Assembly (NCBI GenBank): GCA_016866235.1
Contig: VGMW01000006.1
Location: 1 to 64,000 of the forward strand
Direction: 5' to 3'
Length of the DNA: 64,000 nucleotides
Origin: Bacteroidota bacterium
GTDB lineage: Bacteria > Bacteroidota > Bacteroidia > Cytophagales > Cyclobacteriaceae
Shown here: positions 1 through 64,000 of the stretch, piece by piece
Layout: each line of letters opens with the position of its first letter
Position numbering within the stretch: the first letter of the stretch is position 1
Program-made: the position numbers and the translations under genes
Notes under the pieces: model-generated
The model's input: the letters and a program-made list of their open reading frames with translations, nothing else
Database searches by the model: none
Told to the model about the DNA's origin: nothing

Positions 1-20
1 CGTCGCCTTATTTAATCAGA

Positions 21-52
21 AAGCCCGTTGTCGAAAGATGACGGGCTTTTTT
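21..52 (+). terminator. Rho-independent terminator
   Basis: An 8-bp perfect stem (AAGCCCGT at 21-28, ACGGGCTT at 41-48) with a 12-nt loop is followed by a run of T to position 52. It probably ends a gene that lies to the left of the window. The bases before it (1-20) are too few to identify that gene. Confidence 0.75.
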
Positions 53-70
53 GTTTGTAGCCCACATCAT

Positions 71-186
71 GTCGCGCGGGTAAATGTGTCAGCAAATGTG
101 TCAGGTCATAAGACCTGACACGGAACAAAAGACCTGACACGGAACAAAAGACCTGACACGGAACATAAGGCATGAAACGGAATAAG
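71..186. repeat. Inverted repeat plus 19-bp direct repeats, copy 1
   Basis: A 24-bp palindrome (GTGTCAGGTC at 98-107, ATAA spacer, GACCTGACAC at 112-121) runs straight into tandem 19-bp units GACCTGACACGGAACAAAA at 112-130 and 131-149. A third unit with one base changed lies at 150-168 and a decayed fourth at 169-186. The left flank from 71 (GTCGCGCGGGTAAATGTGTC) is nearly the same as the flank of the second copy at 357. No reading frame covers it. It may be a family of genomic palindromic repeats; the function is unknown. Confidence 0.8.
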
Positions 187-292
187 TGGTTACGCTTTTA
201 GCTTAAGGTTCTATTTTTTTATCGTCCGCGAAATGTCGGAGGTTGTTACTTAAAATCAATTTCATTCTTGTCTTTCAATGTCATACGCATTC

Positions 293-318
293 CATGTCGG
301 GTGTTTTCACCCGACATG
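293..318. repeat. Perfect 11-bp palindrome with TTTT loop
   Basis: CATGTCGGGTG (293-303) and CACCCGACATG (308-318) are exact inverted copies around TTTT. It lies between the two GACCTGACAC repeat blocks and shares the CATGTCG start with the flank of copy 1. It could be an RNA hairpin or a protein-binding site. There is no T-run on the right strand to make it a clear terminator. Confidence 0.6.
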
Positions 319-356
319 ATTTCATGCTCATCTTTTGATGTAATGCCGAGGTTGCG

Positions 357-420
357 TGTCGCGTGGGCAAATGTGTCAGGTCATAAGACCTGACACGGAA
401 CATAAGACCTGACACGGAAC
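357..420. repeat. Inverted repeat plus direct repeats, copy 2
   Basis: This is the second copy of the block at 71-186, 275 bp further on. The palindrome GTGTCAGGTC (373-382), ATAA, GACCTGACAC (387-396) is identical. One full 19-bp unit (387-405, ending GGAACATAA) and one partial unit (406-420) follow. The flank GTCGCGTGGGCAAATGTGTC differs from copy 1 at only two positions. The whole 61-513 interval has no gene I can support; it is this repeat region plus the 5' region of the oxidoreductase at 514. Confidence 0.8.
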
Positions 421-513
421 AGATAAGGTCCAAAAAAAGCAGTCAAATAAAGATTGGGTTTTTTATAAACTTTGTTGCTTACAATGAAATGACTCGCTCT
501 AAATAAGTTCGTA

Positions 514-2241
514 ATGCCTATTTCAAAATCAACATATTTCAACATCGATGCCGAGAATAAAAATACCTACGACGCAATCGTCATTGGTTCGGGAATTTCC
601 GGTGGATGGGCTGCTAAAGAGCTGTGCGAAAAGGGTTTAAAAACGCTGGTGCTCGAGCGGGGCCGAATGGTGGAGCACATCAAAGACTATCCAACCGCTA
701 CAAAGCATCCCTGGGAACTTGAGCATCGTGGGCGCGTGGATGCAGAGACGCTCCGCAAAAATCCACTCATCAGTAAAGCTGCCGGATATGGAGAGGACAC
801 TAAACATTTCTTTATTCAGGACGCCGATCATCCCTACATTCAAAAAAAACCGTTTGACTGGATCCGAGGTTATCAGGTTGGAGGAAAATCGCTTACCTGG
901 GGACGAGCATGCCAGCGTTGGAGTAAATACGAATTCACTGCACCTGAGCGGCAAGGATATGGGATGAATTGGCCGATTGGTTATGACGATATCGCACCGT
1001 GGTATTCCCATGTCGAAAAATTTATCGGTGTGTGTGGCACAAACGATGGTCTGGATTCCATGCCTGATGGTGAATTTCTTCCTCCCTTTCAATTCAATTG
1101 TGCTGAAGACCACTTGAGTCAGACCATCAGAAAAAAATTTAATCGCCATATGGTTCATGCCCGCTGGGCTCATCTGACGCAGCCTACGGAGCTTCATTTG
1201 CATCAAGGCCGTGGAAAATGCCAGGCCCGGAATCTTTGCATGCGTGGCTGTCCGTTCGGTGGATATTTTAGTTCTGTTTCTTCGACTCTTCCGTGGGCGG
1301 AGCGAACCGGAAACCTGACCATTCGTCCAGATAGTGTTGTTCATTCTTTGATCTACGATCATGCCAAGGGAAAAGTAACCGGTGTTCGGGTAATTGATTC
1401 GGGCACGGGATCCGTTCATGAGTATTATTCTCGTATTCTCTTTCTAAATGCGTCAGCGCTAAACACGAATCTTGTTCTCCTAAACTCAACCTCAGCGAGG
1501 TTTCCCGATGGACTGGGAAATGACCATGGGTTTTTGGGAAAATACATTGCCTTCCACAATTACCGCGCAGGTGCTGCAGGTATCTTGGATCATTTCAACG
1601 ACAAATATTATACCGGCAGAAATCCGTCAGAACCCATCATTGCCAATTACCGAAATCTTGGAAAACAGGAAATGGATTATGTGGGCGGATTCACCACGTT
1701 TACCGGAGCCTACCGGCAGAAGGGTGATTTGAAGGTTATGGAGCAAAAGTGCGGAGCTGATTTAAAAGAAGCAGCGGTATTACCTGGTCCATGGCAGATA
1801 TATATGTACATGCAGGGAGAGACCATACCCAAGGAGTCCAATCAGGTTCGGCTAAGTAAAGCTGAAAATGACCGCTGGGGTATTCCTCTGCTTGAGACGG
1901 AGGTGGATTATGATCAAAATGATGAGCGTATGATTCGGGATTTTACTGAGCAATCTCAGCAGATGCTCAGTGCCGCTGGTTGTACTGAAATCAGTGTTTA
2001 CGATACCGGTCAGGCACCTGGACTGGATATCCACGAAATGGGTGGATGCCGAATGGGTACTCGACCCGAAAACTCAATGCTCAACAGCTGGAATCAGTTG
2101 CATGCCTGTAAAAATGTTTTTGTAACGGATGGTGCCTGTATGACCAGTACCGGTAATCAAAGTCCTTCCATTCTTTATATGGCACTTACCGCGCGCGCGG
2201 CAAATCATGCCATAGAGGAGCTAAACAAAGGAAACCTCTGA
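514..2241 (+). CDS. GMC family FAD-dependent oxidoreductase
   Basis: A glucose-methanol-choline type flavoprotein of 575 residues, the normal length for the family. The Rossmann FAD motif GSGISGGWAAKEL lies at about residues 25-37, and the C-terminal signature HEMGGCRMG starts at H507. The second active-site position is N548 (TGNQSPS), which gives the His/Asn pair seen in many sugar dehydrogenases of this family. It has no signal peptide. Relatives in Bacteroidota are often exported with a Tat-carrying subunit 3 encoded next door, but no such gene is present here: upstream is the repeat region, and downstream is a convergent MFS gene ending 2 bases away. The likely role is oxidation of a sugar or sugar alcohol (3-keto-glycoside or gluconate type), but the substrate cannot be read from sequence. 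Confidence 0.88.
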   Translation: MPISKSTYFNIDAENKNTYDAIVIGSGISGGWAAKELCEKGLKTLVLERGRMVEHIKDYPTATKHPWELEHRGRVDAETLRKNPLISKAAGYGEDTKHFFIQDADHPYIQKKPFDWIRGYQVGGKSLTWGRACQRWSKYEFTAPERQGYGMNWPIGYDDIAPWYSHVEKFIGVCGTNDGLDSMPDGEFLPPFQFNCAEDHLSQTIRKKFNRHMVHARWAHLTQPTELHLHQGRGKCQARNLCMRGCPFGGYFSSVSSTLPWAERTGNLTIRPDSVVHSLIYDHAKGKVTGVRVIDSGTGSVHEYYSRILFLNASALNTNLVLLNSTSARFPDGLGNDHGFLGKYIAFHNYRAGAAGILDHFNDKYYTGRNPSEPIIANYRNLGKQEMDYVGGFTTFTGAYRQKGDLKVMEQKCGADLKEAAVLPGPWQIYMYMQGETIPKESNQVRLSKAENDRWGIPLLETEVDYDQNDERMIRDFTEQSQQMLSAAGCTEISVYDTGQAPGLDIHEMGGCRMGTRPENSMLNSWNQLHACKNVFVTDGACMTSTGNQSPSILYMALTARAANHAIEELNKGNL

Positions 2242-2243
2242 CC

Positions 2244-3482
2244 TCACTCCTCCACAAAATTCAAATCCCGGTGGAAGGTTTCGTGGATGAGTCGTAAAGA
2301 CGCCAAAGCAACCACAACCGTCATCACGCCGATGACCATTGCTCCCGTGATCCAGCCCATTCCAAGATCGTTTCTGAAATAATTAAACAAAAGGGTGAGT
2401 GGAATAACAGTTCCCCGAATAAAATTTGGTGTCGTCGTGGCCACCGTACTTCGGAGGTTGGTTCCAAATTGCTCGGCAGCAACCGTCACAAAAATCGCCC
2501 AATACCCGAATCCAATACCTAAGAAGAAAGTAGTAGCGTAAAATACCGTTGGCGAATCCGATGGCTGATACAGATAAATCAGAATCCCCAGCAACATCAG
2601 CAACACAAAAAGGGTAACGGTCTTTTTTCTACTCTCCAGGCGCTGGCTGATCACACCCGCTAAGGTGCCGCCAAAAGTCAGCCCCAGATAACTGTACATG
2701 ATCGAGTCTCCAGCTGCTATTTTTCCGACAATACCCAGTTCACGCGCAAACTCCGGTGAGAAGGTCACGAGTATCCCGATGCCATACCACAAGGGCAGTC
2801 CTATAAGAATACAACCCATGAATCTTAAAAATCTTGATCTATCATTAAACAACATGAAGAAATCACCGCGTGAAACCTGCTTTTCATGTTCACGCAACTT
2901 CAGGAAAATGCCCGACTCAAAAACACTCACTCTGGCAATCAATAAGCACAAGCCAAGTCCTCCACCTATATAATAAGCAACGCGCCAATCAAACTCCTTG
3001 ACCACCAGATTGGCCACCACCGCTCCAAGCACTCCGACCGCAGCAATCAGTGAAGTGCCATAGCCGCGTAATCGTGTCGGTAATATTTCAGACACGAGGG
3101 TAATCCCTGCACCAAGTTCTCCCGCCAGCCCAATTCCGGCAATAAACCGAAGGATGGCGTACTGCGTAACATTCGTGACCATGCCATTGGCAATGTTGGC
3201 CAGTGAATACAGTAAAATTGATCCGAACAAAACCGAAAGTCGACCCCGCTTGTCCCCAAGGATTCCCCAGATAATTCCTCCCACCAAAAGTCCACCCATC
3301 TGTACTTGCAACAAGTGTTCTCCCATGATGGTAAGCTGATCATTGTCCTCAAACCCTAGCCCGATTAAACTGGGTTTCCGAACAATTCCGAACAAGAGCA
3401 AATCATAAATATCAACGAAGTAGCCAAGCGCAGCGACAATGACCGGTACACTGAGCAGTTTTTTCAGATCTTCTCTTTCCAT
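2244..3482 (-). CDS. MFS transporter, sugar/metabolite porter-like
   Basis: A polytopic inner-membrane carrier with about 12 hydrophobic segments. The loop after TM2 carries the MFS motif GDKRGR, and the half-way segment has ELGAGITLVSEILPTRLRG, typical of the sugar/organic-acid porter branch. I chose the ATG at 3482 (MEREDLKK), which puts TM1 close to the N-terminus. A TTG at 3530 in the same frame would add 16 polar residues and is less likely. The gene is convergent with the GMC oxidoreductase and divergent from the BNR-repeat gene at 3627. The substrate is unknown. A link with the neighbouring oxidoreductase is possible but is only inference from position. Confidence 0.85.
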   Translation of the reverse strand: MEREDLKKLLSVPVIVAALGYFVDIYDLLLFGIVRKPSLIGLGFEDNDQLTIMGEHLLQVQMGGLLVGGIIWGILGDKRGRLSVLFGSILLYSLANIANGMVTNVTQYAILRFIAGIGLAGELGAGITLVSEILPTRLRGYGTSLIAAVGVLGAVVANLVVKEFDWRVAYYIGGGLGLCLLIARVSVFESGIFLKLREHEKQVSRGDFFMLFNDRSRFLRFMGCILIGLPLWYGIGILVTFSPEFARELGIVGKIAAGDSIMYSYLGLTFGGTLAGVISQRLESRKKTVTLFVLLMLLGILIYLYQPSDSPTVFYATTFFLGIGFGYWAIFVTVAAEQFGTNLRSTVATTTPNFIRGTVIPLTLLFNYFRNDLGMGWITGAMVIGVMTVVVALASLRLIHETFHRDLNFVEE

Positions 3483-3626
3483 GGGTTTGGGGTATTCTGT
3501 CAAATTTAGTCCAACAAGGCCATTTACCAAGGTGATTTGGTCATTTTCAACTTTTCCATCCGGATAATTTTATTCGATTTTAATCTCCCTTTGCGTTATT
3601 ATCGGGGTTCCAAAACATTCATCCCA

Positions 3627-6600
3627 ATGAAAAAACTTTTACTACTAACCGCCTGCCTGATGTTGCTCTTCGTTGCGCAGGCACAGAAAAAACAGGCACA
3701 GGCATCTAAGCCTACCCTTACTTTCGATGAAAAACTTTACAATGCCCTCGAATGGAGATCCATTGGTCCCTTTCGTGGTGGCAGATCTGCTGCAGTTACC
3801 GGTGTTCCTGGTAAACCCAACCTCTATTACTTTGGTTCAACCGGTGGTGGTGTATGGAGAACAACCGACGGTGGCAACACATGGGAAAATATCTCCGATG
3901 GCTCCTTTGGTGGCTCCATCGGCTCTGTTGCAGTTAGCACCTGGGATAACAATGTGATTTATGTCGGAGGTGGTGAGGCCACTGTCCGTGGTAACGTTTC
4001 CTATGGTTATGGTATGTGGAAGTCCACCGATGCGGGAAAAACCTGGACCAGCATTGGATTGAAAGAATCCCGCCACATTCCGAAAATCCAAATCCATCCC
4101 AAAAATCCTGATGTGGTGTATGCGGCTGTGCTTGGTGACTTATTTAAGTCATCGCAGGAGCGTGGTGTTTACCGATCCAAGGATGGTGGTAAAAATTGGG
4201 AAAGGATTTTGTTTGCCAATACAGACGCAGGTGCTGTAGACCTCTGCATGGATCCCAACAACCCACGGATTTTATACGCATCCACCTGGCGGATTCGTCG
4301 TACCCCCTACAGCCTTGAGAGTGGTGGCGAAGGTTCTGCTTTGTATAAATCTGTCGATGGTGGAGACACCTGGGTGAATCTGTCAGCCAACCCTGGTATG
4401 CCCAAAGGTACCTGGGGTATCGTTGGTGTGTCTGTCTCGCCGGTCAATTCAGACAGGGTTTATTCTATCATTGAAAATGAAAGTGGTGGCGTTTACCGAT
4501 CCGATGATGCTGGTGCGACCTGGAAAAAAATGAATGATGACCGGAATCTCCGTCAGCGTGCGTGGTACTACAGCAAAATTTTTGCTGATACGAAGGATGT
4601 GGATATGGTCTACGTGATGAATGTTTCTTACCACCGCTCCAAAGACGGCGGAAAATCTTTCCAAAGTTTCAATGCACAACACGGTGATCATCATGACCTG
4701 TGGATTGCGCCGGAGGACAATCAGCGGATGATTATTGCTGATGATGGTGGAGGGCAAGTGAGTTTTGATGGAGGTGAAAATTGGTCAACCTACATGAATC
4801 AACCCACCGCGCAGTTTTATCGTGTGGTAACCGATAACAGTTTTCCTTACCGCATATATGGGGCGCAGCAGGATAACACTACCCTACGTGTTTTGCACCG
4901 TACCGATGGATTCTCTATTGGTTTGCAGGATTGGGAAACCACTGCAGGCGGAGAGAGTGGTCACCTCGCGGTAGATCCGCTGAATGAGGATATCGTTTAT
5001 GGCGGCAGTTACGATGGATACCTGGAGTCTCAGAACCACCGAACCAATGAAAGCAGAAGAATCAACCCTTGGCCTGATCTCCCAATGGGTCATGGTGCGG
5101 AAGGAGCGAAGTACCGCTTTCAGTGGAATTTTCCGATTTTCTTCTCGCCCCACAACCCTAAGAAGTTTTATGCAGCGTCTCAGAATTTGCATGTGACCTA
5201 TAATGGAGGAGAGAGCTGGGAGATCATTAGCCCGGATCTCACACGAAATGATCCGTCAAAGATGGGTTCCTCGGGCGGCCCCATAACCAAAGACAATACT
5301 TCTGTTGAATACTACTGCACCATATTTGCTGCAGCCGAATCACCGTTTGAAAAAGACTTGATTGTTGCGGGAAGTGATGATGGTTTGCTGCACATCACTC
5401 GCGATGGTGGTAAAGAATGGAAGAAAATTACTCCTCCGCTTCCGGATTGGAGTATGTTCAACAGTGTTGAATTTGATCCATTTGTAAAAGGGGGGCTATA
5501 CGTTGCAGCAACGCGCTACAAGTTGGGCGATTATCAGCCTTATCTGTACAAGTCAAAGGATTATGGTTCCACCTGGACCAAAATCACTGATGGAATCGAT
5601 GCAGGACATTTTACCCGCGTGTTGCGCGCCGATCCTAAACGTGCAGGGTTACTTTATGCCGGAACGGAGTCGGGTATGTACATTTCTTTTGATGATGGAA
5701 ACAGCTGGAAGCCTTTTCAGTTAAATCTGCCCGTTGTTCCTATTACTGATCTGACCATAAAAAATGACAACCTTATTGCAGCAACGCAGGGCAGAAGCTT
5801 CTGGCTTATCGACGATCTCACCCCGCTTCATCAGCTTGCTGAGGGTGTTGCGAAAAGTGACGTGCATTTATACAAACCAATGCCCAGTTACCGAATGGGA
5901 GCAGGTTTCAGCTGGGGCAGGGCTTCAAAAACTGAAGGGAAAAATCATCCAGGCGGTGTGATGGTCCATTACTATGTGAAGGACACCACAAAGATTTCAG
6001 CTTCTTTGGAAATTTTTGATAAGGGTGGAAAGCTCATAAAAAAATATGCTATGAAGCCTGACAGAAAATCTAAGGAGGAGCAGCTGCCGAAGGTCAAGCC
6101 TGGTATGAATCGCTTTGTTTGGAACATGCGCTATCCGGATGCGGAAGGTTTTGATGGATTGATTCTCTGGGCTGGTGGCCTGACCGGACCTCGTGCACTG
6201 CCTGGTACTTATAAGGTAAAACTTACGGTTAATGGAAAAACCGATGAAAAGGAATTCGAGCTTTTGAAAGACCCACGGACCAGTGGTTCGGACGCGGACA
6301 TTCGTGCACAGTTTGATTTTTTGATGTCGGTCCGTGATAAGTTGACCGAGACCCATCAGGCCATCAAAAAAATCAGGACAGCCCGTGAGCAGGTTAATAA
6401 GGTTACCGAGCCTATGCGGGGAAAGGCCGATATGAAGGAAATTACGGACCTGGCCAAGTCAATGCTGGATGAAATGAAGAAGGTGGAAGAGGCACTTTAT
6501 CAGACTAAAAATCGTAGTGGACAGGATCCGCTGAATTTTCCAGTGCGATTAAACAATAAGCTTGCAGCACTTAACAGCGAAGCAAGTGCTTCTGATTTCA

Positions 6601-6755
6601 GGCCTAATGAACAGACCATCGCGGTTTATAAGGAGATTGTCGGACAGATTGATGGTCAGCTTGGGGCTTTGAAAAAGATTTTTGACGAGCAGGTGCCTCG
6701 GTTTAATGACCTCGTAAAACAAAAGCAGATCAATGCCTTGCAATTCAATGATTGA
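3627..6755 (+). CDS. Secreted BNR/sortilin-type beta-propeller protein
   Basis: About 1042 residues with a clear signal peptide (MKKLLLLTACLMLLFVAQAQ). Many BNR/Asp-box units of the SxDGGxTW type follow (for example TTDGGNTWENI, SKDGGKNWERI, TRDGGKEWKKI). This is the VPS10/sortilin-like propeller family often annotated as 'glycosyl hydrolase' in Bacteroidota, although no glycosidase residues can be assigned. After the propellers comes a beta-rich part and a helical, probably coiled-coil C-terminal region (roughly the last 150 residues). There is no T9SS sorting tail. The start at 3627 is chosen for the signal peptide; an in-frame TTG at 3537 would put 30 residues in front of it. It is followed by a strong terminator at 6784. 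The likely location is periplasm or outside the cell; the partner is unknown. Confidence 0.85.
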   Translation: MKKLLLLTACLMLLFVAQAQKKQAQASKPTLTFDEKLYNALEWRSIGPFRGGRSAAVTGVPGKPNLYYFGSTGGGVWRTTDGGNTWENISDGSFGGSIGSVAVSTWDNNVIYVGGGEATVRGNVSYGYGMWKSTDAGKTWTSIGLKESRHIPKIQIHPKNPDVVYAAVLGDLFKSSQERGVYRSKDGGKNWERILFANTDAGAVDLCMDPNNPRILYASTWRIRRTPYSLESGGEGSALYKSVDGGDTWVNLSANPGMPKGTWGIVGVSVSPVNSDRVYSIIENESGGVYRSDDAGATWKKMNDDRNLRQRAWYYSKIFADTKDVDMVYVMNVSYHRSKDGGKSFQSFNAQHGDHHDLWIAPEDNQRMIIADDGGGQVSFDGGENWSTYMNQPTAQFYRVVTDNSFPYRIYGAQQDNTTLRVLHRTDGFSIGLQDWETTAGGESGHLAVDPLNEDIVYGGSYDGYLESQNHRTNESRRINPWPDLPMGHGAEGAKYRFQWNFPIFFSPHNPKKFYAASQNLHVTYNGGESWEIISPDLTRNDPSKMGSSGGPITKDNTSVEYYCTIFAAAESPFEKDLIVAGSDDGLLHITRDGGKEWKKITPPLPDWSMFNSVEFDPFVKGGLYVAATRYKLGDYQPYLYKSKDYGSTWTKITDGIDAGHFTRVLRADPKRAGLLYAGTESGMYISFDDGNSWKPFQLNLPVVPITDLTIKNDNLIAATQGRSFWLIDDLTPLHQLAEGVAKSDVHLYKPMPSYRMGAGFSWGRASKTEGKNHPGGVMVHYYVKDTTKISASLEIFDKGGKLIKKYAMKPDRKSKEEQLPKVKPGMNRFVWNMRYPDAEGFDGLILWAGGLTGPRALPGTYKVKLTVNGKTDEKEFELLKDPRTSGSDADIRAQFDFLMSVRDKLTETHQAIKKIRTAREQVNKVTEPMRGKADMKEITDLAKSMLDEMKKVEEALYQTKNRSGQDPLNFPVRLNNKLAALNSEASASDFRPNEQTIAVYKEIVGQIDGQLGALKKIFDEQVPRFNDLVKQKQINALQFND

Positions 6756-6783
6756 TCCGGCTGATTTAATTTGATCTTAAAAG

Positions 6784-6816
6784 AAAAAGGCTGTCCCAAA
6801 CGGGGCAGCCTTTTTT
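6784..6816 (+). terminator. Rho-independent terminator
   Basis: A 14-bp stem (6784-6797 with 6802-6815, one G-T pair) with an AAAC loop, flanked by A5 and T6. It ends the BNR-repeat gene. The A-run on the left lets it also work on the minus strand, for the tRNA-Leu gene that reads toward it. Confidence 0.88.
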
Positions 6817-6848
6817 GATGGTTATAACTTTTGAGTTATGATAAAATG

Positions 6849-6932
6849 TACCCGAAGCCGGAATCGAACCGGCACAGTGTTGCCACCACTAGATTTTGAG
6901 TCTAGCGCGTCTACCAGTTCCGCCATTCGGGC
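6849..6932 (-). tRNA. tRNA-Leu (anticodon CAA)
   Basis: On the minus strand the acceptor GCCCGAA (6926-6932) pairs with TTCGGGT, with a G-T pair at position 1. The anticodon stem CTAGA/TCTAG holds the loop CTCAAAA, giving anticodon CAA (reads UUG). The long variable arm of a class II tRNA is present (TGGTGGCAACACT). The T arm is GCCGG-TTCGATT-CCGGC. CCA is not encoded, which is common in Bacteroidota. Confidence 0.95.
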
Positions 6933-7002
6933 ATTTGATCATCCTCTGTTTTTAAGGGCGACAAATATGTGCAAAGTTTCATTTCCCGTCAAATTCTACT
7001 CA

Positions 7003-9489
7003 TCATCGGATGGCACACATCCAATCTTCATCACCAATCGGTTGTCCAGGAGGGGCAGGTAAGGCAGGCTCTACCTTAAATTCTTCAGGCGCTTCTTTCA
7101 TCCGATCCATCAAATGAAGGCAATACGTATAAAACCCTTTCCAGGACTCATCGGTTTGGGTGGGAAGTGCTTTCTGAATCCATTGCTTTAATAGGTTAAG
7201 CCTGTTCAAAACTATTCCCCGAACTGGGGCCGACGCTTCCTTGTTGAGCGCCAGCTTGGCCAGGTTCATCAAAGCAGCTGAGGCAATGTTCATTTGAACT
7301 CCACCGTCATAGCCAGAGGCATTGCCGGACTTAAATGCCTGTGCGATCACCCTGTCCAACACCCATTCCAAAGAAGGCTGATCCTTCTGGCGCAGGTGGT
7401 GTTCAAACAATCGGTTGGCGCGCGCCGGATACAACAACATGCTATAGGTCAGGTCTGCTCCTGTTTCAGCAACGGACATGGGATCGAAGGTCATCTCAGT
7501 TTTAAGTTTAACCAACTCTCGGTGGCGAACATAGCCTAGCGGACGAGGAGGAATATTTTTGATCAGCGTCTCTTGTAATCCAAGGGATTCAACCGTGACG
7601 GTATTCAACAAGGCATCGAGTGCCTTTTGTTGAATCTTCGGGTCGATCAGTTCGGTAACCGGCTGACCATCGCCACGCAAGGCATATCGATAATTCAATC
7701 CGCCAACCACTTTACTGGCAGCTTCAACCTGATAGCGGTGCATAAAGTACATGGGTACTAAAACCTCCTCCTGCAGCGCCATGGGAGTGCCCGGTTTAAT
7801 ATTTTTTTCACCAAAGTTTTTAAGGACAATGGTTCGAATCTCCATCATCCGGTTTAATTCATCGGCAGCGTCGCGTCCGTTATCCCACAGGTGTGTATAA
7901 GGATGCGCACTTCCTTGTGGTCTTCCGTCCTGATCGGATAAAAAAGTCAGTCCTGCTTTCAAAGAGCTTTGAACGATTTCATTCAGTGCCTTGCCCTCCT
8001 CTGTTCCTGAGGGAAAATCCTGATAGCCAAAGGTGATGGCAAATTTGTCGAATGCTCCGATTTTGTCGTCATAGGCCTGGCTGAGGTCTACTTTTCCATT
8101 GATAAGATTTGCAACGGGGTGAGGATAATCCATTACCGATGCAAGATTTTCAGAGGATGATGAGTAGGCATGGGACAGACCCAGGGTATGCCCTACTTCA
8201 TGTGCAGCAAGTTGGCTGAGTCTTGAAAGTGCCATCGTCTCCATGGCCTTGTTTACAGGTTTTCCATCTTCGTACGGTGCCAGCAGACCCTCTGCAATCA
8301 AAAAATCCTGTCGGACGCGTAAACTTCCTAGGGCTACATGGCCTTTAATAATTTCACCCGTTCTGGGATCCATAACCGAAGAGCCATAGGACCATCCTCG
8401 CGTACTGCGGTGAACCCAGTTGATCATGTTGTAACGAATGTCCATGGGATCAGCATCTGCTGGCAGCACTTCAACCCTGAAGGCATTGATGTATCCAGCG
8501 GCTTCAAAAGCCTGGTTCCACCAGCGTGCTCCTTCCATTAACGCTGAGCGAATAGGTTCCGGGGCACCCGGATCCATATAATAGATGATTGGTTTTACCG
8601 GCTCGCTTTTAGCAGCATTTGGATCTTTCTTTTTTAAGCGATGCCTTGAGATAAACATCTTTTGAATGGGTTCACTGATGGGCGTGGCGTAATCGAAATA
8701 GGAGATACCTGGTGAATAGCCTGCCCTCGGATCAAATTTTCTCGGTTTATAGTCAGCATCCGGCAGTTGCACAAAAGACTGGTGCTCGCGCACGGTTACG
8801 CTGGACGCCGTTGGCGCAACGGTAGTGATGTAGTTTCCTTGTGGGTTGCCCGTGAAGGTGAGCGTAGCTTCGAACTCAGAATTGTTAGGGAAATTTTTGG
8901 TTCTAGGAAGATAGAGTGCGCTCCTTGACTTATCCAGTGTATAATTTCCTTGCTGGGTCGACCGTAACCTACCGGCTACATCGTGTACATCCTGAAGTAG
9001 AAAATCCGTGGCATCTACCAGAACCTTTCCATTTTCTTCTGCGACCACATTAAATCCCCAGAGCACCGATTGTGCAAAGGCTTCTGCGACGGCCCTTCTT
9101 TCCGGCTCGTCGTTGCTCAGTGCACGGTATCCATAATTCAGTTCCGTCAAAAGCACTTTTGGTCCACGGCGGTCAAACTTAACCACCCGCTCCTTACCAA
9201 GCTGGTTGCGGTCCAGTCCAATATCATTGGATCCTACGCCGGCAGTGAGTGATTCAATATGAAGCAGCTCAGTATCGAACTTATCGATGAGGAAAAATAT
9301 TTTATCCTGTTTTTCATCGTAGTAAAATTCAATGTAACCCGGGTATTTCTTCAACCCTGCCACCTTGGATTCGATGGGCGATTGGGCAGGTTTTGGCGTT
9401 TCAGCGGGCGCACTTCCTTTCTTCTGAGCGAAGGCTCCAAAAACAATTGCAAACGAAAGAATTAGTGCAGATATTTTTTTCATGGACAT
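7003..9489 (-). CDS. Secreted zinc-dependent metalloprotease (DUF5117/DUF5118 type)
   Basis: 828 residues with a signal peptide (SMKKISALILSFAIVFGAFAQ). The metzincin zinc site HEVGHTLGLSH has H430, H434 and H440 as ligands and E431 as catalytic base. A Met-turn-like SVMDYP follows about 13 residues later (M453). The N-terminal half matches the Bacteroidota family that carries DUF5118 and DUF5117 before the DUF4953-type peptidase domain. ATGs at 9489 and 9483 are both possible starts; they differ by two residues. It lies alone between tRNA-Leu and the OmpA-like lipoprotein on the same strand. The likely role is digestion of exported or external protein in the periplasm or outside; no substrate is known from sequence. 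Confidence 0.87.
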   Translation of the reverse strand: MSMKKISALILSFAIVFGAFAQKKGSAPAETPKPAQSPIESKVAGLKKYPGYIEFYYDEKQDKIFFLIDKFDTELLHIESLTAGVGSNDIGLDRNQLGKERVVKFDRRGPKVLLTELNYGYRALSNDEPERRAVAEAFAQSVLWGFNVVAEENGKVLVDATDFLLQDVHDVAGRLRSTQQGNYTLDKSRSALYLPRTKNFPNNSEFEATLTFTGNPQGNYITTVAPTASSVTVREHQSFVQLPDADYKPRKFDPRAGYSPGISYFDYATPISEPIQKMFISRHRLKKKDPNAAKSEPVKPIIYYMDPGAPEPIRSALMEGARWWNQAFEAAGYINAFRVEVLPADADPMDIRYNMINWVHRSTRGWSYGSSVMDPRTGEIIKGHVALGSLRVRQDFLIAEGLLAPYEDGKPVNKAMETMALSRLSQLAAHEVGHTLGLSHAYSSSSENLASVMDYPHPVANLINGKVDLSQAYDDKIGAFDKFAITFGYQDFPSGTEEGKALNEIVQSSLKAGLTFLSDQDGRPQGSAHPYTHLWDNGRDAADELNRMMEIRTIVLKNFGEKNIKPGTPMALQEEVLVPMYFMHRYQVEAASKVVGGLNYRYALRGDGQPVTELIDPKIQQKALDALLNTVTVESLGLQETLIKNIPPRPLGYVRHRELVKLKTEMTFDPMSVAETGADLTYSMLLYPARANRLFEHHLRQKDQPSLEWVLDRVIAQAFKSGNASGYDGGVQMNIASAALMNLAKLALNKEASAPVRGIVLNRLNLLKQWIQKALPTQTDESWKGFYTYCLHLMDRMKEAPEEFKVEPALPAPPGQPIGDEDWMCAIR

Positions 9490-9536
9490 AGTGTTTTCAG
9501 GTAGAGTAGTTAAAGAAATCAGTAGAAGGGGAGAGA

Positions 9537-10502
9537 CTAGTTGGCTTCCAGTATTTTGAACAGCTCATCCAGATTGGGTGTAATGATGATTTCTGTTCTT
9601 CTGTTTTTTTGCTGGTTCTCCTTATTGGCATTGGGCACCAACGGACTAAATTCTCCTTTACCGGAGGCGGTGATGTGGGACGGGTTAACGCCGTTTTTGG
9701 TGAGTATTCTGGTGATGGAGGTAGCCCGCAATACACTCAGATCCCAATTGTCTTCCATGTTTGGAAGCGCTCGCGAGAATGGTACGTTGTCGGTATGACC
9801 TTCGACCATAATGTGAATTCCTTTTTGATCCTTTAAAGCCTTGGCCAATTGCTGTAGCGCACTCACTCCTTTGGCGTCCACCTGGGTAGAGGCCGTTTGA
9901 AATAAAAGTTGTTCTGAAAGTGAAACGTAAACTTTTCCATTTTTTACCTGGACGGTCAGGTCACTTTCTTTGAAGGATAGAAGTGCATTGGTAATCTGGT
10001 CTTTCAGGTTTCTAACGGCCTTGTCTTTTTCGGAAAGAATTTGTTCCAGCTCCCTTACCTTCTTTTCACGCTCTGCAAGACTGCTGCTTAGCGAGTCATT
10101 GGTTCGACGGGTTTTGTCGAGGTTATCCTGGATGGCCAGCAGCTGTTCTCTTTGTTGTCCCAGATCGCGGTTTAGTTTTCCGCTGCTGTTCAAAAGGTTT
10201 CGGTAATTGCCATTCAATTGGTCATAATCTTTTTGAAGCAGACTAAGTTTTTCCTGAAAGCTGGTAACCCGGGTGGATAGCCTTGCGGTATCCTGCATCA
10301 GGGACTTAACTTTTGCGTCCAGGTCTCGGTTAGCACCTTCTGATTCATTCAGTTTATTGGTGCGGTCCATCAACTCGCTTTCGGTCCTAATTTTCTGTGC
10401 CAGGAGGTCTTCGTACTTCTTCTTGGAAACGATGCACGATGTGCCCAGAAAAGTGAGAGAAATAAAAAGGAACAGGGAAGTTTTTATTCGGCTGTTGCTC
10501 AT
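9537..10502 (-). CDS. OmpA-family peptidoglycan-binding lipoprotein
   Basis: 321 residues. The signal peptide ends in LGTSC, with C23 as the likely lipidation site. A long coiled coil follows (roughly residues 30-180, rich in Q, L, E, K and R), then a C-terminal OmpA/MotB domain with the diagnostic GHTDNVPFS and NRRTEIIITP segments that bind diaminopimelate in peptidoglycan. It probably spans from an outer-membrane lipid anchor to the cell wall. The start at 10502 is chosen because it begins the signal peptide; an ATG at 10577 would add 25 residues in front of it. It may share a transcript with the protease downstream (47 bp gap). Confidence 0.88.
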   Translation of the reverse strand: MSNSRIKTSLFLFISLTFLGTSCIVSKKKYEDLLAQKIRTESELMDRTNKLNESEGANRDLDAKVKSLMQDTARLSTRVTSFQEKLSLLQKDYDQLNGNYRNLLNSSGKLNRDLGQQREQLLAIQDNLDKTRRTNDSLSSSLAEREKKVRELEQILSEKDKAVRNLKDQITNALLSFKESDLTVQVKNGKVYVSLSEQLLFQTASTQVDAKGVSALQQLAKALKDQKGIHIMVEGHTDNVPFSRALPNMEDNWDLSVLRATSITRILTKNGVNPSHITASGKGEFSPLVPNANKENQQKNRRTEIIITPNLDELFKILEAN

Positions 10503-10645
10503 GGAATTGAATTTTAATTTGATTGGAACGGTGACACTGATCTTCACGTGCCCGAAAATAATTGAATTGTGACTCATTTTTGCCCCTCAGTCGCAATTCT
10601 TATGCCATAGCACCAATTACACATCGTTTACAGCCGGGTTGGGCT

Positions 10646-10653
10646 TACCTTTG
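10646..10653 (+). promoter_or_regulatory. Candidate -7 box for the ABC-F gene
   Basis: TACCTTTG fits the Bacteroidota -7 consensus TAnnTTTG and lies 19 bp before the start codon at 10673. No good TTTG -33 element is seen at the expected distance, so this is a weak call. Confidence 0.4.
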
Positions 10654-10672
10654 TCGCCCGTTTAAATAGTGT

Positions 10673-12547
10673 ATGAACCTTCTTTCAGCAGAAAACATTG
10701 GAAAGGTCTTTCAGGACCGTTGGCTTTTTAAAGAGCTGAGTATTGGAATTAGTAAGGGTGAAAAACTTGCCCTGGTAGGAGAGAATGGAGCAGGAAAGTC
10801 TACACTGCTACGAATACTCACCGGAGAGCTGACCAGTGATAGTGGCACCGTTGTTCTTCGTGATGGCATTCGACTTGCGCATCTTACCCAACAGCCTACC
10901 GTGCCAGATGATCGCACCATTGCTGACTTGCTTTTTGCAGAAAGTAATCCACTCGCTGCTGCGGTAAGGGAATATGAGTTTTGTCTGCATCATCCTGACA
11001 TCTCCGGCGAGCGCATGCAAGCCTCTCTCGAGCGGATGGATGAACTACAGGCATGGGACTTTGATGCACGCGTTCAGGAAATTACGGGAAAACTTGGTTT
11101 GGAGGATTTAGATCGGACCTTCGGTCAGCTCTCTGGTGGTCAGCGAAAAAGGGTATTTATTGCGCAAGTACTTATTGCCGGTCCTGACCTTTTGATTCTT
11201 GATGAACCCACCAACCACCTTGATTTGGAGGCTATCGAGTGGATGGAAAACTATTTATCGGGGAAGGAAATAACATTGCTCATGGTTACCCACGACCGGT
11301 ATTTTTTGGATCGGGTTGCCAATGAAATCCTTGAGTTGGATCGCGGTAAACTTTACCGCTACAAAGGCGATTACGCCTATTTTCTGGAGAAGAAGTCGGC
11401 ACGCGAGGAAATGGTTCGGTCTGAGGTGGCCAAAGCAAAAAATCTATTGAAGAAGGAGCTTGATTGGATGCGCCGTCAACCCAAAGCAAGAGGTACCAAA
11501 GCGAAATACCGTATCGATGCTTTTTATGAACTGCAGGCCAAGGCCGGGCAGACGGTGCGGAAGGATAGACTGGAATTGGATGTAAAGGAGGCTCGGCAAG
11601 GGGGAAAGATTCTGGAGCTGAATCATGTTAACAAGTCTTTTGGTGCTCTCTGTGCCGTCCGTGATTTTTCTTATGTTTTTAAAAAGCACGACCGTATCGG
11701 TATTGTTGGGCGTAATGGAATTGGCAAGTCTACTTTCCTTAACCTGCTCACCGGAAAAGTGAAACCTGATTCAGGTGAAATTATTCCCGGACTGACCACC
11801 AAATTCGGATACTTCACCCAGGAGGCGACCAACCTTCGTCCCGACCACCGATTAATTGAGGAGGTGAAGGAGATCGCTGAGTTCATTACACTTTCTGACG
11901 GTTCTCAAATTTCAGCTTCTAAATTTCTGGATCAATTTCTCTTCCCTCCAGAAAAGCAATACACCTACATTGAAAAATTGAGTGGCGGTGAAAAGAAACG
12001 AATTCAGTTGCTCAAGACTTTAATTTTGAATCCGAACTTTCTCATCCTGGATGAGCCCACCAATGACTTTGATATTGATACGCTAAATGTATTGGAGGAC
12101 TTTTTAGAAAAGTTTTCCGGATGCCTGCTGCTTGTTTCCCATGACCGATATTTCATGGATCAGTTGGTGGATCAATTGTTTGTTTTTGAGGGCGACGGAC
12201 AGATCCGACTCTTCAATGGCAATTATTCCGATTACCGTGAATGGAGAGAGCAGGAACAGGAGCAGGGTCCGGTGGATGAAAAAAATGAACCGGTTGTGGA
12301 GGTCGCTGCGGATCAGTCGAAATCCAAAAACAAGATTTCTTTCAATGAGAAAAAGGAGTACGAGACAATTCAATCTGAGATTGCTGCTTTAGAGGCAAAG
12401 GTGAAGGCTCAGACCTCAGAGCTTAACAGCGGCATCAACAGCCATGAGCGACTCACTGAACTCGGAAAAAGCTTGCAGGAGCTGAACCGACAGATTGAGG
12501 AGAAAACGCTTCGTTGGATGGAGTTGGAGGAAAAAATTAATGCCTGA
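10673..12547 (+). CDS. uup: ABC-F family ATPase (Uup-like)
   Basis: 624 residues with two soluble ABC ATPase domains and no membrane segments. Domain 1 has Walker A GENGAGKST (36-44), signature LSGGQRKR and Walker B LLILDEPTNHLD. Domain 2 has Walker A GRNGIGKST (about 347-355), signature LSGGEKKR and Walker B FLILDEPTNDFD. A charged linker of about 80 residues joins them. The last 80 residues form the coiled-coil C-terminal domain typical of Uup, which binds DNA or ribosomes in relatives. ABC-F proteins act on the ribosome (EttA, antibiotic protection) or in DNA-linked processes (Uup). The C-terminal coiled coil favours Uup over EttA. Its stop TGA overlaps the ATG of the cysteine-cluster gene, so the two are co-translated. 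Confidence 0.88.
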   Translation: MNLLSAENIGKVFQDRWLFKELSIGISKGEKLALVGENGAGKSTLLRILTGELTSDSGTVVLRDGIRLAHLTQQPTVPDDRTIADLLFAESNPLAAAVREYEFCLHHPDISGERMQASLERMDELQAWDFDARVQEITGKLGLEDLDRTFGQLSGGQRKRVFIAQVLIAGPDLLILDEPTNHLDLEAIEWMENYLSGKEITLLMVTHDRYFLDRVANEILELDRGKLYRYKGDYAYFLEKKSAREEMVRSEVAKAKNLLKKELDWMRRQPKARGTKAKYRIDAFYELQAKAGQTVRKDRLELDVKEARQGGKILELNHVNKSFGALCAVRDFSYVFKKHDRIGIVGRNGIGKSTFLNLLTGKVKPDSGEIIPGLTTKFGYFTQEATNLRPDHRLIEEVKEIAEFITLSDGSQISASKFLDQFLFPPEKQYTYIEKLSGGEKKRIQLLKTLILNPNFLILDEPTNDFDIDTLNVLEDFLEKFSGCLLLVSHDRYFMDQLVDQLFVFEGDGQIRLFNGNYSDYREWREQEQEQGPVDEKNEPVVEVAADQSKSKNKISFNEKKEYETIQSEIAALEAKVKAQTSELNSGINSHERLTELGKSLQELNRQIEEKTLRWMELEEKINA

Positions 12548-13059
12548 TGGGTTTGTCAGAAATGATTGATCTGGATGCATTCAGGAAAAAGGCAGCTGAT
12601 CGTAAAAAGATCAACAAAATTTTCCTAACCAGGTTGGTAAAGGAAGATGGCCGGAGGATCGACGATCTTTTCCATGATGCCCATGAGCAGGTCTTCAGCG
12701 AAACCGATTGCCTCCAGTGTGCCAATTGTTGCAAGACCACCAGCCCCATCTTCTATCAGACTGATATTGAAAGGGTGGCCAAGGCGCTCCGAATGAAGCC
12801 AGGGCTATTCATTGATAAGTACCTACGCATTGATGAGGATGGCGATTATGTTTTGAAATCATCTCCTTGCCCTTTTTTAGATGCAGAAAATTATTGCTCT
12901 GTTTATCACGATCGACCAAAGGCTTGCCGGGAGTATCCACATACCGATCGAAAAAAAATCACGCAAATCATGGACTTAACGTTGAAAAATACGTTGGTGT
13001 GTCCAGCGGTTTTGCAGATCGTTGAGCGTGTGCAGCGCTCGCTTGAAAAAGCGGAATAA
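12547..13059 (+). CDS. YkgJ family cysteine-cluster protein
   Basis: 170 residues, cytoplasmic. Clustered cysteines C55-x2-C58-x2-C61-C62 and C108, C117 and C127 (with the SSPCPFLD and ACREYP segments) define the YkgJ/UPF0153 family, thought to bind zinc or an Fe-S cluster. The start overlaps the stop of the ABC-F gene (TGATG), so they form a two-gene operon. It ends just before a hairpin at 13064. The function of the family is not established. Confidence 0.85.
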   Translation: MGLSEMIDLDAFRKKAADRKKINKIFLTRLVKEDGRRIDDLFHDAHEQVFSETDCLQCANCCKTTSPIFYQTDIERVAKALRMKPGLFIDKYLRIDEDGDYVLKSSPCPFLDAENYCSVYHDRPKACREYPHTDRKKITQIMDLTLKNTLVCPAVLQIVERVQRSLEKAE

Positions 13060-13063
13060 AAAA

Positions 13064-13084
13064 ATCCCGCAGGTTATGCGGGAT
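13064..13084 (-). terminator. Terminator between the convergent YkgJ and trxA genes
   Basis: ATCCCGCA (13064-13071) and TGCGGGAT (13077-13084) form an 8-bp stem with a GGTTA loop. The minus strand has a following run of at least seven T, so it mainly serves trxA. On the plus strand the T-run is poor, so it may only partly stop the ABC-F/YkgJ transcript. Confidence 0.8.
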
Positions 13085-13116
13085 CATTTCTAAAAGATTG
13101 AAAGTTATCTGAAAAA

Positions 13117-13440
13117 TCAGGCTACTTGTGCTTCTAGTTTTTGAGCGAGCACATTCTTGGGGACAGCGCCTATTTGTTTATCAACCACCTTACCACCTTT
13201 AAATACGAGTAGGGTTGGGATGCTTCTAACACCAAACCGGGCTGTTACATTCGGATTCTCGTCCACATTAACTTTAGCGATAACCGCTTTTCCTTCGTAG
13301 TCACCAGCAAGCTCTTCCACCACCGGTCCGATCATTTTGCAGGGACCGCACCATTCGGCCCAGAAATCTACCAGCACAGGCTTTTCACTGTTGATGATCT
13401 GATCAAAATTGCCTTCGTTTAATTCGATTGCTTTTCCCAT
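13117..13440 (-). CDS. trxA: Thioredoxin
   Basis: 107 residues, the usual length. It has the active site WCGPC (C31 and C34), the conserved DFWAEW before it, and the cis-proline segment RSIPTLLVFKGG. It is a cytoplasmic disulfide reductase fed by thioredoxin reductase. It is divergent from lepA, with a shared 163-bp intergenic region that carries TAnnTTTG boxes on both strands. A terminator follows the gene. Confidence 0.97.
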   Translation of the reverse strand: MGKAIELNEGNFDQIINSEKPVLVDFWAEWCGPCKMIGPVVEELAGDYEGKAVIAKVNVDENPNVTARFGVRSIPTLLVFKGGKVVDKQIGAVPKNVLAQKLEAQVA

Positions 13441-13488
13441 TTTATTTTAATTGTTGAATCTGATCTGTTTGATTAAAAATTACGGGCG

Positions 13489-13496
13489 CAAATATA
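13489..13496 (-). promoter_or_regulatory. Candidate trxA -7 box
   Basis: On the minus strand TATATTTG matches the Bacteroidota TAnnTTTG box. A TTTC element lies about 21 bp upstream (GAAA at 13518-13521 on the plus strand). It would give a 5' leader of roughly 40 nt before the ATG at 13440. Confidence 0.5.
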
Positions 13497-13573
13497 GGTC
13501 AATTATGGCCTTGAAGTGAAAATCTTCCCGCCCGGATTGAGGCAATTCAGGGCCCATTTCTGCTTAGATTTTT

Positions 13574-13581
13574 TACTTTTG
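13574..13581 (+). promoter_or_regulatory. Candidate lepA -7 box
   Basis: TACTTTTG fits TAnnTTTG and lies 22 bp before the lepA ATG. I see no clear TTTG at -33. Confidence 0.4.
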
Positions 13582-13603
13582 CAGCCTCTTTACCCGGGAT
13601 TTA

Positions 13604-15397
13604 ATGAAGGAAATGCAAAACATCAGGAATTTCTGCATCATCGCCCACATCGATCACGGGAAAAGTACGCTTGCTGATCGCCTTTTGGAATTCACTGGCA
13701 CGCTAACCCAGCGCCAGATGATGGCTCAGGTTCTGGACAACATGGATCTGGAGCGCGAAAAAGGCATCACGATCAAAGCGCACGCCATACAGATGAACTA
13801 TTCTTTTGGGGGAAAAGAATACGTTTTGAACCTGATCGACACCCCTGGCCACGTTGATTTCAGTTATGAAGTATCCAGATCCATTGCTGCCTGCGAAGGT
13901 GCGTTGCTGGTGGTGGATGCTGCGCAGGGCATTGAGGCCCAAACGATCTCAAACTTGTATTTGGCGCTCGAACACAACCTGGAGATTATCCCGGTACTGA
14001 ATAAGATCGACCTTCCAGCTGCAATGCCAGAGGAGGTAACCGATCAGATCGTAGATCTTATTGGCTGTCCACGCGAATCGGTGATCAAAGCCAGTGCTAA
14101 AGAAGGCGTGGGCATCAGGGAAATCCTTGAAGCGGTCATCAACCGAATACCACCGCCAAAAGGTAATAGCAATGCACCGTTGCAAGCGATGATTTTCGAT
14201 TCAGTCTTTAACTCCTTCAGAGGAATCGAAGTGTATTTCAGGGTGTTCAATGGTGTGATCCGCAAAAATGATAAAGTAAAATTTGTGAACACCGGCATGG
14301 AGTACAATGCCGATGAGATTGGTGTGCTTAAACTCGATAAGGTGCCTGCCGGTGAAATTGGAACCGGTAATGTTGGTTACCTCATTTCAGGAATCAAGGT
14401 TGCCAGCGAAGTAAAAGTTGGAGACACGATAACGGAGGTGGCTAGGCCAGGAGAGGCCATCAAGGGATTTGAGAATGTTAAACCTATGGTGTTCGCTGGT
14501 ATTTATCCGGTCGATACCACTGAGTTTGAAGAACTGCGCGCATCGATGGAAAAACTTCAGCTCAACGATGCTAGTCTTGTTTGGGAGCCGGAGACTTCGG
14601 CTGCTTTAGGATTTGGATTCCGTTGCGGATTCCTCGGAATGCTGCACATGGAAATTATCCAGGAGCGACTCGAGCGCGAATTCGACATGACGGTAATTAC
14701 GACGGTGCCGTCCGTTCAATTCAGAGCACTCCTCACCAGCGGTGAAGTCGTTGAGATTAATGCGCCGAGTGAAATGCCGGATCCTACCAGAACCCAATTT
14801 ATTGAAGAGCCTTTCATTGCAGCACAGATTATTTCCAAGGCTGAATACGTTGGTGCCATCATCAGCCTGTGTATCGATAAACGTGGCGAGATCAAAAATC
14901 AGGTTTACCTGACCTCAGACCGGGTAGAGCTCTCCTTCGATATGCCGCTTTCTGAGATTGTTTTTGACTTCTTTGATAAGCTTAAGACCATTTCAAGAGG
15001 CTACGCATCGCTCGATTATCACCTGATCGGATTCCGGGAATCGGACATGGTGAAGCTCGATGTTATGTTGAATGGTGATAAGGTGGATGCACTGAGCGCC
15101 ATTGTACACCGCAGCAAGTCCTACGATTGGGGAAGGAAACTTTGTGAAAAGCTTAAAGAGCTGATCCCCCGACAACAGTTTGAAATTGCCATTCAGGCCG
15201 CCATCGGACAAAAGATTGTTTCCCGGGAAACGATTAGCGCACTCAGGAAAAACGTTTTGGCGAAATGTTACGGCGGTGACATTTCCCGTAAGCGTAAACT
15301 TCTCGAAAAGCAAAAAAAGGGTAAGAAGCGTATGCGTCAGGTGGGTAACGTAGAAGTTCCTCAGGAAGCATTTATGGCGGTGTTAAAGATCAATTAA
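13604..15397 (+). CDS. lepA: Elongation factor 4 (LepA) GTPase
   Basis: 597 residues, full length for LepA. G1 is AHIDHGKST (about residues 14-22), G3 is DTPGHVDF, and G4 is NKID. The EF-G-like domains follow, then the LepA-specific C-terminal domain ending [17 protein letters not shown]. It acts on ribosomes to remodel stalled or mis-translocated complexes. An alternative ATG lies three codons in. Its stop is 10 bp from folD, so the two are probably co-transcribed. Confidence 0.97.
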
Positions 15398-15407
15398 CCT
15401 AAAAGCT

Positions 15408-16286
15408 ATGGCAACATCTTACCAGATACTCGACGGCAAAAAAATAGCGGCCGACATCAAAGAAGAGATTGCTGAGAAGGTAAGGCAACGGAAGTCGGCT
15501 GGAAAACGGATCCCCCATCTGGGTATCATTCTGGTTGGTGATGATGGTGCCAGCACCACCTATGTGGATGGAAAGGTCAGGGCTTGTAAAGCAGTTGGTT
15601 TTAATTATTCTCTTTTCCGTTTTGCTGAATCGATTACCGAGGAACGGTTGGGTCGACAGATTGAACAGATTAATGCTGATGATGAAATTGATGGCTTCAT
15701 TGTGCAGTTGCCATTACCACCACATATTTCGGTAGACCGTATTACCGATCGAATTCGGCCCGATAAGGATGTTGATGGATTTACAAATCAGAATTTTGGA
15801 AGCATTACGTCAAAGCACCCCTTGTTGATGCCGGCCACTCCTTTTGGCGTGGTGGAGTTGTTGAGAAGATATCAGGTTAATCTTCAGGGAAAACATTGTG
15901 TTGTCGTTGGTGCAAGTCGATTGGTTGGTGCTCCCTTGAGCATGATGTTAACCGAGCATGGTAAGGCAACAGTCACCATTTGTCACAAGTACACGAATGA
16001 TCTTGCCGCTCATACCCGTATGGCAGATATTCTGCTGGTCGGTGTTGGAAAGCCAGGGCTCATTCAGGCGGATATGGTTAAGGAAGGTGCAATTGTGGTT
16101 GACATTGGAACAACCCGCGTGGAAGATCCTTCCAAGCCCGGGGGGTATACCTTAAAGGGAGATGTTCAGTTCGACACTGTCGCACCTAAGTGCAGCTTGA
16201 TTACACCAGTGCCTGGTGGCATCGGTCCGATGACCATCGCCTCTTTGTTACTCAATACCCTGACCGCTACAGAGCGCAGGGACTAA
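15408..16286 (+). CDS. folD: Bifunctional methylenetetrahydrofolate dehydrogenase/cyclohydrolase
   Basis: 292 residues. The catalytic segment TYVDGKVRAC holds Y52 and K56, and the folate-binding stretch VQLPLPPH is intact. The NADP-binding motif is VVGASRLVGAP, where most family members have VGRSxxVG. The C-terminus carries DVQFD and PVPGGIGPMT. It interconverts 5,10-methylene-, methenyl- and 10-formyl-tetrahydrofolate in one-carbon metabolism. It lies close behind lepA and converges with the membrane protein at 16291. Confidence 0.96.
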   Translation: MATSYQILDGKKIAADIKEEIAEKVRQRKSAGKRIPHLGIILVGDDGASTTYVDGKVRACKAVGFNYSLFRFAESITEERLGRQIEQINADDEIDGFIVQLPLPPHISVDRITDRIRPDKDVDGFTNQNFGSITSKHPLLMPATPFGVVELLRRYQVNLQGKHCVVVGASRLVGAPLSMMLTEHGKATVTICHKYTNDLAAHTRMADILLVGVGKPGLIQADMVKEGAIVVDIGTTRVEDPSKPGGYTLKGDVQFDTVAPKCSLITPVPGGIGPMTIASLLLNTLTATERRD

Positions 16287-16290
16287 AATC

Positions 16291-17034
16291 CTATTGAACG
16301 TTTTTAGAAAGTTTGGAGAGGTTGATCTGCCGACGCTCTTTGTGTCCGCAGAACGTACACTTGTAGTGCTTAACCAGTTCTCCTCCTTGTTCCGCGGTCG
16401 GTTGAAGCGTTACCTCTTCGCGTGAAATCCTTAAAGTAACATAACCACATTCGGGACATTCCAAGGCATGCATGAAGCTGTAGTACTTTTCAATCTGCTT
16501 GTAGCCGGTCTTCTCATCAACCCATACATCGTAATCAACGGAATGGGTTTCTCCCTTCAAGGCTTCTTCGGCAATTTGAGATTCTTCCAGGTGAGCATCT
16601 TCCTCCTCTTCTGACAGTTTACGCATTAAGTTTCCTGCTGGAGAAACCCTGGGACGGTTGCGGAGTTCATTAAGCTTCTTTTCTACGATGCCCATGTAAT
16701 AAATTCTCACCAGCGTATCCAGAATGTAATACACCAGAATGCCAAGACTTACAGCGAGAAAGGCACGGCCTCCAAACCACAGAATACCCTTACTTCCAAC
16801 CCAATCTGAATTGATTGTATTGAAGATGAAAATAATTCCGGCGATCAGCAGAATGACCACATACCAGAAGAATTTGATTTCATTTCTGGTCATGAAATCG
16901 TAGCGGGTTTTGAAGTCTGAGATCTTCAGCTTATTAAACTCATAGACAGCTAATACTACTATTGCTGCACCCAGGCTTATCAAAGCCGCAGTTTGCATGA
17001 AGTTGTTCCAGGAGGCCAGAAATTCGGGGTTCAT
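16291..17034 (-). CDS. Membrane protein with C-terminal zinc ribbon
   Basis: 247 residues, no recognised family name. Three hydrophobic helices lie at about residues 12-32, 53-73 and 84-108. A charged, glutamate-rich cytoplasmic stretch follows (about 120-165). The C-terminal domain has paired CxxC knuckles, C193-PE-C196 and C226-TF-C229, as in zinc ribbons. The topology suggests that the ribbon faces the cytoplasm. The gene stands alone, convergent with folD, and the 411-bp region upstream of it also holds the ilv operon leader. No partner is suggested by neighbours. Confidence 0.75.
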   Translation of the reverse strand: MNPEFLASWNNFMQTAALISLGAAIVVLAVYEFNKLKISDFKTRYDFMTRNEIKFFWYVVILLIAGIIFIFNTINSDWVGSKGILWFGGRAFLAVSLGILVYYILDTLVRIYYMGIVEKKLNELRNRPRVSPAGNLMRKLSEEEEDAHLEESQIAEEALKGETHSVDYDVWVDEKTGYKQIEKYYSFMHALECPECGYVTLRISREEVTLQPTAEQGGELVKHYKCTFCGHKERRQINLSKLSKNVQ

Positions 17035-17445
17035 GGCTAGTTTTTTAATAAATTATAGGTTAAAGTACCTGTTTTTTGGTTAAAACTGAAATTACAGGCG
17101 TTGACCATGGATTTGGAGCTAATAAATCGACCCCAAGACATCCCTTTTTGATATGCTTCTACCAAACATTTGTTCAGTTTGTTTCTTGAAATTTTTTCAA
17201 AAGAAAATTGAAATCAATACCGAAAATTTTGAACCTTGTATCCCCCGAACGGTAGAAATTGGATTTCAGGTAATATTTCCTGCATCAATTGCATATCCGG
17301 GAAATTTTTTAATTGATTTTTTAAACTTTTAGAATACACCGCTGCACAGCGTTAGACTTTAAGATTTTATAAACTGATAAAAAGGAGCCGTTCCAGTTGG
17401 AGCGGCTTCGCTATTTAAAGGCAAAAACAAACTAACAATTGTTCC
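17035..17445. other. Gene-free leader region of the ilv operon
   Basis: This 411-bp interval between the divergent zinc-ribbon gene and ilvE is strongly AT-rich. It holds a hairpin close to ilvE (17386-17407) and one 59-codon frame (17153-17332) that I judge to be chance. I found no convincing TTTG/TAnnTTTG promoter and no short peptide rich in Ile, Val or Leu codons, so classical leader-peptide attenuation is not supported. Confidence 0.5.
17386..17407 (+). promoter_or_regulatory. Hairpin in the ilv leader
   Basis: AGCCGTTCCA (17386-17395) pairs with TGGAGCGGCT (17398-17407) with one G-T pair. In practice the loop is AGTT. The stem is strong but TTCGCTATTT follows rather than a T-run, so it is not a standard terminator. 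It lies 38 bp before the ilvE ATG and could affect mRNA stability or an unknown attenuation step. Confidence 0.5.
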
Positions 17446-18333
17446 ATGTATTTCGGTGAGGATACGGTTTTGTTCATGGATGGAAATTTTCTCAAGGCTT
17501 CGGAGGCTGCTGTCTCCCCTTACAGCCAGACCTTACATTATGGTCTAGGAGTATATGAAGGAATCCGTGCTTATCAAACGCTTAATGGTACGCGCATATT
17601 TAAACCTGAAGAACATTTCAGCAGGTTGTTGAAAACATCAAATCAACTGGGCTTATCCCTGGATTATTCTGCGGAGGAACTAACTCAGATCAGTTATTCG
17701 CTCATTGAGAAAAATGACCTCACCTGTGCCTATCTACGTCCTTTGGTGGTTGGGGGTCCGCAAATGAAACTTGCCTCGCCTTCCTCCGCCTCTATAATTA
17801 TAGCAGTTTGGAAATGGGGGAGGTATTTCGAAGACAACAGTCTTAAGCTGTGTTTCTCCACTGTTCAGCGTCAGAATCCAGAGGCGTGCATTATGGGTGG
17901 GAAAATCACAGGTCACTATGTAAATGCAATTCTCGCCGCACGTCAGGCCACAGAACGTGGTTACGATGAATCGCTGATGATCGACCAGGAGGGTTATGTG
18001 GCGCAGGCACCAGGAGCCAATTTCTTTTTTGAAAAAGATGGTGCTCTCTACACAGCACCGCAGAGAAGTATTTTCCCGGGTATCACCAGAGAGACGGTAA
18101 TGGAAATATGTCGGCAGTTGGACATCAGGGTAATTGAGAAAAAATTTCTGCCTGAGGAAATCCTGGAGTTTGATGCTGCTTTTCTCTGTGGTACCGCAAC
18201 CGAAATTTCTCCTGTCGAAATTATTGAAGGTCACGCTGCACAAATCAACTGGAGAGACTCTGCCAGCTATGCTGTTCAGGAGGGGTTTAAGTCGTTGGTG
18301 CTTGACTTGAGTTTCACCAATGTGATCGTCTGA
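17446..18333 (+). CDS. ilvE: Branched-chain amino acid aminotransferase
   Basis: 295 residues, class IV PLP aminotransferase. The PLP lysine is K153 in the GGKITGHYVN segment. The N-terminal YGLGVYEGIRAY and the C-terminal FLCGTATEISPV are hallmarks of IlvE. It transfers the amino group between glutamate and the keto acids of Ile, Val and Leu. It is first in an operon with ilvD 3 bp downstream. Confidence 0.95.
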   Translation: MYFGEDTVLFMDGNFLKASEAAVSPYSQTLHYGLGVYEGIRAYQTLNGTRIFKPEEHFSRLLKTSNQLGLSLDYSAEELTQISYSLIEKNDLTCAYLRPLVVGGPQMKLASPSSASIIIAVWKWGRYFEDNSLKLCFSTVQRQNPEACIMGGKITGHYVNAILAARQATERGYDESLMIDQEGYVAQAPGANFFFEKDGALYTAPQRSIFPGITRETVMEICRQLDIRVIEKKFLPEEILEFDAAFLCGTATEISPVEIIEGHAAQINWRDSASYAVQEGFKSLVLDLSFTNVIV

Positions 18334-18336
18334 TCT

Positions 18337-20016
18337 ATGGAAATGAATCGTTACAGTAAAATCATAACTCAGGATCCGACCCTTCCGGCTTCTCAAGCCA
18401 TGCTTTACGGCATTGGATTGACCGATGAAGATATGAAGAAGGCCCAGGTGGGTGTGGTGAGCACCGGTTATGATGGCAATACCTGCAACATGCACCTCAA
18501 TGGACTTGCTCAAACAGTTAAAAAGGGTGTTTGGGACAATGGTATGGTGGGACTGATGTTTCATACCATAGGTGTGAGTGACGGTATCAGCAATGGAACC
18601 ACCGGTATGCGTTACTCACTGGTGAGTCGGGATGTAATAGCCGATTCAATTGAGACGGTTTGCGGAGCGCAGTTTTATGATGGCCTGATCGCTGTAGTCG
18701 GTTGCGATAAAAATATGCCGGGTGCACTTATTGCGATGGCGAGACTCAACCGTCCGTCGATTATGGTTTATGGTGGCACCATCGCCGGTGGAAACTGGAA
18801 GGGTAAAGAGTTGAACATAATTTCCTCGTTTGAAGCCTTGGGTGAAAAGCTTGCTGGTAACCTCAGTGATGAAGACTACAAAGGGATCATTCAAAACTCC
18901 TGTCCTGGTGCCGGTGCCTGCGGTGGTATGTACACCGCGAATACCATGGCTTCAGCCATCGAGGCTCTCGGTATGGCCTTACCGTACTCTTCCTCCAACC
19001 CTGCACTCAGTACTGAAAAGGAATCAGAGTGTCTCTCCGCGGGGAAAGCCATTAGGTTGCTTTTGGAACTCGACCTTAAGCCACGCGACATCATGACTGA
19101 AAAGGCTTTCGAAAATGCCGTAACGATTGTTATGGCGCTCGGAGGCTCAACCAATGCAGTTCTTCATTTGATCGCCATGGCCAGAGCGGCCGGACTCAAA
19201 CTTACACAGGACGATTTCCAACGCATATCAGACCGTACACCTCTTATCGCGGACCTTAAGCCCAGTGGAAAATATCTCATGGAACAACTTCACCGGATTG
19301 GGGGCACGCCATTGGTGATGAAATACCTTCTGAAGAAAGGATTTCTGCATGGTGATTGTCTTACAGTCACCGGTAAAACAGTTACAGAAAATTTGTCTGC
19401 GGTCAAGGATATTGATTTTGAAAGTCAGGATGTCATTTATCCGCTGGAAAAACCTTTGAAGGGCAGCGGACATATTCAGATTCTTTATGGAAATCTGGCC
19501 GAGAAAGGTTCAGTGGCTAAAATCACTGGAAAAGAGGGAGAAAAGTTCCGTGGCCCTGCAAGGGTTTTCAATGGTGAGTTTGAATTGGTGGATGGCGTTC
19601 GCTCAGGTAAAATCCAGAAAGGTGATGTGGTGGTCATCCGCAACGTTGGTCCAAAAGGTGCGCCGGGTATGCCTGAAATGCTTAAGCCCACTTCATTGAT
19701 AATGGGTGCAGGCCTTGGCAAACACGTAGCGTTGATCACAGACGGCAGATTCTCCGGTGGCACACATGGTTTTGTGGTTGGTCACATAACCCCTGAGGCT
19801 TTCGATGGAGGTCTTATTGCCTTGGTGGAGGATGGAGATACGATCCTCATCGATGTCACCAACCGTAGTATTTCCCTGGTTGTTGATGAAAAAACTTTAG
19901 CCATCCGAAGATCGACCTGGAAGCAACCTAAGCTCTCAGTTCAATCCGGTGTGCTTTTTAAATATGCCCGACAAGTCAAATCTGCAGCAGATGGATGCGT
20001 TACTGACGAAGCTTAA
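18337..20016 (+). CDS. ilvD: Dihydroxy-acid dehydratase
   Basis: 559 residues, full length. The Fe-S cysteines are C50 (GNTCN), C123 (VGCDKNMPG) and C195 ([14 protein letters not shown]). The C-terminus ends ADGCVTDEA, as in many Bacteroidota IlvD. It dehydrates dihydroxy-isovalerate and dihydroxy-methylvalerate to the keto acids that IlvE aminates. Its 3' end overlaps the 5' end of ilvB, which points to coupled translation. Confidence 0.96.
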
Positions 20017-21748
20017 AGAAAACCAGCCAGGTACGGCAGTGGTCCGGAAAAAAATTACCGGAGCAGAGGTGTTGCTGCAGTGTCTGGTTGCTGAGAAAGT
20101 CCAGACCATTTTTGGTTATCCCGGTGGTGCCATTATGCCGGTTTATGATGCATTGTATCACTATGCCGATAAACTGAATCATATTTTGGTGCGGCACGAG
20201 CAAGGGGCGATTCATGCTGCCCAGGGATTTGCGCGCGCATCCGGACTTCCCGGAGTGGTTTTTGCCACTTCAGGACCTGGAGCAACCAATCTGGTTACAG
20301 GTTTGGCCGATGCTTTGATTGATTCAACACCGGTGGTGTGCATCACAGGTCAGGTTTTTGCCCACCTTTTGGGGACCGATGCTTTTCAGGAGACCGATGT
20401 GGTGAACACGACGATTCCCGTAACGAAATGGAACATCCAGGTTGCTGAGGCAAAGGATATTCCAGCGGCAGTGGCCAAGGCATTTTTTATTGCTACCACA
20501 GGCAGGCCAGGACCGGTATTGATTGACATCACCAAAAACGCCCAGAACGAAATCATTGAAGCGTTTGATTACGTACCGTGTCAGGGCATTAGTACTTACA
20601 GGCCAAAGCCTGCCTTACAATTTTCACAGGTTGATGAGGCGTTGGCGTTAATTAAGAATGCAAAGAAGCCTTACATCCTTGCGGGTCAGGGCGTGTTGCT
20701 TTCCAATGCTTCTGAAGCGTTGGTCGCCTTTTCTGAAAAGACTGGAATACCCGTTGCCTGCACGCTTTTGGGTTTGGGTTGTTTTCCAACCGATCACCCA
20801 AATTATGTTGGTTACCTGGGTATGCATGGAAACTATGCACCTAATGTGCTCACCAATGAGTGCGATGTTCTTATAGGAATAGGAATGCGGTTTGATGATC
20901 GGGTAACTGGTAATGTGCAGAAATATGCCAGACAGGCGAAAATCATTCATATTGATATTGATAAGGCAGAGATCAATAAAATCATTAAAGTCACAACCTT
21001 CATTCATGCCGATGCCCGCGAAGCTTTGGTGGCGTTGACTGAAAAATCATTACCCGCTAAACACACCGAATGGCTTTCAAAGTTTGCGGCGTTAAGCACG
21101 CTGGAATATGATAAGGTGATCAAAAAGGATATTGGTCCGGATGGTGAATTACGCATGGCCGAGGTAATTCATAAGCTCTCCGAAATGACTGAAGGAAAAG
21201 CGATTGTCGTTACCGATGTGGGTCAGCACCAGATGATCACTTCGCGTTACTATAAAATGAAAGATCCACGTACCCACATTACCTCTGGTGGTGCCGGTAC
21301 CATGGGATTTTCATTGCCTGCCGCCTTAGGTGCTAAATTGGCAATACCCGGAAGGCAAGTGGTGGCTGTTATTGGCGACGGTGGATTTCAAATGACCGTC
21401 CAGGAGTTGGGCACCATCATGCAATATGGTATACCGGTTAAAATCCTTGTCCTTAACAATAACTTCCTTGGAATGGTTCGACAGTGGCAGCAACTTTTTC
21501 ATGGAAAGCGTTATTCTTTCACCGAGATGCAGAACCCGGATTTCGTAAAGCTGGCCGGTGCTTACAGTATTCGAGCAGCGAAAGTGAGTGAACGAAAAAA
21601 TCTGGACCTGGCTTTGAAGGAAATGCTGGACAGCAAGGAAAGTTACTTTTTGGAAGTGGTTGTTGGAAAAGAAGACAACGTCTTTCCAATGGTTCCAGGC
21701 GGAGCAGGCATCAGCGATATTTTACTCGAAGAACCCAAAGCGTCTTAA
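19991..21748 (+). CDS. ilvB: Acetolactate synthase, large subunit
   Basis: About 585 residues, TPP- and FAD-dependent. The N-terminal domain has [10 protein letters not shown] and the TPP-activating glutamate in [10 protein letters not shown]. The C-terminal TPP/Mg motif is [15 protein letters not shown]...NNN. I chose the ATG at 19991, which overlaps ilvD by 26 bases. In-frame ATG 19964 and GTG 19949 are also possible and add 9 or 14 residues. It makes acetolactate or acetohydroxybutyrate from pyruvate with the small subunit encoded just downstream. Confidence 0.95.
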
Positions 21749-21766
21749 GAATAAAAGAGGAGTGCT

Positions 21767-22057
21767 ATGAAAGAAGAATTTACACTTGAGCTTGAGGCGG
21801 AAAATAATTTCTCTGTCCTCAACCGTATCATTAATATTTTAAACCGCAGAAGGGTTCGAATCAAGCGGATGATGGCGCATGAAAATGAGTCAGACTTCCG
21901 TCGTGGAGGCGTGTTGATGTTGTTGTTCACCACTCCCGATATGATGGAACGAATTAAGGATCAGCTTGAAAAGCTAATTGAAGTTGACCACGTGGCCTAT
22001 TTCAGCGGCGGTAGACATTATGAGGAAAAAAGTGAGATCGTGGTTGGCGCAGAGTAA
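21767..22057 (+). CDS. ilvN: Acetolactate synthase small subunit, short ACT form
   Basis: Only 96 residues: one ACT domain (EFTLELEAENNFSVLNRIINILNRR-like start) and no C-terminal domain. Most bacterial IlvN/IlvH proteins are about 160-190 residues. The short form resembles IlvM of E. coli in size. It probably stabilises the large subunit and may set valine feedback. It lies 18 bp after ilvB and 46 bp before ilvC in the same operon. No nearby frameshift explains the length; the stop is followed by non-coding A/T-rich sequence. Confidence 0.88.
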   Translation: MKEEFTLELEAENNFSVLNRIINILNRRRVRIKRMMAHENESDFRRGGVLMLLFTTPDMMERIKDQLEKLIEVDHVAYFSGGRHYEEKSEIVVGAE

Positions 22058-22103
22058 CCTTTCAAAATTATTCAATCAGAAACCCCAATTAATTTAAAAC
22101 TAT

Positions 22104-23177
22104 ATGGCAAAGATCAATTTCGGAGGCGTGATGGAGGAAGTGGTAACCAGGGAAGAATTTCCAATGTCCAAAGCGAAAGAAACCTTAAATGAAGAAACCA
22201 TTGCAATTATTGGTTACGGCGTTCAGGGACCAGCCCAGGCATTAAACCTAAGGGACAATGGATTCAATGTTATTGTTGGTCAACGTAAAGGCACCAAAAC
22301 GTGGGATAAGGCAGTAGAGCATGGCTGGGTTCCAGGTAAGACATTGTTTGAGGTTGAAGAGGCTGCTGCAAGAGGCACCATGATTCAGTTTCTTTTGTCT
22401 GATGCTGGTCAGATTGCGTTGTGGCCAACCATAAAACCACATATGACCAAGGGAAAAGCCTTGTATTTTTCTCATGGCTTCGGAATAACCTTTAAAGAGC
22501 AGACCGGAATTATCCCGCCAGCCGACATCGATGTAATCCTTGCGGCACCGAAGGGCTCAGGCACTTCAGTTCGACGACTGTTTCTTCAGGGAAAAGGCAT
22601 CAATTCAAGTTTTGCAGTATATCAGGATGCCACCGGTAAGGCGCGTTCCAGGGCGATCGCAACCGGTATCGGCATAGGTTCTGGTTATCTTTTTGAGACC
22701 GATTTCAAACGTGAAGTTTTCTCCGATTTGACGGGAGAGCGCGGTACACTCATGGGTGCTATTGCCGGAATATTTGAAGCACAATATGAAGTACTTCGCG
22801 CCAAAGGGCATACTCCCTCTGAGGCGTTCAATGAGACCGTTGAGGAACTCACACAAAGTCTCATGCCTCTGGTGGCAGAAAATGGAATGGACTGGATGTA
22901 TGCCAATTGTTCCACCACCGCTCAGCGTGGAGCCTTGGATTGGAAAAAGCGATTTAAGGCGGCAACGCTTCCTGTTTTTTATGAACTATATGAGAGTGTT
23001 GCAACCGGAGCAGAGGCCAAGCGTACCATCGATACTTGCAGCAAGCCAGACTACCGTGAGAAGCTTGCAGAAGAATTGCGTGAGCTCAGGGATAGTGAAC
23101 TCTGGCAGGCTGGTGCAGCTGTGCGGTCGCTACGTCCGGAGAAAAATGTTGTGGAAGCCAGCATGATCAACCGTTGA
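22104..23177 (+). CDS. ilvC: Ketol-acid reductoisomerase (class I size)
   Basis: 357 residues. The NADP Rossmann motif is IIGYGVQGPAQALNLRDNG (about residues 35-53), followed by the cofactor-selecting loop VGQRKGTKTW. The Mg-binding glutamates lie in the C-terminal knotted domain (DLTGERGTLMG and NETVEELTQSL). It rearranges and reduces acetolactate to dihydroxy-isovalerate. It is followed 3 bp later by ilvA. Confidence 0.95.
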   Translation: MAKINFGGVMEEVVTREEFPMSKAKETLNEETIAIIGYGVQGPAQALNLRDNGFNVIVGQRKGTKTWDKAVEHGWVPGKTLFEVEEAAARGTMIQFLLSDAGQIALWPTIKPHMTKGKALYFSHGFGITFKEQTGIIPPADIDVILAAPKGSGTSVRRLFLQGKGINSSFAVYQDATGKARSRAIATGIGIGSGYLFETDFKREVFSDLTGERGTLMGAIAGIFEAQYEVLRAKGHTPSEAFNETVEELTQSLMPLVAENGMDWMYANCSTTAQRGALDWKKRFKAATLPVFYELYESVATGAEAKRTIDTCSKPDYREKLAEELRELRDSELWQAGAAVRSLRPEKNVVEASMINR

Positions 23178-23180
23178 TCC

Positions 23181-24434
23181 ATGTCGGAGAAAGTTTTGCG
23201 GTCGGACATTGATATACGGTCTGCGGCTGAACGGCTGCGTTCTGTTGTTCTGCGGACACCGCTGCAGTTTCACCGAAAGCTTTCTGATTTTTATGGTGCT
23301 GAAATCTGGTTGAAACGAGAGGATCTTCAAATTGTCCGATCGTACAAACTTCGAGGTGCCTACAATTTTATTTCATCGCTGAATGAGACTTCCAAGCTTG
23401 CCGGAATTTGCTGTGCAAGCGCAGGAAACCATGCTCAGGGTGTAGCCTGGTCATGCAATCATCTGGGTATTCAGGGGACTATTTTTATGCCCGCTATTAC
23501 CCCCAAACAAAAAATCAATCAGGTCCGGATGTTTGGAGGCGATCGTGTTGAAATCCGTTTGTCGGGCGATACATTCGACGACTGTCAGGAGGAAGCTTTG
23601 GCTTTTGCGGCTTCTTCAGGCAGGGCATTCATTCCGCCCTTTGATCATCCTAAAATCATAGAAGGGCAGGGAACGGTTGGTAAAGAAATTTTAGAGGATC
23701 TTCCCGAAGTAGATTATATATTTCTTCCTGTGGGTGGTGGAGGAATCTCGGCAGGAGTGGGGCACTACATCAAAACTTTTGCGCCTGAGAAGAAAGTCAT
23801 TGGTGCAGAACCCGCAGGAGCACCATCCATGAAGGAGGCGATTAAACAGGGAGAACCTGTAAGATTAAACCGGATTGATCCGTTTGTCGACGGGGCAGCT
23901 GTACGTCAGGTGGGCCAGTTTACATTCAATATTTGCAAGGATGTGCTGGAGGAGGTCTTGTTGGTACCGGAAGGTAAAATCTGCTCTGTGATTCTTCAAT
24001 TGTATAATGAAGATGCCATTGTGGCGGAGCCTGCCGGCGCCTTGTCGGTAGCAACATTGGATCAGTACGCAGAAAAAATTAAAGGAAAGAAAGTGGTCTG
24101 CCTCGTCAGCGGCGGAAACAACGACATCGACCGGATGCAGGAGATAAAAGAGCGTTCCCTCCTATATGAAGGTTTAAAACACTATTTCATCGTTCGTTTT
24201 GCGCAACGACCAGGAGCACTAAAAGAATTTGTAAACCATATCCTCGGACCAAGCGATGATATCGTTCGGTTCGAATTCATGCAGAAAAACAATAAGGAAA
24301 GCGGTCCGGCCTTAATTGGAATAGAAGTTAAATCCAAGGAGGATTATAAGGGGCTTTTGACACGAATGATTCGATACGGACTGAATTACACGGAGGTCAA
24401 TCAGAACGAAAATCTGTTCGAATACCTCGTTTGA
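23181..24434 (+). CDS. ilvA: Threonine ammonia-lyase (threonine dehydratase)
   Basis: 417 residues. The PLP lysine is K56 in RSYKLRGAY, and the PLP-phosphate loop is VGGGGISAG. The C-terminal regulatory region (about residues 330-417) is one ACT-like domain, the short biosynthetic form. It makes 2-oxobutyrate, the isoleucine branch precursor, which fits its place as the last gene of the ilv operon. A separate promoter for the next gene lies just beyond its stop. Confidence 0.95.
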   Translation: MSEKVLRSDIDIRSAAERLRSVVLRTPLQFHRKLSDFYGAEIWLKREDLQIVRSYKLRGAYNFISSLNETSKLAGICCASAGNHAQGVAWSCNHLGIQGTIFMPAITPKQKINQVRMFGGDRVEIRLSGDTFDDCQEEALAFAASSGRAFIPPFDHPKIIEGQGTVGKEILEDLPEVDYIFLPVGGGGISAGVGHYIKTFAPEKKVIGAEPAGAPSMKEAIKQGEPVRLNRIDPFVDGAAVRQVGQFTFNICKDVLEEVLLVPEGKICSVILQLYNEDAIVAEPAGALSVATLDQYAEKIKGKKVVCLVSGGNNDIDRMQEIKERSLLYEGLKHYFIVRFAQRPGALKEFVNHILGPSDDIVRFEFMQKNNKESGPALIGIEVKSKEDYKGLLTRMIRYGLNYTEVNQNENLFEYLV

Positions 24435-24436
24435 CA

Positions 24437-24466
24437 TTTGATTTTTGACTCGCCCTGTTAATTTTG
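24437..24466 (+). promoter_or_regulatory. Bacteroidota-type promoter for the DUF3089 gene
   Basis: TTTG (24437-24440), an 18-bp spacer, and TAATTTTG (24459-24466) fit the -33/-7 consensus TTTG-N17-19-TAnnTTTG. It begins 2 bp after the ilvA stop and 20 bp before the next ATG, so the DUF3089 gene can be read separately from the ilv operon. This is the cleanest promoter in the window. Confidence 0.7.
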
Positions 24467-24485
24467 CCGGCCTCTTTTACGGATT

Positions 24486-25532
24486 ATGACCAAAGTCATT
24501 CAGTTCACCTTTCTTGCCATTGTCCTTTCTTCCTGCGGTTCAGGGATATTTCTCGTACGGGACCCCTTTAAGCCGGAGACCAATCCAAATGCGCCAGATT
24601 ATTCTAAGCCTTCTTTATGGGCAGCGCTACCGGATAAGACCGATGCGGCCGACAGTGTGCCTGTAGGTTCTGGTTTACGCGATGAGCAGCCTGCTGCAAA
24701 GGCAGATGTTTTTTTTATCTACCCTACCATTTTTACGCAGGAACCGGAAGGAGCAAACAAGTGGAATGCTGATGCTGCCGATCCAAAACTGAACGAGGGA
24801 ATTCAAACCTCTACCATAATGAATCAGGCAAGTATTTTTAATGGATGCTGCAGGGTTTATTCTCCTTATTACCGTCAGGCACATTATTCAGTTTTTCTTA
24901 CGGAGGATCGAAAGGCAGCTGAGCAGGCGCTTGATCTCGCTTACGAAGATGTGAGAAATGCCTTTAGATACTATCTGGAAAATTTTAATGAGGGCCGTCC
25001 AATCATCATTGCCTCTCACAGCCAGGGTAGTCTTCATGGAGAGCGTCTGCTCAAGGAATTTTTTGATGGTAAGCCGCTGCAGTCAAAGTTGATTATGGCA
25101 TACCTCGCGGGAAGGGCAATTAAGCGTGATGCCTTTCAGCAGATAAAACCCTCGGCGCAACCTGAGCAAACTGGCGCGTGGGCTTCGTGGTGCACGTTTA
25201 TTTCCGGCTTTTACCCGGAGTCCTATGACCGGTATTATAAGGAAGCACTGGCGATCAATCCCCTGACCTGGAATGATGCGCCAGGGTTGGCTCCAAAGGA
25301 ATTAAATAAGGGTGGGGTGGGATTGAAGTTTAAGTTTATACCCCAGTTGGTGGATGCAGAAAGCCATAAAGGCCTGCTTTGGATTAATAAACCATATGTC
25401 ACTGGCCGGGCATTCATCAGAATCAAAAACTGGCACCGCGCCGACATGAATCTTTTTTATGCCAATATTCGGGAGAATGCCAGGCTTCGAACAGCGCAAT
25501 ATTTTCAAAATACAGCCGTCTCCGGCAGGTAA
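24486..25532 (+). CDS. DUF3089 family lipoprotein, predicted alpha/beta hydrolase
   Basis: 348 residues. A short signal peptide ends in VLSSC (C17 lipidated). The nucleophile elbow ASHSQGS carries S179, so an alpha/beta-hydrolase fold is expected. FFIYPTIF and NGCCRVYSPYYRQA are typical of DUF3089. It would sit on the periplasmic or outer face of the outer membrane. Substrate unknown. It has its own promoter (24437) and is followed 57 bp later by lgt, which makes the lipid-anchor modification; this is probably a coincidence of position. Confidence 0.85.
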   Translation: MTKVIQFTFLAIVLSSCGSGIFLVRDPFKPETNPNAPDYSKPSLWAALPDKTDAADSVPVGSGLRDEQPAAKADVFFIYPTIFTQEPEGANKWNADAADPKLNEGIQTSTIMNQASIFNGCCRVYSPYYRQAHYSVFLTEDRKAAEQALDLAYEDVRNAFRYYLENFNEGRPIIIASHSQGSLHGERLLKEFFDGKPLQSKLIMAYLAGRAIKRDAFQQIKPSAQPEQTGAWASWCTFISGFYPESYDRYYKEALAINPLTWNDAPGLAPKELNKGGVGLKFKFIPQLVDAESHKGLLWINKPYVTGRAFIRIKNWHRADMNLFYANIRENARLRTAQYFQNTAVSGR

Positions 25533-25562
25533 GTCAGGGCGTCCCCGCTGACAAAGAATTTT

Positions 25563-25570
25563 TATCTTTG
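25563..25570 (+). promoter_or_regulatory. Candidate lgt -7 box
   Basis: TATCTTTG fits TAnnTTTG, 19 bp before the lgt ATG. No clear -33 TTTG is seen at the normal spacing. Confidence 0.4.
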
Positions 25571-25589
25571 GCGGCTTAATCAACTAAAA

Positions 25590-26720
25590 ATGAACTTAGC
25601 CTTTATCATCTGGAACGGCAGTCCGGAAATTTTTACGGCGGGCCAGATCACACTTCGCTGGTACGGTTTGCTTTTCGCATTGGGATTCCTGATCAGCCAG
25701 CAGCTCTTGACCTACATGTACCGGAAAGAAGGAAAGCCGGAAAAAGAAGTTGATAACCTCACCATATTAATGGTGGTGGCCACCATCCTTGGTGCCAGAC
25801 TTGGTCATGTTATATTCTATCAACCGGATATCCTATGGAATAATCCGCTGGGTGTTTTGCTGCCATTTGAATTTACCCCCAAGTTTCGTTTCACCGGGCT
25901 TCAGGGTTTGGCCAGTCACGGCGGCGCTATTGCCATCCTGACAGGACTTTATTTATACGCACGAAAAAAGAAAGTCAGTTACCTCCAGGTGCTCGATCGG
26001 ATCGTTATCCTGGTTTGTATTACCGGCGCTTGCATCCGTTTGGGAAATTATTTCAATTCTGAAATCATCGGAAAGCCGACTGAAATGCCCTGGGGTGTCG
26101 TTTTCACCAACAAACTGACCCACGCATTGGAGTATAAAACCCTTGATAACAATCCGGTACTTTCTGCTGCCATTATTAAAGACGAAGGTCCCCGGAGGGA
26201 CACGGTCTTATTGAAACGTCCAGGCGCCAGACCTTTGTTGTTATACATGTTCTTTAAACCGGATGTCACCGAAGAGGATATGCGTTTCTTTGTTAACTCC
26301 CGGGCAAAAAATTATGTTTCTACATTGTCTGATTTCTTTTACGACGATCCGACTGCCCCGCTTGATTTCTCTTTTGTAAAGCAAGACAACGCCTATGCTG
26401 TGAAAGCCCGGGTGGTGGGTATTGCCAGACATCCGGCACAGTTGTATGAGTCACTTTCCTGTTTAATTCTTTTTGTGGCGCTGTTCATGTTTTGGAACAA
26501 GCATCGGATTAATCTTCCGGATGGAAGAATTTTTGGTTTCTTTATGATCGCACTTTGGGGGCTGAGGTTTGCTTATGAATTCCTGAAGGAAAATCAGGAA
26601 TACTTTGAAAATGACCTTCCCTTGAACATGGGGCAATTGCTGAGCATACCATTGTTTGTGTCGGGCATTATCATCCTGATCCGGTCTTACAAAAAACCTG
26701 AACCGGCAGGTCAGGGTTAG
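25590..26720 (+). CDS. lgt: Prolipoprotein diacylglyceryl transferase
   Basis: 376 residues with about seven membrane helices. The signature region has SHGGAIAIL, ACIRLGNYFNSEIIG and RHPAQLYES, which hold the catalytic His and Arg residues of Lgt. Compared with E. coli Lgt there is an extra stretch of about 80 residues in the middle (after VVFTNKLTHALEY), as in other Bacteroidota. It transfers diacylglycerol from phosphatidylglycerol to the lipobox cysteine of prelipoproteins. Many lipoproteins in this window are its substrates. The next gene starts 47 bp later. Confidence 0.95.
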   Translation: MNLAFIIWNGSPEIFTAGQITLRWYGLLFALGFLISQQLLTYMYRKEGKPEKEVDNLTILMVVATILGARLGHVIFYQPDILWNNPLGVLLPFEFTPKFRFTGLQGLASHGGAIAILTGLYLYARKKKVSYLQVLDRIVILVCITGACIRLGNYFNSEIIGKPTEMPWGVVFTNKLTHALEYKTLDNNPVLSAAIIKDEGPRRDTVLLKRPGARPLLLYMFFKPDVTEEDMRFFVNSRAKNYVSTLSDFFYDDPTAPLDFSFVKQDNAYAVKARVVGIARHPAQLYESLSCLILFVALFMFWNKHRINLPDGRIFGFFMIALWGLRFAYEFLKENQEYFENDLPLNMGQLLSIPLFVSGIIILIRSYKKPEPAGQG

Positions 26721-26767
26721 GACGCTTGGGCCTGCTATCAAAACAGCGGGCCAATACCAATTGGGTG

Positions 26768-28174
26768 ATGAAAAGGTTTGTGTGGATTGCTATAGTTCTG
26801 TTGTTGCCGATGGCTGCTAAGGCTGTTGAAGCAGATAGTACGGAGGTAGTCCGCATTGGCCGGATTTTAATTCTGGGCAACCGTGTTACGCAGGAGCGCA
26901 TAATCCTTAGAGAGATGTCGCTAAAACCTGGCGATACCATTCGAAGGTTTCAATTAAAAAAGGTTTTAGAGCAGGATCGAATAAGAATTTACAACCTGAG
27001 GTTGTTCAACCGTATTTACCTTCAGCCAGCTGACCTTGAGCCCGGACAAACAGACATCCTCGTCGAGCTGGAAGAAAGATGGTATACTTTTCCGGTTCCG
27101 ATTTTTGAATTGTCGGATCGAAATTTCAATGAATGGTGGGAAAACTATAAACATGACTTCTCGAGGGTTAATTACGGCCTGCGGTTGTTTCAGTATAATT
27201 TTCGTGGACGTAATGAAACGCTACGGTTAACGGCGCGCTTTGGATTTTCCCGCCGGTTTGATTTGTACTACCGAATTCCAAACCTTTCCCGTAATCAGAA
27301 GCATGGCTTACTTTTTGAAATGGCTTATGCAGAGCCCGTTAATCTTGCCTACCGGACCAAGGATCATATTCTCGATTTCTTAAACGATCGAAAGCCACTG
27401 AGAAAAACCACAGGTGTTTCTGTGACCTATAGTTTCCGAAAATCATTCTATCAGACCCATTCTGTTGAATTCACCTATGATCAGTCCTCGGTTGCCGATA
27501 CCATAAAAATTCTTAACCCTGAGTACTTCTCCAAAGGGGTTTCACAGCAATGGTATAATAGAATTACCTACCGTTTTGTTTCAGAGCATCGTGATGTGGT
27601 TGCCTACCCCTTGCATGGATATCAAGTTACCGCTGGAGTCTCGAGGGTAGGGCTAGGTTTGGGCGATAAGGTTAATCAGTGGACTGTTGCCGCCACCTAT
27701 GCACATCACCTGGAGGTTGGTAAGGATCTTTATTTTTCCTGGTACAACGCTGCATCGCTAACCGCACCTGCCGATCAGCCTTATGCGATGGTGAATGGAA
27801 TTGGTTACCGCAAGCAGTTTCTTCGGGGTTATGAGATTTATGTAATTGAAGGGCCGTTTTTCTCGATGAACAAGGCCACGCTTAAAAAGCGAATTTTTCA
27901 TCGGGAGTTAACTGCGGCCGGCTTTTTAGCACCTCAGTTTAGTCATGTTCCTTTTTCCATCTATCTAAAAACCTATGCCGATGTCGGGTATGCCAGCAAT
28001 TATCCCTATTATGAATTAAGTGGATTGAACAACAGACTTACCGATCGGCCACTTGCCGGAGCTGGATTTGGTCTTGACCTGGTAACTTCCTACGATAGCG
28101 TGGTCCGACTTGAATATTCCTTTACCAGCCAGCGTACCAGTGGCTTGTACATCCACATTCGAAAAGAATTTTGA
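26768..28174 (+). CDS. POTRA/beta-barrel outer membrane protein (BamA/TamA-like)
   Basis: 468 residues. The signal peptide is MKRFVWIAIVLLLPMAAKA. A single POTRA-like domain (about residues 30-110, with ILILGNRVTQERIILREM and DILVELEERWY) is followed by a C-terminal barrel of aromatic, alternating strands ending in a strand with terminal F. Shorter than BamA, which has five POTRA domains. I chose the ATG at 26768; an in-frame TTG at 26726 would precede the signal peptide by 14 codons. It probably helps insert or export proteins at the outer membrane, or is a surface antigen of the D15 family. It is likely co-transcribed with lgt. Confidence 0.8.
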   Translation: MKRFVWIAIVLLLPMAAKAVEADSTEVVRIGRILILGNRVTQERIILREMSLKPGDTIRRFQLKKVLEQDRIRIYNLRLFNRIYLQPADLEPGQTDILVELEERWYTFPVPIFELSDRNFNEWWENYKHDFSRVNYGLRLFQYNFRGRNETLRLTARFGFSRRFDLYYRIPNLSRNQKHGLLFEMAYAEPVNLAYRTKDHILDFLNDRKPLRKTTGVSVTYSFRKSFYQTHSVEFTYDQSSVADTIKILNPEYFSKGVSQQWYNRITYRFVSEHRDVVAYPLHGYQVTAGVSRVGLGLGDKVNQWTVAATYAHHLEVGKDLYFSWYNAASLTAPADQPYAMVNGIGYRKQFLRGYEIYVIEGPFFSMNKATLKKRIFHRELTAAGFLAPQFSHVPFSIYLKTYADVGYASNYPYYELSGLNNRLTDRPLAGAGFGLDLVTSYDSVVRLEYSFTSQRTSGLYIHIRKEF

Positions 28175-28183
28175 TTTAAGGAT

Positions 28184-28208
28184 GGATGATTTAACAAATA
28201 AATCATCC
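28184..28208. terminator. Perfect 10-bp hairpin after the POTRA/barrel gene
   Basis: GGATGATTTA (28184-28193) and TAAATCATCC (28199-28208) with an ACAAA loop. It lies 9 bp after the stop at 28174, where a terminator is expected, but the sequence after it (GCTTTACT) lacks a T-run. It could be a weak terminator or a 3' stabiliser. Confidence 0.5.
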
Positions 28209-28330
28209 GCTTTACTAATGAATTAGCATTTGTCTAAAAGTGAAACCAGATTTTTTCATCATCAGGTACGTGCCTTGGAATAATTTAAATCTTTCAATGC
28301 TTCGGTAATGCATGCGCCTAGTTTCGCTGG

Positions 28331-29137
28331 GTGATTAAATTATTTTTTATGCCTGTGACCGTCCTCTCACAAGTGGTGTTTGGGCAAAACCTTATCCAAC
28401 TTCCTGATGCACGATCGGCCGGAGTTGGCTACGCGATGGCGGCCTTAAAAAATCAGGGAATAGGTCATGGCAATCCTGCGGCTCAAACGTCCAGCCTAAT
28501 GAGGTTTTCTTATGGGAAACCATTGGACTTATTGGGCATGGATCAATATGCATTTTCAATGGGGGTGGCTGGTCGTCGCTCTCAACTTGGATTTGCGGTG
28601 TCGTCGGTTGGTGATGCTGTTTTTAAACAAAATCTTTTGTCTGCTCAAGTTGGCCATCGGTTAGGTAACACGACGATCGCACTTAGGAATGATCTGTTTC
28701 AATTCACCGGTGAAAACCGTGCCACCAGGATACAATATGGACTCACCGTAGGAAGCCTCACCCGGCTCTCCGAAAAAGTTTACTCCGGCATTTACATCAG
28801 CAACATCAATGCTATTTCGGCCTCTGGTCCTTCAGTGGCATTACCTGTTCGAATGGCTCTTGGGTTGGCTTATCAGCCCAATGATGCTTTGCTGCTGGTG
28901 GCAGAAGGGTCAAAGGATGTTCGACATAACCCCTCCTTTCGTGCAGGCTTGGAATATGAAGTAGTTCGTCGCGTGATGTTTAGAACCGGAGTAAACATTA
29001 GCACTGCTGAATGTTATGTAGGAACTGGTTTCAGGTTTTGGAAACTTTTGACCGATTATTCAATTCAGTACGCTCGGTACAGGGGTCTTGTGGCAACCGC
29101 CACAGCAACCATTCCGCTCGGTAGTAGCCCGGATTAA
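28331..29137 (+). CDS. Small outer-membrane barrel protein (PorV/PorQ-like)
   Basis: 268 residues starting at GTG; an in-frame stop 10 bases upstream rules out longer forms. The next start, ATG 28349, would shorten the signal peptide. The N-terminus (about residues 1-19, ending VVFGQ) looks like a signal peptide. After it come repeated beta strands, with the ARSAGVGYAMAAL and GNPA segments seen in the PorV/PorQ/UPF0164 group. No catalytic motif. Only 3 bp separate it from the helix-hairpin-helix outer-membrane gene, so the two are very probably made together. Exact family uncertain. Confidence 0.65.
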   Translation: MIKLFFMPVTVLSQVVFGQNLIQLPDARSAGVGYAMAALKNQGIGHGNPAAQTSSLMRFSYGKPLDLLGMDQYAFSMGVAGRRSQLGFAVSSVGDAVFKQNLLSAQVGHRLGNTTIALRNDLFQFTGENRATRIQYGLTVGSLTRLSEKVYSGIYISNINAISASGPSVALPVRMALGLAYQPNDALLLVAEGSKDVRHNPSFRAGLEYEVVRRVMFRTGVNISTAECYVGTGFRFWKLLTDYSIQYARYRGLVATATATIPLGSSPD

Positions 29138-29140
29138 AAA

Positions 29141-31180
29141 ATGAGGTTCGGCTCTAGGGATTTAATGTACATTCTACTACCAATCTGTATTGGCAAGGCA
29201 CATGCACAATTACCGATTGAATCGTCGGGTGATTTATCTGCCATCGTGGAGCAAGTCCTGATGTTTAAAGAAGATCAGTCCTACGACGAGGTTCATGAAC
29301 GCTTGCTACAGCTATCCTTAAGTCCATTGGATGTTAATGCAGTGGATGAGGAAAAGTTGCGTGGTATTGGTGTCCTTACCGAAAAACAAATCCAAAATTT
29401 ATTGGAACACCGACGAATTTCAGGCCCAATGATATCTTTTTATGAATTACAGGCGGTTGAGGGATTTGATGAGCAAACCATTCGGTTTTTGATGCCTTTT
29501 TTGCGTTTCGCCGACCGCGATCATTACGATTGGAAAGGCTTGGGTAAGCGAATGTTGTCGGAGAAAAACAATTTTTTGTTGATGCGAAGCGATGGACTCG
29601 TGACCAGAAATAATGGTGATCGGGTTTTTGGTTCGCCCATGCGGTCGTTGATGCGGTTTCGCTCTCAGCATCCGCGTGATTACAGTTTGAATTTTACTGC
29701 CGAGCGGGATGCGGGAGAGCAGTTCATTTGGAATCCAGGCCGGGGGTATACCGGCTTCGATTTCACTTCAGTAAGTCTTCGAATTATGGATAAAGGCCGG
29801 GTGCAAAACCTAATTATTGGCGATTACAACGCAGGTTTTGGACAGGGACTTGTGCTGGGCAGCGGATTTGGTGTTGGTAAAGGTGCAGAGACCATCACTT
29901 CCGTTCGACAGGGGTACTCCGGATTCAGGCCATACACTTCTTTGAATGAATCAGGTTTTTTCAGAGGGATTGCCGCCAGTTTTTTGGTTAACAAATATGT
30001 TTCAATGGATGCTTTTTACTCCTTGGTGAAACGCGACGGTGATAAAAGGATGGCGGCCGATAGTTCTTATTACATCCACTCATTGCTGATCACCGGATTG
30101 CATCGATCAGAGAATGAATTGGCCAACCGAAAAAATTTAAAAGAGGGCAATGCGGGTGTTGCACTTCGGTTTAGGGCTCGGTCAACGGAAGCGGGATTAT
30201 TGCTGAGCGAGCAGAAATTTTCTACCCCGTTATCGCCACCCAAACACCTATACTCATCAACGTCTTTGAGGGGCAGGCATTTTCAATACGCCAGTATATT
30301 TATCAACAGCCGTTGGCAGAATATTTCATTTTTTTCAGAGGCGTCATTATATCAAATGCAGTCCCTGGCATGGATAGCTGGTCTTCAGTCGGCGTTGACA
30401 CCTGAAATTGATTTTTCAGCGCTTGTCAGAAGTTATCCCGGAACCAATCGGAACCAATCGTGGGGTGCTATGTATTCCAAGGCGTTTTCGGAAAACTCAG
30501 ACACAGGAAATGAGCAGGGGCTCTATATGGGCTTTAGATTCAAACCCGATAAAAAGAAAGTGTTTTCTGCTTACGTCGATCTTTTCAGATTTCCGCTGAT
30601 CAAATACAGGGTTTATAAACCTTCAGATGGCTCTGAGTGGCTTATGAAGTACACACAAAAATTCAGTGGGGGACAAAATCTATCGATTCAGATTCGCCAG
30701 GAGAAAAAATTACGGAATGTTATTTCGGATGGACAGTCATTTTATAACCTCGATGAAACCACCAGAACTGTTTTGGCCTTCGTATGGCATGAAAAAATAA
30801 GTCACCATTTTTCTTCGGATACCCGTATTCAGGCCTCCGGATTTAAGGAGGGTCAAGCTTCCAGTGCCGGCTGGTTTGTAGCGCAGGACTTTGATTTGAA
30901 ATATCCGCGCTGGTCGATTTCAACGCGCTATGGCATTTTTGATAGCAGAGATTATGATGCCCGGATATTTACCTATGAGCGTGACCTTTGGCTGGCGTAC
31001 GCTTTCCCTTCCTTTTACGGACGCGGTGTGAGGTGCTATGCCAATGTTAAATGGTCGCCAGGCTCCAGGACTGATTTTTATGTCCGTTGGGCTGGGACCT
31101 ACTACCGGACGGTATCACCGAAGGAAGATCCTGCCTATGATCAGGAAAGTTGGAGGCTACAATTGGTGATTAAGCTCTGA
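29141..31180 (+). CDS. Outer-membrane beta-barrel protein with N-terminal helix-hairpin-helix domain
   Basis: 679 residues. Signal peptide 1-23 (ends KAHAQ). Residues about 63-123 form a ComEA-like helix-hairpin-helix domain: LDVNAVDEEKLRGIGVLTEKQI, then a second hairpin LQAVEGFDEQTIRFLMPFLRF. The remaining 550 residues are aromatic, alternating beta strands ending in a terminal strand LQLVIKL, so a large barrel is expected. Such proteins occur in many Bacteroidota but I know no function. The helix-hairpin-helix fold usually binds the DNA backbone. It is linked to the PorV/PorQ-like gene by 3 bp and converges with pyk. Confidence 0.75.
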   Translation: MRFGSRDLMYILLPICIGKAHAQLPIESSGDLSAIVEQVLMFKEDQSYDEVHERLLQLSLSPLDVNAVDEEKLRGIGVLTEKQIQNLLEHRRISGPMISFYELQAVEGFDEQTIRFLMPFLRFADRDHYDWKGLGKRMLSEKNNFLLMRSDGLVTRNNGDRVFGSPMRSLMRFRSQHPRDYSLNFTAERDAGEQFIWNPGRGYTGFDFTSVSLRIMDKGRVQNLIIGDYNAGFGQGLVLGSGFGVGKGAETITSVRQGYSGFRPYTSLNESGFFRGIAASFLVNKYVSMDAFYSLVKRDGDKRMAADSSYYIHSLLITGLHRSENELANRKNLKEGNAGVALRFRARSTEAGLLLSEQKFSTPLSPPKHLYSSTSLRGRHFQYASIFINSRWQNISFFSEASLYQMQSLAWIAGLQSALTPEIDFSALVRSYPGTNRNQSWGAMYSKAFSENSDTGNEQGLYMGFRFKPDKKKVFSAYVDLFRFPLIKYRVYKPSDGSEWLMKYTQKFSGGQNLSIQIRQEKKLRNVISDGQSFYNLDETTRTVLAFVWHEKISHHFSSDTRIQASGFKEGQASSAGWFVAQDFDLKYPRWSISTRYGIFDSRDYDARIFTYERDLWLAYAFPSFYGRGVRCYANVKWSPGSRTDFYVRWAGTYYRTVSPKEDPAYDQESWRLQLVIKL

Positions 31181-31186
31181 CAGAAT

Positions 31187-32614
31187 TTACTGAACGACGT
31201 TCAGCTTCATCATGTTGGTTCTGCTTCTCTCCTGAATGGGCATACTGGTTAGACTGATGAACACGTCACCAGATTTTAAATGTCCATCGCGCTTAAGTAT
31301 GGCCTCAACGTCGGCTATGGTTTCGTCGGTTGAGGTGACCTTGTTGTAGAAATAAGCTTTGGTAGCCCAAACCAGATTGAGTGTATTAAGGATGGCCTTA
31401 TTCGAGGTAAAGACAAAGATGTTGGCATCCGGACGGTGCGAAGACGACTTAAATGCCGTGTAGCCGCTTTGGGTTAACCCGACGATTGCACGTGCATTCA
31501 CTTCTTTGGCAAGTTTACAAGCGGCAAGGATTAAGCTGTCGTGCATGAAAATTGGTGAGGCGGGATCTACCGGACGGAACCGGTAGAAAATATCCGCCTG
31601 TTTTTCAACCGAGGAAATGGTTTTGACCATGCTTCGGATTACCTCTATCGGGTATTTTCCTGCTGCGGTTTCCGCTGAAAGCATCAGGGCATCAGCGCCA
31701 TCAATTACGGCGTTGGCCACATCGTTTGTTTCTGCTCTGGTTGGCCTTGGATTTTCAATCATGCTCTCCATCATCTGTGTGGCAACGATTACCGGTCTGG
31801 AGAGTTTGTTGCAAAGCTGAACAATGCGTTTTTGAACCATCGGCACTTCCTCCATCCAGATTTCAACACCCAGATCGCCTCGGGCCACCATTACAGCATC
31901 AGTGGCTTCGATAATACTTTCAAGATTTTCGAGCGCTTCTGGCTTTTCGATTTTAGCAACAATCCTGGTGTCTGGATTTTTTTCAGCGATGATTTTTCTG
32001 AGTGCATCAATATCGGATGCTTTCCTCACGAAGGAGAGTGCAACCCAGTCCACTTTGTTTTCAAGACCAAACATCAGGTCTGCGCTGTCCTTTTCGGTGA
32101 GCGAAGGTGCAGTGACTTTGGTGAAGGGCAGGTTGATGCCCTTTCTGGATTTAAGCGGCCCTCCGTACTTCACTTCGCAATGAACTTCAATGCCTTTTAC
32201 TGCCTTTACTGTTAATTGAATTTTACCGTCGTCAATAAGAATGGCATCGCCAATTTTTACATCGTTGGGTAATTCCTTGTAGGATGTACTCACTTTTTCA
32301 GCAGTTCCTTCGAGTTCTTCCGTGGTGATTATGAGGGTCGATCCTGCAGTCAGTTCTACACCTTCCCGGACGGTGTTCACCCGGATTTTCGGACCCTGGA
32401 GATCCTGGAGCAGGGCAACACTGGTACCAAGCTCCTGATTCAGTTCCCGGACATTTTGGATAACCTTTAAATGTTGATCGTGCTGACCGTGGGAAAAATT
32501 AAGTCTGAACACATCAACACCTTCCATGATTAATGCGCGTAGCATTTCCTTGGCACTGGATGCAGGACCTACGGTGGCGACGATTTTTGTTTTGTTGAAA
32601 GTAGACTTCTCCAT
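31187..32614 (-). CDS. pyk: Pyruvate kinase
   Basis: 475 residues. The N-terminal TKIVATVGPASS, the substrate signature IVAKIEKPEALENL with catalytic lysine, the Mg-binding DAVMVARGDLGVE and the MMESMIENPRPTRAETNDVANAV helix are all present. The C-terminal effector domain is complete. It converts PEP and ADP to pyruvate and ATP. The IPExxxVDY gene lies 3 bp upstream on the same strand, as in many Bacteroidota. Confidence 0.97.
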   Translation of the reverse strand: MEKSTFNKTKIVATVGPASSAKEMLRALIMEGVDVFRLNFSHGQHDQHLKVIQNVRELNQELGTSVALLQDLQGPKIRVNTVREGVELTAGSTLIITTEELEGTAEKVSTSYKELPNDVKIGDAILIDDGKIQLTVKAVKGIEVHCEVKYGGPLKSRKGINLPFTKVTAPSLTEKDSADLMFGLENKVDWVALSFVRKASDIDALRKIIAEKNPDTRIVAKIEKPEALENLESIIEATDAVMVARGDLGVEIWMEEVPMVQKRIVQLCNKLSRPVIVATQMMESMIENPRPTRAETNDVANAVIDGADALMLSAETAAGKYPIEVIRSMVKTISSVEKQADIFYRFRPVDPASPIFMHDSLILAACKLAKEVNARAIVGLTQSGYTAFKSSSHRPDANIFVFTSNKAILNTLNLVWATKAYFYNKVTSTDETIADVEAILKRDGHLKSGDVFISLTSMPIQERSRTNMMKLNVVQ

Positions 32615-32617
32615 GGA

Positions 32618-33040
32618 TCAGAAAATAAAGTTTTCCTTAGATTTTAAGGATGCCAAAGGTAGAAAAGCGCACCATTCAATGGTAGTAATATTTTTCAATG
32701 CCTCCATAACTTCTTGTTGGTTATCGGTTTCTCGATTGGTTGTCATCAGAATGAAATCAAATCCAGGATGCTCTGGGACTAACAGCCATTTGGTTGTTGC
32801 ACTTTCTTCTGGTTTGTTTTTAAAAAGTCTGAAGGATGTAAGTTCCGTCTGATGTAGGAATTGCGCATACCCCAGGTCTTCTCCCGATTTGGACCTGACC
32901 AACAGATCTGAGACTCTGGACAGGTTGATTTTTAATGCCCGGTTTAGTTCCCAGGCGAGCTTAAAAGGCTTCAGGGTGCTGGTAATTCCATATAGACTGA
33001 AATCAAATCCGTAATCGATTTCAAGCCTTGTTTTCTTCAT
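32618..33040 (-). CDS. IPExxxVDY family protein
   Basis: 140 residues, cytoplasmic, no cysteine cluster or membrane segment. The family motif appears as VPEHPGFDFIL (IPExxxVDY with conservative changes). Its position between acpP (divergent) and pyk (same strand, 3 bp) is the conserved Bacteroidota location. The start at 33040 (MKKTRLEIDYGF) is chosen; an upstream in-frame TTG at 33097 gives a poor N-terminus. Function unknown. Confidence 0.82.
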   Translation of the reverse strand: MKKTRLEIDYGFDFSLYGITSTLKPFKLAWELNRALKINLSRVSDLLVRSKSGEDLGYAQFLHQTELTSFRLFKNKPEESATTKWLLVPEHPGFDFILMTTNRETDNQQEVMEALKNITTIEWCAFLPLASLKSKENFIF

Positions 33041-33153
33041 TTTTCGCTGTTTTTGTGCGGTTTTAGCCCTATTCAGAAGGCTAAAAAAGTTTGCCAATAT
33101 TGCTCTAAATCTCTTTCTTTGCGAAGTTTTTTAACTACCTAAATCAAAAAATC

Positions 33154-33393
33154 ATGTCTGAAATCGCACAGAAAGTCAAGCAAATCATTGTCGAGAAACT
33201 TGGCGTTGAAGAATCCGAAGTTACTCCCGAGGCAAGCTTCACCAATGATCTCGGTGCTGATTCACTGGATACTGTTGAACTGATCATGGAGTTTGAAAAG
33301 GAATTTAATATTTCCATTCCAGACGACCAGGCAGAAAACATCGCCACGGTCGGCCAGGCGATTTCCTATCTTGAAGAGAACATCAAGAAGTAA
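33154..33393 (+). CDS. acpP: Acyl carrier protein
   Basis: 79 residues, acidic. The phosphopantetheine serine is S37 in GADSLDTVE. It carries acyl chains in fatty acid synthesis. A TTTG at 33090 and TTTCTTTG at 33114-33121, 20 bp apart, may be its promoter, although the second box lacks the usual A. FabF starts 28 bp downstream, the usual acpP-fabF-rnc order in Bacteroidota. Confidence 0.97.
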
Positions 33394-33421
33394 GAGCCGA
33401 ATAACAATTCTTTCAATTTGA

Positions 33422-34672
33422 ATGAATCTTAGACGCGTAGTCGTCACCGGTGTCGGCGCCCTCACTCCCATTGGAAATACCTTACAGGAATTCTGGCAAG
33501 GTCTCACCGAAGGGAAGAGTGGCGCTGCACCAATTACCCTCTTCGATGCCTCCAAGTTTAAAACCAGGTTCGCCTGCGAGGTAAAGAATCTTAGCATAGA
33601 CAATTTTATCGAACGAAAAGAGGCACGGAAAATGGACCTCTTCACGCAATACGCCATGATCGTATGCGACGAAGCGCTCCGTGATTCCGGTCTCGATCTC
33701 CCTACCATTAATCATGACCGCGTAGGTGTGATTTGGGGTTCTGGTATTGGTGGACTGTTCACCTTTCAGGAAGAGGTAAAATATTTTGCAAAGGGTGATG
33801 GTACACCAAGATTCAATCCCTTCTTCATCCCTAAGATGATTCCGGACCTTAGTGCAGGCCATATTTCCATCAAGTATGGTTTCAGGGGACCGAACTACGC
33901 TACCGTATCCGCATGCGCTTCCTCCACCAATTCTATTTATGATGCCTTCACCCACATTCGATTGGGAAAGGCAGACATCATAGTCACCGGTGGTTCTGAA
34001 GCAGCAGTTTGCGAAGCGGGCGTTGGAGGTTTCAATGCGCTTAAGGCGCTTAGTGAAAGAAATGATTCTCCGGAAACGGCCTCACGTCCTTATGACAAGG
34101 ACCGCGATGGATTTGTTCTGGGTGAAGGCGCAGGTTGTCTCATTCTTGAGGACTACGAACACGCTAAAGCAAGGGGTGCAAAAATTTATGCTGAAATACT
34201 CGGTGGCGCCATGACCTCCGATGCCTATCATATCACAGCCCCACATCCCGAAGGTGCAGGAATAATAAAGGTGATGGAGCTGGCCTTGGAAGAGGCCAAT
34301 CTGAAGCCTTCAGACATTCAGTACATCAATACCCACGGCACTTCAACGCCGCTGGGCGACATCGGTGAGATCAAAGCCATCCAAAAAGTATTTGGTCCGT
34401 ACGCATCTGGTTTAAATATATCCTCGACAAAATCAATGACCGGACACCTGCTGGGTGCTGCCGGTGCCATTGAAACCATCGCCTGTTTACTGGCATTGGA
34501 AAAGGGAATTATCCCTCCAACCATCAACCACTTTAACGACGATCCAGAGCTGGATCCTTCCCTGAACCTGACTTTCAATAAGGCGCAGGAGAAAAAAGTT
34601 ACTTGTGCCCTCAGCAATACCTTTGGTTTTGGAGGACACAATTTCTCCGTCATACTCGGTAAGACCGCTTAA
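33422..34672 (+). CDS. fabF: 3-oxoacyl-ACP synthase II
   Basis: 416 residues. The catalytic cysteine is C165 (TVSACASSTN), and the active-site histidines lie in NTHGTSTPLGD and KSMTGHLLGAAGA. It condenses malonyl-ACP with acyl-ACP. Its stop is 9 bp before the rnc start. Confidence 0.97.
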   Translation: MNLRRVVVTGVGALTPIGNTLQEFWQGLTEGKSGAAPITLFDASKFKTRFACEVKNLSIDNFIERKEARKMDLFTQYAMIVCDEALRDSGLDLPTINHDRVGVIWGSGIGGLFTFQEEVKYFAKGDGTPRFNPFFIPKMIPDLSAGHISIKYGFRGPNYATVSACASSTNSIYDAFTHIRLGKADIIVTGGSEAAVCEAGVGGFNALKALSERNDSPETASRPYDKDRDGFVLGEGAGCLILEDYEHAKARGAKIYAEILGGAMTSDAYHITAPHPEGAGIIKVMELALEEANLKPSDIQYINTHGTSTPLGDIGEIKAIQKVFGPYASGLNISSTKSMTGHLLGAAGAIETIACLLALEKGIIPPTINHFNDDPELDPSLNLTFNKAQEKKVTCALSNTFGFGGHNFSVILGKTA

Positions 34673-34681
34673 TGGCTCAAA

Positions 34682-35410
34682 GTGGTGTGGCGGCTGATTA
34701 AATCGGGCCAGGCTTCCTCCAGACAACGTGATAAAAAACTGACTGATGCAGTCAGAAACATTACCGGTTTTGCGCCGGGTAATCTGGAACTCTACAAGCT
34801 TGCTACACTTCACTCATCCCGTGCCACTGAGGTAAACGGATTCAAACAAAGTAACGAGCGTCTGGAATACCTTGGCGATGCAGTGCTCGGTGCAGCTGTG
34901 GCAGACTATCTTTTCCGAAAGTACCCGTTTAAAGACGAAGGCTTTCTCACCGAAATACGATCTCGAATGGTTAACCGTGAATCGCTGAACCAGGTAGCCA
35001 TGAAAATCGGTTTAAAGGAAATTGTGGAATACGACGACCGCAATGTGCAGCTGCAGCGGGTGATTCTTGGCAACACCCTGGAAGCGCTCGTGGGTGCTGC
35101 TTACCTGGACAAAGGTTACATCCGGGCCAGGAAATTTGTGGTCGATAAACTCATTCAGCCATACTTCGATTTGGATTTGGTGATCAGCTCAGACACCAAC
35201 TACAAAAGTAAAATCATTGAATGGGGCCAACGTCTTGGTCGAAAGATCAGGTTTGAGGTGATTGACATCAAAAAAGAAAGAAACCATAAAGAATTCACTT
35301 GCCAGGTTATTGTAGATGATCAGGCCAATGGAACTGGTTACGGTTCCTCAAAAAAGAAGGCAGAGCAGGATGCTGCGCAAAAAACCTGTTTAGCTTTGGG
35401 AATTCAGTAA
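34682..35410 (+). CDS. rnc: Ribonuclease III
   Basis: 242 residues. The RNase III signature NERLEYLGDAVLG (residues 58-70) includes the acidic metal ligands E62 and D66. A double-stranded RNA-binding domain fills the C-terminus (DQANGTGYGSSKKKAEQDAA). It starts with GTG (34682 or 34685); the nearest ATG at 34673 is in another frame and stops after nine codons. It cuts double-stranded RNA in rRNA and mRNA processing. Third gene of the acpP-fabF-rnc set. Confidence 0.95.
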   Translation: MVWRLIKSGQASSRQRDKKLTDAVRNITGFAPGNLELYKLATLHSSRATEVNGFKQSNERLEYLGDAVLGAAVADYLFRKYPFKDEGFLTEIRSRMVNRESLNQVAMKIGLKEIVEYDDRNVQLQRVILGNTLEALVGAAYLDKGYIRARKFVVDKLIQPYFDLDLVISSDTNYKSKIIEWGQRLGRKIRFEVIDIKKERNHKEFTCQVIVDDQANGTGYGSSKKKAEQDAAQKTCLALGIQ

Positions 35411-35439
35411 CCCCTCGGTTAATCCGTCAAGTCTAGTTC

Positions 35440-37296
35440 ATGAAAATTCTAAGAATAGCCGGCGCAACCGTTAATCAGACGCCCATTGATTGGGAAAACA
35501 ACCTGGGAAACATCCGGTCGGCCATTGCTAAGGCTGAAAGGGAAGGGGCGGAATTAATTTGTTTCCCGGAACTTACCATAACGGGCTACGGATGTGAAGA
35601 TTTGTTCCTGAGTGAATGGCTCGCGGAAACTGCGAAGCAAAAATTACTATCACTTGCCCCGCTTTCCGGTCACTTAACGATATGTATTGGTTTGCCCATC
35701 AGGGTTGAGGGTGTTACCTACAATGGAATGGCAGTCCTGCAGCATGGTAAAATTTCCGGTATCAGCCTGAAACAAAATCTACCCGGCGACGGAATCCATT
35801 ATGAGCCCCGTTGGTTTTCACCATGGAAATCCGGTGAGGTGATCCAACTTCACTGGGATGGCCTGGATATTCCTGCAGGTGACCTGATTTATCACTGTGG
35901 AAATATCTCCTTTGCGTTTGAAATATGCGAAGATGCATGGCGCAGCAAACGGCCTGCAGAGGAATTTTGTAAGAGGGGAGTAGACCTGATTCTAAACCCA
36001 AGCGCCAGTCATTTCGCTTTTGGTAAAAACCTCATCCGGGAAAAAATCGTTGTTGAAAGCTCTGAAAAATTTCAGTGCGCATTTATGATGGTCAACCAAT
36101 TGGGCAATGAGGCCGGCAAGGTGATCTATGATGGCGACATTCTGTTGGCATTAAAAGGAAAATTACTGCTCAGAAATCCAAGGTTATCCTTTCATTCATT
36201 CGTGGTGCAGGTCGCTGACATCAATTTCAATGATGACATGGAGGCCAATCCAGAGCCTGATTCTTTTGAAACCAAAAACGATGAATTCACACAGGCGGCT
36301 TCACTGGCACTATTCGATTACCTGAGAAAAAGTAAGGCCCTTGGTTACACCTTGAGCCTGAGTGGTGGTGCTGACTCCTCCTGCTGTGCCGTCCTGGTCT
36401 CCGAAGCAGTCAATCGGGCATCGGATGAATTGGGTTGGAAATCCTTTACGGAAAAACTTCCATTGATATTCGGTGGCGATTCAGTGTTGCCTTCCAACCT
36501 GAAAGAGGCAGTTGGTAAAGTCTTGCTTTGCGCCTACCAGTCTACCGTCAACTCTTCGCCGGAAACCAGCGCCTCTGCCTCCAACTTGGCGCAATCGCTT
36601 GGTTCAAGATATTTTTCATGGTCGATCGATGACCAGGTTGATGCAAACATCAGAACCATTCAGGAGGCGTTGGGTAGGGATTTGAATTGGTCGCAGGATG
36701 ACATCGCGCTTCAAAATATTCAAGCCAGATCCCGGTCACCCATTATCTGGCTGATGACCAACGCCACCAAAACTATTTTGCTCACCACCTCAAACCGAAG
36801 TGAAGGGGATGTGGGTTATGCAACCATGGATGGTGATACCAGTGGAAGTCTTGCGCCATTGGCAGGCATTGATAAACCTTTCATCCTACAATGGTTAAAG
36901 TGGGCGGAAAAATCCCTGGGGTATCAGGGACTTGAATCCGTTAACCAGCTTACACCCACGGCTGAGCTCCGTCCTCTCGACAGCGCTCAATCCGATGAGA
37001 AAGATCTGATGCCGTATACAGTACTTGTTGATATCGAACGGGAGGCCATCCTTAAAAGGCAGTCGCCTGTGCAAGTGTATGAGGCCTTACGACCAAATCA
37101 TACGAATCACACCCTTCTGAAATCTTATATCATTCGATTCTTCCGGCTTTGGTCTGCCAATCAATGGAAGCGCGAGCGACTGGCACCATCTTTCCACTTT
37201 GATGAGCTCAATGTAGACCCACGAAGTTGGTGTCGATTCCCGATCGTATCGGGAAGTTTTTCAGAGGAAATCAAATTGCTTGAAGCGCATCAATAA
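35440..37296 (+). CDS. nadE: Glutamine-dependent NAD+ synthetase
   Basis: 618 residues with two domains. The N-terminal nitrilase-type glutaminase has the triad glutamate E44 (FPELTITGYG), a lysine in SLKQNLPG and cysteine in FEICEDAW. The C-terminal synthetase has the PP-loop SLSGGADSS. It amidates nicotinic acid adenine dinucleotide. In flavobacteria gldB and gldC often follow nadE, but here they do not. A terminator closes the gene. Confidence 0.96.
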   Translation: MKILRIAGATVNQTPIDWENNLGNIRSAIAKAEREGAELICFPELTITGYGCEDLFLSEWLAETAKQKLLSLAPLSGHLTICIGLPIRVEGVTYNGMAVLQHGKISGISLKQNLPGDGIHYEPRWFSPWKSGEVIQLHWDGLDIPAGDLIYHCGNISFAFEICEDAWRSKRPAEEFCKRGVDLILNPSASHFAFGKNLIREKIVVESSEKFQCAFMMVNQLGNEAGKVIYDGDILLALKGKLLLRNPRLSFHSFVVQVADINFNDDMEANPEPDSFETKNDEFTQAASLALFDYLRKSKALGYTLSLSGGADSSCCAVLVSEAVNRASDELGWKSFTEKLPLIFGGDSVLPSNLKEAVGKVLLCAYQSTVNSSPETSASASNLAQSLGSRYFSWSIDDQVDANIRTIQEALGRDLNWSQDDIALQNIQARSRSPIIWLMTNATKTILLTTSNRSEGDVGYATMDGDTSGSLAPLAGIDKPFILQWLKWAEKSLGYQGLESVNQLTPTAELRPLDSAQSDEKDLMPYTVLVDIEREAILKRQSPVQVYEALRPNHTNHTLLKSYIIRFFRLWSANQWKRERLAPSFHFDELNVDPRSWCRFPIVSGSFSEEIKLLEAHQ

Positions 37297-37297
37297 A

Positions 37298-37319
37298 AAA
37301 ACCCGATTACTCGGGTTTT
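37298..37319 (+). terminator. nadE terminator
   Basis: AAAACCCGA (37298-37306) and TCGGGTTTT (37311-37319) form a 9-bp stem with a TTAC loop, starting 2 bp after the stop codon. The A-run on the left makes it able to work on the minus strand too, for the small gene that reads toward it. Confidence 0.8.
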
Positions 37320-37349
37320 AAATAATTCCTTTTTTGGTGTTGATCGGAA

Positions 37350-37472
37350 TCAGTGTTCTTCCTGTTTGGTTTTTCTATAATCCAGGTAACCAATGGCTGC
37401 CGCAAAACCGATCAGGCATGCAACAATGGTCAGGAAAAGATTGGCGCCGTCACCTACATTCTGTTCGAACAT
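37350..37472 (-). CDS. Small single-pass membrane protein (40 residues)
   Basis: An ATG-to-TGA frame of 40 codons on the minus strand, too short for usual gene finders. The polar start MFEQNVGDGAN is followed by one hydrophobic helix (residues about 12-30, LFLTIVACLIGFAAAIGYL) and a charged tail DYRKTKQEEH. This plan, with a clean start, one membrane segment and a basic-acidic tail, is that of small subunits or regulators such as CcoQ-like proteins. It fills the gap between the nadE terminator and the rhamnosidase gene, and the terminator at 37298 lies just after its stop. No family recognised. Confidence 0.6.
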   Translation of the reverse strand: MFEQNVGDGANLFLTIVACLIGFAAAIGYLDYRKTKQEEH

Positions 37473-37547
37473 ATTCGTCTTTTTAATTGGTTGCAAATCT
37501 AATGGATAAGGTCTTCATCTGACTGCTCAGGTGTCAAAAATTATGGG

Positions 37548-40277
37548 TTACTGGTTGGTGTAATCCAATGTTTTGAAAACATAGGTTCCTGACCCGATTT
37601 CCAGTTCAGTATAACCATTCCCTGCGGTTTTGACCTTTAGTTCTTTCATGTCCTGAATTTTTTTATTTCCCTCAGTGATGCCAGCCGCATTCGAGGTAGG
37701 GATCCTGATTTTTGCTGTTGTATTCACCGGAATTTCTACTTCTAATTGTAATCCGGTGCCAACTTTGGTCCAGGCGGACCGCGCCTTGCCGTAAGGCGTT
37801 TCGAGCGTAGCGTCTGCTCGGTCCAATCCCTTTCCGGTATGTGGTGTGATAACAATCGATTTGTATCCCGGATTGGATTCTTCCGTATCGATGCCGGCAG
37901 CCACTCGGTACATCCAGTCACCAATGGCGCCATAGGCGTAATGATTAAAGGAATTCATGCCCGGGGTTTGAAAGGTGCTGTCGGGCTTTATGCCATCCCA
38001 CCGCTCCCAAATGGTGGTTGCGCCCATTTTCACCGGATACAACCACGATGGATAGGTTTCCTGCAACAAAAGTGTATAGGCTAGATCTGTGTAACGGTAT
38101 TTGCTCAACACATGGCACAGGTAGGGCGTACCGAGAAATCCTGTTGTGAGGTGATTGCCATAGCTTTTGATATTTTCTGCCAAGCGATCGGCTGCATGCT
38201 GCCGCATGTCCTCTGGCAACATATTGAATTGAAGTGCCAGTACCCAGGCAGTCTGCGTTCCTGAAACCAACCTTCCGCCGGGTGTGAGGTACTCTCGCCT
38301 AAACGCGTTTCTCACCCGCTCCAACAATGCGCTGTACTCAGCGATGTCTTTTTCCTTCCCCAATACCCTTGCTGTTTTGATCACCAATTCTGTTGAGTGT
38401 GCGAAAAAACATTGGGCGATAAGGTATTTGTCCGTAACAGCTGATCTTCCATCGTTGTCGTCGAAAGGTCTGTAAAACAACCAGTCACCGAAATGGAATC
38501 CGGTATTCCATAAATCATTCGTGCTTTTCTTTTGCATGAATCCAACCCAGGCTTTCATGCTTTCATACTGATCCTCTAATATCCTTCTATCGCCATAGGC
38601 CTGGTACATGGCCCATGGAATAATGGTGGCTGCATCGGCCCAACCGGCGGAGCCACTTGCGCCAGGTCCCAGAACATTGGGAACCACGAAAGGAACGCTT
38701 CCTTCAATCTGATCGAAGGCAACATCCTTCAGCCATTTGGAAAAAAAGTTGTGTACATCGAAATTAAAGGTTGCTGTGCGTGCAAATGCTTGTGCATCGC
38801 CTGTCCAACCCAACCGCTCATCGCGTTGAGGGCAGTCGGTGGGAACGTCAAGAAAATTTCCACGCTGTCCCCATTGGATGTTGTGTTGAAGTTGGTTGAC
38901 CAGCGGATGGGATGAAACAAATTTTCCGGTCGGCCGCATGTCGGAGTATAGGGCAGTAGCATAAAAGTGATCAGGGTTGATGCTACCCGGGTAGCCTTCT
39001 ATTTTTATGTAACGAAATCCCTGGAAGGTAAAGTGAGGCTCAAACGTTTCCTCACCCTTTCCTGCAAGGATAAACACATTGCGTTGTTTGGCGGGGCGCA
39101 GGTTTTCAGTGTAAAAATTTCCCTTTTTATCGAGCACTTCCGCGTGGGTGATTTCAATTCGATCTCCGGCATTACCGGAAACTTTCATGGTAACCCAACC
39201 GACCAGGTTCTGACCAAAGTCAAGCACTTTCTCACCCTTTGGGGTGATGATGAATTTGACCGGTTTGAAAATTTCGTGTTTGCGAATGGGCTCATTATAA
39301 GTGGCAACCAGGTTCACAGATTTTTTGAGGCCCGTCTTTGCGGTTGTCCAGGTTCCACTCGGATTACCCGTCCGACTCCAGCCTGGAATTTCCATGCGTG
39401 CATCAATCATTTCTCCGTGGTAGATTTCCGAGGATCGTATCGCTCCGGTAGACGTAGTCCAGGTGCCGTCTGAAACAACAGTTTCAGAGGTGCCGTCGGC
39501 ATATCGTACCTGCATCTGGAACAACAGGGCGATTTCTTTACCATAAAAATTTTGTTGTCGTGAGAATCCTATATTTCCACGGTACCAACCACTTCCCAGC
39601 ATAACACCGATTGCATTTTCGCCCCCACCATTCAAAAGTCCGGTCACATCATATTGTTGATACTGTAGCCGGTTGTTGTAACTGGTCCAGCCGGGAGTAA
39701 GAAATGCATCTCCAACCCTTTTTCCATTGATGAAAGCCTCATACAATCCCAACGCAGTTATATAGGCAGTAGCGGACGCTACCTTACCCTTCAGTTTAAA
39801 TGTTTTTCGCATTAAAGGGCTTGGCCTGTTGATGGTGTCCTCTTCATATCCAGGTCTTATCCATGTCGCCTTCCAATCACCATCATTGAGCAAAGCTGTT
39901 TGCCAGAAGGAAGGTTTACTCCATTCCGATGGTTTATTGTTTCCATCCCAAACCCTTACCTGCCAGAAATAATAGGTGCCCGATTGAAGCGGCACACCTC
40001 CGTACTCAATGAATTGTGAGGTTGAGGAAATGGTCTTTCCTGACTTCCATATGTTTCCATCCTTTACTTTGGCCAAGGCGTCGCCAACTCGAATTTCGTA
40101 GGCGGTCTGCATGAGGTTTCGTCCTGATCCATTCAACTTCCAGCTGAATCTTGGTTTGGATTCCGCCAGTCCGATTGGATTGATGCTGTTTTCAGTGAAT
40201 GTCTCGCTGACAACCAACTGCGCTGTACCACTGATTGAAATCAGTGCAAACGCCATAGATAGCAGGCACATTTTCAT
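37548..40277 (-). CDS. Alpha-L-rhamnosidase, GH78
   Basis: 909 residues. Signal peptide MKMCLLSMAFALISISGTAQ. The family core has FLDVPTDCPQRDERLGWTGD, with E487 in the D-E-R-L-G-W motif as the probable general acid, and the (alpha/alpha)6 barrel follows. The N-terminal part holds the beta-sandwich domains of GH78. It would remove terminal L-rhamnose from plant glycosides or polysaccharide in the periplasm or outside. It is divergent from rhaT, the rhamnose/proton symporter, 150 bp away, so a shared control region is likely. Confidence 0.93.
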   Translation of the reverse strand: MKMCLLSMAFALISISGTAQLVVSETFTENSINPIGLAESKPRFSWKLNGSGRNLMQTAYEIRVGDALAKVKDGNIWKSGKTISSTSQFIEYGGVPLQSGTYYFWQVRVWDGNNKPSEWSKPSFWQTALLNDGDWKATWIRPGYEEDTINRPSPLMRKTFKLKGKVASATAYITALGLYEAFINGKRVGDAFLTPGWTSYNNRLQYQQYDVTGLLNGGGENAIGVMLGSGWYRGNIGFSRQQNFYGKEIALLFQMQVRYADGTSETVVSDGTWTTSTGAIRSSEIYHGEMIDARMEIPGWSRTGNPSGTWTTAKTGLKKSVNLVATYNEPIRKHEIFKPVKFIITPKGEKVLDFGQNLVGWVTMKVSGNAGDRIEITHAEVLDKKGNFYTENLRPAKQRNVFILAGKGEETFEPHFTFQGFRYIKIEGYPGSINPDHFYATALYSDMRPTGKFVSSHPLVNQLQHNIQWGQRGNFLDVPTDCPQRDERLGWTGDAQAFARTATFNFDVHNFFSKWLKDVAFDQIEGSVPFVVPNVLGPGASGSAGWADAATIIPWAMYQAYGDRRILEDQYESMKAWVGFMQKKSTNDLWNTGFHFGDWLFYRPFDDNDGRSAVTDKYLIAQCFFAHSTELVIKTARVLGKEKDIAEYSALLERVRNAFRREYLTPGGRLVSGTQTAWVLALQFNMLPEDMRQHAADRLAENIKSYGNHLTTGFLGTPYLCHVLSKYRYTDLAYTLLLQETYPSWLYPVKMGATTIWERWDGIKPDSTFQTPGMNSFNHYAYGAIGDWMYRVAAGIDTEESNPGYKSIVITPHTGKGLDRADATLETPYGKARSAWTKVGTGLQLEVEIPVNTTAKIRIPTSNAAGITEGNKKIQDMKELKVKTAGNGYTELEIGSGTYVFKTLDYTNQ

Positions 40278-40427
40278 AGGTGAAGGTTTTAATTTTTTGG
40301 GTATTACGATAGTAGGCTAATTCTTCAGCATTATCAAGGATTTTCTGGGCATAAATCAGTCCGGGTGGACAAGCGGTTTTAAGGAGCGGGAGGGATTGCT
40401 TACCTTAATGGCAGTGCCTGAATTTAT

Positions 40428-41483
40428 ATGCAGATTATTTTAGGAACCATTTTTCACCTTCTCGGCGGATTCGCATCGGGGAGTTTTTATATGCCATTCC
40501 GGAAAGTGGACGGTTGGCGATGGGAAAGTTATTGGATTGTCGGAGGATTATTTTCCTGGTTGATTGTCCCACCTGTTGCGGCATATCTCACCATTCCTGG
40601 TTTCAGGCAAATCATTGCGCTCACACCGACATCAACCATTCAATTCACCATTTTATTTGGAGTGCTATGGGGCATCGGTGGACTTACCTACGGCCTGGGT
40701 GTAAGATTTCTGGGAATGTCACTAGGCAATTCAGTGATCCTTGGATTTTGCTCTGCCTTTGGTGCACTGTTGCCCTCAGTTTATTACCAGTTTTTTCCGG
40801 AAACCGGAAAGACCTCGATTGGTATGTTGCTGGGAACAGGCTGGGGACAGATCGTTCTTTTAGGCGTCATGGTTTGTCTTTTGGGCATCTATGTATGCGG
40901 CAAAGCAGGGATGATGAAAGAGCGGGAGCTGACGGAAGATGCCAAGAAACAACAGGTAGCTGAATTCAATCTCATGAAGGGCTTGGTGGTTGCCATTACT
41001 TCCGGCGTATTGAGTTCATGTTTCAACTTTGGCATAGAAGCCGGAAAGCCGATGGCAGAGGCGGCTGTTGCCGCTGGATTTGATCCACTTTACCAGAATA
41101 ATGTGATTTATGTGGTGTTACTATGGGGCGGATTGGCCACCAATCTTATATGGAGTTTGATCCTGAACATTCGAAACAAATCTTTCGGTGATTATGTCAA
41201 CCGCTCTACTCCGCTGTTGAAGAATTATTTTTTCGCTGCCTTGGCCGGTACGACCTGGTTTCTTCAATTTTTCTTTTACGGAATGGGTGAAAGCCAGATG
41301 GGCAATGGGGCAAGCTCATGGATTCTGCACATGGCTTTTATTATTCTGGTTGCCAATGTGTGGGGGATTGTATTAAATGAATGGAAGGGTGTAGGTCCGG
41401 CTACACGAAAAACCATTACCATGGGAATCTTGATCATCTTATCCAGCGTGGTGCTGGTTGGAATTGGAAACGCACTTAAATAA
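40428..41483 (+). CDS. rhaT: L-rhamnose/proton symporter
   Basis: 351 residues with ten hydrophobic segments. FHLLGGFASGSFYMPFRKV and WRWESYWIVGGLFSW at the N-terminus match RhaT. It brings L-rhamnose into the cytoplasm, and the divergent GH78 gene supplies the substrate. No rhaA, rhaB or rhaD gene is present in the window. The SRPBCC gene starts 8 bp after it, with sugar isomerase and quinoprotein following on the same strand. Confidence 0.93.
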   Translation: MQIILGTIFHLLGGFASGSFYMPFRKVDGWRWESYWIVGGLFSWLIVPPVAAYLTIPGFRQIIALTPTSTIQFTILFGVLWGIGGLTYGLGVRFLGMSLGNSVILGFCSAFGALLPSVYYQFFPETGKTSIGMLLGTGWGQIVLLGVMVCLLGIYVCGKAGMMKERELTEDAKKQQVAEFNLMKGLVVAITSGVLSSCFNFGIEAGKPMAEAAVAAGFDPLYQNNVIYVVLLWGGLATNLIWSLILNIRNKSFGDYVNRSTPLLKNYFFAALAGTTWFLQFFFYGMGESQMGNGASSWILHMAFIILVANVWGIVLNEWKGVGPATRKTITMGILIILSSVVLVGIGNALK

Positions 41484-41490
41484 AAATCTT

Positions 41491-41913
41491 ATGTCGGAAA
41501 AAATCAAAATTGTGGTTGAAGCAAGAATTAAGGCTTCGTTGGAAAAAGTTTGGGGATGTTGGGTTACGCCTCAGGACATCGTTCAATGGAATGCTGCTTC
41601 GGCTGACTGGCACACGGTTTCAGCGACCAATGATCTCCGGGTTGATGGTGAATTTTCTTTTAGGATGGAAGCCAAAGATGGATCGTTTGGTTTCGATTTT
41701 CAGGGGAAATACACAACCATTGAACCGATGAAAACCATTGCTTATCGGATTATAGACGATCGATTGGTGGAGATCAGGTTTAAGGTTGAGGATTCTGAAG
41801 TATGGGTAGAAGAAACTTTTGAGGCTGAAAGCATGAATCCGGTAGCGTTGCAGGAACAAGGCTGGCAAGCCATCCTGAATAACTTTAAATTATATGTTGA
41901 ATCTAAGAAATAG
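41491..41913 (+). CDS. SRPBCC/AHSA1 family protein
   Basis: 140 residues in a START-like fold: an [23 protein letters not shown] start, then a sheet with [21 protein letters not shown] and a C-terminal helix [13 protein letters not shown]. This is the AHSA1 (Aha1 C-terminal-like) group, which binds hydrophobic ligands or has unknown roles. The start at 41491 ([13 protein letters not shown]) is chosen; an ATG at 41458 overlaps rhaT. It is 2 bp from the isomerase gene. Confidence 0.82.
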
Positions 41914-41915
41914 TC

Positions 41916-42833
41916 ATGCTTGATTTAGGATTTGTCAGCGCCATTCTGGCTGAAGAGCGTTTCGATAAGGTCATTGATTTTGCAGCTGATCATGGGTTCA
42001 AATGTGTCGAAGTGATGTGCTGGCCTATGGGTAAGGCTGAACGTCGATATGCAGGAGTCACCCACATCGATGTAACCTCTCTCAACCAAAAAAAAGCAGA
42101 TGCCATAGCTGAAATTTTAAAAAAACGGGGTGTGTACATTTCCGGGCTTGGTTATTATCCAAACCCCCTTGATCCTGATTTAACGCAAGCGAAATTCTTT
42201 GTTGACCACCTTAAAAAAGTAATCAAGGCTGCCCATCTGCTTCGTATTCCTGTCGTCAATACATTCATAGGGCGTGATTATACCAGGAGCCTGAGTGAAA
42301 ATTTTATTCGGTTCAAAAAAACCTGGCCCTCCATCGTTGGTCTGGCGGAGGACCTCGGAATCAAAATCGGCATCGAAAATTGTCCGATGCTGTTCACTGA
42401 TGATGAATGGCCTGGTGGAAAAAATTTAGCCGTTAGTCCTGCGGTTTGGGACCGCATGTTTGAAATCATTCCTTCCAAAACCCTGGGTTTGAATTATGAT
42501 CCGTCGCACATGATTTGGCAAATGATGGATCCTTATCAGCCAATCTATGATTATAAGGATCGTCTTCACCACATTCATTTGAAGGATGCCAAGATTTATC
42601 AAAACCGATTGGATCGGAATGGTATCCTTTCTACGCCGTTAACCTACCACGCTCCCAAGCTTCCGGGACTTGGCGATGTGAATTGGAATAAATTTTTTGC
42701 TGCCTTAACTGATGTGCGTTACCGTGGACCGGTTTGCATCGAAGTAGAGGATAAAGCATATGAAGGGTCTATGCAGGATATCCGTTCAGCCATCTTGACC
42801 AGCAGAAATTATCTTAAGCAATTTTTAGCCTGA
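41916..42833 (+). CDS. Sugar phosphate isomerase/epimerase family protein
   Basis: 305 residues, a xylose isomerase-like TIM barrel. Metal-ligand positions of the family are visible: a glutamate in IGIENCPM, aspartate/histidine in NYDPSHM, histidine in [10 protein letters not shown], and a glutamate in VCIEVEDKA. No signal peptide is seen. It may epimerise a sugar or act on a 3-keto sugar. It lies between a rhamnose transporter/SRPBCC pair and a quinoprotein, in one transcript. Confidence 0.85.
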
Positions 42834-42848
42834 TAAATCAATTATCGA

Positions 42849-44963
42849 ATGAAACCCATCATTAAATCAACTCTTCTGATTGCATCGGTATGGTTAATTT
42901 TTTCATGTTCTGAAAAAAAGGAGAACAGCTACCAGACCTGGTCCGACTACCTCGGGGGTCCGGATCGCAATCATTTCAGTACGCTTGATCAGATCAATCC
43001 CGATAACGTAGGCTCAATGAAGTTGGCATGGTCCTACCAAACTCCGGATAGCGGTCAGATGCAAATGAATCCACAGATTCACGACGGTGTCCTCTATGGA
43101 ATTTCTGCTGCGCTGAGGGTATTCGCACTCGATGCTGCAACTGGAAAGGAGCTTTGGACCTATGGTGAGCCTTTGAAGCAATGGTATTCACTCAGTCGGG
43201 GAGTATCCCTCTGGAAAGGTGAAAATGAAACACGTTTATTTTTTACAGCCGGCTCTTTTCTGTACGCCCTCGATGCCAAAACCGGAAAACCCATATCCAG
43301 CTTTGGTCAGAATGGGAGCATTGATCTGCACACGGGGCTGCCGGCCTCTGCTGCGGGCAAGTTCATTCTTTCAGCTACCCCAGGTACCATTTTTGAAAAT
43401 AAGATCATTATGCCGCTGAGGCTTTCGGAGGATTTTGATGCGCCTGCCGGTGACATCCGTGCATTTGATGTGATCTCTGGTAAGCTGATGTGGTCCTTTC
43501 ATACCATTCCCCATCCGGGCGAGGAGGGTTACGAAACCTGGGAAAACAAGGACGCTTGGAAAAATGAAGAGACCGGAGCAGCCAACAACTGGTCAGGCAT
43601 GTCGGTTGACACCGAATCCGGTACCCTCTTTGTCCCAACCGGTTCGGCTGCGCCTGACTTTTACGGTGCGCGACGATTGGGCTCTAATCTTTTTGCGAAT
43701 TGCTTGATTGCATTGGATGCACGTACCGGTAAAAAGAAATGGCACTATCAGTTTGTGCACCACGACATATGGGATCGGGATTGTCCTGCTCCCCCAAATC
43801 TTATTACAGTAACCCGGGGCGGAAAAAAAATTAAAGCCGTTGCACAGCTAACCAAGCAGGCCTATGTATTTGTATTTGACCGTGAAACCGGAGAGACCCT
43901 ATTTGATATCGAAGAGAAACCATTTCCGCCAAGTGAACTTGAAGGTGAGCAGGCCTGGCCTACCCAACCCATCCCTGTTGCTCCAGCACCTTTCGCCAGA
44001 AATGCTTCGGAGCTCACCGAAAATGATATCAGTCCATATGCTCCCAACAAGCAGGAGCTGCTTGATTTCTTTCGTTCCGCCGACCGTAGGTTTTTTGCGC
44101 CTCCTGGATTGAAGCCTGTTTTACTTTTACCTGGATACGATGGTGGTGCAGAGTGGGGTGGAACCGGTGCATCGCCAGAGGAAGGAATCATCTACGTAAA
44201 CTCAAATGAAATGGCTTGGATTCTACAAATGAGACCAGGTCGTTCCGACGAACAGGTTTCGTTGGGGCAGTCGGTGTATGAAAACCGTTGCAGTGTCTGT
44301 CATCAGACCAATCGCAGCGGATTGCCTGCTAGCGGTTATCCTTCACTGATTAACATCAAATCCAAATTGAGCAGGGAAGAGATAGAGAACCTTGTTCATT
44401 CCGGTAAAGGAAGAATGCCTGGTTTCCCACAGTTGTCATCCTCAGACAAGCGTGCCTTGGTGGATTTTCTTTTCGGTGTAGAGGAAAAAGGTACCACCGC
44501 TTCTGTTGAAGTTCCGCCAGTTATGCGTTATCGACATACTGGTTACGATAAATTTTTAGATGCCAATGGATTGCCTGCCATTTCTCCGCCTTGGGGTACC
44601 CTAAATGCGATTGACCTCAACACAGGAAAATATCTTTGGAAGATTACCTATGGCGAGACGCCTCAATTGGCTAAGCAGGGTTACCCTCAAACAGGATCTG
44701 AGAGCTACGGAGGTCCGGTGGTCACCCAAAATGGTCTCCTGTTTATTTCTGGCACCAAGGATAAGCTCATACGTGCCTACAATCGTCACACAGGCAAAAA
44801 ACTCTGGGAAACGGAGCTGCCTGCCGCAGCATTTGCTACTCCGGCAACCTATATGGCTGGCGGACGACAGTATGTGGCCATCGCTTGTGGCGGAGAAAAG
44901 CTCGGTGCGCCAAAAGGCAACTATGTGGTTGCCTTCGCGCTTCCTGAAACCGTCCAGCAATAA
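42849..44963 (+). CDS. PQQ-dependent dehydrogenase with cytochrome c inserted in the propeller
   Basis: 704 residues, a lipoprotein (signal ending IFSC, C20). The propeller begins at WSDYLGGPDRNHFST and carries W-motif repeats such as TGKELWTY, TGKKKWHY and TGKYLWKI. At about residues 470-540 the strand order is broken by a heme c domain, with C481-S-V-C484-H485 as the heme site and a methionine ligand likely in GRMPGF. The propeller then resumes to the C-terminus. It should oxidise an alcohol or sugar in the periplasm and pass electrons through the bound heme to the respiratory chain. It converges with a serine hydrolase directly at 44964. Confidence 0.9.
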   Translation: MKPIIKSTLLIASVWLIFSCSEKKENSYQTWSDYLGGPDRNHFSTLDQINPDNVGSMKLAWSYQTPDSGQMQMNPQIHDGVLYGISAALRVFALDAATGKELWTYGEPLKQWYSLSRGVSLWKGENETRLFFTAGSFLYALDAKTGKPISSFGQNGSIDLHTGLPASAAGKFILSATPGTIFENKIIMPLRLSEDFDAPAGDIRAFDVISGKLMWSFHTIPHPGEEGYETWENKDAWKNEETGAANNWSGMSVDTESGTLFVPTGSAAPDFYGARRLGSNLFANCLIALDARTGKKKWHYQFVHHDIWDRDCPAPPNLITVTRGGKKIKAVAQLTKQAYVFVFDRETGETLFDIEEKPFPPSELEGEQAWPTQPIPVAPAPFARNASELTENDISPYAPNKQELLDFFRSADRRFFAPPGLKPVLLLPGYDGGAEWGGTGASPEEGIIYVNSNEMAWILQMRPGRSDEQVSLGQSVYENRCSVCHQTNRSGLPASGYPSLINIKSKLSREEIENLVHSGKGRMPGFPQLSSSDKRALVDFLFGVEEKGTTASVEVPPVMRYRHTGYDKFLDANGLPAISPPWGTLNAIDLNTGKYLWKITYGETPQLAKQGYPQTGSESYGGPVVTQNGLLFISGTKDKLIRAYNRHTGKKLWETELPAAAFATPATYMAGGRQYVAIACGGEKLGAPKGNYVVAFALPETVQQ

Positions 44964-46223
44964 TCAGTCGATAATCGATTGATACACCATTGTCCGGATA
45001 CCCATGTTTCCATAACGTGCACCATAAATATTGGTGTAGATCAGGGCAACGATTTTTTCTTTCGGATCGCCCCAGTAGTTGGTGTTGAAGGCTCCTCCCC
45101 AACTGAATGATCCAACCGTGGCAGGATCCAGATGATCGTTCTTAGCGGTTTCCAATCCAAAGCCAAGGCCAAAAGGACTTGCCTGCAGGTCCGGGATCTG
45201 ATTGGTGAGCATCAATTCAACCGTCTTTCTGCTGATTAGTCGATTACCGTTGAATGTACCTCCATTAATAAAGAGCTGAAGAAATTTTGCGTAGTCTTCA
45301 ATGGTGCTGGTAAGTCCTGCGCCACCGGAATAATACGTGCTCTTCAGTTTGGGGTAATCCGGGTTGAAGTTGTCGTAAATAGAATGTTTGATGGTGGCCA
45401 TGCCATTGCCGCTGTGTTCATGAAGTGCAACCAGTCGGTTGTATTTTTCTGCTGGAAGATAAAAATGGGTGTCTTTCATGCCCAATGGCTGAAAAATGCG
45501 GGTTCGAAAAAATTCATCCAGGCTCTTTCCTGATAAAACCTCCACCAGGTAACCAAGTACATCGGTGTTCAGGCCGTAGGTATATTTTTCACCGGGATGA
45601 TGTTTAAGAGGCAGGCTACCTAATTTTTTCATCGCTTCTCCGATGGTTGGTCCTTCCAATCCGCCGATACCTGAGGTTATTTTAGACTTGGCGTAAATGG
45701 CTTTAAATTCCTGTGAACCAATGCCTGCGTAGTCGAGCCCTGAGGTATGTGTGAGCAACTGACGAATCGTTATTTCACTTTTTGCAGGTTCAGTAGAATA
45801 GGTTGAATCAGCAATATTGAATCTGGTTAGAACGCGTGGATTTTTGAATTCAGGAATATATCTGGAAACCGGATCGTCAAGACCAAATTTATTTTCTTCC
45901 CACAACATCATAATGGCAAGGCTTGTGATGGCTTTGGATTGGGAGGCGATTCTAAACAAGTCATCTTTTTTAAGGGCTGTTTTGGTATCCGTATCTGAAT
46001 AACCAAAGGCTTTGTGGTAAACTACTTTTCCGTTTCTGGCAATAAAGACGACTGCTCCGGGGATGTGGCCGGCATTGAGGTGCGAGGTAATGGTTTGATC
46101 GATCCGCGCTAGCCGCTCGGTTGAAAAACCTGCTTCTTCGGGTTTAGCAGGCAATAATGACTGCTGGGCGACCAGGGTCGCAACTAATAGGCTGAATAAA
46201 AAGGTGAATAATTTCCGTGCCAT
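44964..46223 (-). CDS. Serine hydrolase, class C beta-lactamase/esterase-like
   Basis: 419 residues with a signal peptide (MARKLFTFLFSLLVATLVAQ). The SxxK motif S94-Q-S-K97 holds the nucleophile, and a YGLNTDVLG segment (Y216) is the second motif of the family. A SWGGAFNTNYWG segment near the C-terminus supplies the third. Members act as esterases, D-peptidases or beta-lactamases; here a role in carbohydrate or cell-wall ester cleavage is possible but not shown. Its stop abuts the stop of the quinoprotein. Confidence 0.85.
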   Translation of the reverse strand: MARKLFTFLFSLLVATLVAQQSLLPAKPEEAGFSTERLARIDQTITSHLNAGHIPGAVVFIARNGKVVYHKAFGYSDTDTKTALKKDDLFRIASQSKAITSLAIMMLWEENKFGLDDPVSRYIPEFKNPRVLTRFNIADSTYSTEPAKSEITIRQLLTHTSGLDYAGIGSQEFKAIYAKSKITSGIGGLEGPTIGEAMKKLGSLPLKHHPGEKYTYGLNTDVLGYLVEVLSGKSLDEFFRTRIFQPLGMKDTHFYLPAEKYNRLVALHEHSGNGMATIKHSIYDNFNPDYPKLKSTYYSGGAGLTSTIEDYAKFLQLFINGGTFNGNRLISRKTVELMLTNQIPDLQASPFGLGFGLETAKNDHLDPATVGSFSWGGAFNTNYWGDPKEKIVALIYTNIYGARYGNMGIRTMVYQSIID

Positions 46224-46340
46224 GGGTTTGGGGTTAATGATCCGAAACCCATTTTAAGAAAAATCCAATTAAATCCCTATCCCGAATCCCTGAGCATTAT
46301 CAGGCAGATCCGGGTGATCTGTTTCTTATTTTTGATTTCT

Positions 46341-46766
46341 ATGCATAAACGCAAAACCTGGAAAGAAAAGCTTCTGGTGGATAAGCAGCCTGAGGTTAAA
46401 ATGATCGACAAGAAATTTGCTGATATACCGGCGGGAAGTAAAATGCTGATTCCAACACCCTTGGTGGTCGATGCATACATCCGTCACATTCCTTCAGGCC
46501 GGACATCAACCATAACCAAAATGCGCCGCGATCTGGCGCTGGAATATGGTGCCGATTACACGTGCCCGGTAACCTCCGGAATTTTTCTTCGAATAGCTGC
46601 AGAGGCGGCTTTTGAAGATTATCAAAAGGAAAAATCAATCAGAAAAATTACGCCTTTCTGGAGGATGATTGAGCCCGGATCGCCAACTGCAAAGAAGCTC
46701 ACGTTCGGTCAGGCGCTTCTTAAACAGTTGCAGCGAAAGGAAGATCTAAGTTGGAAAAAATTATAA
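46341..46766 (+). CDS. MGMT/ATL-like DNA-binding protein (tentative)
   Basis: 141 residues, cytoplasmic, basic. [21 protein letters not shown] looks like the winged-helix part of O6-alkylguanine transferases, and [16 protein letters not shown] aligns with the PCHRV(I) region. The Cys-His pair is replaced by Phe-Trp (PFWR), so there is no methyl-acceptor cysteine, as in ATL proteins. I chose the ATG at 46341; an ATG 27 bp upstream gives a hydrophobic extension that I think is spurious. It converges with the SDR gene and the two overlap by 6 bp at their stops. Family assignment is tentative. Confidence 0.55.
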
Positions 46767-47507
46767 TCCTTTAATCGACATTCCCCCGTCGATCATAATA
46801 TTTTGTCCGGTGATGTACGAAGATTTATCCATCGCCAGGAATGCTGCCAGGGCTGCTACTTCTTCCGGTTGCCCCACTCTTCCCATAGGTGTTCTTTGAA
46901 CAATTTTTTCCAACCGGTCCGGCTGACTTAATACGGCATCGACCAATGGGGTATGTATGTACCACGGTGATATGGTGTTTACCCTGATGTTGTAAGGAGC
47001 CCATTCCGCCGAGAGGTGTCTTGCAAACTGAATCAATCCTGCCTTGGTCATTCCGTAAGGGGGACCAGAGCCGACGTCGAAACTTCCAGCTACGGAGGCG
47101 ACGCTCATAACACTACCTGCGCCACTCTTTTTTAACAATGGCAGCATGCGTTGCGTGAGATCCATGATGCTGAACAAATTAACCTCAAAGAGATGTCTGT
47201 ATTCCTCCTCCGGATAGTCTTCAAATTTTTTTCGGATGTTGGTTCCGGCATTGTTCACCAGGATGTCGAGCTTACCCCATTTGGTCAAAACTTCTTCTTC
47301 CACTTTCTGTCGGAATGATTTGTCGGAAATGTCTCCCTGAAGAAAAATGGTATTTTTCTTTAGCTGCTCCGGGAAGGAACTGCCATCGCGGGCCAGGGTA
47401 ATCACCTCTGCGCCAAGCTGCACGAACTCCTCCACAATCGCCAGTCCAATACCTTTACTTCCTCCTGTTACCAGTGCTTTCTTGTTTTTGAGATCCCAGC
47501 TTTTCAT
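46761..47507 (-). CDS. SDR family NAD(P)-dependent oxidoreductase
   Basis: 248 residues, classical short-chain dehydrogenase. The cofactor motif is TGGSKGIG (residues about 14-21), the NNAG motif is intact, and catalytic Ser (SVASVAG) and Tyr/Lys in PPYGMTKAG are present. The overall look is of tropinone reductase-like or gluconate 5-dehydrogenase-like SDRs. It may oxidise or reduce a sugar acid, in keeping with the neighbourhood. Substrate unproven. Confidence 0.88.
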
Positions 47508-47555
47508 TGAATTTTTTTGCTAATTAACCAATAATTGGATTTGCCTCATACTATA

Positions 47556-48518
47556 ATGACCACCCGAAAAGCCTTCAGATTGATTCTCTGTGTTTTCATA
47601 GTACCTCTGCTGGTTACTTCCTGCAGTCCAAAACCTCAGGAATCGATTGCTAAAGAAGAATCTGGAACGTACCTGCTGGTTTTGGGTGTTGCCCAGGATG
47701 CCGGCATGCCACAAATCGGCTGCACCAAATCCTGCTGCACATCGGGTATTAAAAAAATGGTCTCAAGCCTGGGTTTATACGATGGCGCCTCAGGTTCTCG
47801 ATGGATTTTTGATGCTACACCTGATTTGCCTGAACAATGGGGGAAATTTATAGCGTGGACTAAATCATCTTCCGATGTTGATCCAGAGGGTATTTTTCTA
47901 ACCCATGCCCACATTGGTCACTATACTGGTTTGATGTACCTCGGGCTCGAAGCTGCCCATGCAAGTCATGTTAGGGTTTATGTGATGCCACGGATGATGG
48001 ATTTCCTCCAATCAAATGGACCCTGGAGTCAATTGGTAAAAATTGGAAACATTCTCCCTGTTGCCATCCAATCTGATGAATGGCTCAGGATAGCTCCAAC
48101 CATTCAGGTTAGGCCTTTGCTGGTGCCACACAGAGATGAGTTTTCCGAAACAGTAGGCTATGAAATTGTTGGCAGTAAACGATCAGCGCTTTTTTTGCCC
48201 GACATCAATAAATGGTCGCAATGGAAATTCCAGTTATCTGAAATGGTGGACAAGCATGATTATTTGTTTCTGGACGGGACGTTTTTCAGTGGTGATGAAC
48301 TCCCTGGCAGGGACATCTCCAAGGTTCCTCATCCATTTGTCCTTGAAACCATGGAAATTTTAAAATCACTTTCACCGGAATTGAAGCGAAAGGTCTATTT
48401 CACTCACCTGAACCACACCAATCCTTTACTCCAAATAAACAGCAGTGCTGAGCAAATCGTTAAAAGCAATGGATTTAACATCGCTGCAGAAGGAATGCGA
48501 TTTGATTTGGATCGATAA
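47556..48518 (+). CDS. PqqB-like metallo-beta-lactamase fold lipoprotein
   Basis: 320 residues with a lipoprotein signal (LLVTSC, C23). LLVLGVAQDAGMPQIGC and the nearby CC (C56, C60, C61) copy the N-terminal hallmark of PqqB. The metal-binding motif is THAHIGHYTG, with H117, H119 and H122; the usual Asp of HxHxDH is Gly here, as in part of the PqqB group. True PqqB is a cytoplasmic enzyme of PQQ synthesis, but this one is exported and lipid-anchored. No pqqA, C, D or E is present. A possible link to the quinoprotein 2.6 kb upstream is inference. The start at 47556 is chosen; an in-frame TTG at 47535 adds seven residues. Confidence 0.75.
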   Translation: MTTRKAFRLILCVFIVPLLVTSCSPKPQESIAKEESGTYLLVLGVAQDAGMPQIGCTKSCCTSGIKKMVSSLGLYDGASGSRWIFDATPDLPEQWGKFIAWTKSSSDVDPEGIFLTHAHIGHYTGLMYLGLEAAHASHVRVYVMPRMMDFLQSNGPWSQLVKIGNILPVAIQSDEWLRIAPTIQVRPLLVPHRDEFSETVGYEIVGSKRSALFLPDINKWSQWKFQLSEMVDKHDYLFLDGTFFSGDELPGRDISKVPHPFVLETMEILKSLSPELKRKVYFTHLNHTNPLLQINSSAEQIVKSNGFNIAAEGMRFDLDR

Positions 48519-48523
48519 GGTCT

Positions 48524-50047
48524 TCAGAAATCGTTTCTTCTGATCACCCTACCCGGGTAGATGCCGGTCGTACGTTTGTTTTGATACACCAATTTTCCAT
48601 TAACCCAAACTCCCTCAATCCCGCTGGAGGGCATCTGTGGGTTTTCGGTGGTTGATTGATCGGATACTTCTTTCGGATTGAAGAGGACCAAGTCAGCATA
48701 ATAGCCTTCCCGGATGAATCCCCTACGGTTTATCCCAAGCTGCTCAGCGTTTAGTCCAGTCATTTTTCGAACGGCATTTTCAAGGGTTAACACGCTGTCT
48801 TCACGAACATATTTTTTCAAAATCCTGGTGAATGCACCATAACCTCTGGGATGTCTGCCACGTGAGGCGCCATCGGAGCAAACGCCGCTGTATTCCCATT
48901 GCAGTAATTTTTGAATGTCCCCCTCATCCATACTGGTGGCTACAATTCCTCCACTGCAGTCGCCATTGATTTTTTCACACTCGTCGAGCCAGCGGATGAT
49001 CTGAATCAACATTTTTTCAGGACTGATTCCCGCATTGGCTGCAACCGCTGCCAGGGTCTTTCCCTCGAATTCGGGCTTCGGAGTATAGCTACTGAAAAGA
49101 ATACCCTCCGGACTCGTAACCTCCCTTAGAATAAATGCTGCCTCTTTTTCATCGGTGAAATTGCGATCAGGGAACAACACTCTAACTGTGGATGACCAAT
49201 AGGGATAAGGATAAACATCGGCGGTGATTTTAATCCCTGCATTTCTGGCTTCATTCAGTTTTGCCAGGGTCTGCATGCTCTTGCCCCAAAGTCCTTTCAT
49301 GGCGAGTTTAAAGTGACTGATCTGAACCGGAACCCCTGTCAGTTTTCCGATTTCTATAATTTCATTAACAGCTTTATCAAAATAGCGGTCTTCACTTCTC
49401 AGGTGACTGATGTATCGTCCCTGGTATGGCACAAGTGTTTTGGCCAGCTCAATTACTTCATCATTGGAGGAATAGATTCCTGGATCGTACTCAAGGCCGG
49501 TTGATAAGCCCAGTGCGCCTGCTTTCAAATCGGCTTCCAAAAGCATTTTCATTTGACTGACTTGGTCGGTGGTGGCGAGTCGTTTAAAATCATCACCCAT
49601 TACCATTTCACGAATTGAGTTGTGGCCGGAATAAGAGGCAAGGTTTACTGCCACCGGCGTATCGGTTAAGGCTTTAAAAAATTTTTCGATTGGGGTTTTT
49701 GAGCCTCCATCCTGTCCCACCACGATGGTTGTGATTCCCTGACTCACGGCAGCTTCCACGCCCCGCATCTTAAGGATGCCCCAATCATGGTGGCTATGGG
49801 TATCAATAAAGCCAGGCGCCAGAACCAAATCGGCTGCCTGAACAATGGTGTCGGCCTTTGCGTTCGAGAGATTCCCAATAGCAGCAATGGTATCTCCTCT
49901 TAAGCCTACATCTGCTTTTACCAGATCACCGCCGGTTCCATTGGCTAGCTGTGCATGGCGAATGATTACATCATAGGTGTCCTGCTTACAGGCAGTTCCT
50001 GCCACGAACAATATGATCAGGTAAAAAATCCAACTTAATTTTTTCAT
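48524..50047 (-). CDS. N-acyl-D-amino-acid deacylase family lipoprotein
   Basis: 507 residues, a lipoprotein (signal ending AGTAC, C20). The amidohydrolase zinc motif is DTHSHHDWG, and further metal-ligand segments are QISHFKLAMKG and GDIQKLLQWEY. The C-terminus ends with the family's ADLVLFNP and VWVNGKLVYQN. It would remove acyl groups from D-amino acids or related amides in the periplasm. It is divergent from the CBM9-like gene and convergent with the PqqB-like gene. Confidence 0.88.
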   Translation of the reverse strand: MKKLSWIFYLIILFVAGTACKQDTYDVIIRHAQLANGTGGDLVKADVGLRGDTIAAIGNLSNAKADTIVQAADLVLAPGFIDTHSHHDWGILKMRGVEAAVSQGITTIVVGQDGGSKTPIEKFFKALTDTPVAVNLASYSGHNSIREMVMGDDFKRLATTDQVSQMKMLLEADLKAGALGLSTGLEYDPGIYSSNDEVIELAKTLVPYQGRYISHLRSEDRYFDKAVNEIIEIGKLTGVPVQISHFKLAMKGLWGKSMQTLAKLNEARNAGIKITADVYPYPYWSSTVRVLFPDRNFTDEKEAAFILREVTSPEGILFSSYTPKPEFEGKTLAAVAANAGISPEKMLIQIIRWLDECEKINGDCSGGIVATSMDEGDIQKLLQWEYSGVCSDGASRGRHPRGYGAFTRILKKYVREDSVLTLENAVRKMTGLNAEQLGINRRGFIREGYYADLVLFNPKEVSDQSTTENPQMPSSGIEGVWVNGKLVYQNKRTTGIYPGRVIRRNDF

Positions 50048-50187
50048 CCGTTAAAACTTGAACAACCCAATTTATAAACAGAATGGCTAATACAGGGGCT
50101 GATTTTTAAATCCATTCCGAATTCGATTAAAAATTCATTTGCCGATCCAGGATAAAAGGCCGAAATTCCTAGCTTATTCCATTGGTT

Positions 50188-50919
50188 ATGAAGCTAACCT
50201 TATTATTTATCGGCCTAACTTTTTTTCTGATGAACACACTTGAATCAACGGCTCAGCCTGATCGTTACGATGTAGTTAAACTAAACAAACCAATCACGTT
50301 GGATGCAAACTGGGATAAACCTGAATGGTCGGGTGTCAAAGAAATACCTGTGGTAAGAACCATGGGCAAAGTGCCGGAATTTGTTCCGACTGTCAGGGCC
50401 AAGATGATGTATGACGACCAGTATGTATACATCATTTTTAAAGTCAAGGATCGTTTTGTTCGCTCGAAGGCAACAGAGATTAACGGCCGGATTTGGGAGG
50501 ACTCTTGTGTTGAATTCTTTTTTGCTCCGGATGTCTCCAATGCAATGGCATACTTTAATCTTGAAATCAATTGTGGCGGTGTTCCTCTTTTCCATTTCAA
50601 AGACCCCGCCAAGCCTGGTGCTCCGCTTCCTTCAGTCGCTGACATAGAAAAAATTGAAATTGCTCATTCCATGCCACGTGTGGTGGAGCCTGAAATAAAA
50701 AAGGAGACCACTTTCACGGTGGAATATCGAATTCCGGTAAGTATGCTCGAACGGTATGCATCCGTTCAAAAGCCAGCCAAGGGTGTGCGGTGGAATGGAA
50801 ACTTTTATAAGTGTGCCGACCAGACCTCCAATCCGCATTGGCTTACCTGGTCTAAGGTTGAAAATCCAACACCCAATTTCCATCTACCTCAATTTTTCGG
50901 ACACCTCTATTTTCAATAG
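50188..50919 (+). CDS. CBM9-like carbohydrate-binding protein
   Basis: 243 residues. Signal peptide ends about STAQP. The body is a CBM9-type sandwich: a NWDKPEWSG start, MYDDQYVYIIFKVKDRFV, and an end of HWLTWSKVENPTPNFHLPQFFGHLYF. This group is exported and binds sugar or cell-wall fragments. Its stop TAG overlaps the GTG start of the next gene by one base, so it is translated with the kinase, aldolase and transporter. The in-frame TTG at 50182 adds two residues. Confidence 0.82.
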   Translation: MKLTLLFIGLTFFLMNTLESTAQPDRYDVVKLNKPITLDANWDKPEWSGVKEIPVVRTMGKVPEFVPTVRAKMMYDDQYVYIIFKVKDRFVRSKATEINGRIWEDSCVEFFFAPDVSNAMAYFNLEINCGGVPLFHFKDPAKPGAPLPSVADIEKIEIAHSMPRVVEPEIKKETTFTVEYRIPVSMLERYASVQKPAKGVRWNGNFYKCADQTSNPHWLTWSKVENPTPNFHLPQFFGHLYFQ

Positions 50920-51881
50920 TGGATCAGCCACACGCAGAGGAATATCTGATTGGTTGTGATTGGGGGACCACCTCGGTTCGACTCGCGCTGATCAGGCGAG
51001 AAGACCACCAGGTACTTAAGACTGTGGGCAAAAAAGAAGGGGTGGCCATCATAGCCTCTGACTGGAAGACAAATTCGGGCGTAAGCCTTCAGCAATATTT
51101 TTTTCACCGACTGCAACCACTTGTTCAGGAATTACAAAGGGAGGTTGGAATTTCATTGGAAAATATTCCGATTTGTATGTCAGGTATGGCCTCGTCCAGC
51201 ATCGGAATTAAGGAACTCCCTTACGCAAATCTTCCGTTAAGCTTATCTGGATCAGGGTTGGTTAAGGAGGAAATTAGTGTGGAAGGTTATAACAAGGTGT
51301 TGTTGGTTTCCGGCCTGCGCGGTGAAGATGAGGTGATGCGCGGGGAAGAGGTTCAGATCATTGGAATCCGCGAGTACATTCGATCAATTGATTCTTGTAT
51401 GGTTGTGCTGCCGGGAACACACTCCAAACATGTTGGAGTTTCCGAAGGACAGATTGGTGAAATTAAAACCTATATGACGGGTGAACTTTTTACGGTTTTG
51501 TCGCAACATACCGTTTTGAGACATTCTGTTCAATCGGAGGTTGATTCTTTGGAAGACGTGCCCGGCGATTGCTTTCTGGAGGGACTTCAACAGCGTGGTA
51601 TTTTGTCCAATTTACTTTTCAGCATTCGTACCGGAACCCTGTTTGGTAAAAGAAATGTAAAGCAGAGCCGTGACTACCTGCTGGGATTATTAATTGGTCA
51701 CGAATTTTCTTCCTTCAACGAAAATCATCAAATGGTCCTTTGTTCCTCAGGACCCTTATTACCTTTTTATGCAGAAGCGATGAAATATTTTTTTTCGAAC
51801 CGATCAATGATTTTAGATGAAAAGCTCGCCTCCGAGGCAGCATTTAAAGGTCAGTCAGTAGTTTTTGGTCTAAAATCCTGA
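50919..51881 (+). CDS. dgoK: 2-dehydro-3-deoxygalactonokinase-like kinase
   Basis: 320 residues. The N-terminal GCDWGTTSVRLALI is the ATP loop of the DgoK family, with SGMASSSIG, GLRGEDEVMRGEEVQ and VVLPGTHSKH further on. It phosphorylates 2-keto-3-deoxy-galactonate (or gluconate) on C6 before aldolase cleavage. It must begin at GTG 50919; no ATG lies near the start. It is 5 bp from the aldolase gene. The exact sugar acid is not certain. Confidence 0.88.
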   Translation: MDQPHAEEYLIGCDWGTTSVRLALIRREDHQVLKTVGKKEGVAIIASDWKTNSGVSLQQYFFHRLQPLVQELQREVGISLENIPICMSGMASSSIGIKELPYANLPLSLSGSGLVKEEISVEGYNKVLLVSGLRGEDEVMRGEEVQIIGIREYIRSIDSCMVVLPGTHSKHVGVSEGQIGEIKTYMTGELFTVLSQHTVLRHSVQSEVDSLEDVPGDCFLEGLQQRGILSNLLFSIRTGTLFGKRNVKQSRDYLLGLLIGHEFSSFNENHQMVLCSSGPLLPFYAEAMKYFFSNRSMILDEKLASEAAFKGQSVVFGLKS

Positions 51882-51886
51882 ATCCC

Positions 51887-52537
51887 ATGAATACTTTTTC
51901 AAAAGAAAAATTTCTGGAAATGCCTGTACTGGGTATTGTCAGGAATTTTAAACTTCATGAGCTGGAAAGTATGGTACCTGCTTATGTCCATGCCGGGTTT
52001 ACTTCCATTGAGATTACTTTAAATACTCCAGATTATGCCAGCATCATGCAGGCAATGCGTCAATGGGGTGGAGGGAAATTGATGGTTGGCGCAGGAACAG
52101 TCCGATCCTTAAAAGATTTGGACCATGCACTGGAGGCAGGTGCTGAATTTATAGTCACTCCGGTTCTAAATCGAGCGGTCATGAAGCGTTGTGCCGATTT
52201 ATCAATTCCTTTTTTTCCGGGTGCTTTCACCCCAACGGAAATATCAGAGGCATACGATGCAGGAGCTATGATGGTAAAAGTTTTTCCGGCCGCTCAACTC
52301 GGCCCTGAGTTTATCAAAAATGTAAAAGCCCCGATGCCGGAGGTTAAATTAATGCCTACCGGAGGTGTTCAGGTTGAATTGTTGGAAGCCTATGGTAAAG
52401 CGGGTGCTGATGGTTTCGGGTTGGGTACGCCTTTGTTTACCGCTGATTTACTACGTCAGGGAAATACTGCAGCGTGGGAGGCCCACTTTCGTTCCATTGC
52501 AACCATTATAAAACGTTTCGTAAAAAAGGTTTCATGA
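51887..52537 (+). CDS. eda: 2-keto-3-deoxy-6-phosphogluconate/galactonate aldolase
   Basis: 216 residues, a class I TIM-barrel aldolase. The Schiff-base lysine is K131 in MVKVFPA, and the catalytic glutamate E42 lies in SIEITLNT. AGTVRSL and FIVTPV are also conserved. It splits the phosphorylated keto-deoxy acid from DgoK into pyruvate and glyceraldehyde-3-phosphate. Its stop overlaps the ATG of the transporter gene (ATGA). Confidence 0.93.
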   Translation: MNTFSKEKFLEMPVLGIVRNFKLHELESMVPAYVHAGFTSIEITLNTPDYASIMQAMRQWGGGKLMVGAGTVRSLKDLDHALEAGAEFIVTPVLNRAVMKRCADLSIPFFPGAFTPTEISEAYDAGAMMVKVFPAAQLGPEFIKNVKAPMPEVKLMPTGGVQVELLEAYGKAGADGFGLGTPLFTADLLRQGNTAAWEAHFRSIATIIKRFVKKVS

Positions 52538-53829
52538 AATTCCTAAGTGGTCGGTATCGGTGGTTTATCGCAGTGGTGCTTTTTTTGGCCACTACGATCA
52601 ATTATGTAGACCGTCAATTGTTGGGTCTTTTGAAGCCAATGCTTGAAAAAGAATTTAACTGGTCTGAATCCGATTATGCACTTATGGTCACCTCTTTTTC
52701 AGGCGCTTATGCTATAGGATTGCTTTTCGCGGGAAGGTTCATCGACCGGGTGGGAACCAAGCTTGGTCTGACCTTAAGTGTATTGTTTTGGAGCATTGCC
52801 GGGATGGGACATGCGCTGGCCCGCAGTGTCTCCGGTTTTTCCATTGCCCGCTTTACCCTGGGGATCAGTGAATCAGGAAATTTTCCTGCTGCCGCCAAAG
52901 CTGTCGCTGAATGGTTTCCTCAGCGTGAAAGAGGTTTGGCAACAGGAATTTTCAATTCCGGACCCAGTGTAGGGGTGGTGGTCACTTTATTAATGGTGCC
53001 TTTGATCCTTCAACACTGGGGATGGAAGGAGGCATTTTGGATTACCGGCAGTCTTGGTTTGTTGTGGATGGTGCTTTGGTGGGTGGTGTATGATTTACCG
53101 CAGCGTCACAGCAAAGTGACCGAAGTAGAGCGTCAGCACATTTTGAGCGGGAACGAGGGTGCAGCGGTGAAGGGCGAGAAAGTTTCATGGATAAAGTTGT
53201 TTCGAGTACCACAGACCTGGGCGCTGGTGGCCGGCAAGGCATTTATCGATCCCATATTTTGGTTTTTTCTTTTTTGGTTGCCTTCTTATTTCTCAGAAGC
53301 ATTTACCCTGGACCTGAAGCGACCAAGTCTTCCGCTCATCACGATCTATGCAGCAGCAACCATTGGAAGTTTGGGTGGTGGATTAATTTCTTCCTGGCTG
53401 ATTCGAAGAGGATGGAATGGACTGGTAGCCCGAAAATTTTCCTTGTTGGTTTTTGCGTTGCTGGAGCTTTCTGTAATCTTCATACAATTTGCTCCCGGTC
53501 CCTGGACAGCGGTTGTTTTGATCAGTCTGGCCATTGCAGTACATCAAGCCTGGTCAACGAATATTTTTACCATGGCCTCTGATTTGTTTCCTGTCTCTGC
53601 TGTTGCGTCAGTAGCAGGAATTGCCGGGATGGCCGGTTCGTTGGGTGGTATGATCTTTCCGCTCATTGTTGGCGCACTGCTGGATTCCTGGAAAGCAGCT
53701 GGAAACATTACCACTGGTTACCACATATTGTTTACCAGTTGTGGACTAACTTATTTGGTGGCACTTGGCATCATTCATTGGTTCACCAGGAAAAATCAAC
53801 CTGTCGACGTCGAGCGTCTTCAGGGTTAA
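52534..53829 (+). CDS. MFS transporter, sugar-acid (ExuT/DgoT-like)
   Basis: 431 residues with about 12 membrane segments, ending in a cytoplasmic loop. The N-terminal INYVDRQLLG and the ESGNFPAAAKAVAEWFPQRERG segment are typical of the hexuronate/galactonate symporter group. It would import the acid used by the kinase and aldolase. The start at 52534 overlaps the aldolase stop (ATGA); a 20-residue upstream extension seen in that frame lies within the aldolase and is unlikely. It is convergent with the DUF4249 gene, with a 0-bp gap. Confidence 0.88.
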   Translation: MKFLSGRYRWFIAVVLFLATTINYVDRQLLGLLKPMLEKEFNWSESDYALMVTSFSGAYAIGLLFAGRFIDRVGTKLGLTLSVLFWSIAGMGHALARSVSGFSIARFTLGISESGNFPAAAKAVAEWFPQRERGLATGIFNSGPSVGVVVTLLMVPLILQHWGWKEAFWITGSLGLLWMVLWWVVYDLPQRHSKVTEVERQHILSGNEGAAVKGEKVSWIKLFRVPQTWALVAGKAFIDPIFWFFLFWLPSYFSEAFTLDLKRPSLPLITIYAAATIGSLGGGLISSWLIRRGWNGLVARKFSLLVFALLELSVIFIQFAPGPWTAVVLISLAIAVHQAWSTNIFTMASDLFPVSAVASVAGIAGMAGSLGGMIFPLIVGALLDSWKAAGNITTGYHILFTSCGLTYLVALGIIHWFTRKNQPVDVERLQG

Positions 53830-54906
53830 TTAAAACCAGTCTGGTCTGTTGATGGTACTGTTTCGGACGCTGAGGCAATCCAAACAGGATGCAGGGTAGG
53901 AATCGTACCGGCGGTCATAACTAAAATCACAGTAAGCCTCCAGGCTCGCAAATTCCGGCAAATCACTCTTCACCACATAAAACCTTTGATAGGTCTCATT
54001 CACGGCCTGAAAATATCCGAAAACAATTTTTCCACTTCGATTGCTGAGATTTCCCTTGATGGTTGCCGGGGGTGAATCAAAAATGGATCCGGTTTGATTG
54101 GCCAGAACATCTACTTTTTTCCAGTATTCAAAAGCTGATTCTGTCATGGATGATTGAAAAACGGTGAAGTAATGTTTGTAATGAAAGCTTTGATCAATTT
54201 TTCTGCTACACAGCAATATGGGTTTGGTAAAATTCCCCCTTGAAGATCTTCCATCAAATAAAACAATGCGCTGAGGATCTGCATTTAAGGTTACGAAACA
54301 ATCCGGGGGTTGGTAGCCAAAGGGATCTGGAAAATTGGTTGGCCGTATCAGGTAGGTCTCTTCGGTGGTCCAGCGAATAAAATTCGCGCCATTTTTTGGG
54401 ATGGTAGGGGTGGAATAGACATTTACCCGGGCATCGGAAACAAAGGCACCTTCAAAATCTGTGAACTCTTCAAGTTGAAATTGATGACTAAGTTCATCGG
54501 CGCCTGTTTTGAGTGGCATCGATTCGTACTCAGAGGTGTAAATCGCACCATCTTCTGTTCGTACCTGTAGCAGATACCGTTTTCCCGGCTCACCGGAGAA
54601 ACCACCCAGCGCATAGCGTCCGGGATAATTATTCATTTCATTAAGTTGGTAGGAGAGTCCTGAATCATCCGACAATACGACCTCAACCTTACTTGCGGGA
54701 AAAGGATAACGACCATCTGCAGAAGTGGTACCAACGTCTATAAACGTACGGTCTTGAAGATTGCTGATTTGTCCTGAAACCACCAGTAAACCCGCAGCGC
54801 GTTCATTGCTTATTTCGATGTCCACCGGCGATAAACAACCTGCCAGCAAAATCATCAAAAGTGGATTTTTGATTGACTGAAGAATTAAAACCAAAGCGCG
54901 CTTCAT
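53830..54906 (-). CDS. DUF4249 family lipoprotein
   Basis: 358 residues. Signal peptide ends LLAGC (C24, lipidation site). The rest matches the DUF4249 family, which accompanies a TonB receptor in Bacteroidota. It starts in the last bases of the receptor gene (4-bp overlap), so the two are translated together. The role is presumed to be ligand handling at the outer surface; this is inference from pairing. Confidence 0.85.
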   Translation of the reverse strand: MKRALVLILQSIKNPLLMILLAGCLSPVDIEISNERAAGLLVVSGQISNLQDRTFIDVGTTSADGRYPFPASKVEVVLSDDSGLSYQLNEMNNYPGRYALGGFSGEPGKRYLLQVRTEDGAIYTSEYESMPLKTGADELSHQFQLEEFTDFEGAFVSDARVNVYSTPTIPKNGANFIRWTTEETYLIRPTNFPDPFGYQPPDCFVTLNADPQRIVLFDGRSSRGNFTKPILLCSRKIDQSFHYKHYFTVFQSSMTESAFEYWKKVDVLANQTGSIFDSPPATIKGNLSNRSGKIVFGYFQAVNETYQRFYVVKSDLPEFASLEAYCDFSYDRRYDSYPASCLDCLSVRNSTINRPDWF

Positions 54907-57326
54907 CGGATGGTAAAGTGATAGGTCAGGGTTGGAAGGGCAACACCAATTATCGAAAGCTGATAGGCGCTTGGAATAAAATATTCAGCGTTTATCCTTT
55001 TATAAAAAACCGAATATGGATTTTCTCTGCCCGTCAGGTTGTAAATAGAAAAAACCAGGCGGTCATCCAGTTTTTTGAACACATTCCCAATGGTTAAGGA
55101 GACGTCCATTCGAAAGTAGTTGCTAACGCGGTATGCATTTCGGTCAGAGTACACGGGCACCACAGCGCCATCGGCGATGTAACTGGTTTCAATGGCGGTA
55201 AGTGGTCTACCGGAGTTAAAGGTGGAAACGATTGAAAATGCTCCCCCTTTTCCCAGTCTTCGATTGATCACCAGGTTAACATGGTGTGGTCTGTTGTAGT
55301 TGGTGCTGAACCAATTTCCATTGTTGATTTTTCCATCAGGATAGCCCTCGTTGACGCGAATGCTGGATTGACTAAAAGTATAGGCGATCCATCCTGTCCA
55401 ATATCCTGTTCTCTTGTTGATGTAGAGCTCTGCTCCATACGCTTTGCCCGTTCCGGTAAGAAGTTCTGTCTCAAGATGGTTGTTCAGAAGAAGGTTTGCG
55501 AAATCTTTATATTCAATCAGGTTGTCCATGGTTTTTGAAAAAACCTCCAGAGATGTTTCGAACATGTCGTTCCTGAGGTTCCTGAAGTAGCCAAACGAAA
55601 ACTGATCGGTCCGTTGTGGTTTCATGTATTGGGTCGCTACCTGCCAAAGGTCCACAGGGCTCGGTGCAGAGGCGTTGGAAATCATGTGCACATATTGAAA
55701 CATCCGATTGAATCCGAATTTCACGGATGATTTGGACGATAGATTTATTCTTCCACCCAACCTTGGCTCAAGCCCCCCAAAGGCATTTATCGTACCTGCA
55801 CCATGGTAATAGGTTGTATCGGTTATGGTGGATGTTTTTCTTACGCCAGGTTGATAGGTGAAAACAGTATCAGGACCCATGTGCGTAAATCCTGAAGCCC
55901 TTAAGCCTGCAGAAAGTGTAAACCAATGGCTGATTTTCAATTCATCCTGGAAAAACAATGCCGCTTCGGCTCCATGATTTCTGGCAACTTCTTTTCCAAC
56001 TATGGTCGGCGTCTTTGAAAAAGGAGATCTTACCTGAGGTGTGGGTAAGTACACATTTACCTCAGTGCCAAACATAATGCTATGCCGGTCATTAGGTTCA
56101 AACTGAACAGTTTCATTAAGTCGCAGGTATCTAAGCCGATCCGTAACACGTGCAGCGTCAAATCCTGATGGATCCGTTAATTCATTAAAGTAATTGCCGG
56201 CAGCTATTGTAAGCAGTGGAGATAATTTTTGATTGGCGGCAGCGCGCCAGGTAAGACTACCTGCAAGGTTTTCCCAATTGAATCCAAATTGATCGGCAAA
56301 TTGAAATTGGTCGCTGCTTCCGTAAAGCGTAAACTGTATTTGGTTGTTTTCATTGAATCGATGGGAGACCACTGTGCTGGCATCTCCGAAGCCAACCCTG
56401 CTTTTTCTAACCACCGGATCCTGAATGAGTCCGGTTAACCAGTTGGTATGAGAACCGCGAATGGTTGCCATGACTGAAGTTTTCCCGGGAACGATGGGGC
56501 CCTCGACCGCAAGTCGACTGGAGATCAGGCCGATGCCGCCATGGTAGCGCCATTGTTCGAAATCACCCGATCGCAACCGAACATCCAGAACAGAAGCAGC
56601 GCGGCCCCCGAAACTGGCTGGAACGTTTCCTTTATAGAAGGTCAGGTTTTGAAGAGCATCCTGATTGAACCCTGAAACAAATCCCAGCGCATGACTGGTA
56701 TTGTACAAGGGTATGCCGTTAAGCAGCGTCAGATTTTGATCGCTCCGGCCTCCCCGAACATTAAAACTTGATGTTCCTTCCCCAACACTATTGACGCCCG
56801 GCAGGGTTTGTAAATTTTTAACGATGTCCAATTCTCCGGTCAGGGTTGGAAGTGTGCTTAGTTCAGGTATTGAAAATTTGGTGACACCTGCGATCGTTTC
56901 GGAAAGGTTTGCATCACGTGCCCGGCTGCTGACCACTATCGCCTCCAAATCAACCACCCCTTCCTGCATGGCAATATTTAAAACGCCCGGACCTAAAACG
57001 ACCAGGCGAAGGTAAAGCGGCAGCATGCCCACATGACGAACGACAAGCCGGTACTCACCTGTCGGGCATTCAATAACGAAACGCCCGGACTTATCTGAGT
57101 AATCGAAATATTTAAGTAAATCGAGTGATAAGGTTGCTCCAGTGAGCGGTAGACCATTTTCACCAGTCACATTTCCGGTGATGATTACTTTTTGAGTGGT
57201 TTTTATGCTTGAATCTCCTACGACTCTTCTTTCAATGGAATCCCATTCGATCTGGGTGTACCCGGATGTAAAGGTCAGGGCAAGCAGAACCGTTAGGTGA
57301 AGTTGCTTCAGGACAGGTTGCTGCAT
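54903..57326 (-). CDS. TonB-dependent receptor with carboxypeptidase-like regulatory domain
   Basis: 807 residues. Signal peptide about 1-24. A CarboxypepD_reg-like beta-sandwich follows (about residues 45-115). The plug domain comes next, with FNVRGGRSDQNLTLLNGIPLYNTSHALG, then a 22-stranded-type barrel that ends in TYHFTIR. It imports a ligand across the outer membrane with TonB energy. It lacks a SusD partner; the DUF4249 lipoprotein is the only neighbour. The ligand is not known. Confidence 0.9.
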   Translation of the reverse strand: MQQPVLKQLHLTVLLALTFTSGYTQIEWDSIERRVVGDSSIKTTQKVIITGNVTGENGLPLTGATLSLDLLKYFDYSDKSGRFVIECPTGEYRLVVRHVGMLPLYLRLVVLGPGVLNIAMQEGVVDLEAIVVSSRARDANLSETIAGVTKFSIPELSTLPTLTGELDIVKNLQTLPGVNSVGEGTSSFNVRGGRSDQNLTLLNGIPLYNTSHALGFVSGFNQDALQNLTFYKGNVPASFGGRAASVLDVRLRSGDFEQWRYHGGIGLISSRLAVEGPIVPGKTSVMATIRGSHTNWLTGLIQDPVVRKSRVGFGDASTVVSHRFNENNQIQFTLYGSSDQFQFADQFGFNWENLAGSLTWRAAANQKLSPLLTIAAGNYFNELTDPSGFDAARVTDRLRYLRLNETVQFEPNDRHSIMFGTEVNVYLPTPQVRSPFSKTPTIVGKEVARNHGAEAALFFQDELKISHWFTLSAGLRASGFTHMGPDTVFTYQPGVRKTSTITDTTYYHGAGTINAFGGLEPRLGGRINLSSKSSVKFGFNRMFQYVHMISNASAPSPVDLWQVATQYMKPQRTDQFSFGYFRNLRNDMFETSLEVFSKTMDNLIEYKDFANLLLNNHLETELLTGTGKAYGAELYINKRTGYWTGWIAYTFSQSSIRVNEGYPDGKINNGNWFSTNYNRPHHVNLVINRRLGKGGAFSIVSTFNSGRPLTAIETSYIADGAVVPVYSDRNAYRVSNYFRMDVSLTIGNVFKKLDDRLVFSIYNLTGRENPYSVFYKRINAEYFIPSAYQLSIIGVALPTLTYHFTIR

Positions 57327-57444
57327 TTCGGGCCTATGTTAACCATTTCTGATGTAAAAATGGTATGCTTTCGCTACAGCCGGCCAATCGCTTTTTTGAA
57401 TACGCAATCTTTGCTTTTAATTTGATCATCATAAGAACAATTCT

Positions 57445-58218
57445 ATGGAACTGATCAAGGTAACAACCGAAGTTGTCCCCCACGTGGCCTTAGTTGAAAT
57501 CAACAGGCCAAAGGAGATGAATGCATTGAACATTCAGGTGATTACTGAATTGGTGGGCGCGCTTAAGGAAATGAATTCAGACGATCGTGTTCGGGTCGTG
57601 GTGCTTACCGGAAATGAACAAGCGTTTGCAGCCGGAGCCGATATAAAGCAAATGGCTGAAAAATCGGAAGCGGAGATGACGGCATCGGACGAGTTTCGGA
57701 TTTGGGATGAAATCACTCGGTTCCCAAAACCGCTAATCGCAGCAGTTTCCGGTTATGCACTGGGAGGGGGAAGCGAACTGGCAATGATGTGTGATTTTAT
57801 TGTGGCTGCGGACAATGCAACCTTTGGTCAGCCTGAAGTTAAAATCGGGACCATACCCGGTGCAGGTGCCACCCAACGGCTTACCCATGCCGTGGGAAAG
57901 TCTCGAGCGATGGAATTGATGCTCACGGGTAGATTTTTTAAGGCGCAGGAAGCCTTCGAGGCTGGTATGGTTGCCCGTGTTTTTCCTACATCAGGATTTA
58001 TGGAAGAAGTAATAAAGTTGGCATCAGAGATTGCTGCTCGTCCGCCGATCGCGGTCCAACTCGCAAAACGGGCAATCCTAGATGCATACGAAATGCCATT
58101 GGCCAAGGGATTAATGGAGGAGCGAAAAAAATTCTACAGCACTTTTTCGACCCTCGATCAAAAAGAAGGAATGCGCGCATTCCTGGAGAAAAGAAAACCG
58201 AATTTTACCGGTCAATAA
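57445..58218 (+). CDS. Enoyl-CoA hydratase/isomerase family protein
   Basis: 257 residues, crotonase fold. The oxyanion-hole segments AFAAGADIKQM and GYALGGGSELAMMCD, and the catalytic-glutamate regions QPEVKIGTIPGAGATQRL, are conserved. It hydrates enoyl-CoA in beta-oxidation or related acyl-CoA metabolism. It stands alone, with a terminator at its end. Confidence 0.92.
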   Translation: MELIKVTTEVVPHVALVEINRPKEMNALNIQVITELVGALKEMNSDDRVRVVVLTGNEQAFAAGADIKQMAEKSEAEMTASDEFRIWDEITRFPKPLIAAVSGYALGGGSELAMMCDFIVAADNATFGQPEVKIGTIPGAGATQRLTHAVGKSRAMELMLTGRFFKAQEAFEAGMVARVFPTSGFMEEVIKLASEIAARPPIAVQLAKRAILDAYEMPLAKGLMEERKKFYSTFSTLDQKEGMRAFLEKRKPNFTGQ

Positions 58219-58219
58219 A

Positions 58220-58241
58220 AAAGGCCCCGCAAGGGGCCTTT
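58220..58241. terminator. Bidirectional terminator
   Basis: AAAGGCCCC (58220-58228) and GGGGCCTTT (58233-58241) form a 9-bp stem with a GCAA loop. The stop codon of the hydratase overlaps the A-run at its start. It separates the hydratase from the convergent DUF6588 gene. Confidence 0.85.
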
Positions 58242-58266
58242 CAAATTTTAGAGAATAACCACCCGA

Positions 58267-59250
58267 TCAGCGGAATCCCAATCCTACACCAACACTTGTG
58301 GTAGGAAATTTCTGAAGGGTGTAGTCGCCGTGAAACGCCAGCGGACCGAGTTTAACCCGAAGTCCGGCAGTCATCCTGGGACCAGAAGACGATTGGCTCA
58401 GACTTACCGGATCGGTAAGCGTTGCTCCGCCTCCCAACTCATAAGTGCCCAGCGCATCAAATGAAGATGAGGCTTGTCCATATCCAACAGCGGCATAGCC
58501 GGTCAGGACGGAAACCTTTTTGGAAACGATCGCCTGAACAGTCATAGCTTTTATTTCAGCAACTCCTTCTTTGTCGCCACCAAAAGGGGTGTTGAGTTTG
58601 AATGTGGTGAAACCGGCAAGGACGGACAGGTCAAATGGCAGACTCTTAATTCCAGGAATATGTTGTTTGATGTCGTGCATGATGGCGCCGCCAATCATAT
58701 CCAATTTAAATCCATCACCCTCAATGGTTGGGATGTAACGAATTTTGATGTCTGTTCCTTTAATTATACCAATGCTCAGGTTGGCAATGGGTACAGGAAT
58801 GGCTGTTACGTTAAAGTTTGCAGGAAGCTTAATGCCACTTGGACCACTGATGGCTGGTAGTGAACTTAAGGCTCCTTTAAATTTATATTGAGGTGTAACG
58901 TCGGATGAGCCAAAGATGGTGGGTACCGCACCGTTGCTGGGGAATACACACTGAAGTGAGTTCAATTTGCTGTTATCGACTTGAAAAGTTTTTTCCGCAT
59001 CAGGAATTGCGATCAGACTTACTGTAACGGTAAGATCCATACCAAGGCTTTTGTGCGGTTTCGCAGTGTTGTACCAGCCCTGATTCAGACCATAGCCAAC
59101 GCTTTTAAGCAGTGGAGATAAATAGCCTTCGACCAAGTAATCCGTATCGGCCTTTGAGCCTTTGATCAGATTTTCAATCTGGTCCAACTGCGCAAAGCCT
59201 GAAATATTAGTTGCGATGGCAATAATGAAGCATGCGAGTAGTTTTTTCAT
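58267..59250 (-). CDS. DUF6588 family outer-membrane protein
   Basis: 327 residues. Signal peptide MKKLLACFIIAIATNISGFAQ. The segments YLSPLLKSVGYGLNQGWYNTAKPHKSLGMDLT are typical of the DUF6588 group. The remainder is beta-rich and ends in GVGLGFR, which looks like a barrel. Function unknown. It is convergent with the enoyl-CoA hydratase and divergent from waaA. Confidence 0.78.
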   Translation of the reverse strand: MKKLLACFIIAIATNISGFAQLDQIENLIKGSKADTDYLVEGYLSPLLKSVGYGLNQGWYNTAKPHKSLGMDLTVTVSLIAIPDAEKTFQVDNSKLNSLQCVFPSNGAVPTIFGSSDVTPQYKFKGALSSLPAISGPSGIKLPANFNVTAIPVPIANLSIGIIKGTDIKIRYIPTIEGDGFKLDMIGGAIMHDIKQHIPGIKSLPFDLSVLAGFTTFKLNTPFGGDKEGVAEIKAMTVQAIVSKKVSVLTGYAAVGYGQASSSFDALGTYELGGGATLTDPVSLSQSSSGPRMTAGLRVKLGPLAFHGDYTLQKFPTTSVGVGLGFR

Positions 59251-59300
59251 ATTTGATGCAGGTTTGTAGGAGATGTATTTAAATTTATAAAAAAAAGACT

Positions 59301-60548
59301 TTGTCAGGCTTTCTCTACAACATTGCCATCCTGATTATTTATGGCGCAATTAGGGCGGTGGCACCTTTTTCCACCGGAATAAAAGCCTTCCTGCATTCAA
59401 GAAAGGTGCATCCGGCGCCTCAGCTTCCGACGAAAAAACTTGCGCCGCGGATCATGATTCACTGTCCCAGCCTTGGAGAATTTGAGCAGGGTAGACCAAT
59501 CCTGGATGAAATCAGAAAGCAATGGCCTGCATCAGAAATCCTATTAACCTTTTTTTCTCCCTCAGGATTCGAGGTGCGTAAAAATTATTCGAACGCTTCG
59601 GTTGTTGCTTACCTTCCCTTGGATTTCCCTTGGTCGGTAAGAAAATTTATCAAGCGAACAGCTCCTGACCTGGTGGTGTTGGTTAAGTATGATTTCTGGC
59701 CCAACCTGATTCAGGTTTTGGCTGAAAACAGGATTCCGGTCGTTGCTGTTTCATGCATTTTCCGTCCAAATCAAATCTATTTTAAATGGTACGGGTCACT
59801 TTTTAGAAATACCCTAAAAAATGTCAACCACTTTTTCGTCCAGAACTCCGCTTCCATCGATCTTTTAAAATCAATCGGAATAAATAACAGCACGCTTTCA
59901 GGAGATACCCGCTTCGACCGGGTGATCCAAATAAAAAGTCAAGTGGCCGGCATTCCTGCCATTGAAAAATTTCTGAATGGAAAGCCATGTTTGGTTATCG
60001 GTAGTGCCTGGCCCGATGATCTGAAAATCCTGAATCCATCCATCAAAAAGTATTTGGGTCAATTCAAAGTCATCATTGTTCCACACAAAGTAGACGCCGA
60101 TTCCCTTCAGCAAATTGAAAAATCATTGGATATTCCATTCCTTAAATGGTCATCAGGATTTGAGTTGGAGGAAAAGCACAGCGTCCTCATTCTTGATACC
60201 ATAGGGATGCTTTCTTCTATCTATCAGTATGCCGGCCTTGCTTATGTAGGTGGTGGACTGGGTGCTGGACTTCACAACATCCTTGAGCCCATCGTGTTTG
60301 AAATTCCTGTGTTTTTTGGTGATAAAAATTATGCTCAATTCCGCGAGGCCAAGGCACTCGCAGACCTTGGCGCAGCATTTCCGGTTTCAGACGCGAAACA
60401 AGCCAACGGGGTGATAACCTCCTGGCTTCAGGGAGAGGAAAAAATGCTTAAGGCCGGTGAAATCGCCAGACAATACATCAGTGAAAACCTGGGAGCAACT
60501 TCTAAAATTCTTGGTGAGCTTCAACACCATGTTAAAATAAACCGATGA
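59301..60548 (+). CDS. waaA: 3-deoxy-D-manno-octulosonic acid transferase
   Basis: 415 residues, a GT-B glycosyltransferase. One N-terminal membrane segment (FLYNIAILIIYGAIRAV) anchors it to the inner membrane. The active-site glutamate is E60 in PSLGEFEQG, and the CMP-Kdo segment GGGLGAGLHNILEP is clear. It adds Kdo to lipid A precursor. It must start with TTG at 59301: an in-frame stop lies 21 bases upstream and no ATG is near. rsgA overlaps its end by 4 bases. Confidence 0.93.
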   Translation: MSGFLYNIAILIIYGAIRAVAPFSTGIKAFLHSRKVHPAPQLPTKKLAPRIMIHCPSLGEFEQGRPILDEIRKQWPASEILLTFFSPSGFEVRKNYSNASVVAYLPLDFPWSVRKFIKRTAPDLVVLVKYDFWPNLIQVLAENRIPVVAVSCIFRPNQIYFKWYGSLFRNTLKNVNHFFVQNSASIDLLKSIGINNSTLSGDTRFDRVIQIKSQVAGIPAIEKFLNGKPCLVIGSAWPDDLKILNPSIKKYLGQFKVIIVPHKVDADSLQQIEKSLDIPFLKWSSGFELEEKHSVLILDTIGMLSSIYQYAGLAYVGGGLGAGLHNILEPIVFEIPVFFGDKNYAQFREAKALADLGAAFPVSDAKQANGVITSWLQGEEKMLKAGEIARQYISENLGATSKILGELQHHVKINR

Positions 60549-61462
60549 TCGGACGTGTTTTAAAATCGACCGGTTCCTGGTACCAGGTTTTAACGGACCA
60601 GGGTGTAATGCTGGAGTGTAGAACCCGCGGAAAACTCAGGTTGGAGGAAAGTAAAGAAACCAATCCGGTGGCAGTTGGTGATCTGGTTCTTTTGGAGCCC
60701 GATGGCGAGAAGGGGATCATCACAGAAGTTCAGCCAAGAAAAAATCACATCGTCAGGCAATCAACCAGAAAGACCGGCCACAGTCATGTGTTGGCCTCCA
60801 ACATCGATCAGGCCTTGCTGCTTGTCACACTGATTCAACCACGGACATCCCTCGGATTTGTCGATCGGTTTCTGGTAACCTGCGAAGCATTTGGCATTCC
60901 TCAGATATTGGTCTTTAATAAACGGGATCTTTTGGATCAGGAGGCGATTGACTGGTGTTATGACGTGATGGCTGTTTACCAAAAAATTGGCATCTCAACT
61001 TTTCTTATTTCGCTTACTGAGGATGAAGACATCAAAAGTCTAGAGCAATACCTGAGCGGTAAAATCACCTTAATCGCGGGGCATTCAGGTACCGGAAAAT
61101 CCACGCTTCTTAACCGGCTGGTTCCCTCGGCACATCAGGTGACTGCAGAAGTTTCCGGCTCTACCATGAAAGGTGTTCACACCACCACCTTTGCAGAGAT
61201 GTTTGCAGTTGATGACCAGACCATGATTATCGATACCCCCGGTGTAAAAGAATGGGGCTTAATGGACATGAACAAAGGTGAAATCTCTGATTATTTTCCT
61301 GAAATGCGCGAAAAGCGTTTGAACTGTAAATTCGGTTCAAAATGTCTGCATCTGGAAGAGCCGAAATGCGCAATCCGGGAATCTCTGGAGCATGGTGAAA
61401 TTTCAATCAGTCGATTTGAAAGCTACCTGAGTATGGTGCTGGGCGGTGATAACCGGAAGTAG
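60545..61462 (+). CDS. rsgA: Ribosome small-subunit GTPase A
   Basis: 305 residues: an N-terminal OB fold, then a circularly permuted GTPase with NKRD (G4), then GHSGTGKST (G1), TPGVKEWG (G3). The C-terminal zinc domain has C-K-F-G-S-K-C-L-H and a later Cys in EEPKC. It checks late 30S subunit assembly. It starts at ATG 60545, overlapping the waaA stop. Confidence 0.95.
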   Translation: MIGRVLKSTGSWYQVLTDQGVMLECRTRGKLRLEESKETNPVAVGDLVLLEPDGEKGIITEVQPRKNHIVRQSTRKTGHSHVLASNIDQALLLVTLIQPRTSLGFVDRFLVTCEAFGIPQILVFNKRDLLDQEAIDWCYDVMAVYQKIGISTFLISLTEDEDIKSLEQYLSGKITLIAGHSGTGKSTLLNRLVPSAHQVTAEVSGSTMKGVHTTTFAEMFAVDDQTMIIDTPGVKEWGLMDMNKGEISDYFPEMREKRLNCKFGSKCLHLEEPKCAIRESLEHGEISISRFESYLSMVLGGDNRK

Positions 61463-61474
61463 ACGTTGGACCGG

Positions 61475-61504
61475 TTTCATCCAATCACTTTATTGTTACA
61501 TTTG
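61475..61504 (+). promoter_or_regulatory. Candidate prfB promoter
   Basis: TTTC (61475-61478), an 18-bp spacer and TACATTTG (61497-61504) fit TTTG-N18-TAnnTTTG with one mismatch in the -33 box. It lies 15 bp before the prfB ATG at 61519. Confidence 0.55.
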
Positions 61505-61518
61505 CGCCAAATTTTACC

Positions 61519-62617
61519 ATGACTACTGAACAGTTGAAAGACTTGAAAGCGCGCCTGGCCGCTTTGAGGGGGTATCTTTGACTACGATCGCAAGAAAAAC
61601 GAGATCGAAGACGAAGAAAGAATAACCCAACAGGCTGATTTTTGGAACAATCCAAAACAAGCCGAGTCCATCCTAAAAAATATCCGGTCTAAAAAAGTCT
61701 GGACCGATGCGTATGACCGCCTCTCAGGAGCGCTTGATGATCTAGAGGTGCTGAACGAGTTCCATCAGTCCGGTGCTGCAACAGAAGATGAACTGGAGGA
61801 GGCTTATCAGGCGGCTGCCAAGTCGGTTGAGGAGCTTGAGTTCAAAAAAATGTTGAGCCGGGAAGAGGATCAGCTCAGTGCAATGGTCGAGATCAATCCG
61901 GGAGCAGGGGGCACTGAGTCGAACGATTGGGCCGATATGCTCAACCGCATGTACATCATGTGGGGAGAAAAAAACGGTTTCACAGTTTCACAGGTTAACT
62001 ATCAGCCGGGTGAGGTGGCGGGCATTAAATCATCGACTTTAGAAATCGATGGACCTTTTGCCTACGGCAAACTCAAATCGGAAATTGGTGTACACCGATT
62101 GGTCCGAATCTCGCCATTTGACTCCAATCAACGGCGACACACTTCGTTTGCATCTGTTTTTGTCTACCCGGTGGTAGACGATACCATCAACATAGACCTG
62201 AATCCTGCCGACATTGAATTGCAGACTTCCCGATCCGGTGGTGCCGGTGGTCAGAATGTGAACAAAGTGGAAACAAAAGTTCAGCTTACCCACAAGCCTA
62301 CCGGAATTGTAATTGTTTGTCAGGTCGAGCGGTCGCAACATGCCAACCGGGAGAAGGCCATGCAAATGCTTAAATCGAAGCTCTACCAGTTGGAGATGGA
62401 GAAAAGAAATGCTGAGCGTGAAAAAATCGAAGCCGGTAAGATGAAAATTGATTTTGGATCTCAGATCAGGAACTATGTGCTTCATCCGTACAAACTCGTG
62501 AAGGATGCGCGAACCGGTGTTGAAAGAACCGATGCTCAGAATGTTCTTGATGGCGATCTTGACGACTTTATCAAGGCCTTTTTGCTGAGTGCTCAAGAGC
62601 AGTCAGGACAAAAATGA
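61519..62617 (+). CDS. prfB: Peptide chain release factor 2 with programmed +1 frameshift
   Basis: 365 residues after frameshift, read as 61519-61578 then 61580-62617. The first 20 codons ([20 protein letters not shown]) end in an in-frame TGA at 61579-61581; a +1 slip at CTT-TGA-C continues with [13 protein letters not shown]. The tripeptide SPF (RISPFDS) and the GGQ loop ([14 protein letters not shown] 243-245) of RF2 are intact, so it releases peptides at UGA and UAA. A simple reading of either frame alone would lose the N-terminus or stop after 20 codons. Its stop overlaps the ATG of the next gene by 4 bases. Confidence 0.95.
61567..61582 (+). promoter_or_regulatory. RF2 programmed frameshift site
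   Basis: The Shine-Dalgarno-like AGGGGG (61567-61572), three bases TAT, then CTT TGA C (61576-61582). This is the classic autoregulatory arrangement: low RF2 lets ribosomes pause at UGA and slip forward by one base. The spacing of SD to slip site is the conserved one. Confidence 0.95.
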
Positions 62618-63807
62618 CCTACGGAAAATACCCTTCCAGGTTCTGGGTGCTTTGCGCCGGCTCCTTTTTCTTTTTTGGAAGCTTCAACATGGTGGTTCCT
62701 GAATTGCCTTCGGTGTTGGAGAAACTCGGAGGTGGTGAGCATAAGGGATTGATCATTTCCCTTTTTACCCTAACCGCCATGCTGTCGCGGCCATTCAGTG
62801 GTCGTCTTTCCGACACCATCGGACGGGTGCCTGTCATGATTTTTGGTGCCTTGGTTTGTGTGGTGTGCTCCATCATTTACCCCTTCACCGCTAGCGTGAA
62901 TGGATTTTTATTGCTCCGTTTTTTTCATGGATTCTCAACAGGTTTTTCTCCCACTGGTTTCACTTCCTATGCAGCTGATATCATTCCCCCCAATAGGAGA
63001 GGCGAAGCCATGGGGTTGTTAAGTGTTTTTGGCACACTGGGAATGGCAGGAAGTCCCGCCATTGGTGACTGGTTGGCACGCACCTGGTCATTGGATGTGA
63101 TGTTCTACGGATCTGCAGTTTTTGCGTTGATCGCAGTTATGATTTATGTCAGCACCACTGAAACGCTGTTTAGACGACAACGATTCAGGTGGTCTCATTT
63201 CAAAATTGGGTTGACCGATGTTTATGACCCTCTGGTGCTTGTTCCTGGAATTGTGATGCTGCTTACCTCTTTTTCATACGGCTCCATGCTTACGTTGGTC
63301 CCTGATTTGAGTGATGCCCTGGGCATCGGAAACAAGGGTCTCATTTTTATGATCTTTTCCACCGCTTCACTTCTTATTCGCATCGTTGCCGGCACCATTT
63401 CGGATCGGTTCGGAAGGCCGGTGGTTTTGAAAATAAGTGCTGCACTCATCGCCATTGCCATGGTTGTGACCGGCAGTGCAAATGCCCCATGGATGCTGTG
63501 GCTTGGTGGGGTTTTGTATGGACTGGCCAACGGCATGAATTCCCCAACCCTATTCGCCTGGGCTACTGATTTAGGGAACCCCAAGAGTAAAGGCAGGGCC
63601 TTTGCTACCCTATACATCGCCATGGAGTTTGGAATTGGATTGGGCGCCTTAGCCTCAGGGTACATTTTCGCCGATGACCGTTCAAATTTTCTGATGGCAT
63701 TTTTAGTTGGTTCAGTTTTATCCTTTTTAGCTTTAATCTTTCTCTATATGTCCACCGAAGGAAAAGCACTGAAAGGAAATTTTAACAACCAACCTGTAAC
63801 AGACTAA
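62614..63807 (+). CDS. MFS transporter
   Basis: 397 residues with about 12 hydrophobic helices. The [12 protein letters not shown] motif after TM2 and the second-half [12 protein letters not shown] repeat show the MFS fold. The nearest look is of the drug/metabolite efflux branch, but no substrate can be set. It starts inside the prfB stop (ATGA), so it is probably translated together with RF2. It is followed 24 bp later by galT. Confidence 0.85.
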
Positions 63808-63831
63808 GGAGGTTTTTCCTCCCTTTAAATC

Positions 63832-64000
63832 ATGGCCCCTAGTCAAAAATGGGAACGAAGATGGCACCCCCTCAGGGAAGAGTGGGTGGTTTATGCAGCA
63901 CACCGCAACAGTCGTCCATGGAGTGGCGCCAGTTCACCGGTCAATACACCCGCACCTGAATTTGATCCACAGTGTTACTTGTGCCCGGGAAACAAACGCG
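63832..64000 (+). CDS. galT: Galactose-1-phosphate uridylyltransferase, partial
   Basis: The first 56 codons only; the window edge cuts the gene. The N-terminal sequence (RWHPLREEWVVYAAHRNSRPW, then CYLCPGNKR with the CxxC zinc site) is typical of GalT. It exchanges UMP between UDP-glucose and galactose-1-phosphate in the Leloir pathway. A short GGAGG/CCTCC hairpin (63808-63822) lies just upstream, ahead of the ATG at 63832. Confidence 0.92.
   Translation, partial: MAPSQKWERRWHPLREEWVVYAAHRNSRPWSGASSPVNTPAPEFDPQCYLCPGNKR

Follow-up and report, generated by a model that had tools for sequence, protein, structure and literature searches.

A predicted helix-hairpin-helix outer-membrane barrel, widespread in the Bacteroidota, as a candidate component of DNA uptake

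Helix-hairpin-helix (HhH) domains contact DNA through GxG hairpins and basic charge. In the type 9 secretion system (T9SS) the translocon is formed by the large barrel SprA together with PorV. For ComEA, the periplasmic HhH receptor of DNA, the study considered here reports four HhH lysines selected for mutagenesis, within a section about the requirement of DNA interactions for transformation (PMC9747964). In the Bacteroidota, a study on Riemerella anatipestifer gives eight genes as needed for transformation, including ComEC, DprA, ComF, RecA and one HhH protein (PMC8459023). This HhH protein, RA0C_RS02645, is essential, carries its HhH at aa 236-301 and is predicted to be periplasmic; RS04915, which has a carboxypeptidase regulatory-like domain, RS04920 and RS09020 are also required, with no function assigned to these three (PMC8459023).

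ComEC is found in 288 of the 296 genomes sampled across the phylum, against 140 of the 296 with a match to the secretin family (PF00263), and the passage of DNA across the outer membrane of many of these bacteria is therefore an open question. The window, which is the whole stretch of 64,000 nucleotides that was analysed, contains a gene for a protein that joins an HhH domain to a predicted outer-membrane barrel, here called the HhH-barrel. Clustered tightly with comEC in one family, this one definite gene is a candidate for the step across the outer membrane that is missing in Bacteroidota DNA uptake and, if the proposal is true, it would represent a non-secretin uptake route in abundant bacteria and a guide to genetic tools for them. 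Our literature search, which covered mostly titles and abstracts, open full text and part of the longer result lists, found no paper on the HhH-barrel or on a barrel-comEC operon.

The gene pair and its predicted folds

The preliminary description, made from the sequence alone, had claimed a two-gene unit at 28331-31180 encoding a PorV/PorQ-like barrel and an HhH domain fused to a large barrel. Both open reading frames are present there, on the same strand and 3 bp apart (Table 1). The surroundings of the pair are ordinary, with genes for threonine dehydratase, DUF3089, lgt and a POTRA-bearing BamA-like protein on the 5' side, and pyruvate kinase (opposite strand) followed by fabF, rnc and nadE-type genes on the 3' side.

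Table 1. Coordinates of the gene pair and its parts in the window
Feature	Position	Strand	Remarks
PorV-like small outer-membrane barrel gene	28331..29137	+	268 aa, GTG start; ORF and 14-strand model
Intergenic gap	29138..29140	+	3 bp, from stop of PorV-like gene to start of HhH-barrel gene
HhH-barrel gene	29141..31180	+	679 aa, ATG start
HhH (HHH_3-like) domain of HhH-barrel protein	29327..29506	+	aa 63-122
Predicted outer-membrane barrel of HhH-barrel protein	29528..31177	+	aa 130-679, about 24-26 strands (model)

The fold ascribed to the small protein is borne out by prediction. Its N-terminus looks by eye like a signal peptide, AlphaFold (run on an alignment of the window copy and its relatives) predicts a 14-strand barrel with pLDDT 87, and the two top PDB matches of this model are both T9SS PorV (8gl6_F, TM 0.76; 6h3i_F, TM 0.75; query-normalised). 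At the level of sequence the protein scored 14.3 bits against the NCBIfam family PorV_fam (NF033709), far under the cut-off of 90; a Pfam scan gave no family over cut-off, and a PDB profile search gave one match, which was non-significant.

The fusion also stands, the HHH_3 (PF12836) match and the predicted barrel of about 550 aa sharing one chain. The AlphaFold model, again built on an alignment of the window copy and relatives, shows N-terminal helices, the HhH part and the barrel strands (pLDDT 82, pTM 0.73). HHH_3 matches the window copy with 23.8 bits in the Pfam search, where the cut-off is 27, and with 28.4 bits in the genome scan, and among the matches listed the cut-off is exceeded at the same position in several HhH-barrel relatives. 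The PDB profile matches of the HhH-barrel protein are headed by 9yi2_A, another HhH protein, followed by the ComE operon protein 1 chains 8dss_A and 8dfk_A, and after the HhH proteins come antibody chains. Foldseek retrieved many generic barrels with the model which, by Foldseek and VIA-align, resembles TonB-dependent receptors, AlgE, ushers and porins, none of the matches listed being specific.

A basic barrel lumen, its residues guessed from their alternation along the strands, was considered as a sign of a DNA path and dropped. The barrel part carries +3.5 per 100 aa, a basic charge matched by the BamA-like and PorV-like barrels of the window (+3.7 per 100 aa each), and for this reason the lumen is not used as evidence here; three SusC-type barrels are less basic (+0.6 to +1.4 per 100 aa).

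The HhH domain was compared with that of ComEA in 48 HhH-barrel proteins (31 from set A1 and 17 from set A3). Its net charge is zero or negative in 46 of the 48, with means of -3.1 (A1) and -2.4 (A3), and the GxG hairpin is kept in two, among them the window copy (net charge -3 over aa 60-122, with one GIG in the first hairpin). By comparison, 44 ComEA-like HhH segments, drawn from 20 genomes that belong to the same genus and order as the window, were the best-scoring among the matches listed and are favoured by this selection; they have a net charge above zero in 38 cases (mean +2.7) and a GxG in 20. The label ComEA-like denotes an HHH_3 match in a reading frame that is in most cases about 300 aa long. 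The two groups differ in charge (Mann-Whitney p 8.5e-15). Over aa 30-122, every one of the 49 rows of A1 and A3, among which the window copy is included twice, has an acidic N-terminal part of the HhH-barrel (-3 to -16, mean about -10). A separate ComEA-like gene is present in the window's genome (contig C1:427319-427699), and its DNA encodes a GIG hairpin. Since the HhH domain of the HhH-barrel is acidic and most copies have no GxG hairpin, the DNA binding expected of it in the preliminary description, as for HhH domains of the ComEA type, is doubtful, though the window copy keeps its GIG. For the same reasons, and since the ComEA-like gene is separate, we propose that the HhH part may be a docking module or plug.

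Spread of the HhH-barrel and its linkage to comEC

The single window protein, used as a query against genome contigs, found no relative. Within the genus and order, 54 of 58 genomes, counting that of the window, have HhH-barrel matches, and the HhH-barrel profile matches 252 of the 296 phylum genomes at E<=1e-3. When the 34 matches weaker than 1e-20, many of them probably HhH-only, are set aside, 218 of the 296 remain at E<=1e-20. Two families, f24 and f25, which may correspond to Weeksellaceae/Flavobacteriaceae, have ComEC and no HhH-barrel match at this threshold.

A PorV-like gene stands directly 5' of the HhH-barrel gene in all 29 same-genus loci read, with a spacing of about 110-120 bp in two and an ORF of only 195 aa in one. 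This constancy, with the barrel count for the genus and order, speaks against a chance arrangement. The same arrangement was seen in 13 of 19 order-level loci, once behind a small ORF, and at this level the pair persists while its neighbours differ. Phylum-wide, the partner was recognised by profile in 23 of 40 loci and was missing in 17, one of which (L119) has a 5' ORF that clusters with PorV-like genes and makes a 24th locus. Across the 80 named loci the count is 55. Since the PorV-like gene is missing 5' in many loci, the HhH-barrel is the core and its partner is common and dispensable; conservation of the pair, raised as a question in the preliminary description, thus holds for the HhH-barrel and is not obligatory for its companion.

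On the 3' side, families f23 and f29 have a SusC-type transporter gene next after the HhH-barrel in six loci (Pfam-tested in three), at distances of 108-207 bp. The 1000-1089-aa genes found there were considered as uptake partners and rejected: three of them, analysed together with the gene that follows, are SusC- and SusD-type, and a fourth, at L120, is an aminotransferase fusion.

The first hint of a linkage to comEC was that the HhH-barrel and ComEC match coordinates adjoin in two phylum genomes, which led to the reading of family f22. In this family comEC followed the HhH-barrel in the four loci read first (ORF level), and the Pfam domains Competence and DUF4131 confirmed ComEC in the two loci tested. 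The barrel profile matches 120 of 121 f22 genomes at E<=1e-3, of which 17 were left out because their matches are weak (E above 1e-14); most of these are of HhH size and one, in G388, is a partial barrel. Among the 103 remaining barrel-bearing genomes, 87, representing 21 of 23 genera, have comEC head-to-tail behind the HhH-barrel, defined as the same contig and strand with less than 1 kb from the HhH-barrel match to the Competence domain; genus g165 is a 22nd with this adjacency at the ORF level (L244). The other 16 genomes have comEC on another contig (3), farther away (11) or no ComEC match (2). The 11 farther cases range from 1017 to 40351 bp, and six of them fall within 1.0-1.6 kb, five of these six with partial or merged barrel matches.

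The coupling is operon-like. In 65 of 68 named loci (L159-L226) comEC is directly 3' of the HhH-barrel, the exceptions being L166 and L222, which are short contigs, and L224, where barrel and comEC are both broken, and the gap is -4 to +6 nt in 54 of the 65 and 37-215 nt in the rest. In 23 f22 loci from 22 genera, comEC is next in all 23 and the PorV-like gene is 5' in 20. Outside this cassette, the most frequent neighbour is shared by only 7 of 21 loci on the downstream side and 8 of 22 on the upstream side, and in g160 and g173 the flanking clusters of g159, g170, g46 and g179 have changed sides, as an inversion of the cassette would leave them. The PorV-like/HhH-barrel/comEC cassette is therefore a conserved unit in f22 while its flanks change or invert. 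In five f22 genera comEC is followed by a gene that clusters with a RecQ helicase (Pfam-tested in L107 only). By a rough count (about 4000 genes, two strands and about 60 families), the chance of comEC becoming fixed beside the HhH-barrel in any family is <0.01.

Outside f22, barrel-comEC adjacency was found in none of 12 other named loci (L227-L238) and none of 36 other phylum loci, and in the window comEC is not adjacent, the genome's ComEC being on contig C1. Confined to one family, the adjacency may represent one ancestral event. The named relatives in the f22 search are mostly Pedobacter, together with Mucilaginibacter, Flavihumibacter soli, a "Flavobacteriaceae bacterium" and MAGs. According to the NCBI taxonomy, Pedobacter and Mucilaginibacter belong to the Sphingobacteriaceae and Flavihumibacter to the Chitinophagaceae; we infer that f22 is the Sphingobacteriaceae, with one record name (Flavihumibacter) in disagreement. 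In barrel-less genomes, genes like Riemerella RS04915/RS04920 were expected beside comEC, and this idea was dropped for the f25 region L147. Twelve comEC regions were clustered, and the eight proteins annotated, all from L147, are SurE, LpxB, NlpC/P60, a tail-specific protease, a thioredoxin-like protein, two peptide transporters and a dipeptidyl peptidase.

Over the 296 genomes, 217 have both HhH-barrel and ComEC, 1 has the barrel only, 71 have ComEC only and 7 have neither (Fisher p 4.5e-4), where seven of the eight ComEC-less genomes are from one family and so are not independent. The sole HhH-barrel genome without ComEC among the 218 is G315, an assembly in 290 contigs; the ComEC-less G301 and G325 also match the barrel profile at the loose E<=1e-3, probably via the HhH part. 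The co-occurrence with comEC to which the preliminary description had pointed is thus present on the side of the barrel, and yet it is nearly uninformative because ComEC is in almost every genome, and ComEC is often present where the barrel is not. The pattern that would have spoken against that description, a pair in strains devoid of competence genes, did not emerge, which for the same reason weighs little. Within f22, the ComEC-less genomes that are >=90% complete (G355, G376, G377 and G379, from three genera) have no barrel match or HhH-sized ones only, and their congeners carry both HhH-barrel and ComEC. A single deletion removing both neighbours could explain this joint absence. In genus g41 of the same family, all 12 sampled genomes have ComEC without a barrel-sized match.

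With respect to SprA, 68 of the 69 SprA-less genomes in the phylum sample have the HhH-barrel, 49 of the 69 being deduced as SprA-less from absence among the matches listed, and 77 of the 227 SprA-bearing genomes are without it. G059 has the barrel-comEC neighbours and no SprA match. Neither the window's genome (G000) nor any of the 11 further genomes sampled from its order has a match to the secretin family. The search thus gave no sign of the usual PilQ-type pore in a genome that carries both ComEC and a separate ComEA-like gene.

A possible role in DNA uptake

The HhH-barrel is conserved and old, and it is linked to DNA uptake more strongly than the preliminary description could tell, on grounds other than its HhH domain. 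We are inclined, with some caution, to the reading that the HhH-barrel, with its PorV-like helper where present, is an outer-membrane component of a Bacteroidota DNA-uptake pathway that feeds ComEC. A DNA-uptake complex at the outer membrane had been proposed from the HhH domain, which does not support it; the comEC linkage in f22 does. We propose that DNA would enter the periplasm through or together with the HhH-barrel, that the separate ComEA would bind it in the periplasm and that ComEC would import it. The acidic N-terminal helical and HhH part would then be a periplasmic plug, or a module that docks to ComEA, ComEC or the barrel, and would not clamp DNA, while the PorV-like protein would assist the HhH-barrel where it is present. 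We infer that DNA is the substrate, that the HhH is a plug and that what is seen in f22 may be transferred to the window's lineage. A more specific form of this proposal, rather unlikely in its full detail, is a widespread, secretin-free outer-membrane DNA gate in which an acidic, DNA-mimicking plug, formed by the N-terminal and HhH part in a basic barrel of about 24 strands, would be displaced by DNA, with a PorV-like partner and hand-over to ComEA and to ComEC, the latter sharing an operon with the barrel in one family.

Several observations run counter to DNA uptake. ComEC-bearing, barrel-less genomes make up 71 of the 296 and include f24, f25 and g41 of f22. Riemerella anatipestifer, a transformable species, is reported to depend on other envelope genes (PMC8459023). 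The comEC adjacency is limited to one family, the HhH is acidic, and a SusC-type gene is next in the six f23/f29 loci.

The strongest competitor is a general outer-membrane transporter or porin for a nutrient-like substrate, in which the HhH would serve as a structural plug and the gene order that links it to comEC would have been frozen by accident in one family. It would account for a barrel that resembles many barrels without a specific match and is very widespread in the phylum, for the acidic HhH and for the SusC-type genes 3' in f23/f29. However, these SusC genes are 108-207 bp off whereas comEC is mostly at -4 to +6 nt, the comEC cassette persists through inversion and changed flanks across many genera, and only 1 of the 218 barrel genomes has no ComEC, so that we regard this explanation as possible but on the whole unlikely. 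That the ComEA-like HhH itself binds incoming DNA while tethered to its own outer-membrane barrel, as the preliminary description had it, draws on the kinship that the domain can be seen to have with HHH_3 and ComEA chains, among others, and on the GIG that the window copy keeps in its first hairpin. Against this are the charge (zero or below in 46 of 48, above zero in 38 of 44 ComEA-like segments, p 8.5e-15), the GxG count (2 of 48 against 20 of 44, in a ComEA-like sample favoured by its best-scoring selection) and the existence of a separate ComEA-like gene in the window's genome, which together make DNA binding of this kind improbable. The PorV fold of the small partner, and its place next to a large barrel, an arrangement that recalls the SprA-PorV translocon, could instead point to a T9SS accessory or offshoot that exports proteins or lipoproteins with the small protein as shuttle. 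A role as T9SS accessory is already disfavoured and the reading as a whole seems improbable, as the HhH-barrel is kept in all but one of the SprA-less genomes and missing from 77 SprA-bearing ones, and as barrel and comEC lie side by side in G059, where SprA gave no match.

Comparison with described systems

In structural comparisons, AlgE has the top Z against the HhH-barrel model (VIA-align Z 17.5, 309 residues, 5.9 A) and is a large barrel as well, and the FimD/PapC ushers are large barrels that align along the entire barrel (9fy9_D, Z 16.1, 374 residues, 4.2 A). Based on a predicted model, these matches are indicative of barrel size and topology and of neither kinship nor function. The small protein shares with PorV/PorQ of the T9SS the PorV-type 14-strand fold in its predicted model, but its sequence falls under the family cut-off and it pairs with a barrel whose distribution is independent of SprA. 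Riemerella likewise has an essential HhH protein and an essential predicted outer-membrane protein within the set RA0C_RS02645, RS04915, RS04920 and RS09020, described as without homology to known machinery; an N-terminal HhH joined to a barrel is not among the architectures given in the passages considered, and the HhH-barrel is set apart from this set by described architecture only (PMC8459023). ComEA has in common with the HhH-barrel a tandem HhH domain of the HHH_3 type, but ComEA stands alone whereas this HhH is fused to a predicted outer-membrane barrel, is acidic and has mostly lost the GxG, the window copy keeping one. The PilQ secretin belongs to a different family, the HhH-barrel having no PF00263 match, and its role, the passage of DNA across the outer membrane, is the one likewise proposed for the HhH-barrel.

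Partner loss and possible decay of the cassette

In family f35, genus g67, genomes that lack the type 9 secretion system marker SprA retain the large barrel, and none of them has a PorV-like match among the matches listed, which means that the PorV-like partner can be lost. In some Pedobacter-type records there are hints that the barrel-comEC cassette decays jointly. In such records comEC is split or shortened at loci L224, L185, L215 and L220, and at L224 the same is true of the barrel. In one genome of the same genus as the window, four stop codons break the barrel reading frame (G023:C1:3998046-3999953). Family f55 has SprA, and profile searches of the phylum sample returned neither a ComEC match nor a barrel match at E<=1e-20 for it, making this family a useful negative group.

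Genes upstream of the pair

A BamA-like gene bearing POTRA lies just 5' of the pair in 8 of the 10 longer same-genus loci (L055-L064), at times with an opposite-strand gene of about 205 aa between them.

Genes flanking the barrel
Feature	Location	Position
BamA-like barrel gene with POTRA	window 26726-28174	just upstream of the PorV-like/barrel pair
DUF2807 (putative adhesin head) gene	L059 7191-7934	after the barrel

Genes downstream of the barrel and of comEC

Clustering places DUF2807-cluster genes behind the barrel in many same-genus loci, and in the window this position is occupied by pyruvate kinase. In five genera of family f22, a member of the RecQ-helicase cluster directly follows comEC of the cassette (L107, L241, L249, L250 and L252), the assignment being made by Pfam for L107 only and via clustering for the other loci. 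In families f23 and f29, SusC-type genes are found 108-207 bp downstream of the barrel (L110, L115, L116, L118, L119 and L121; Pfam was run on L115, L118 and L121 among these six), a downstream partner other than comEC.
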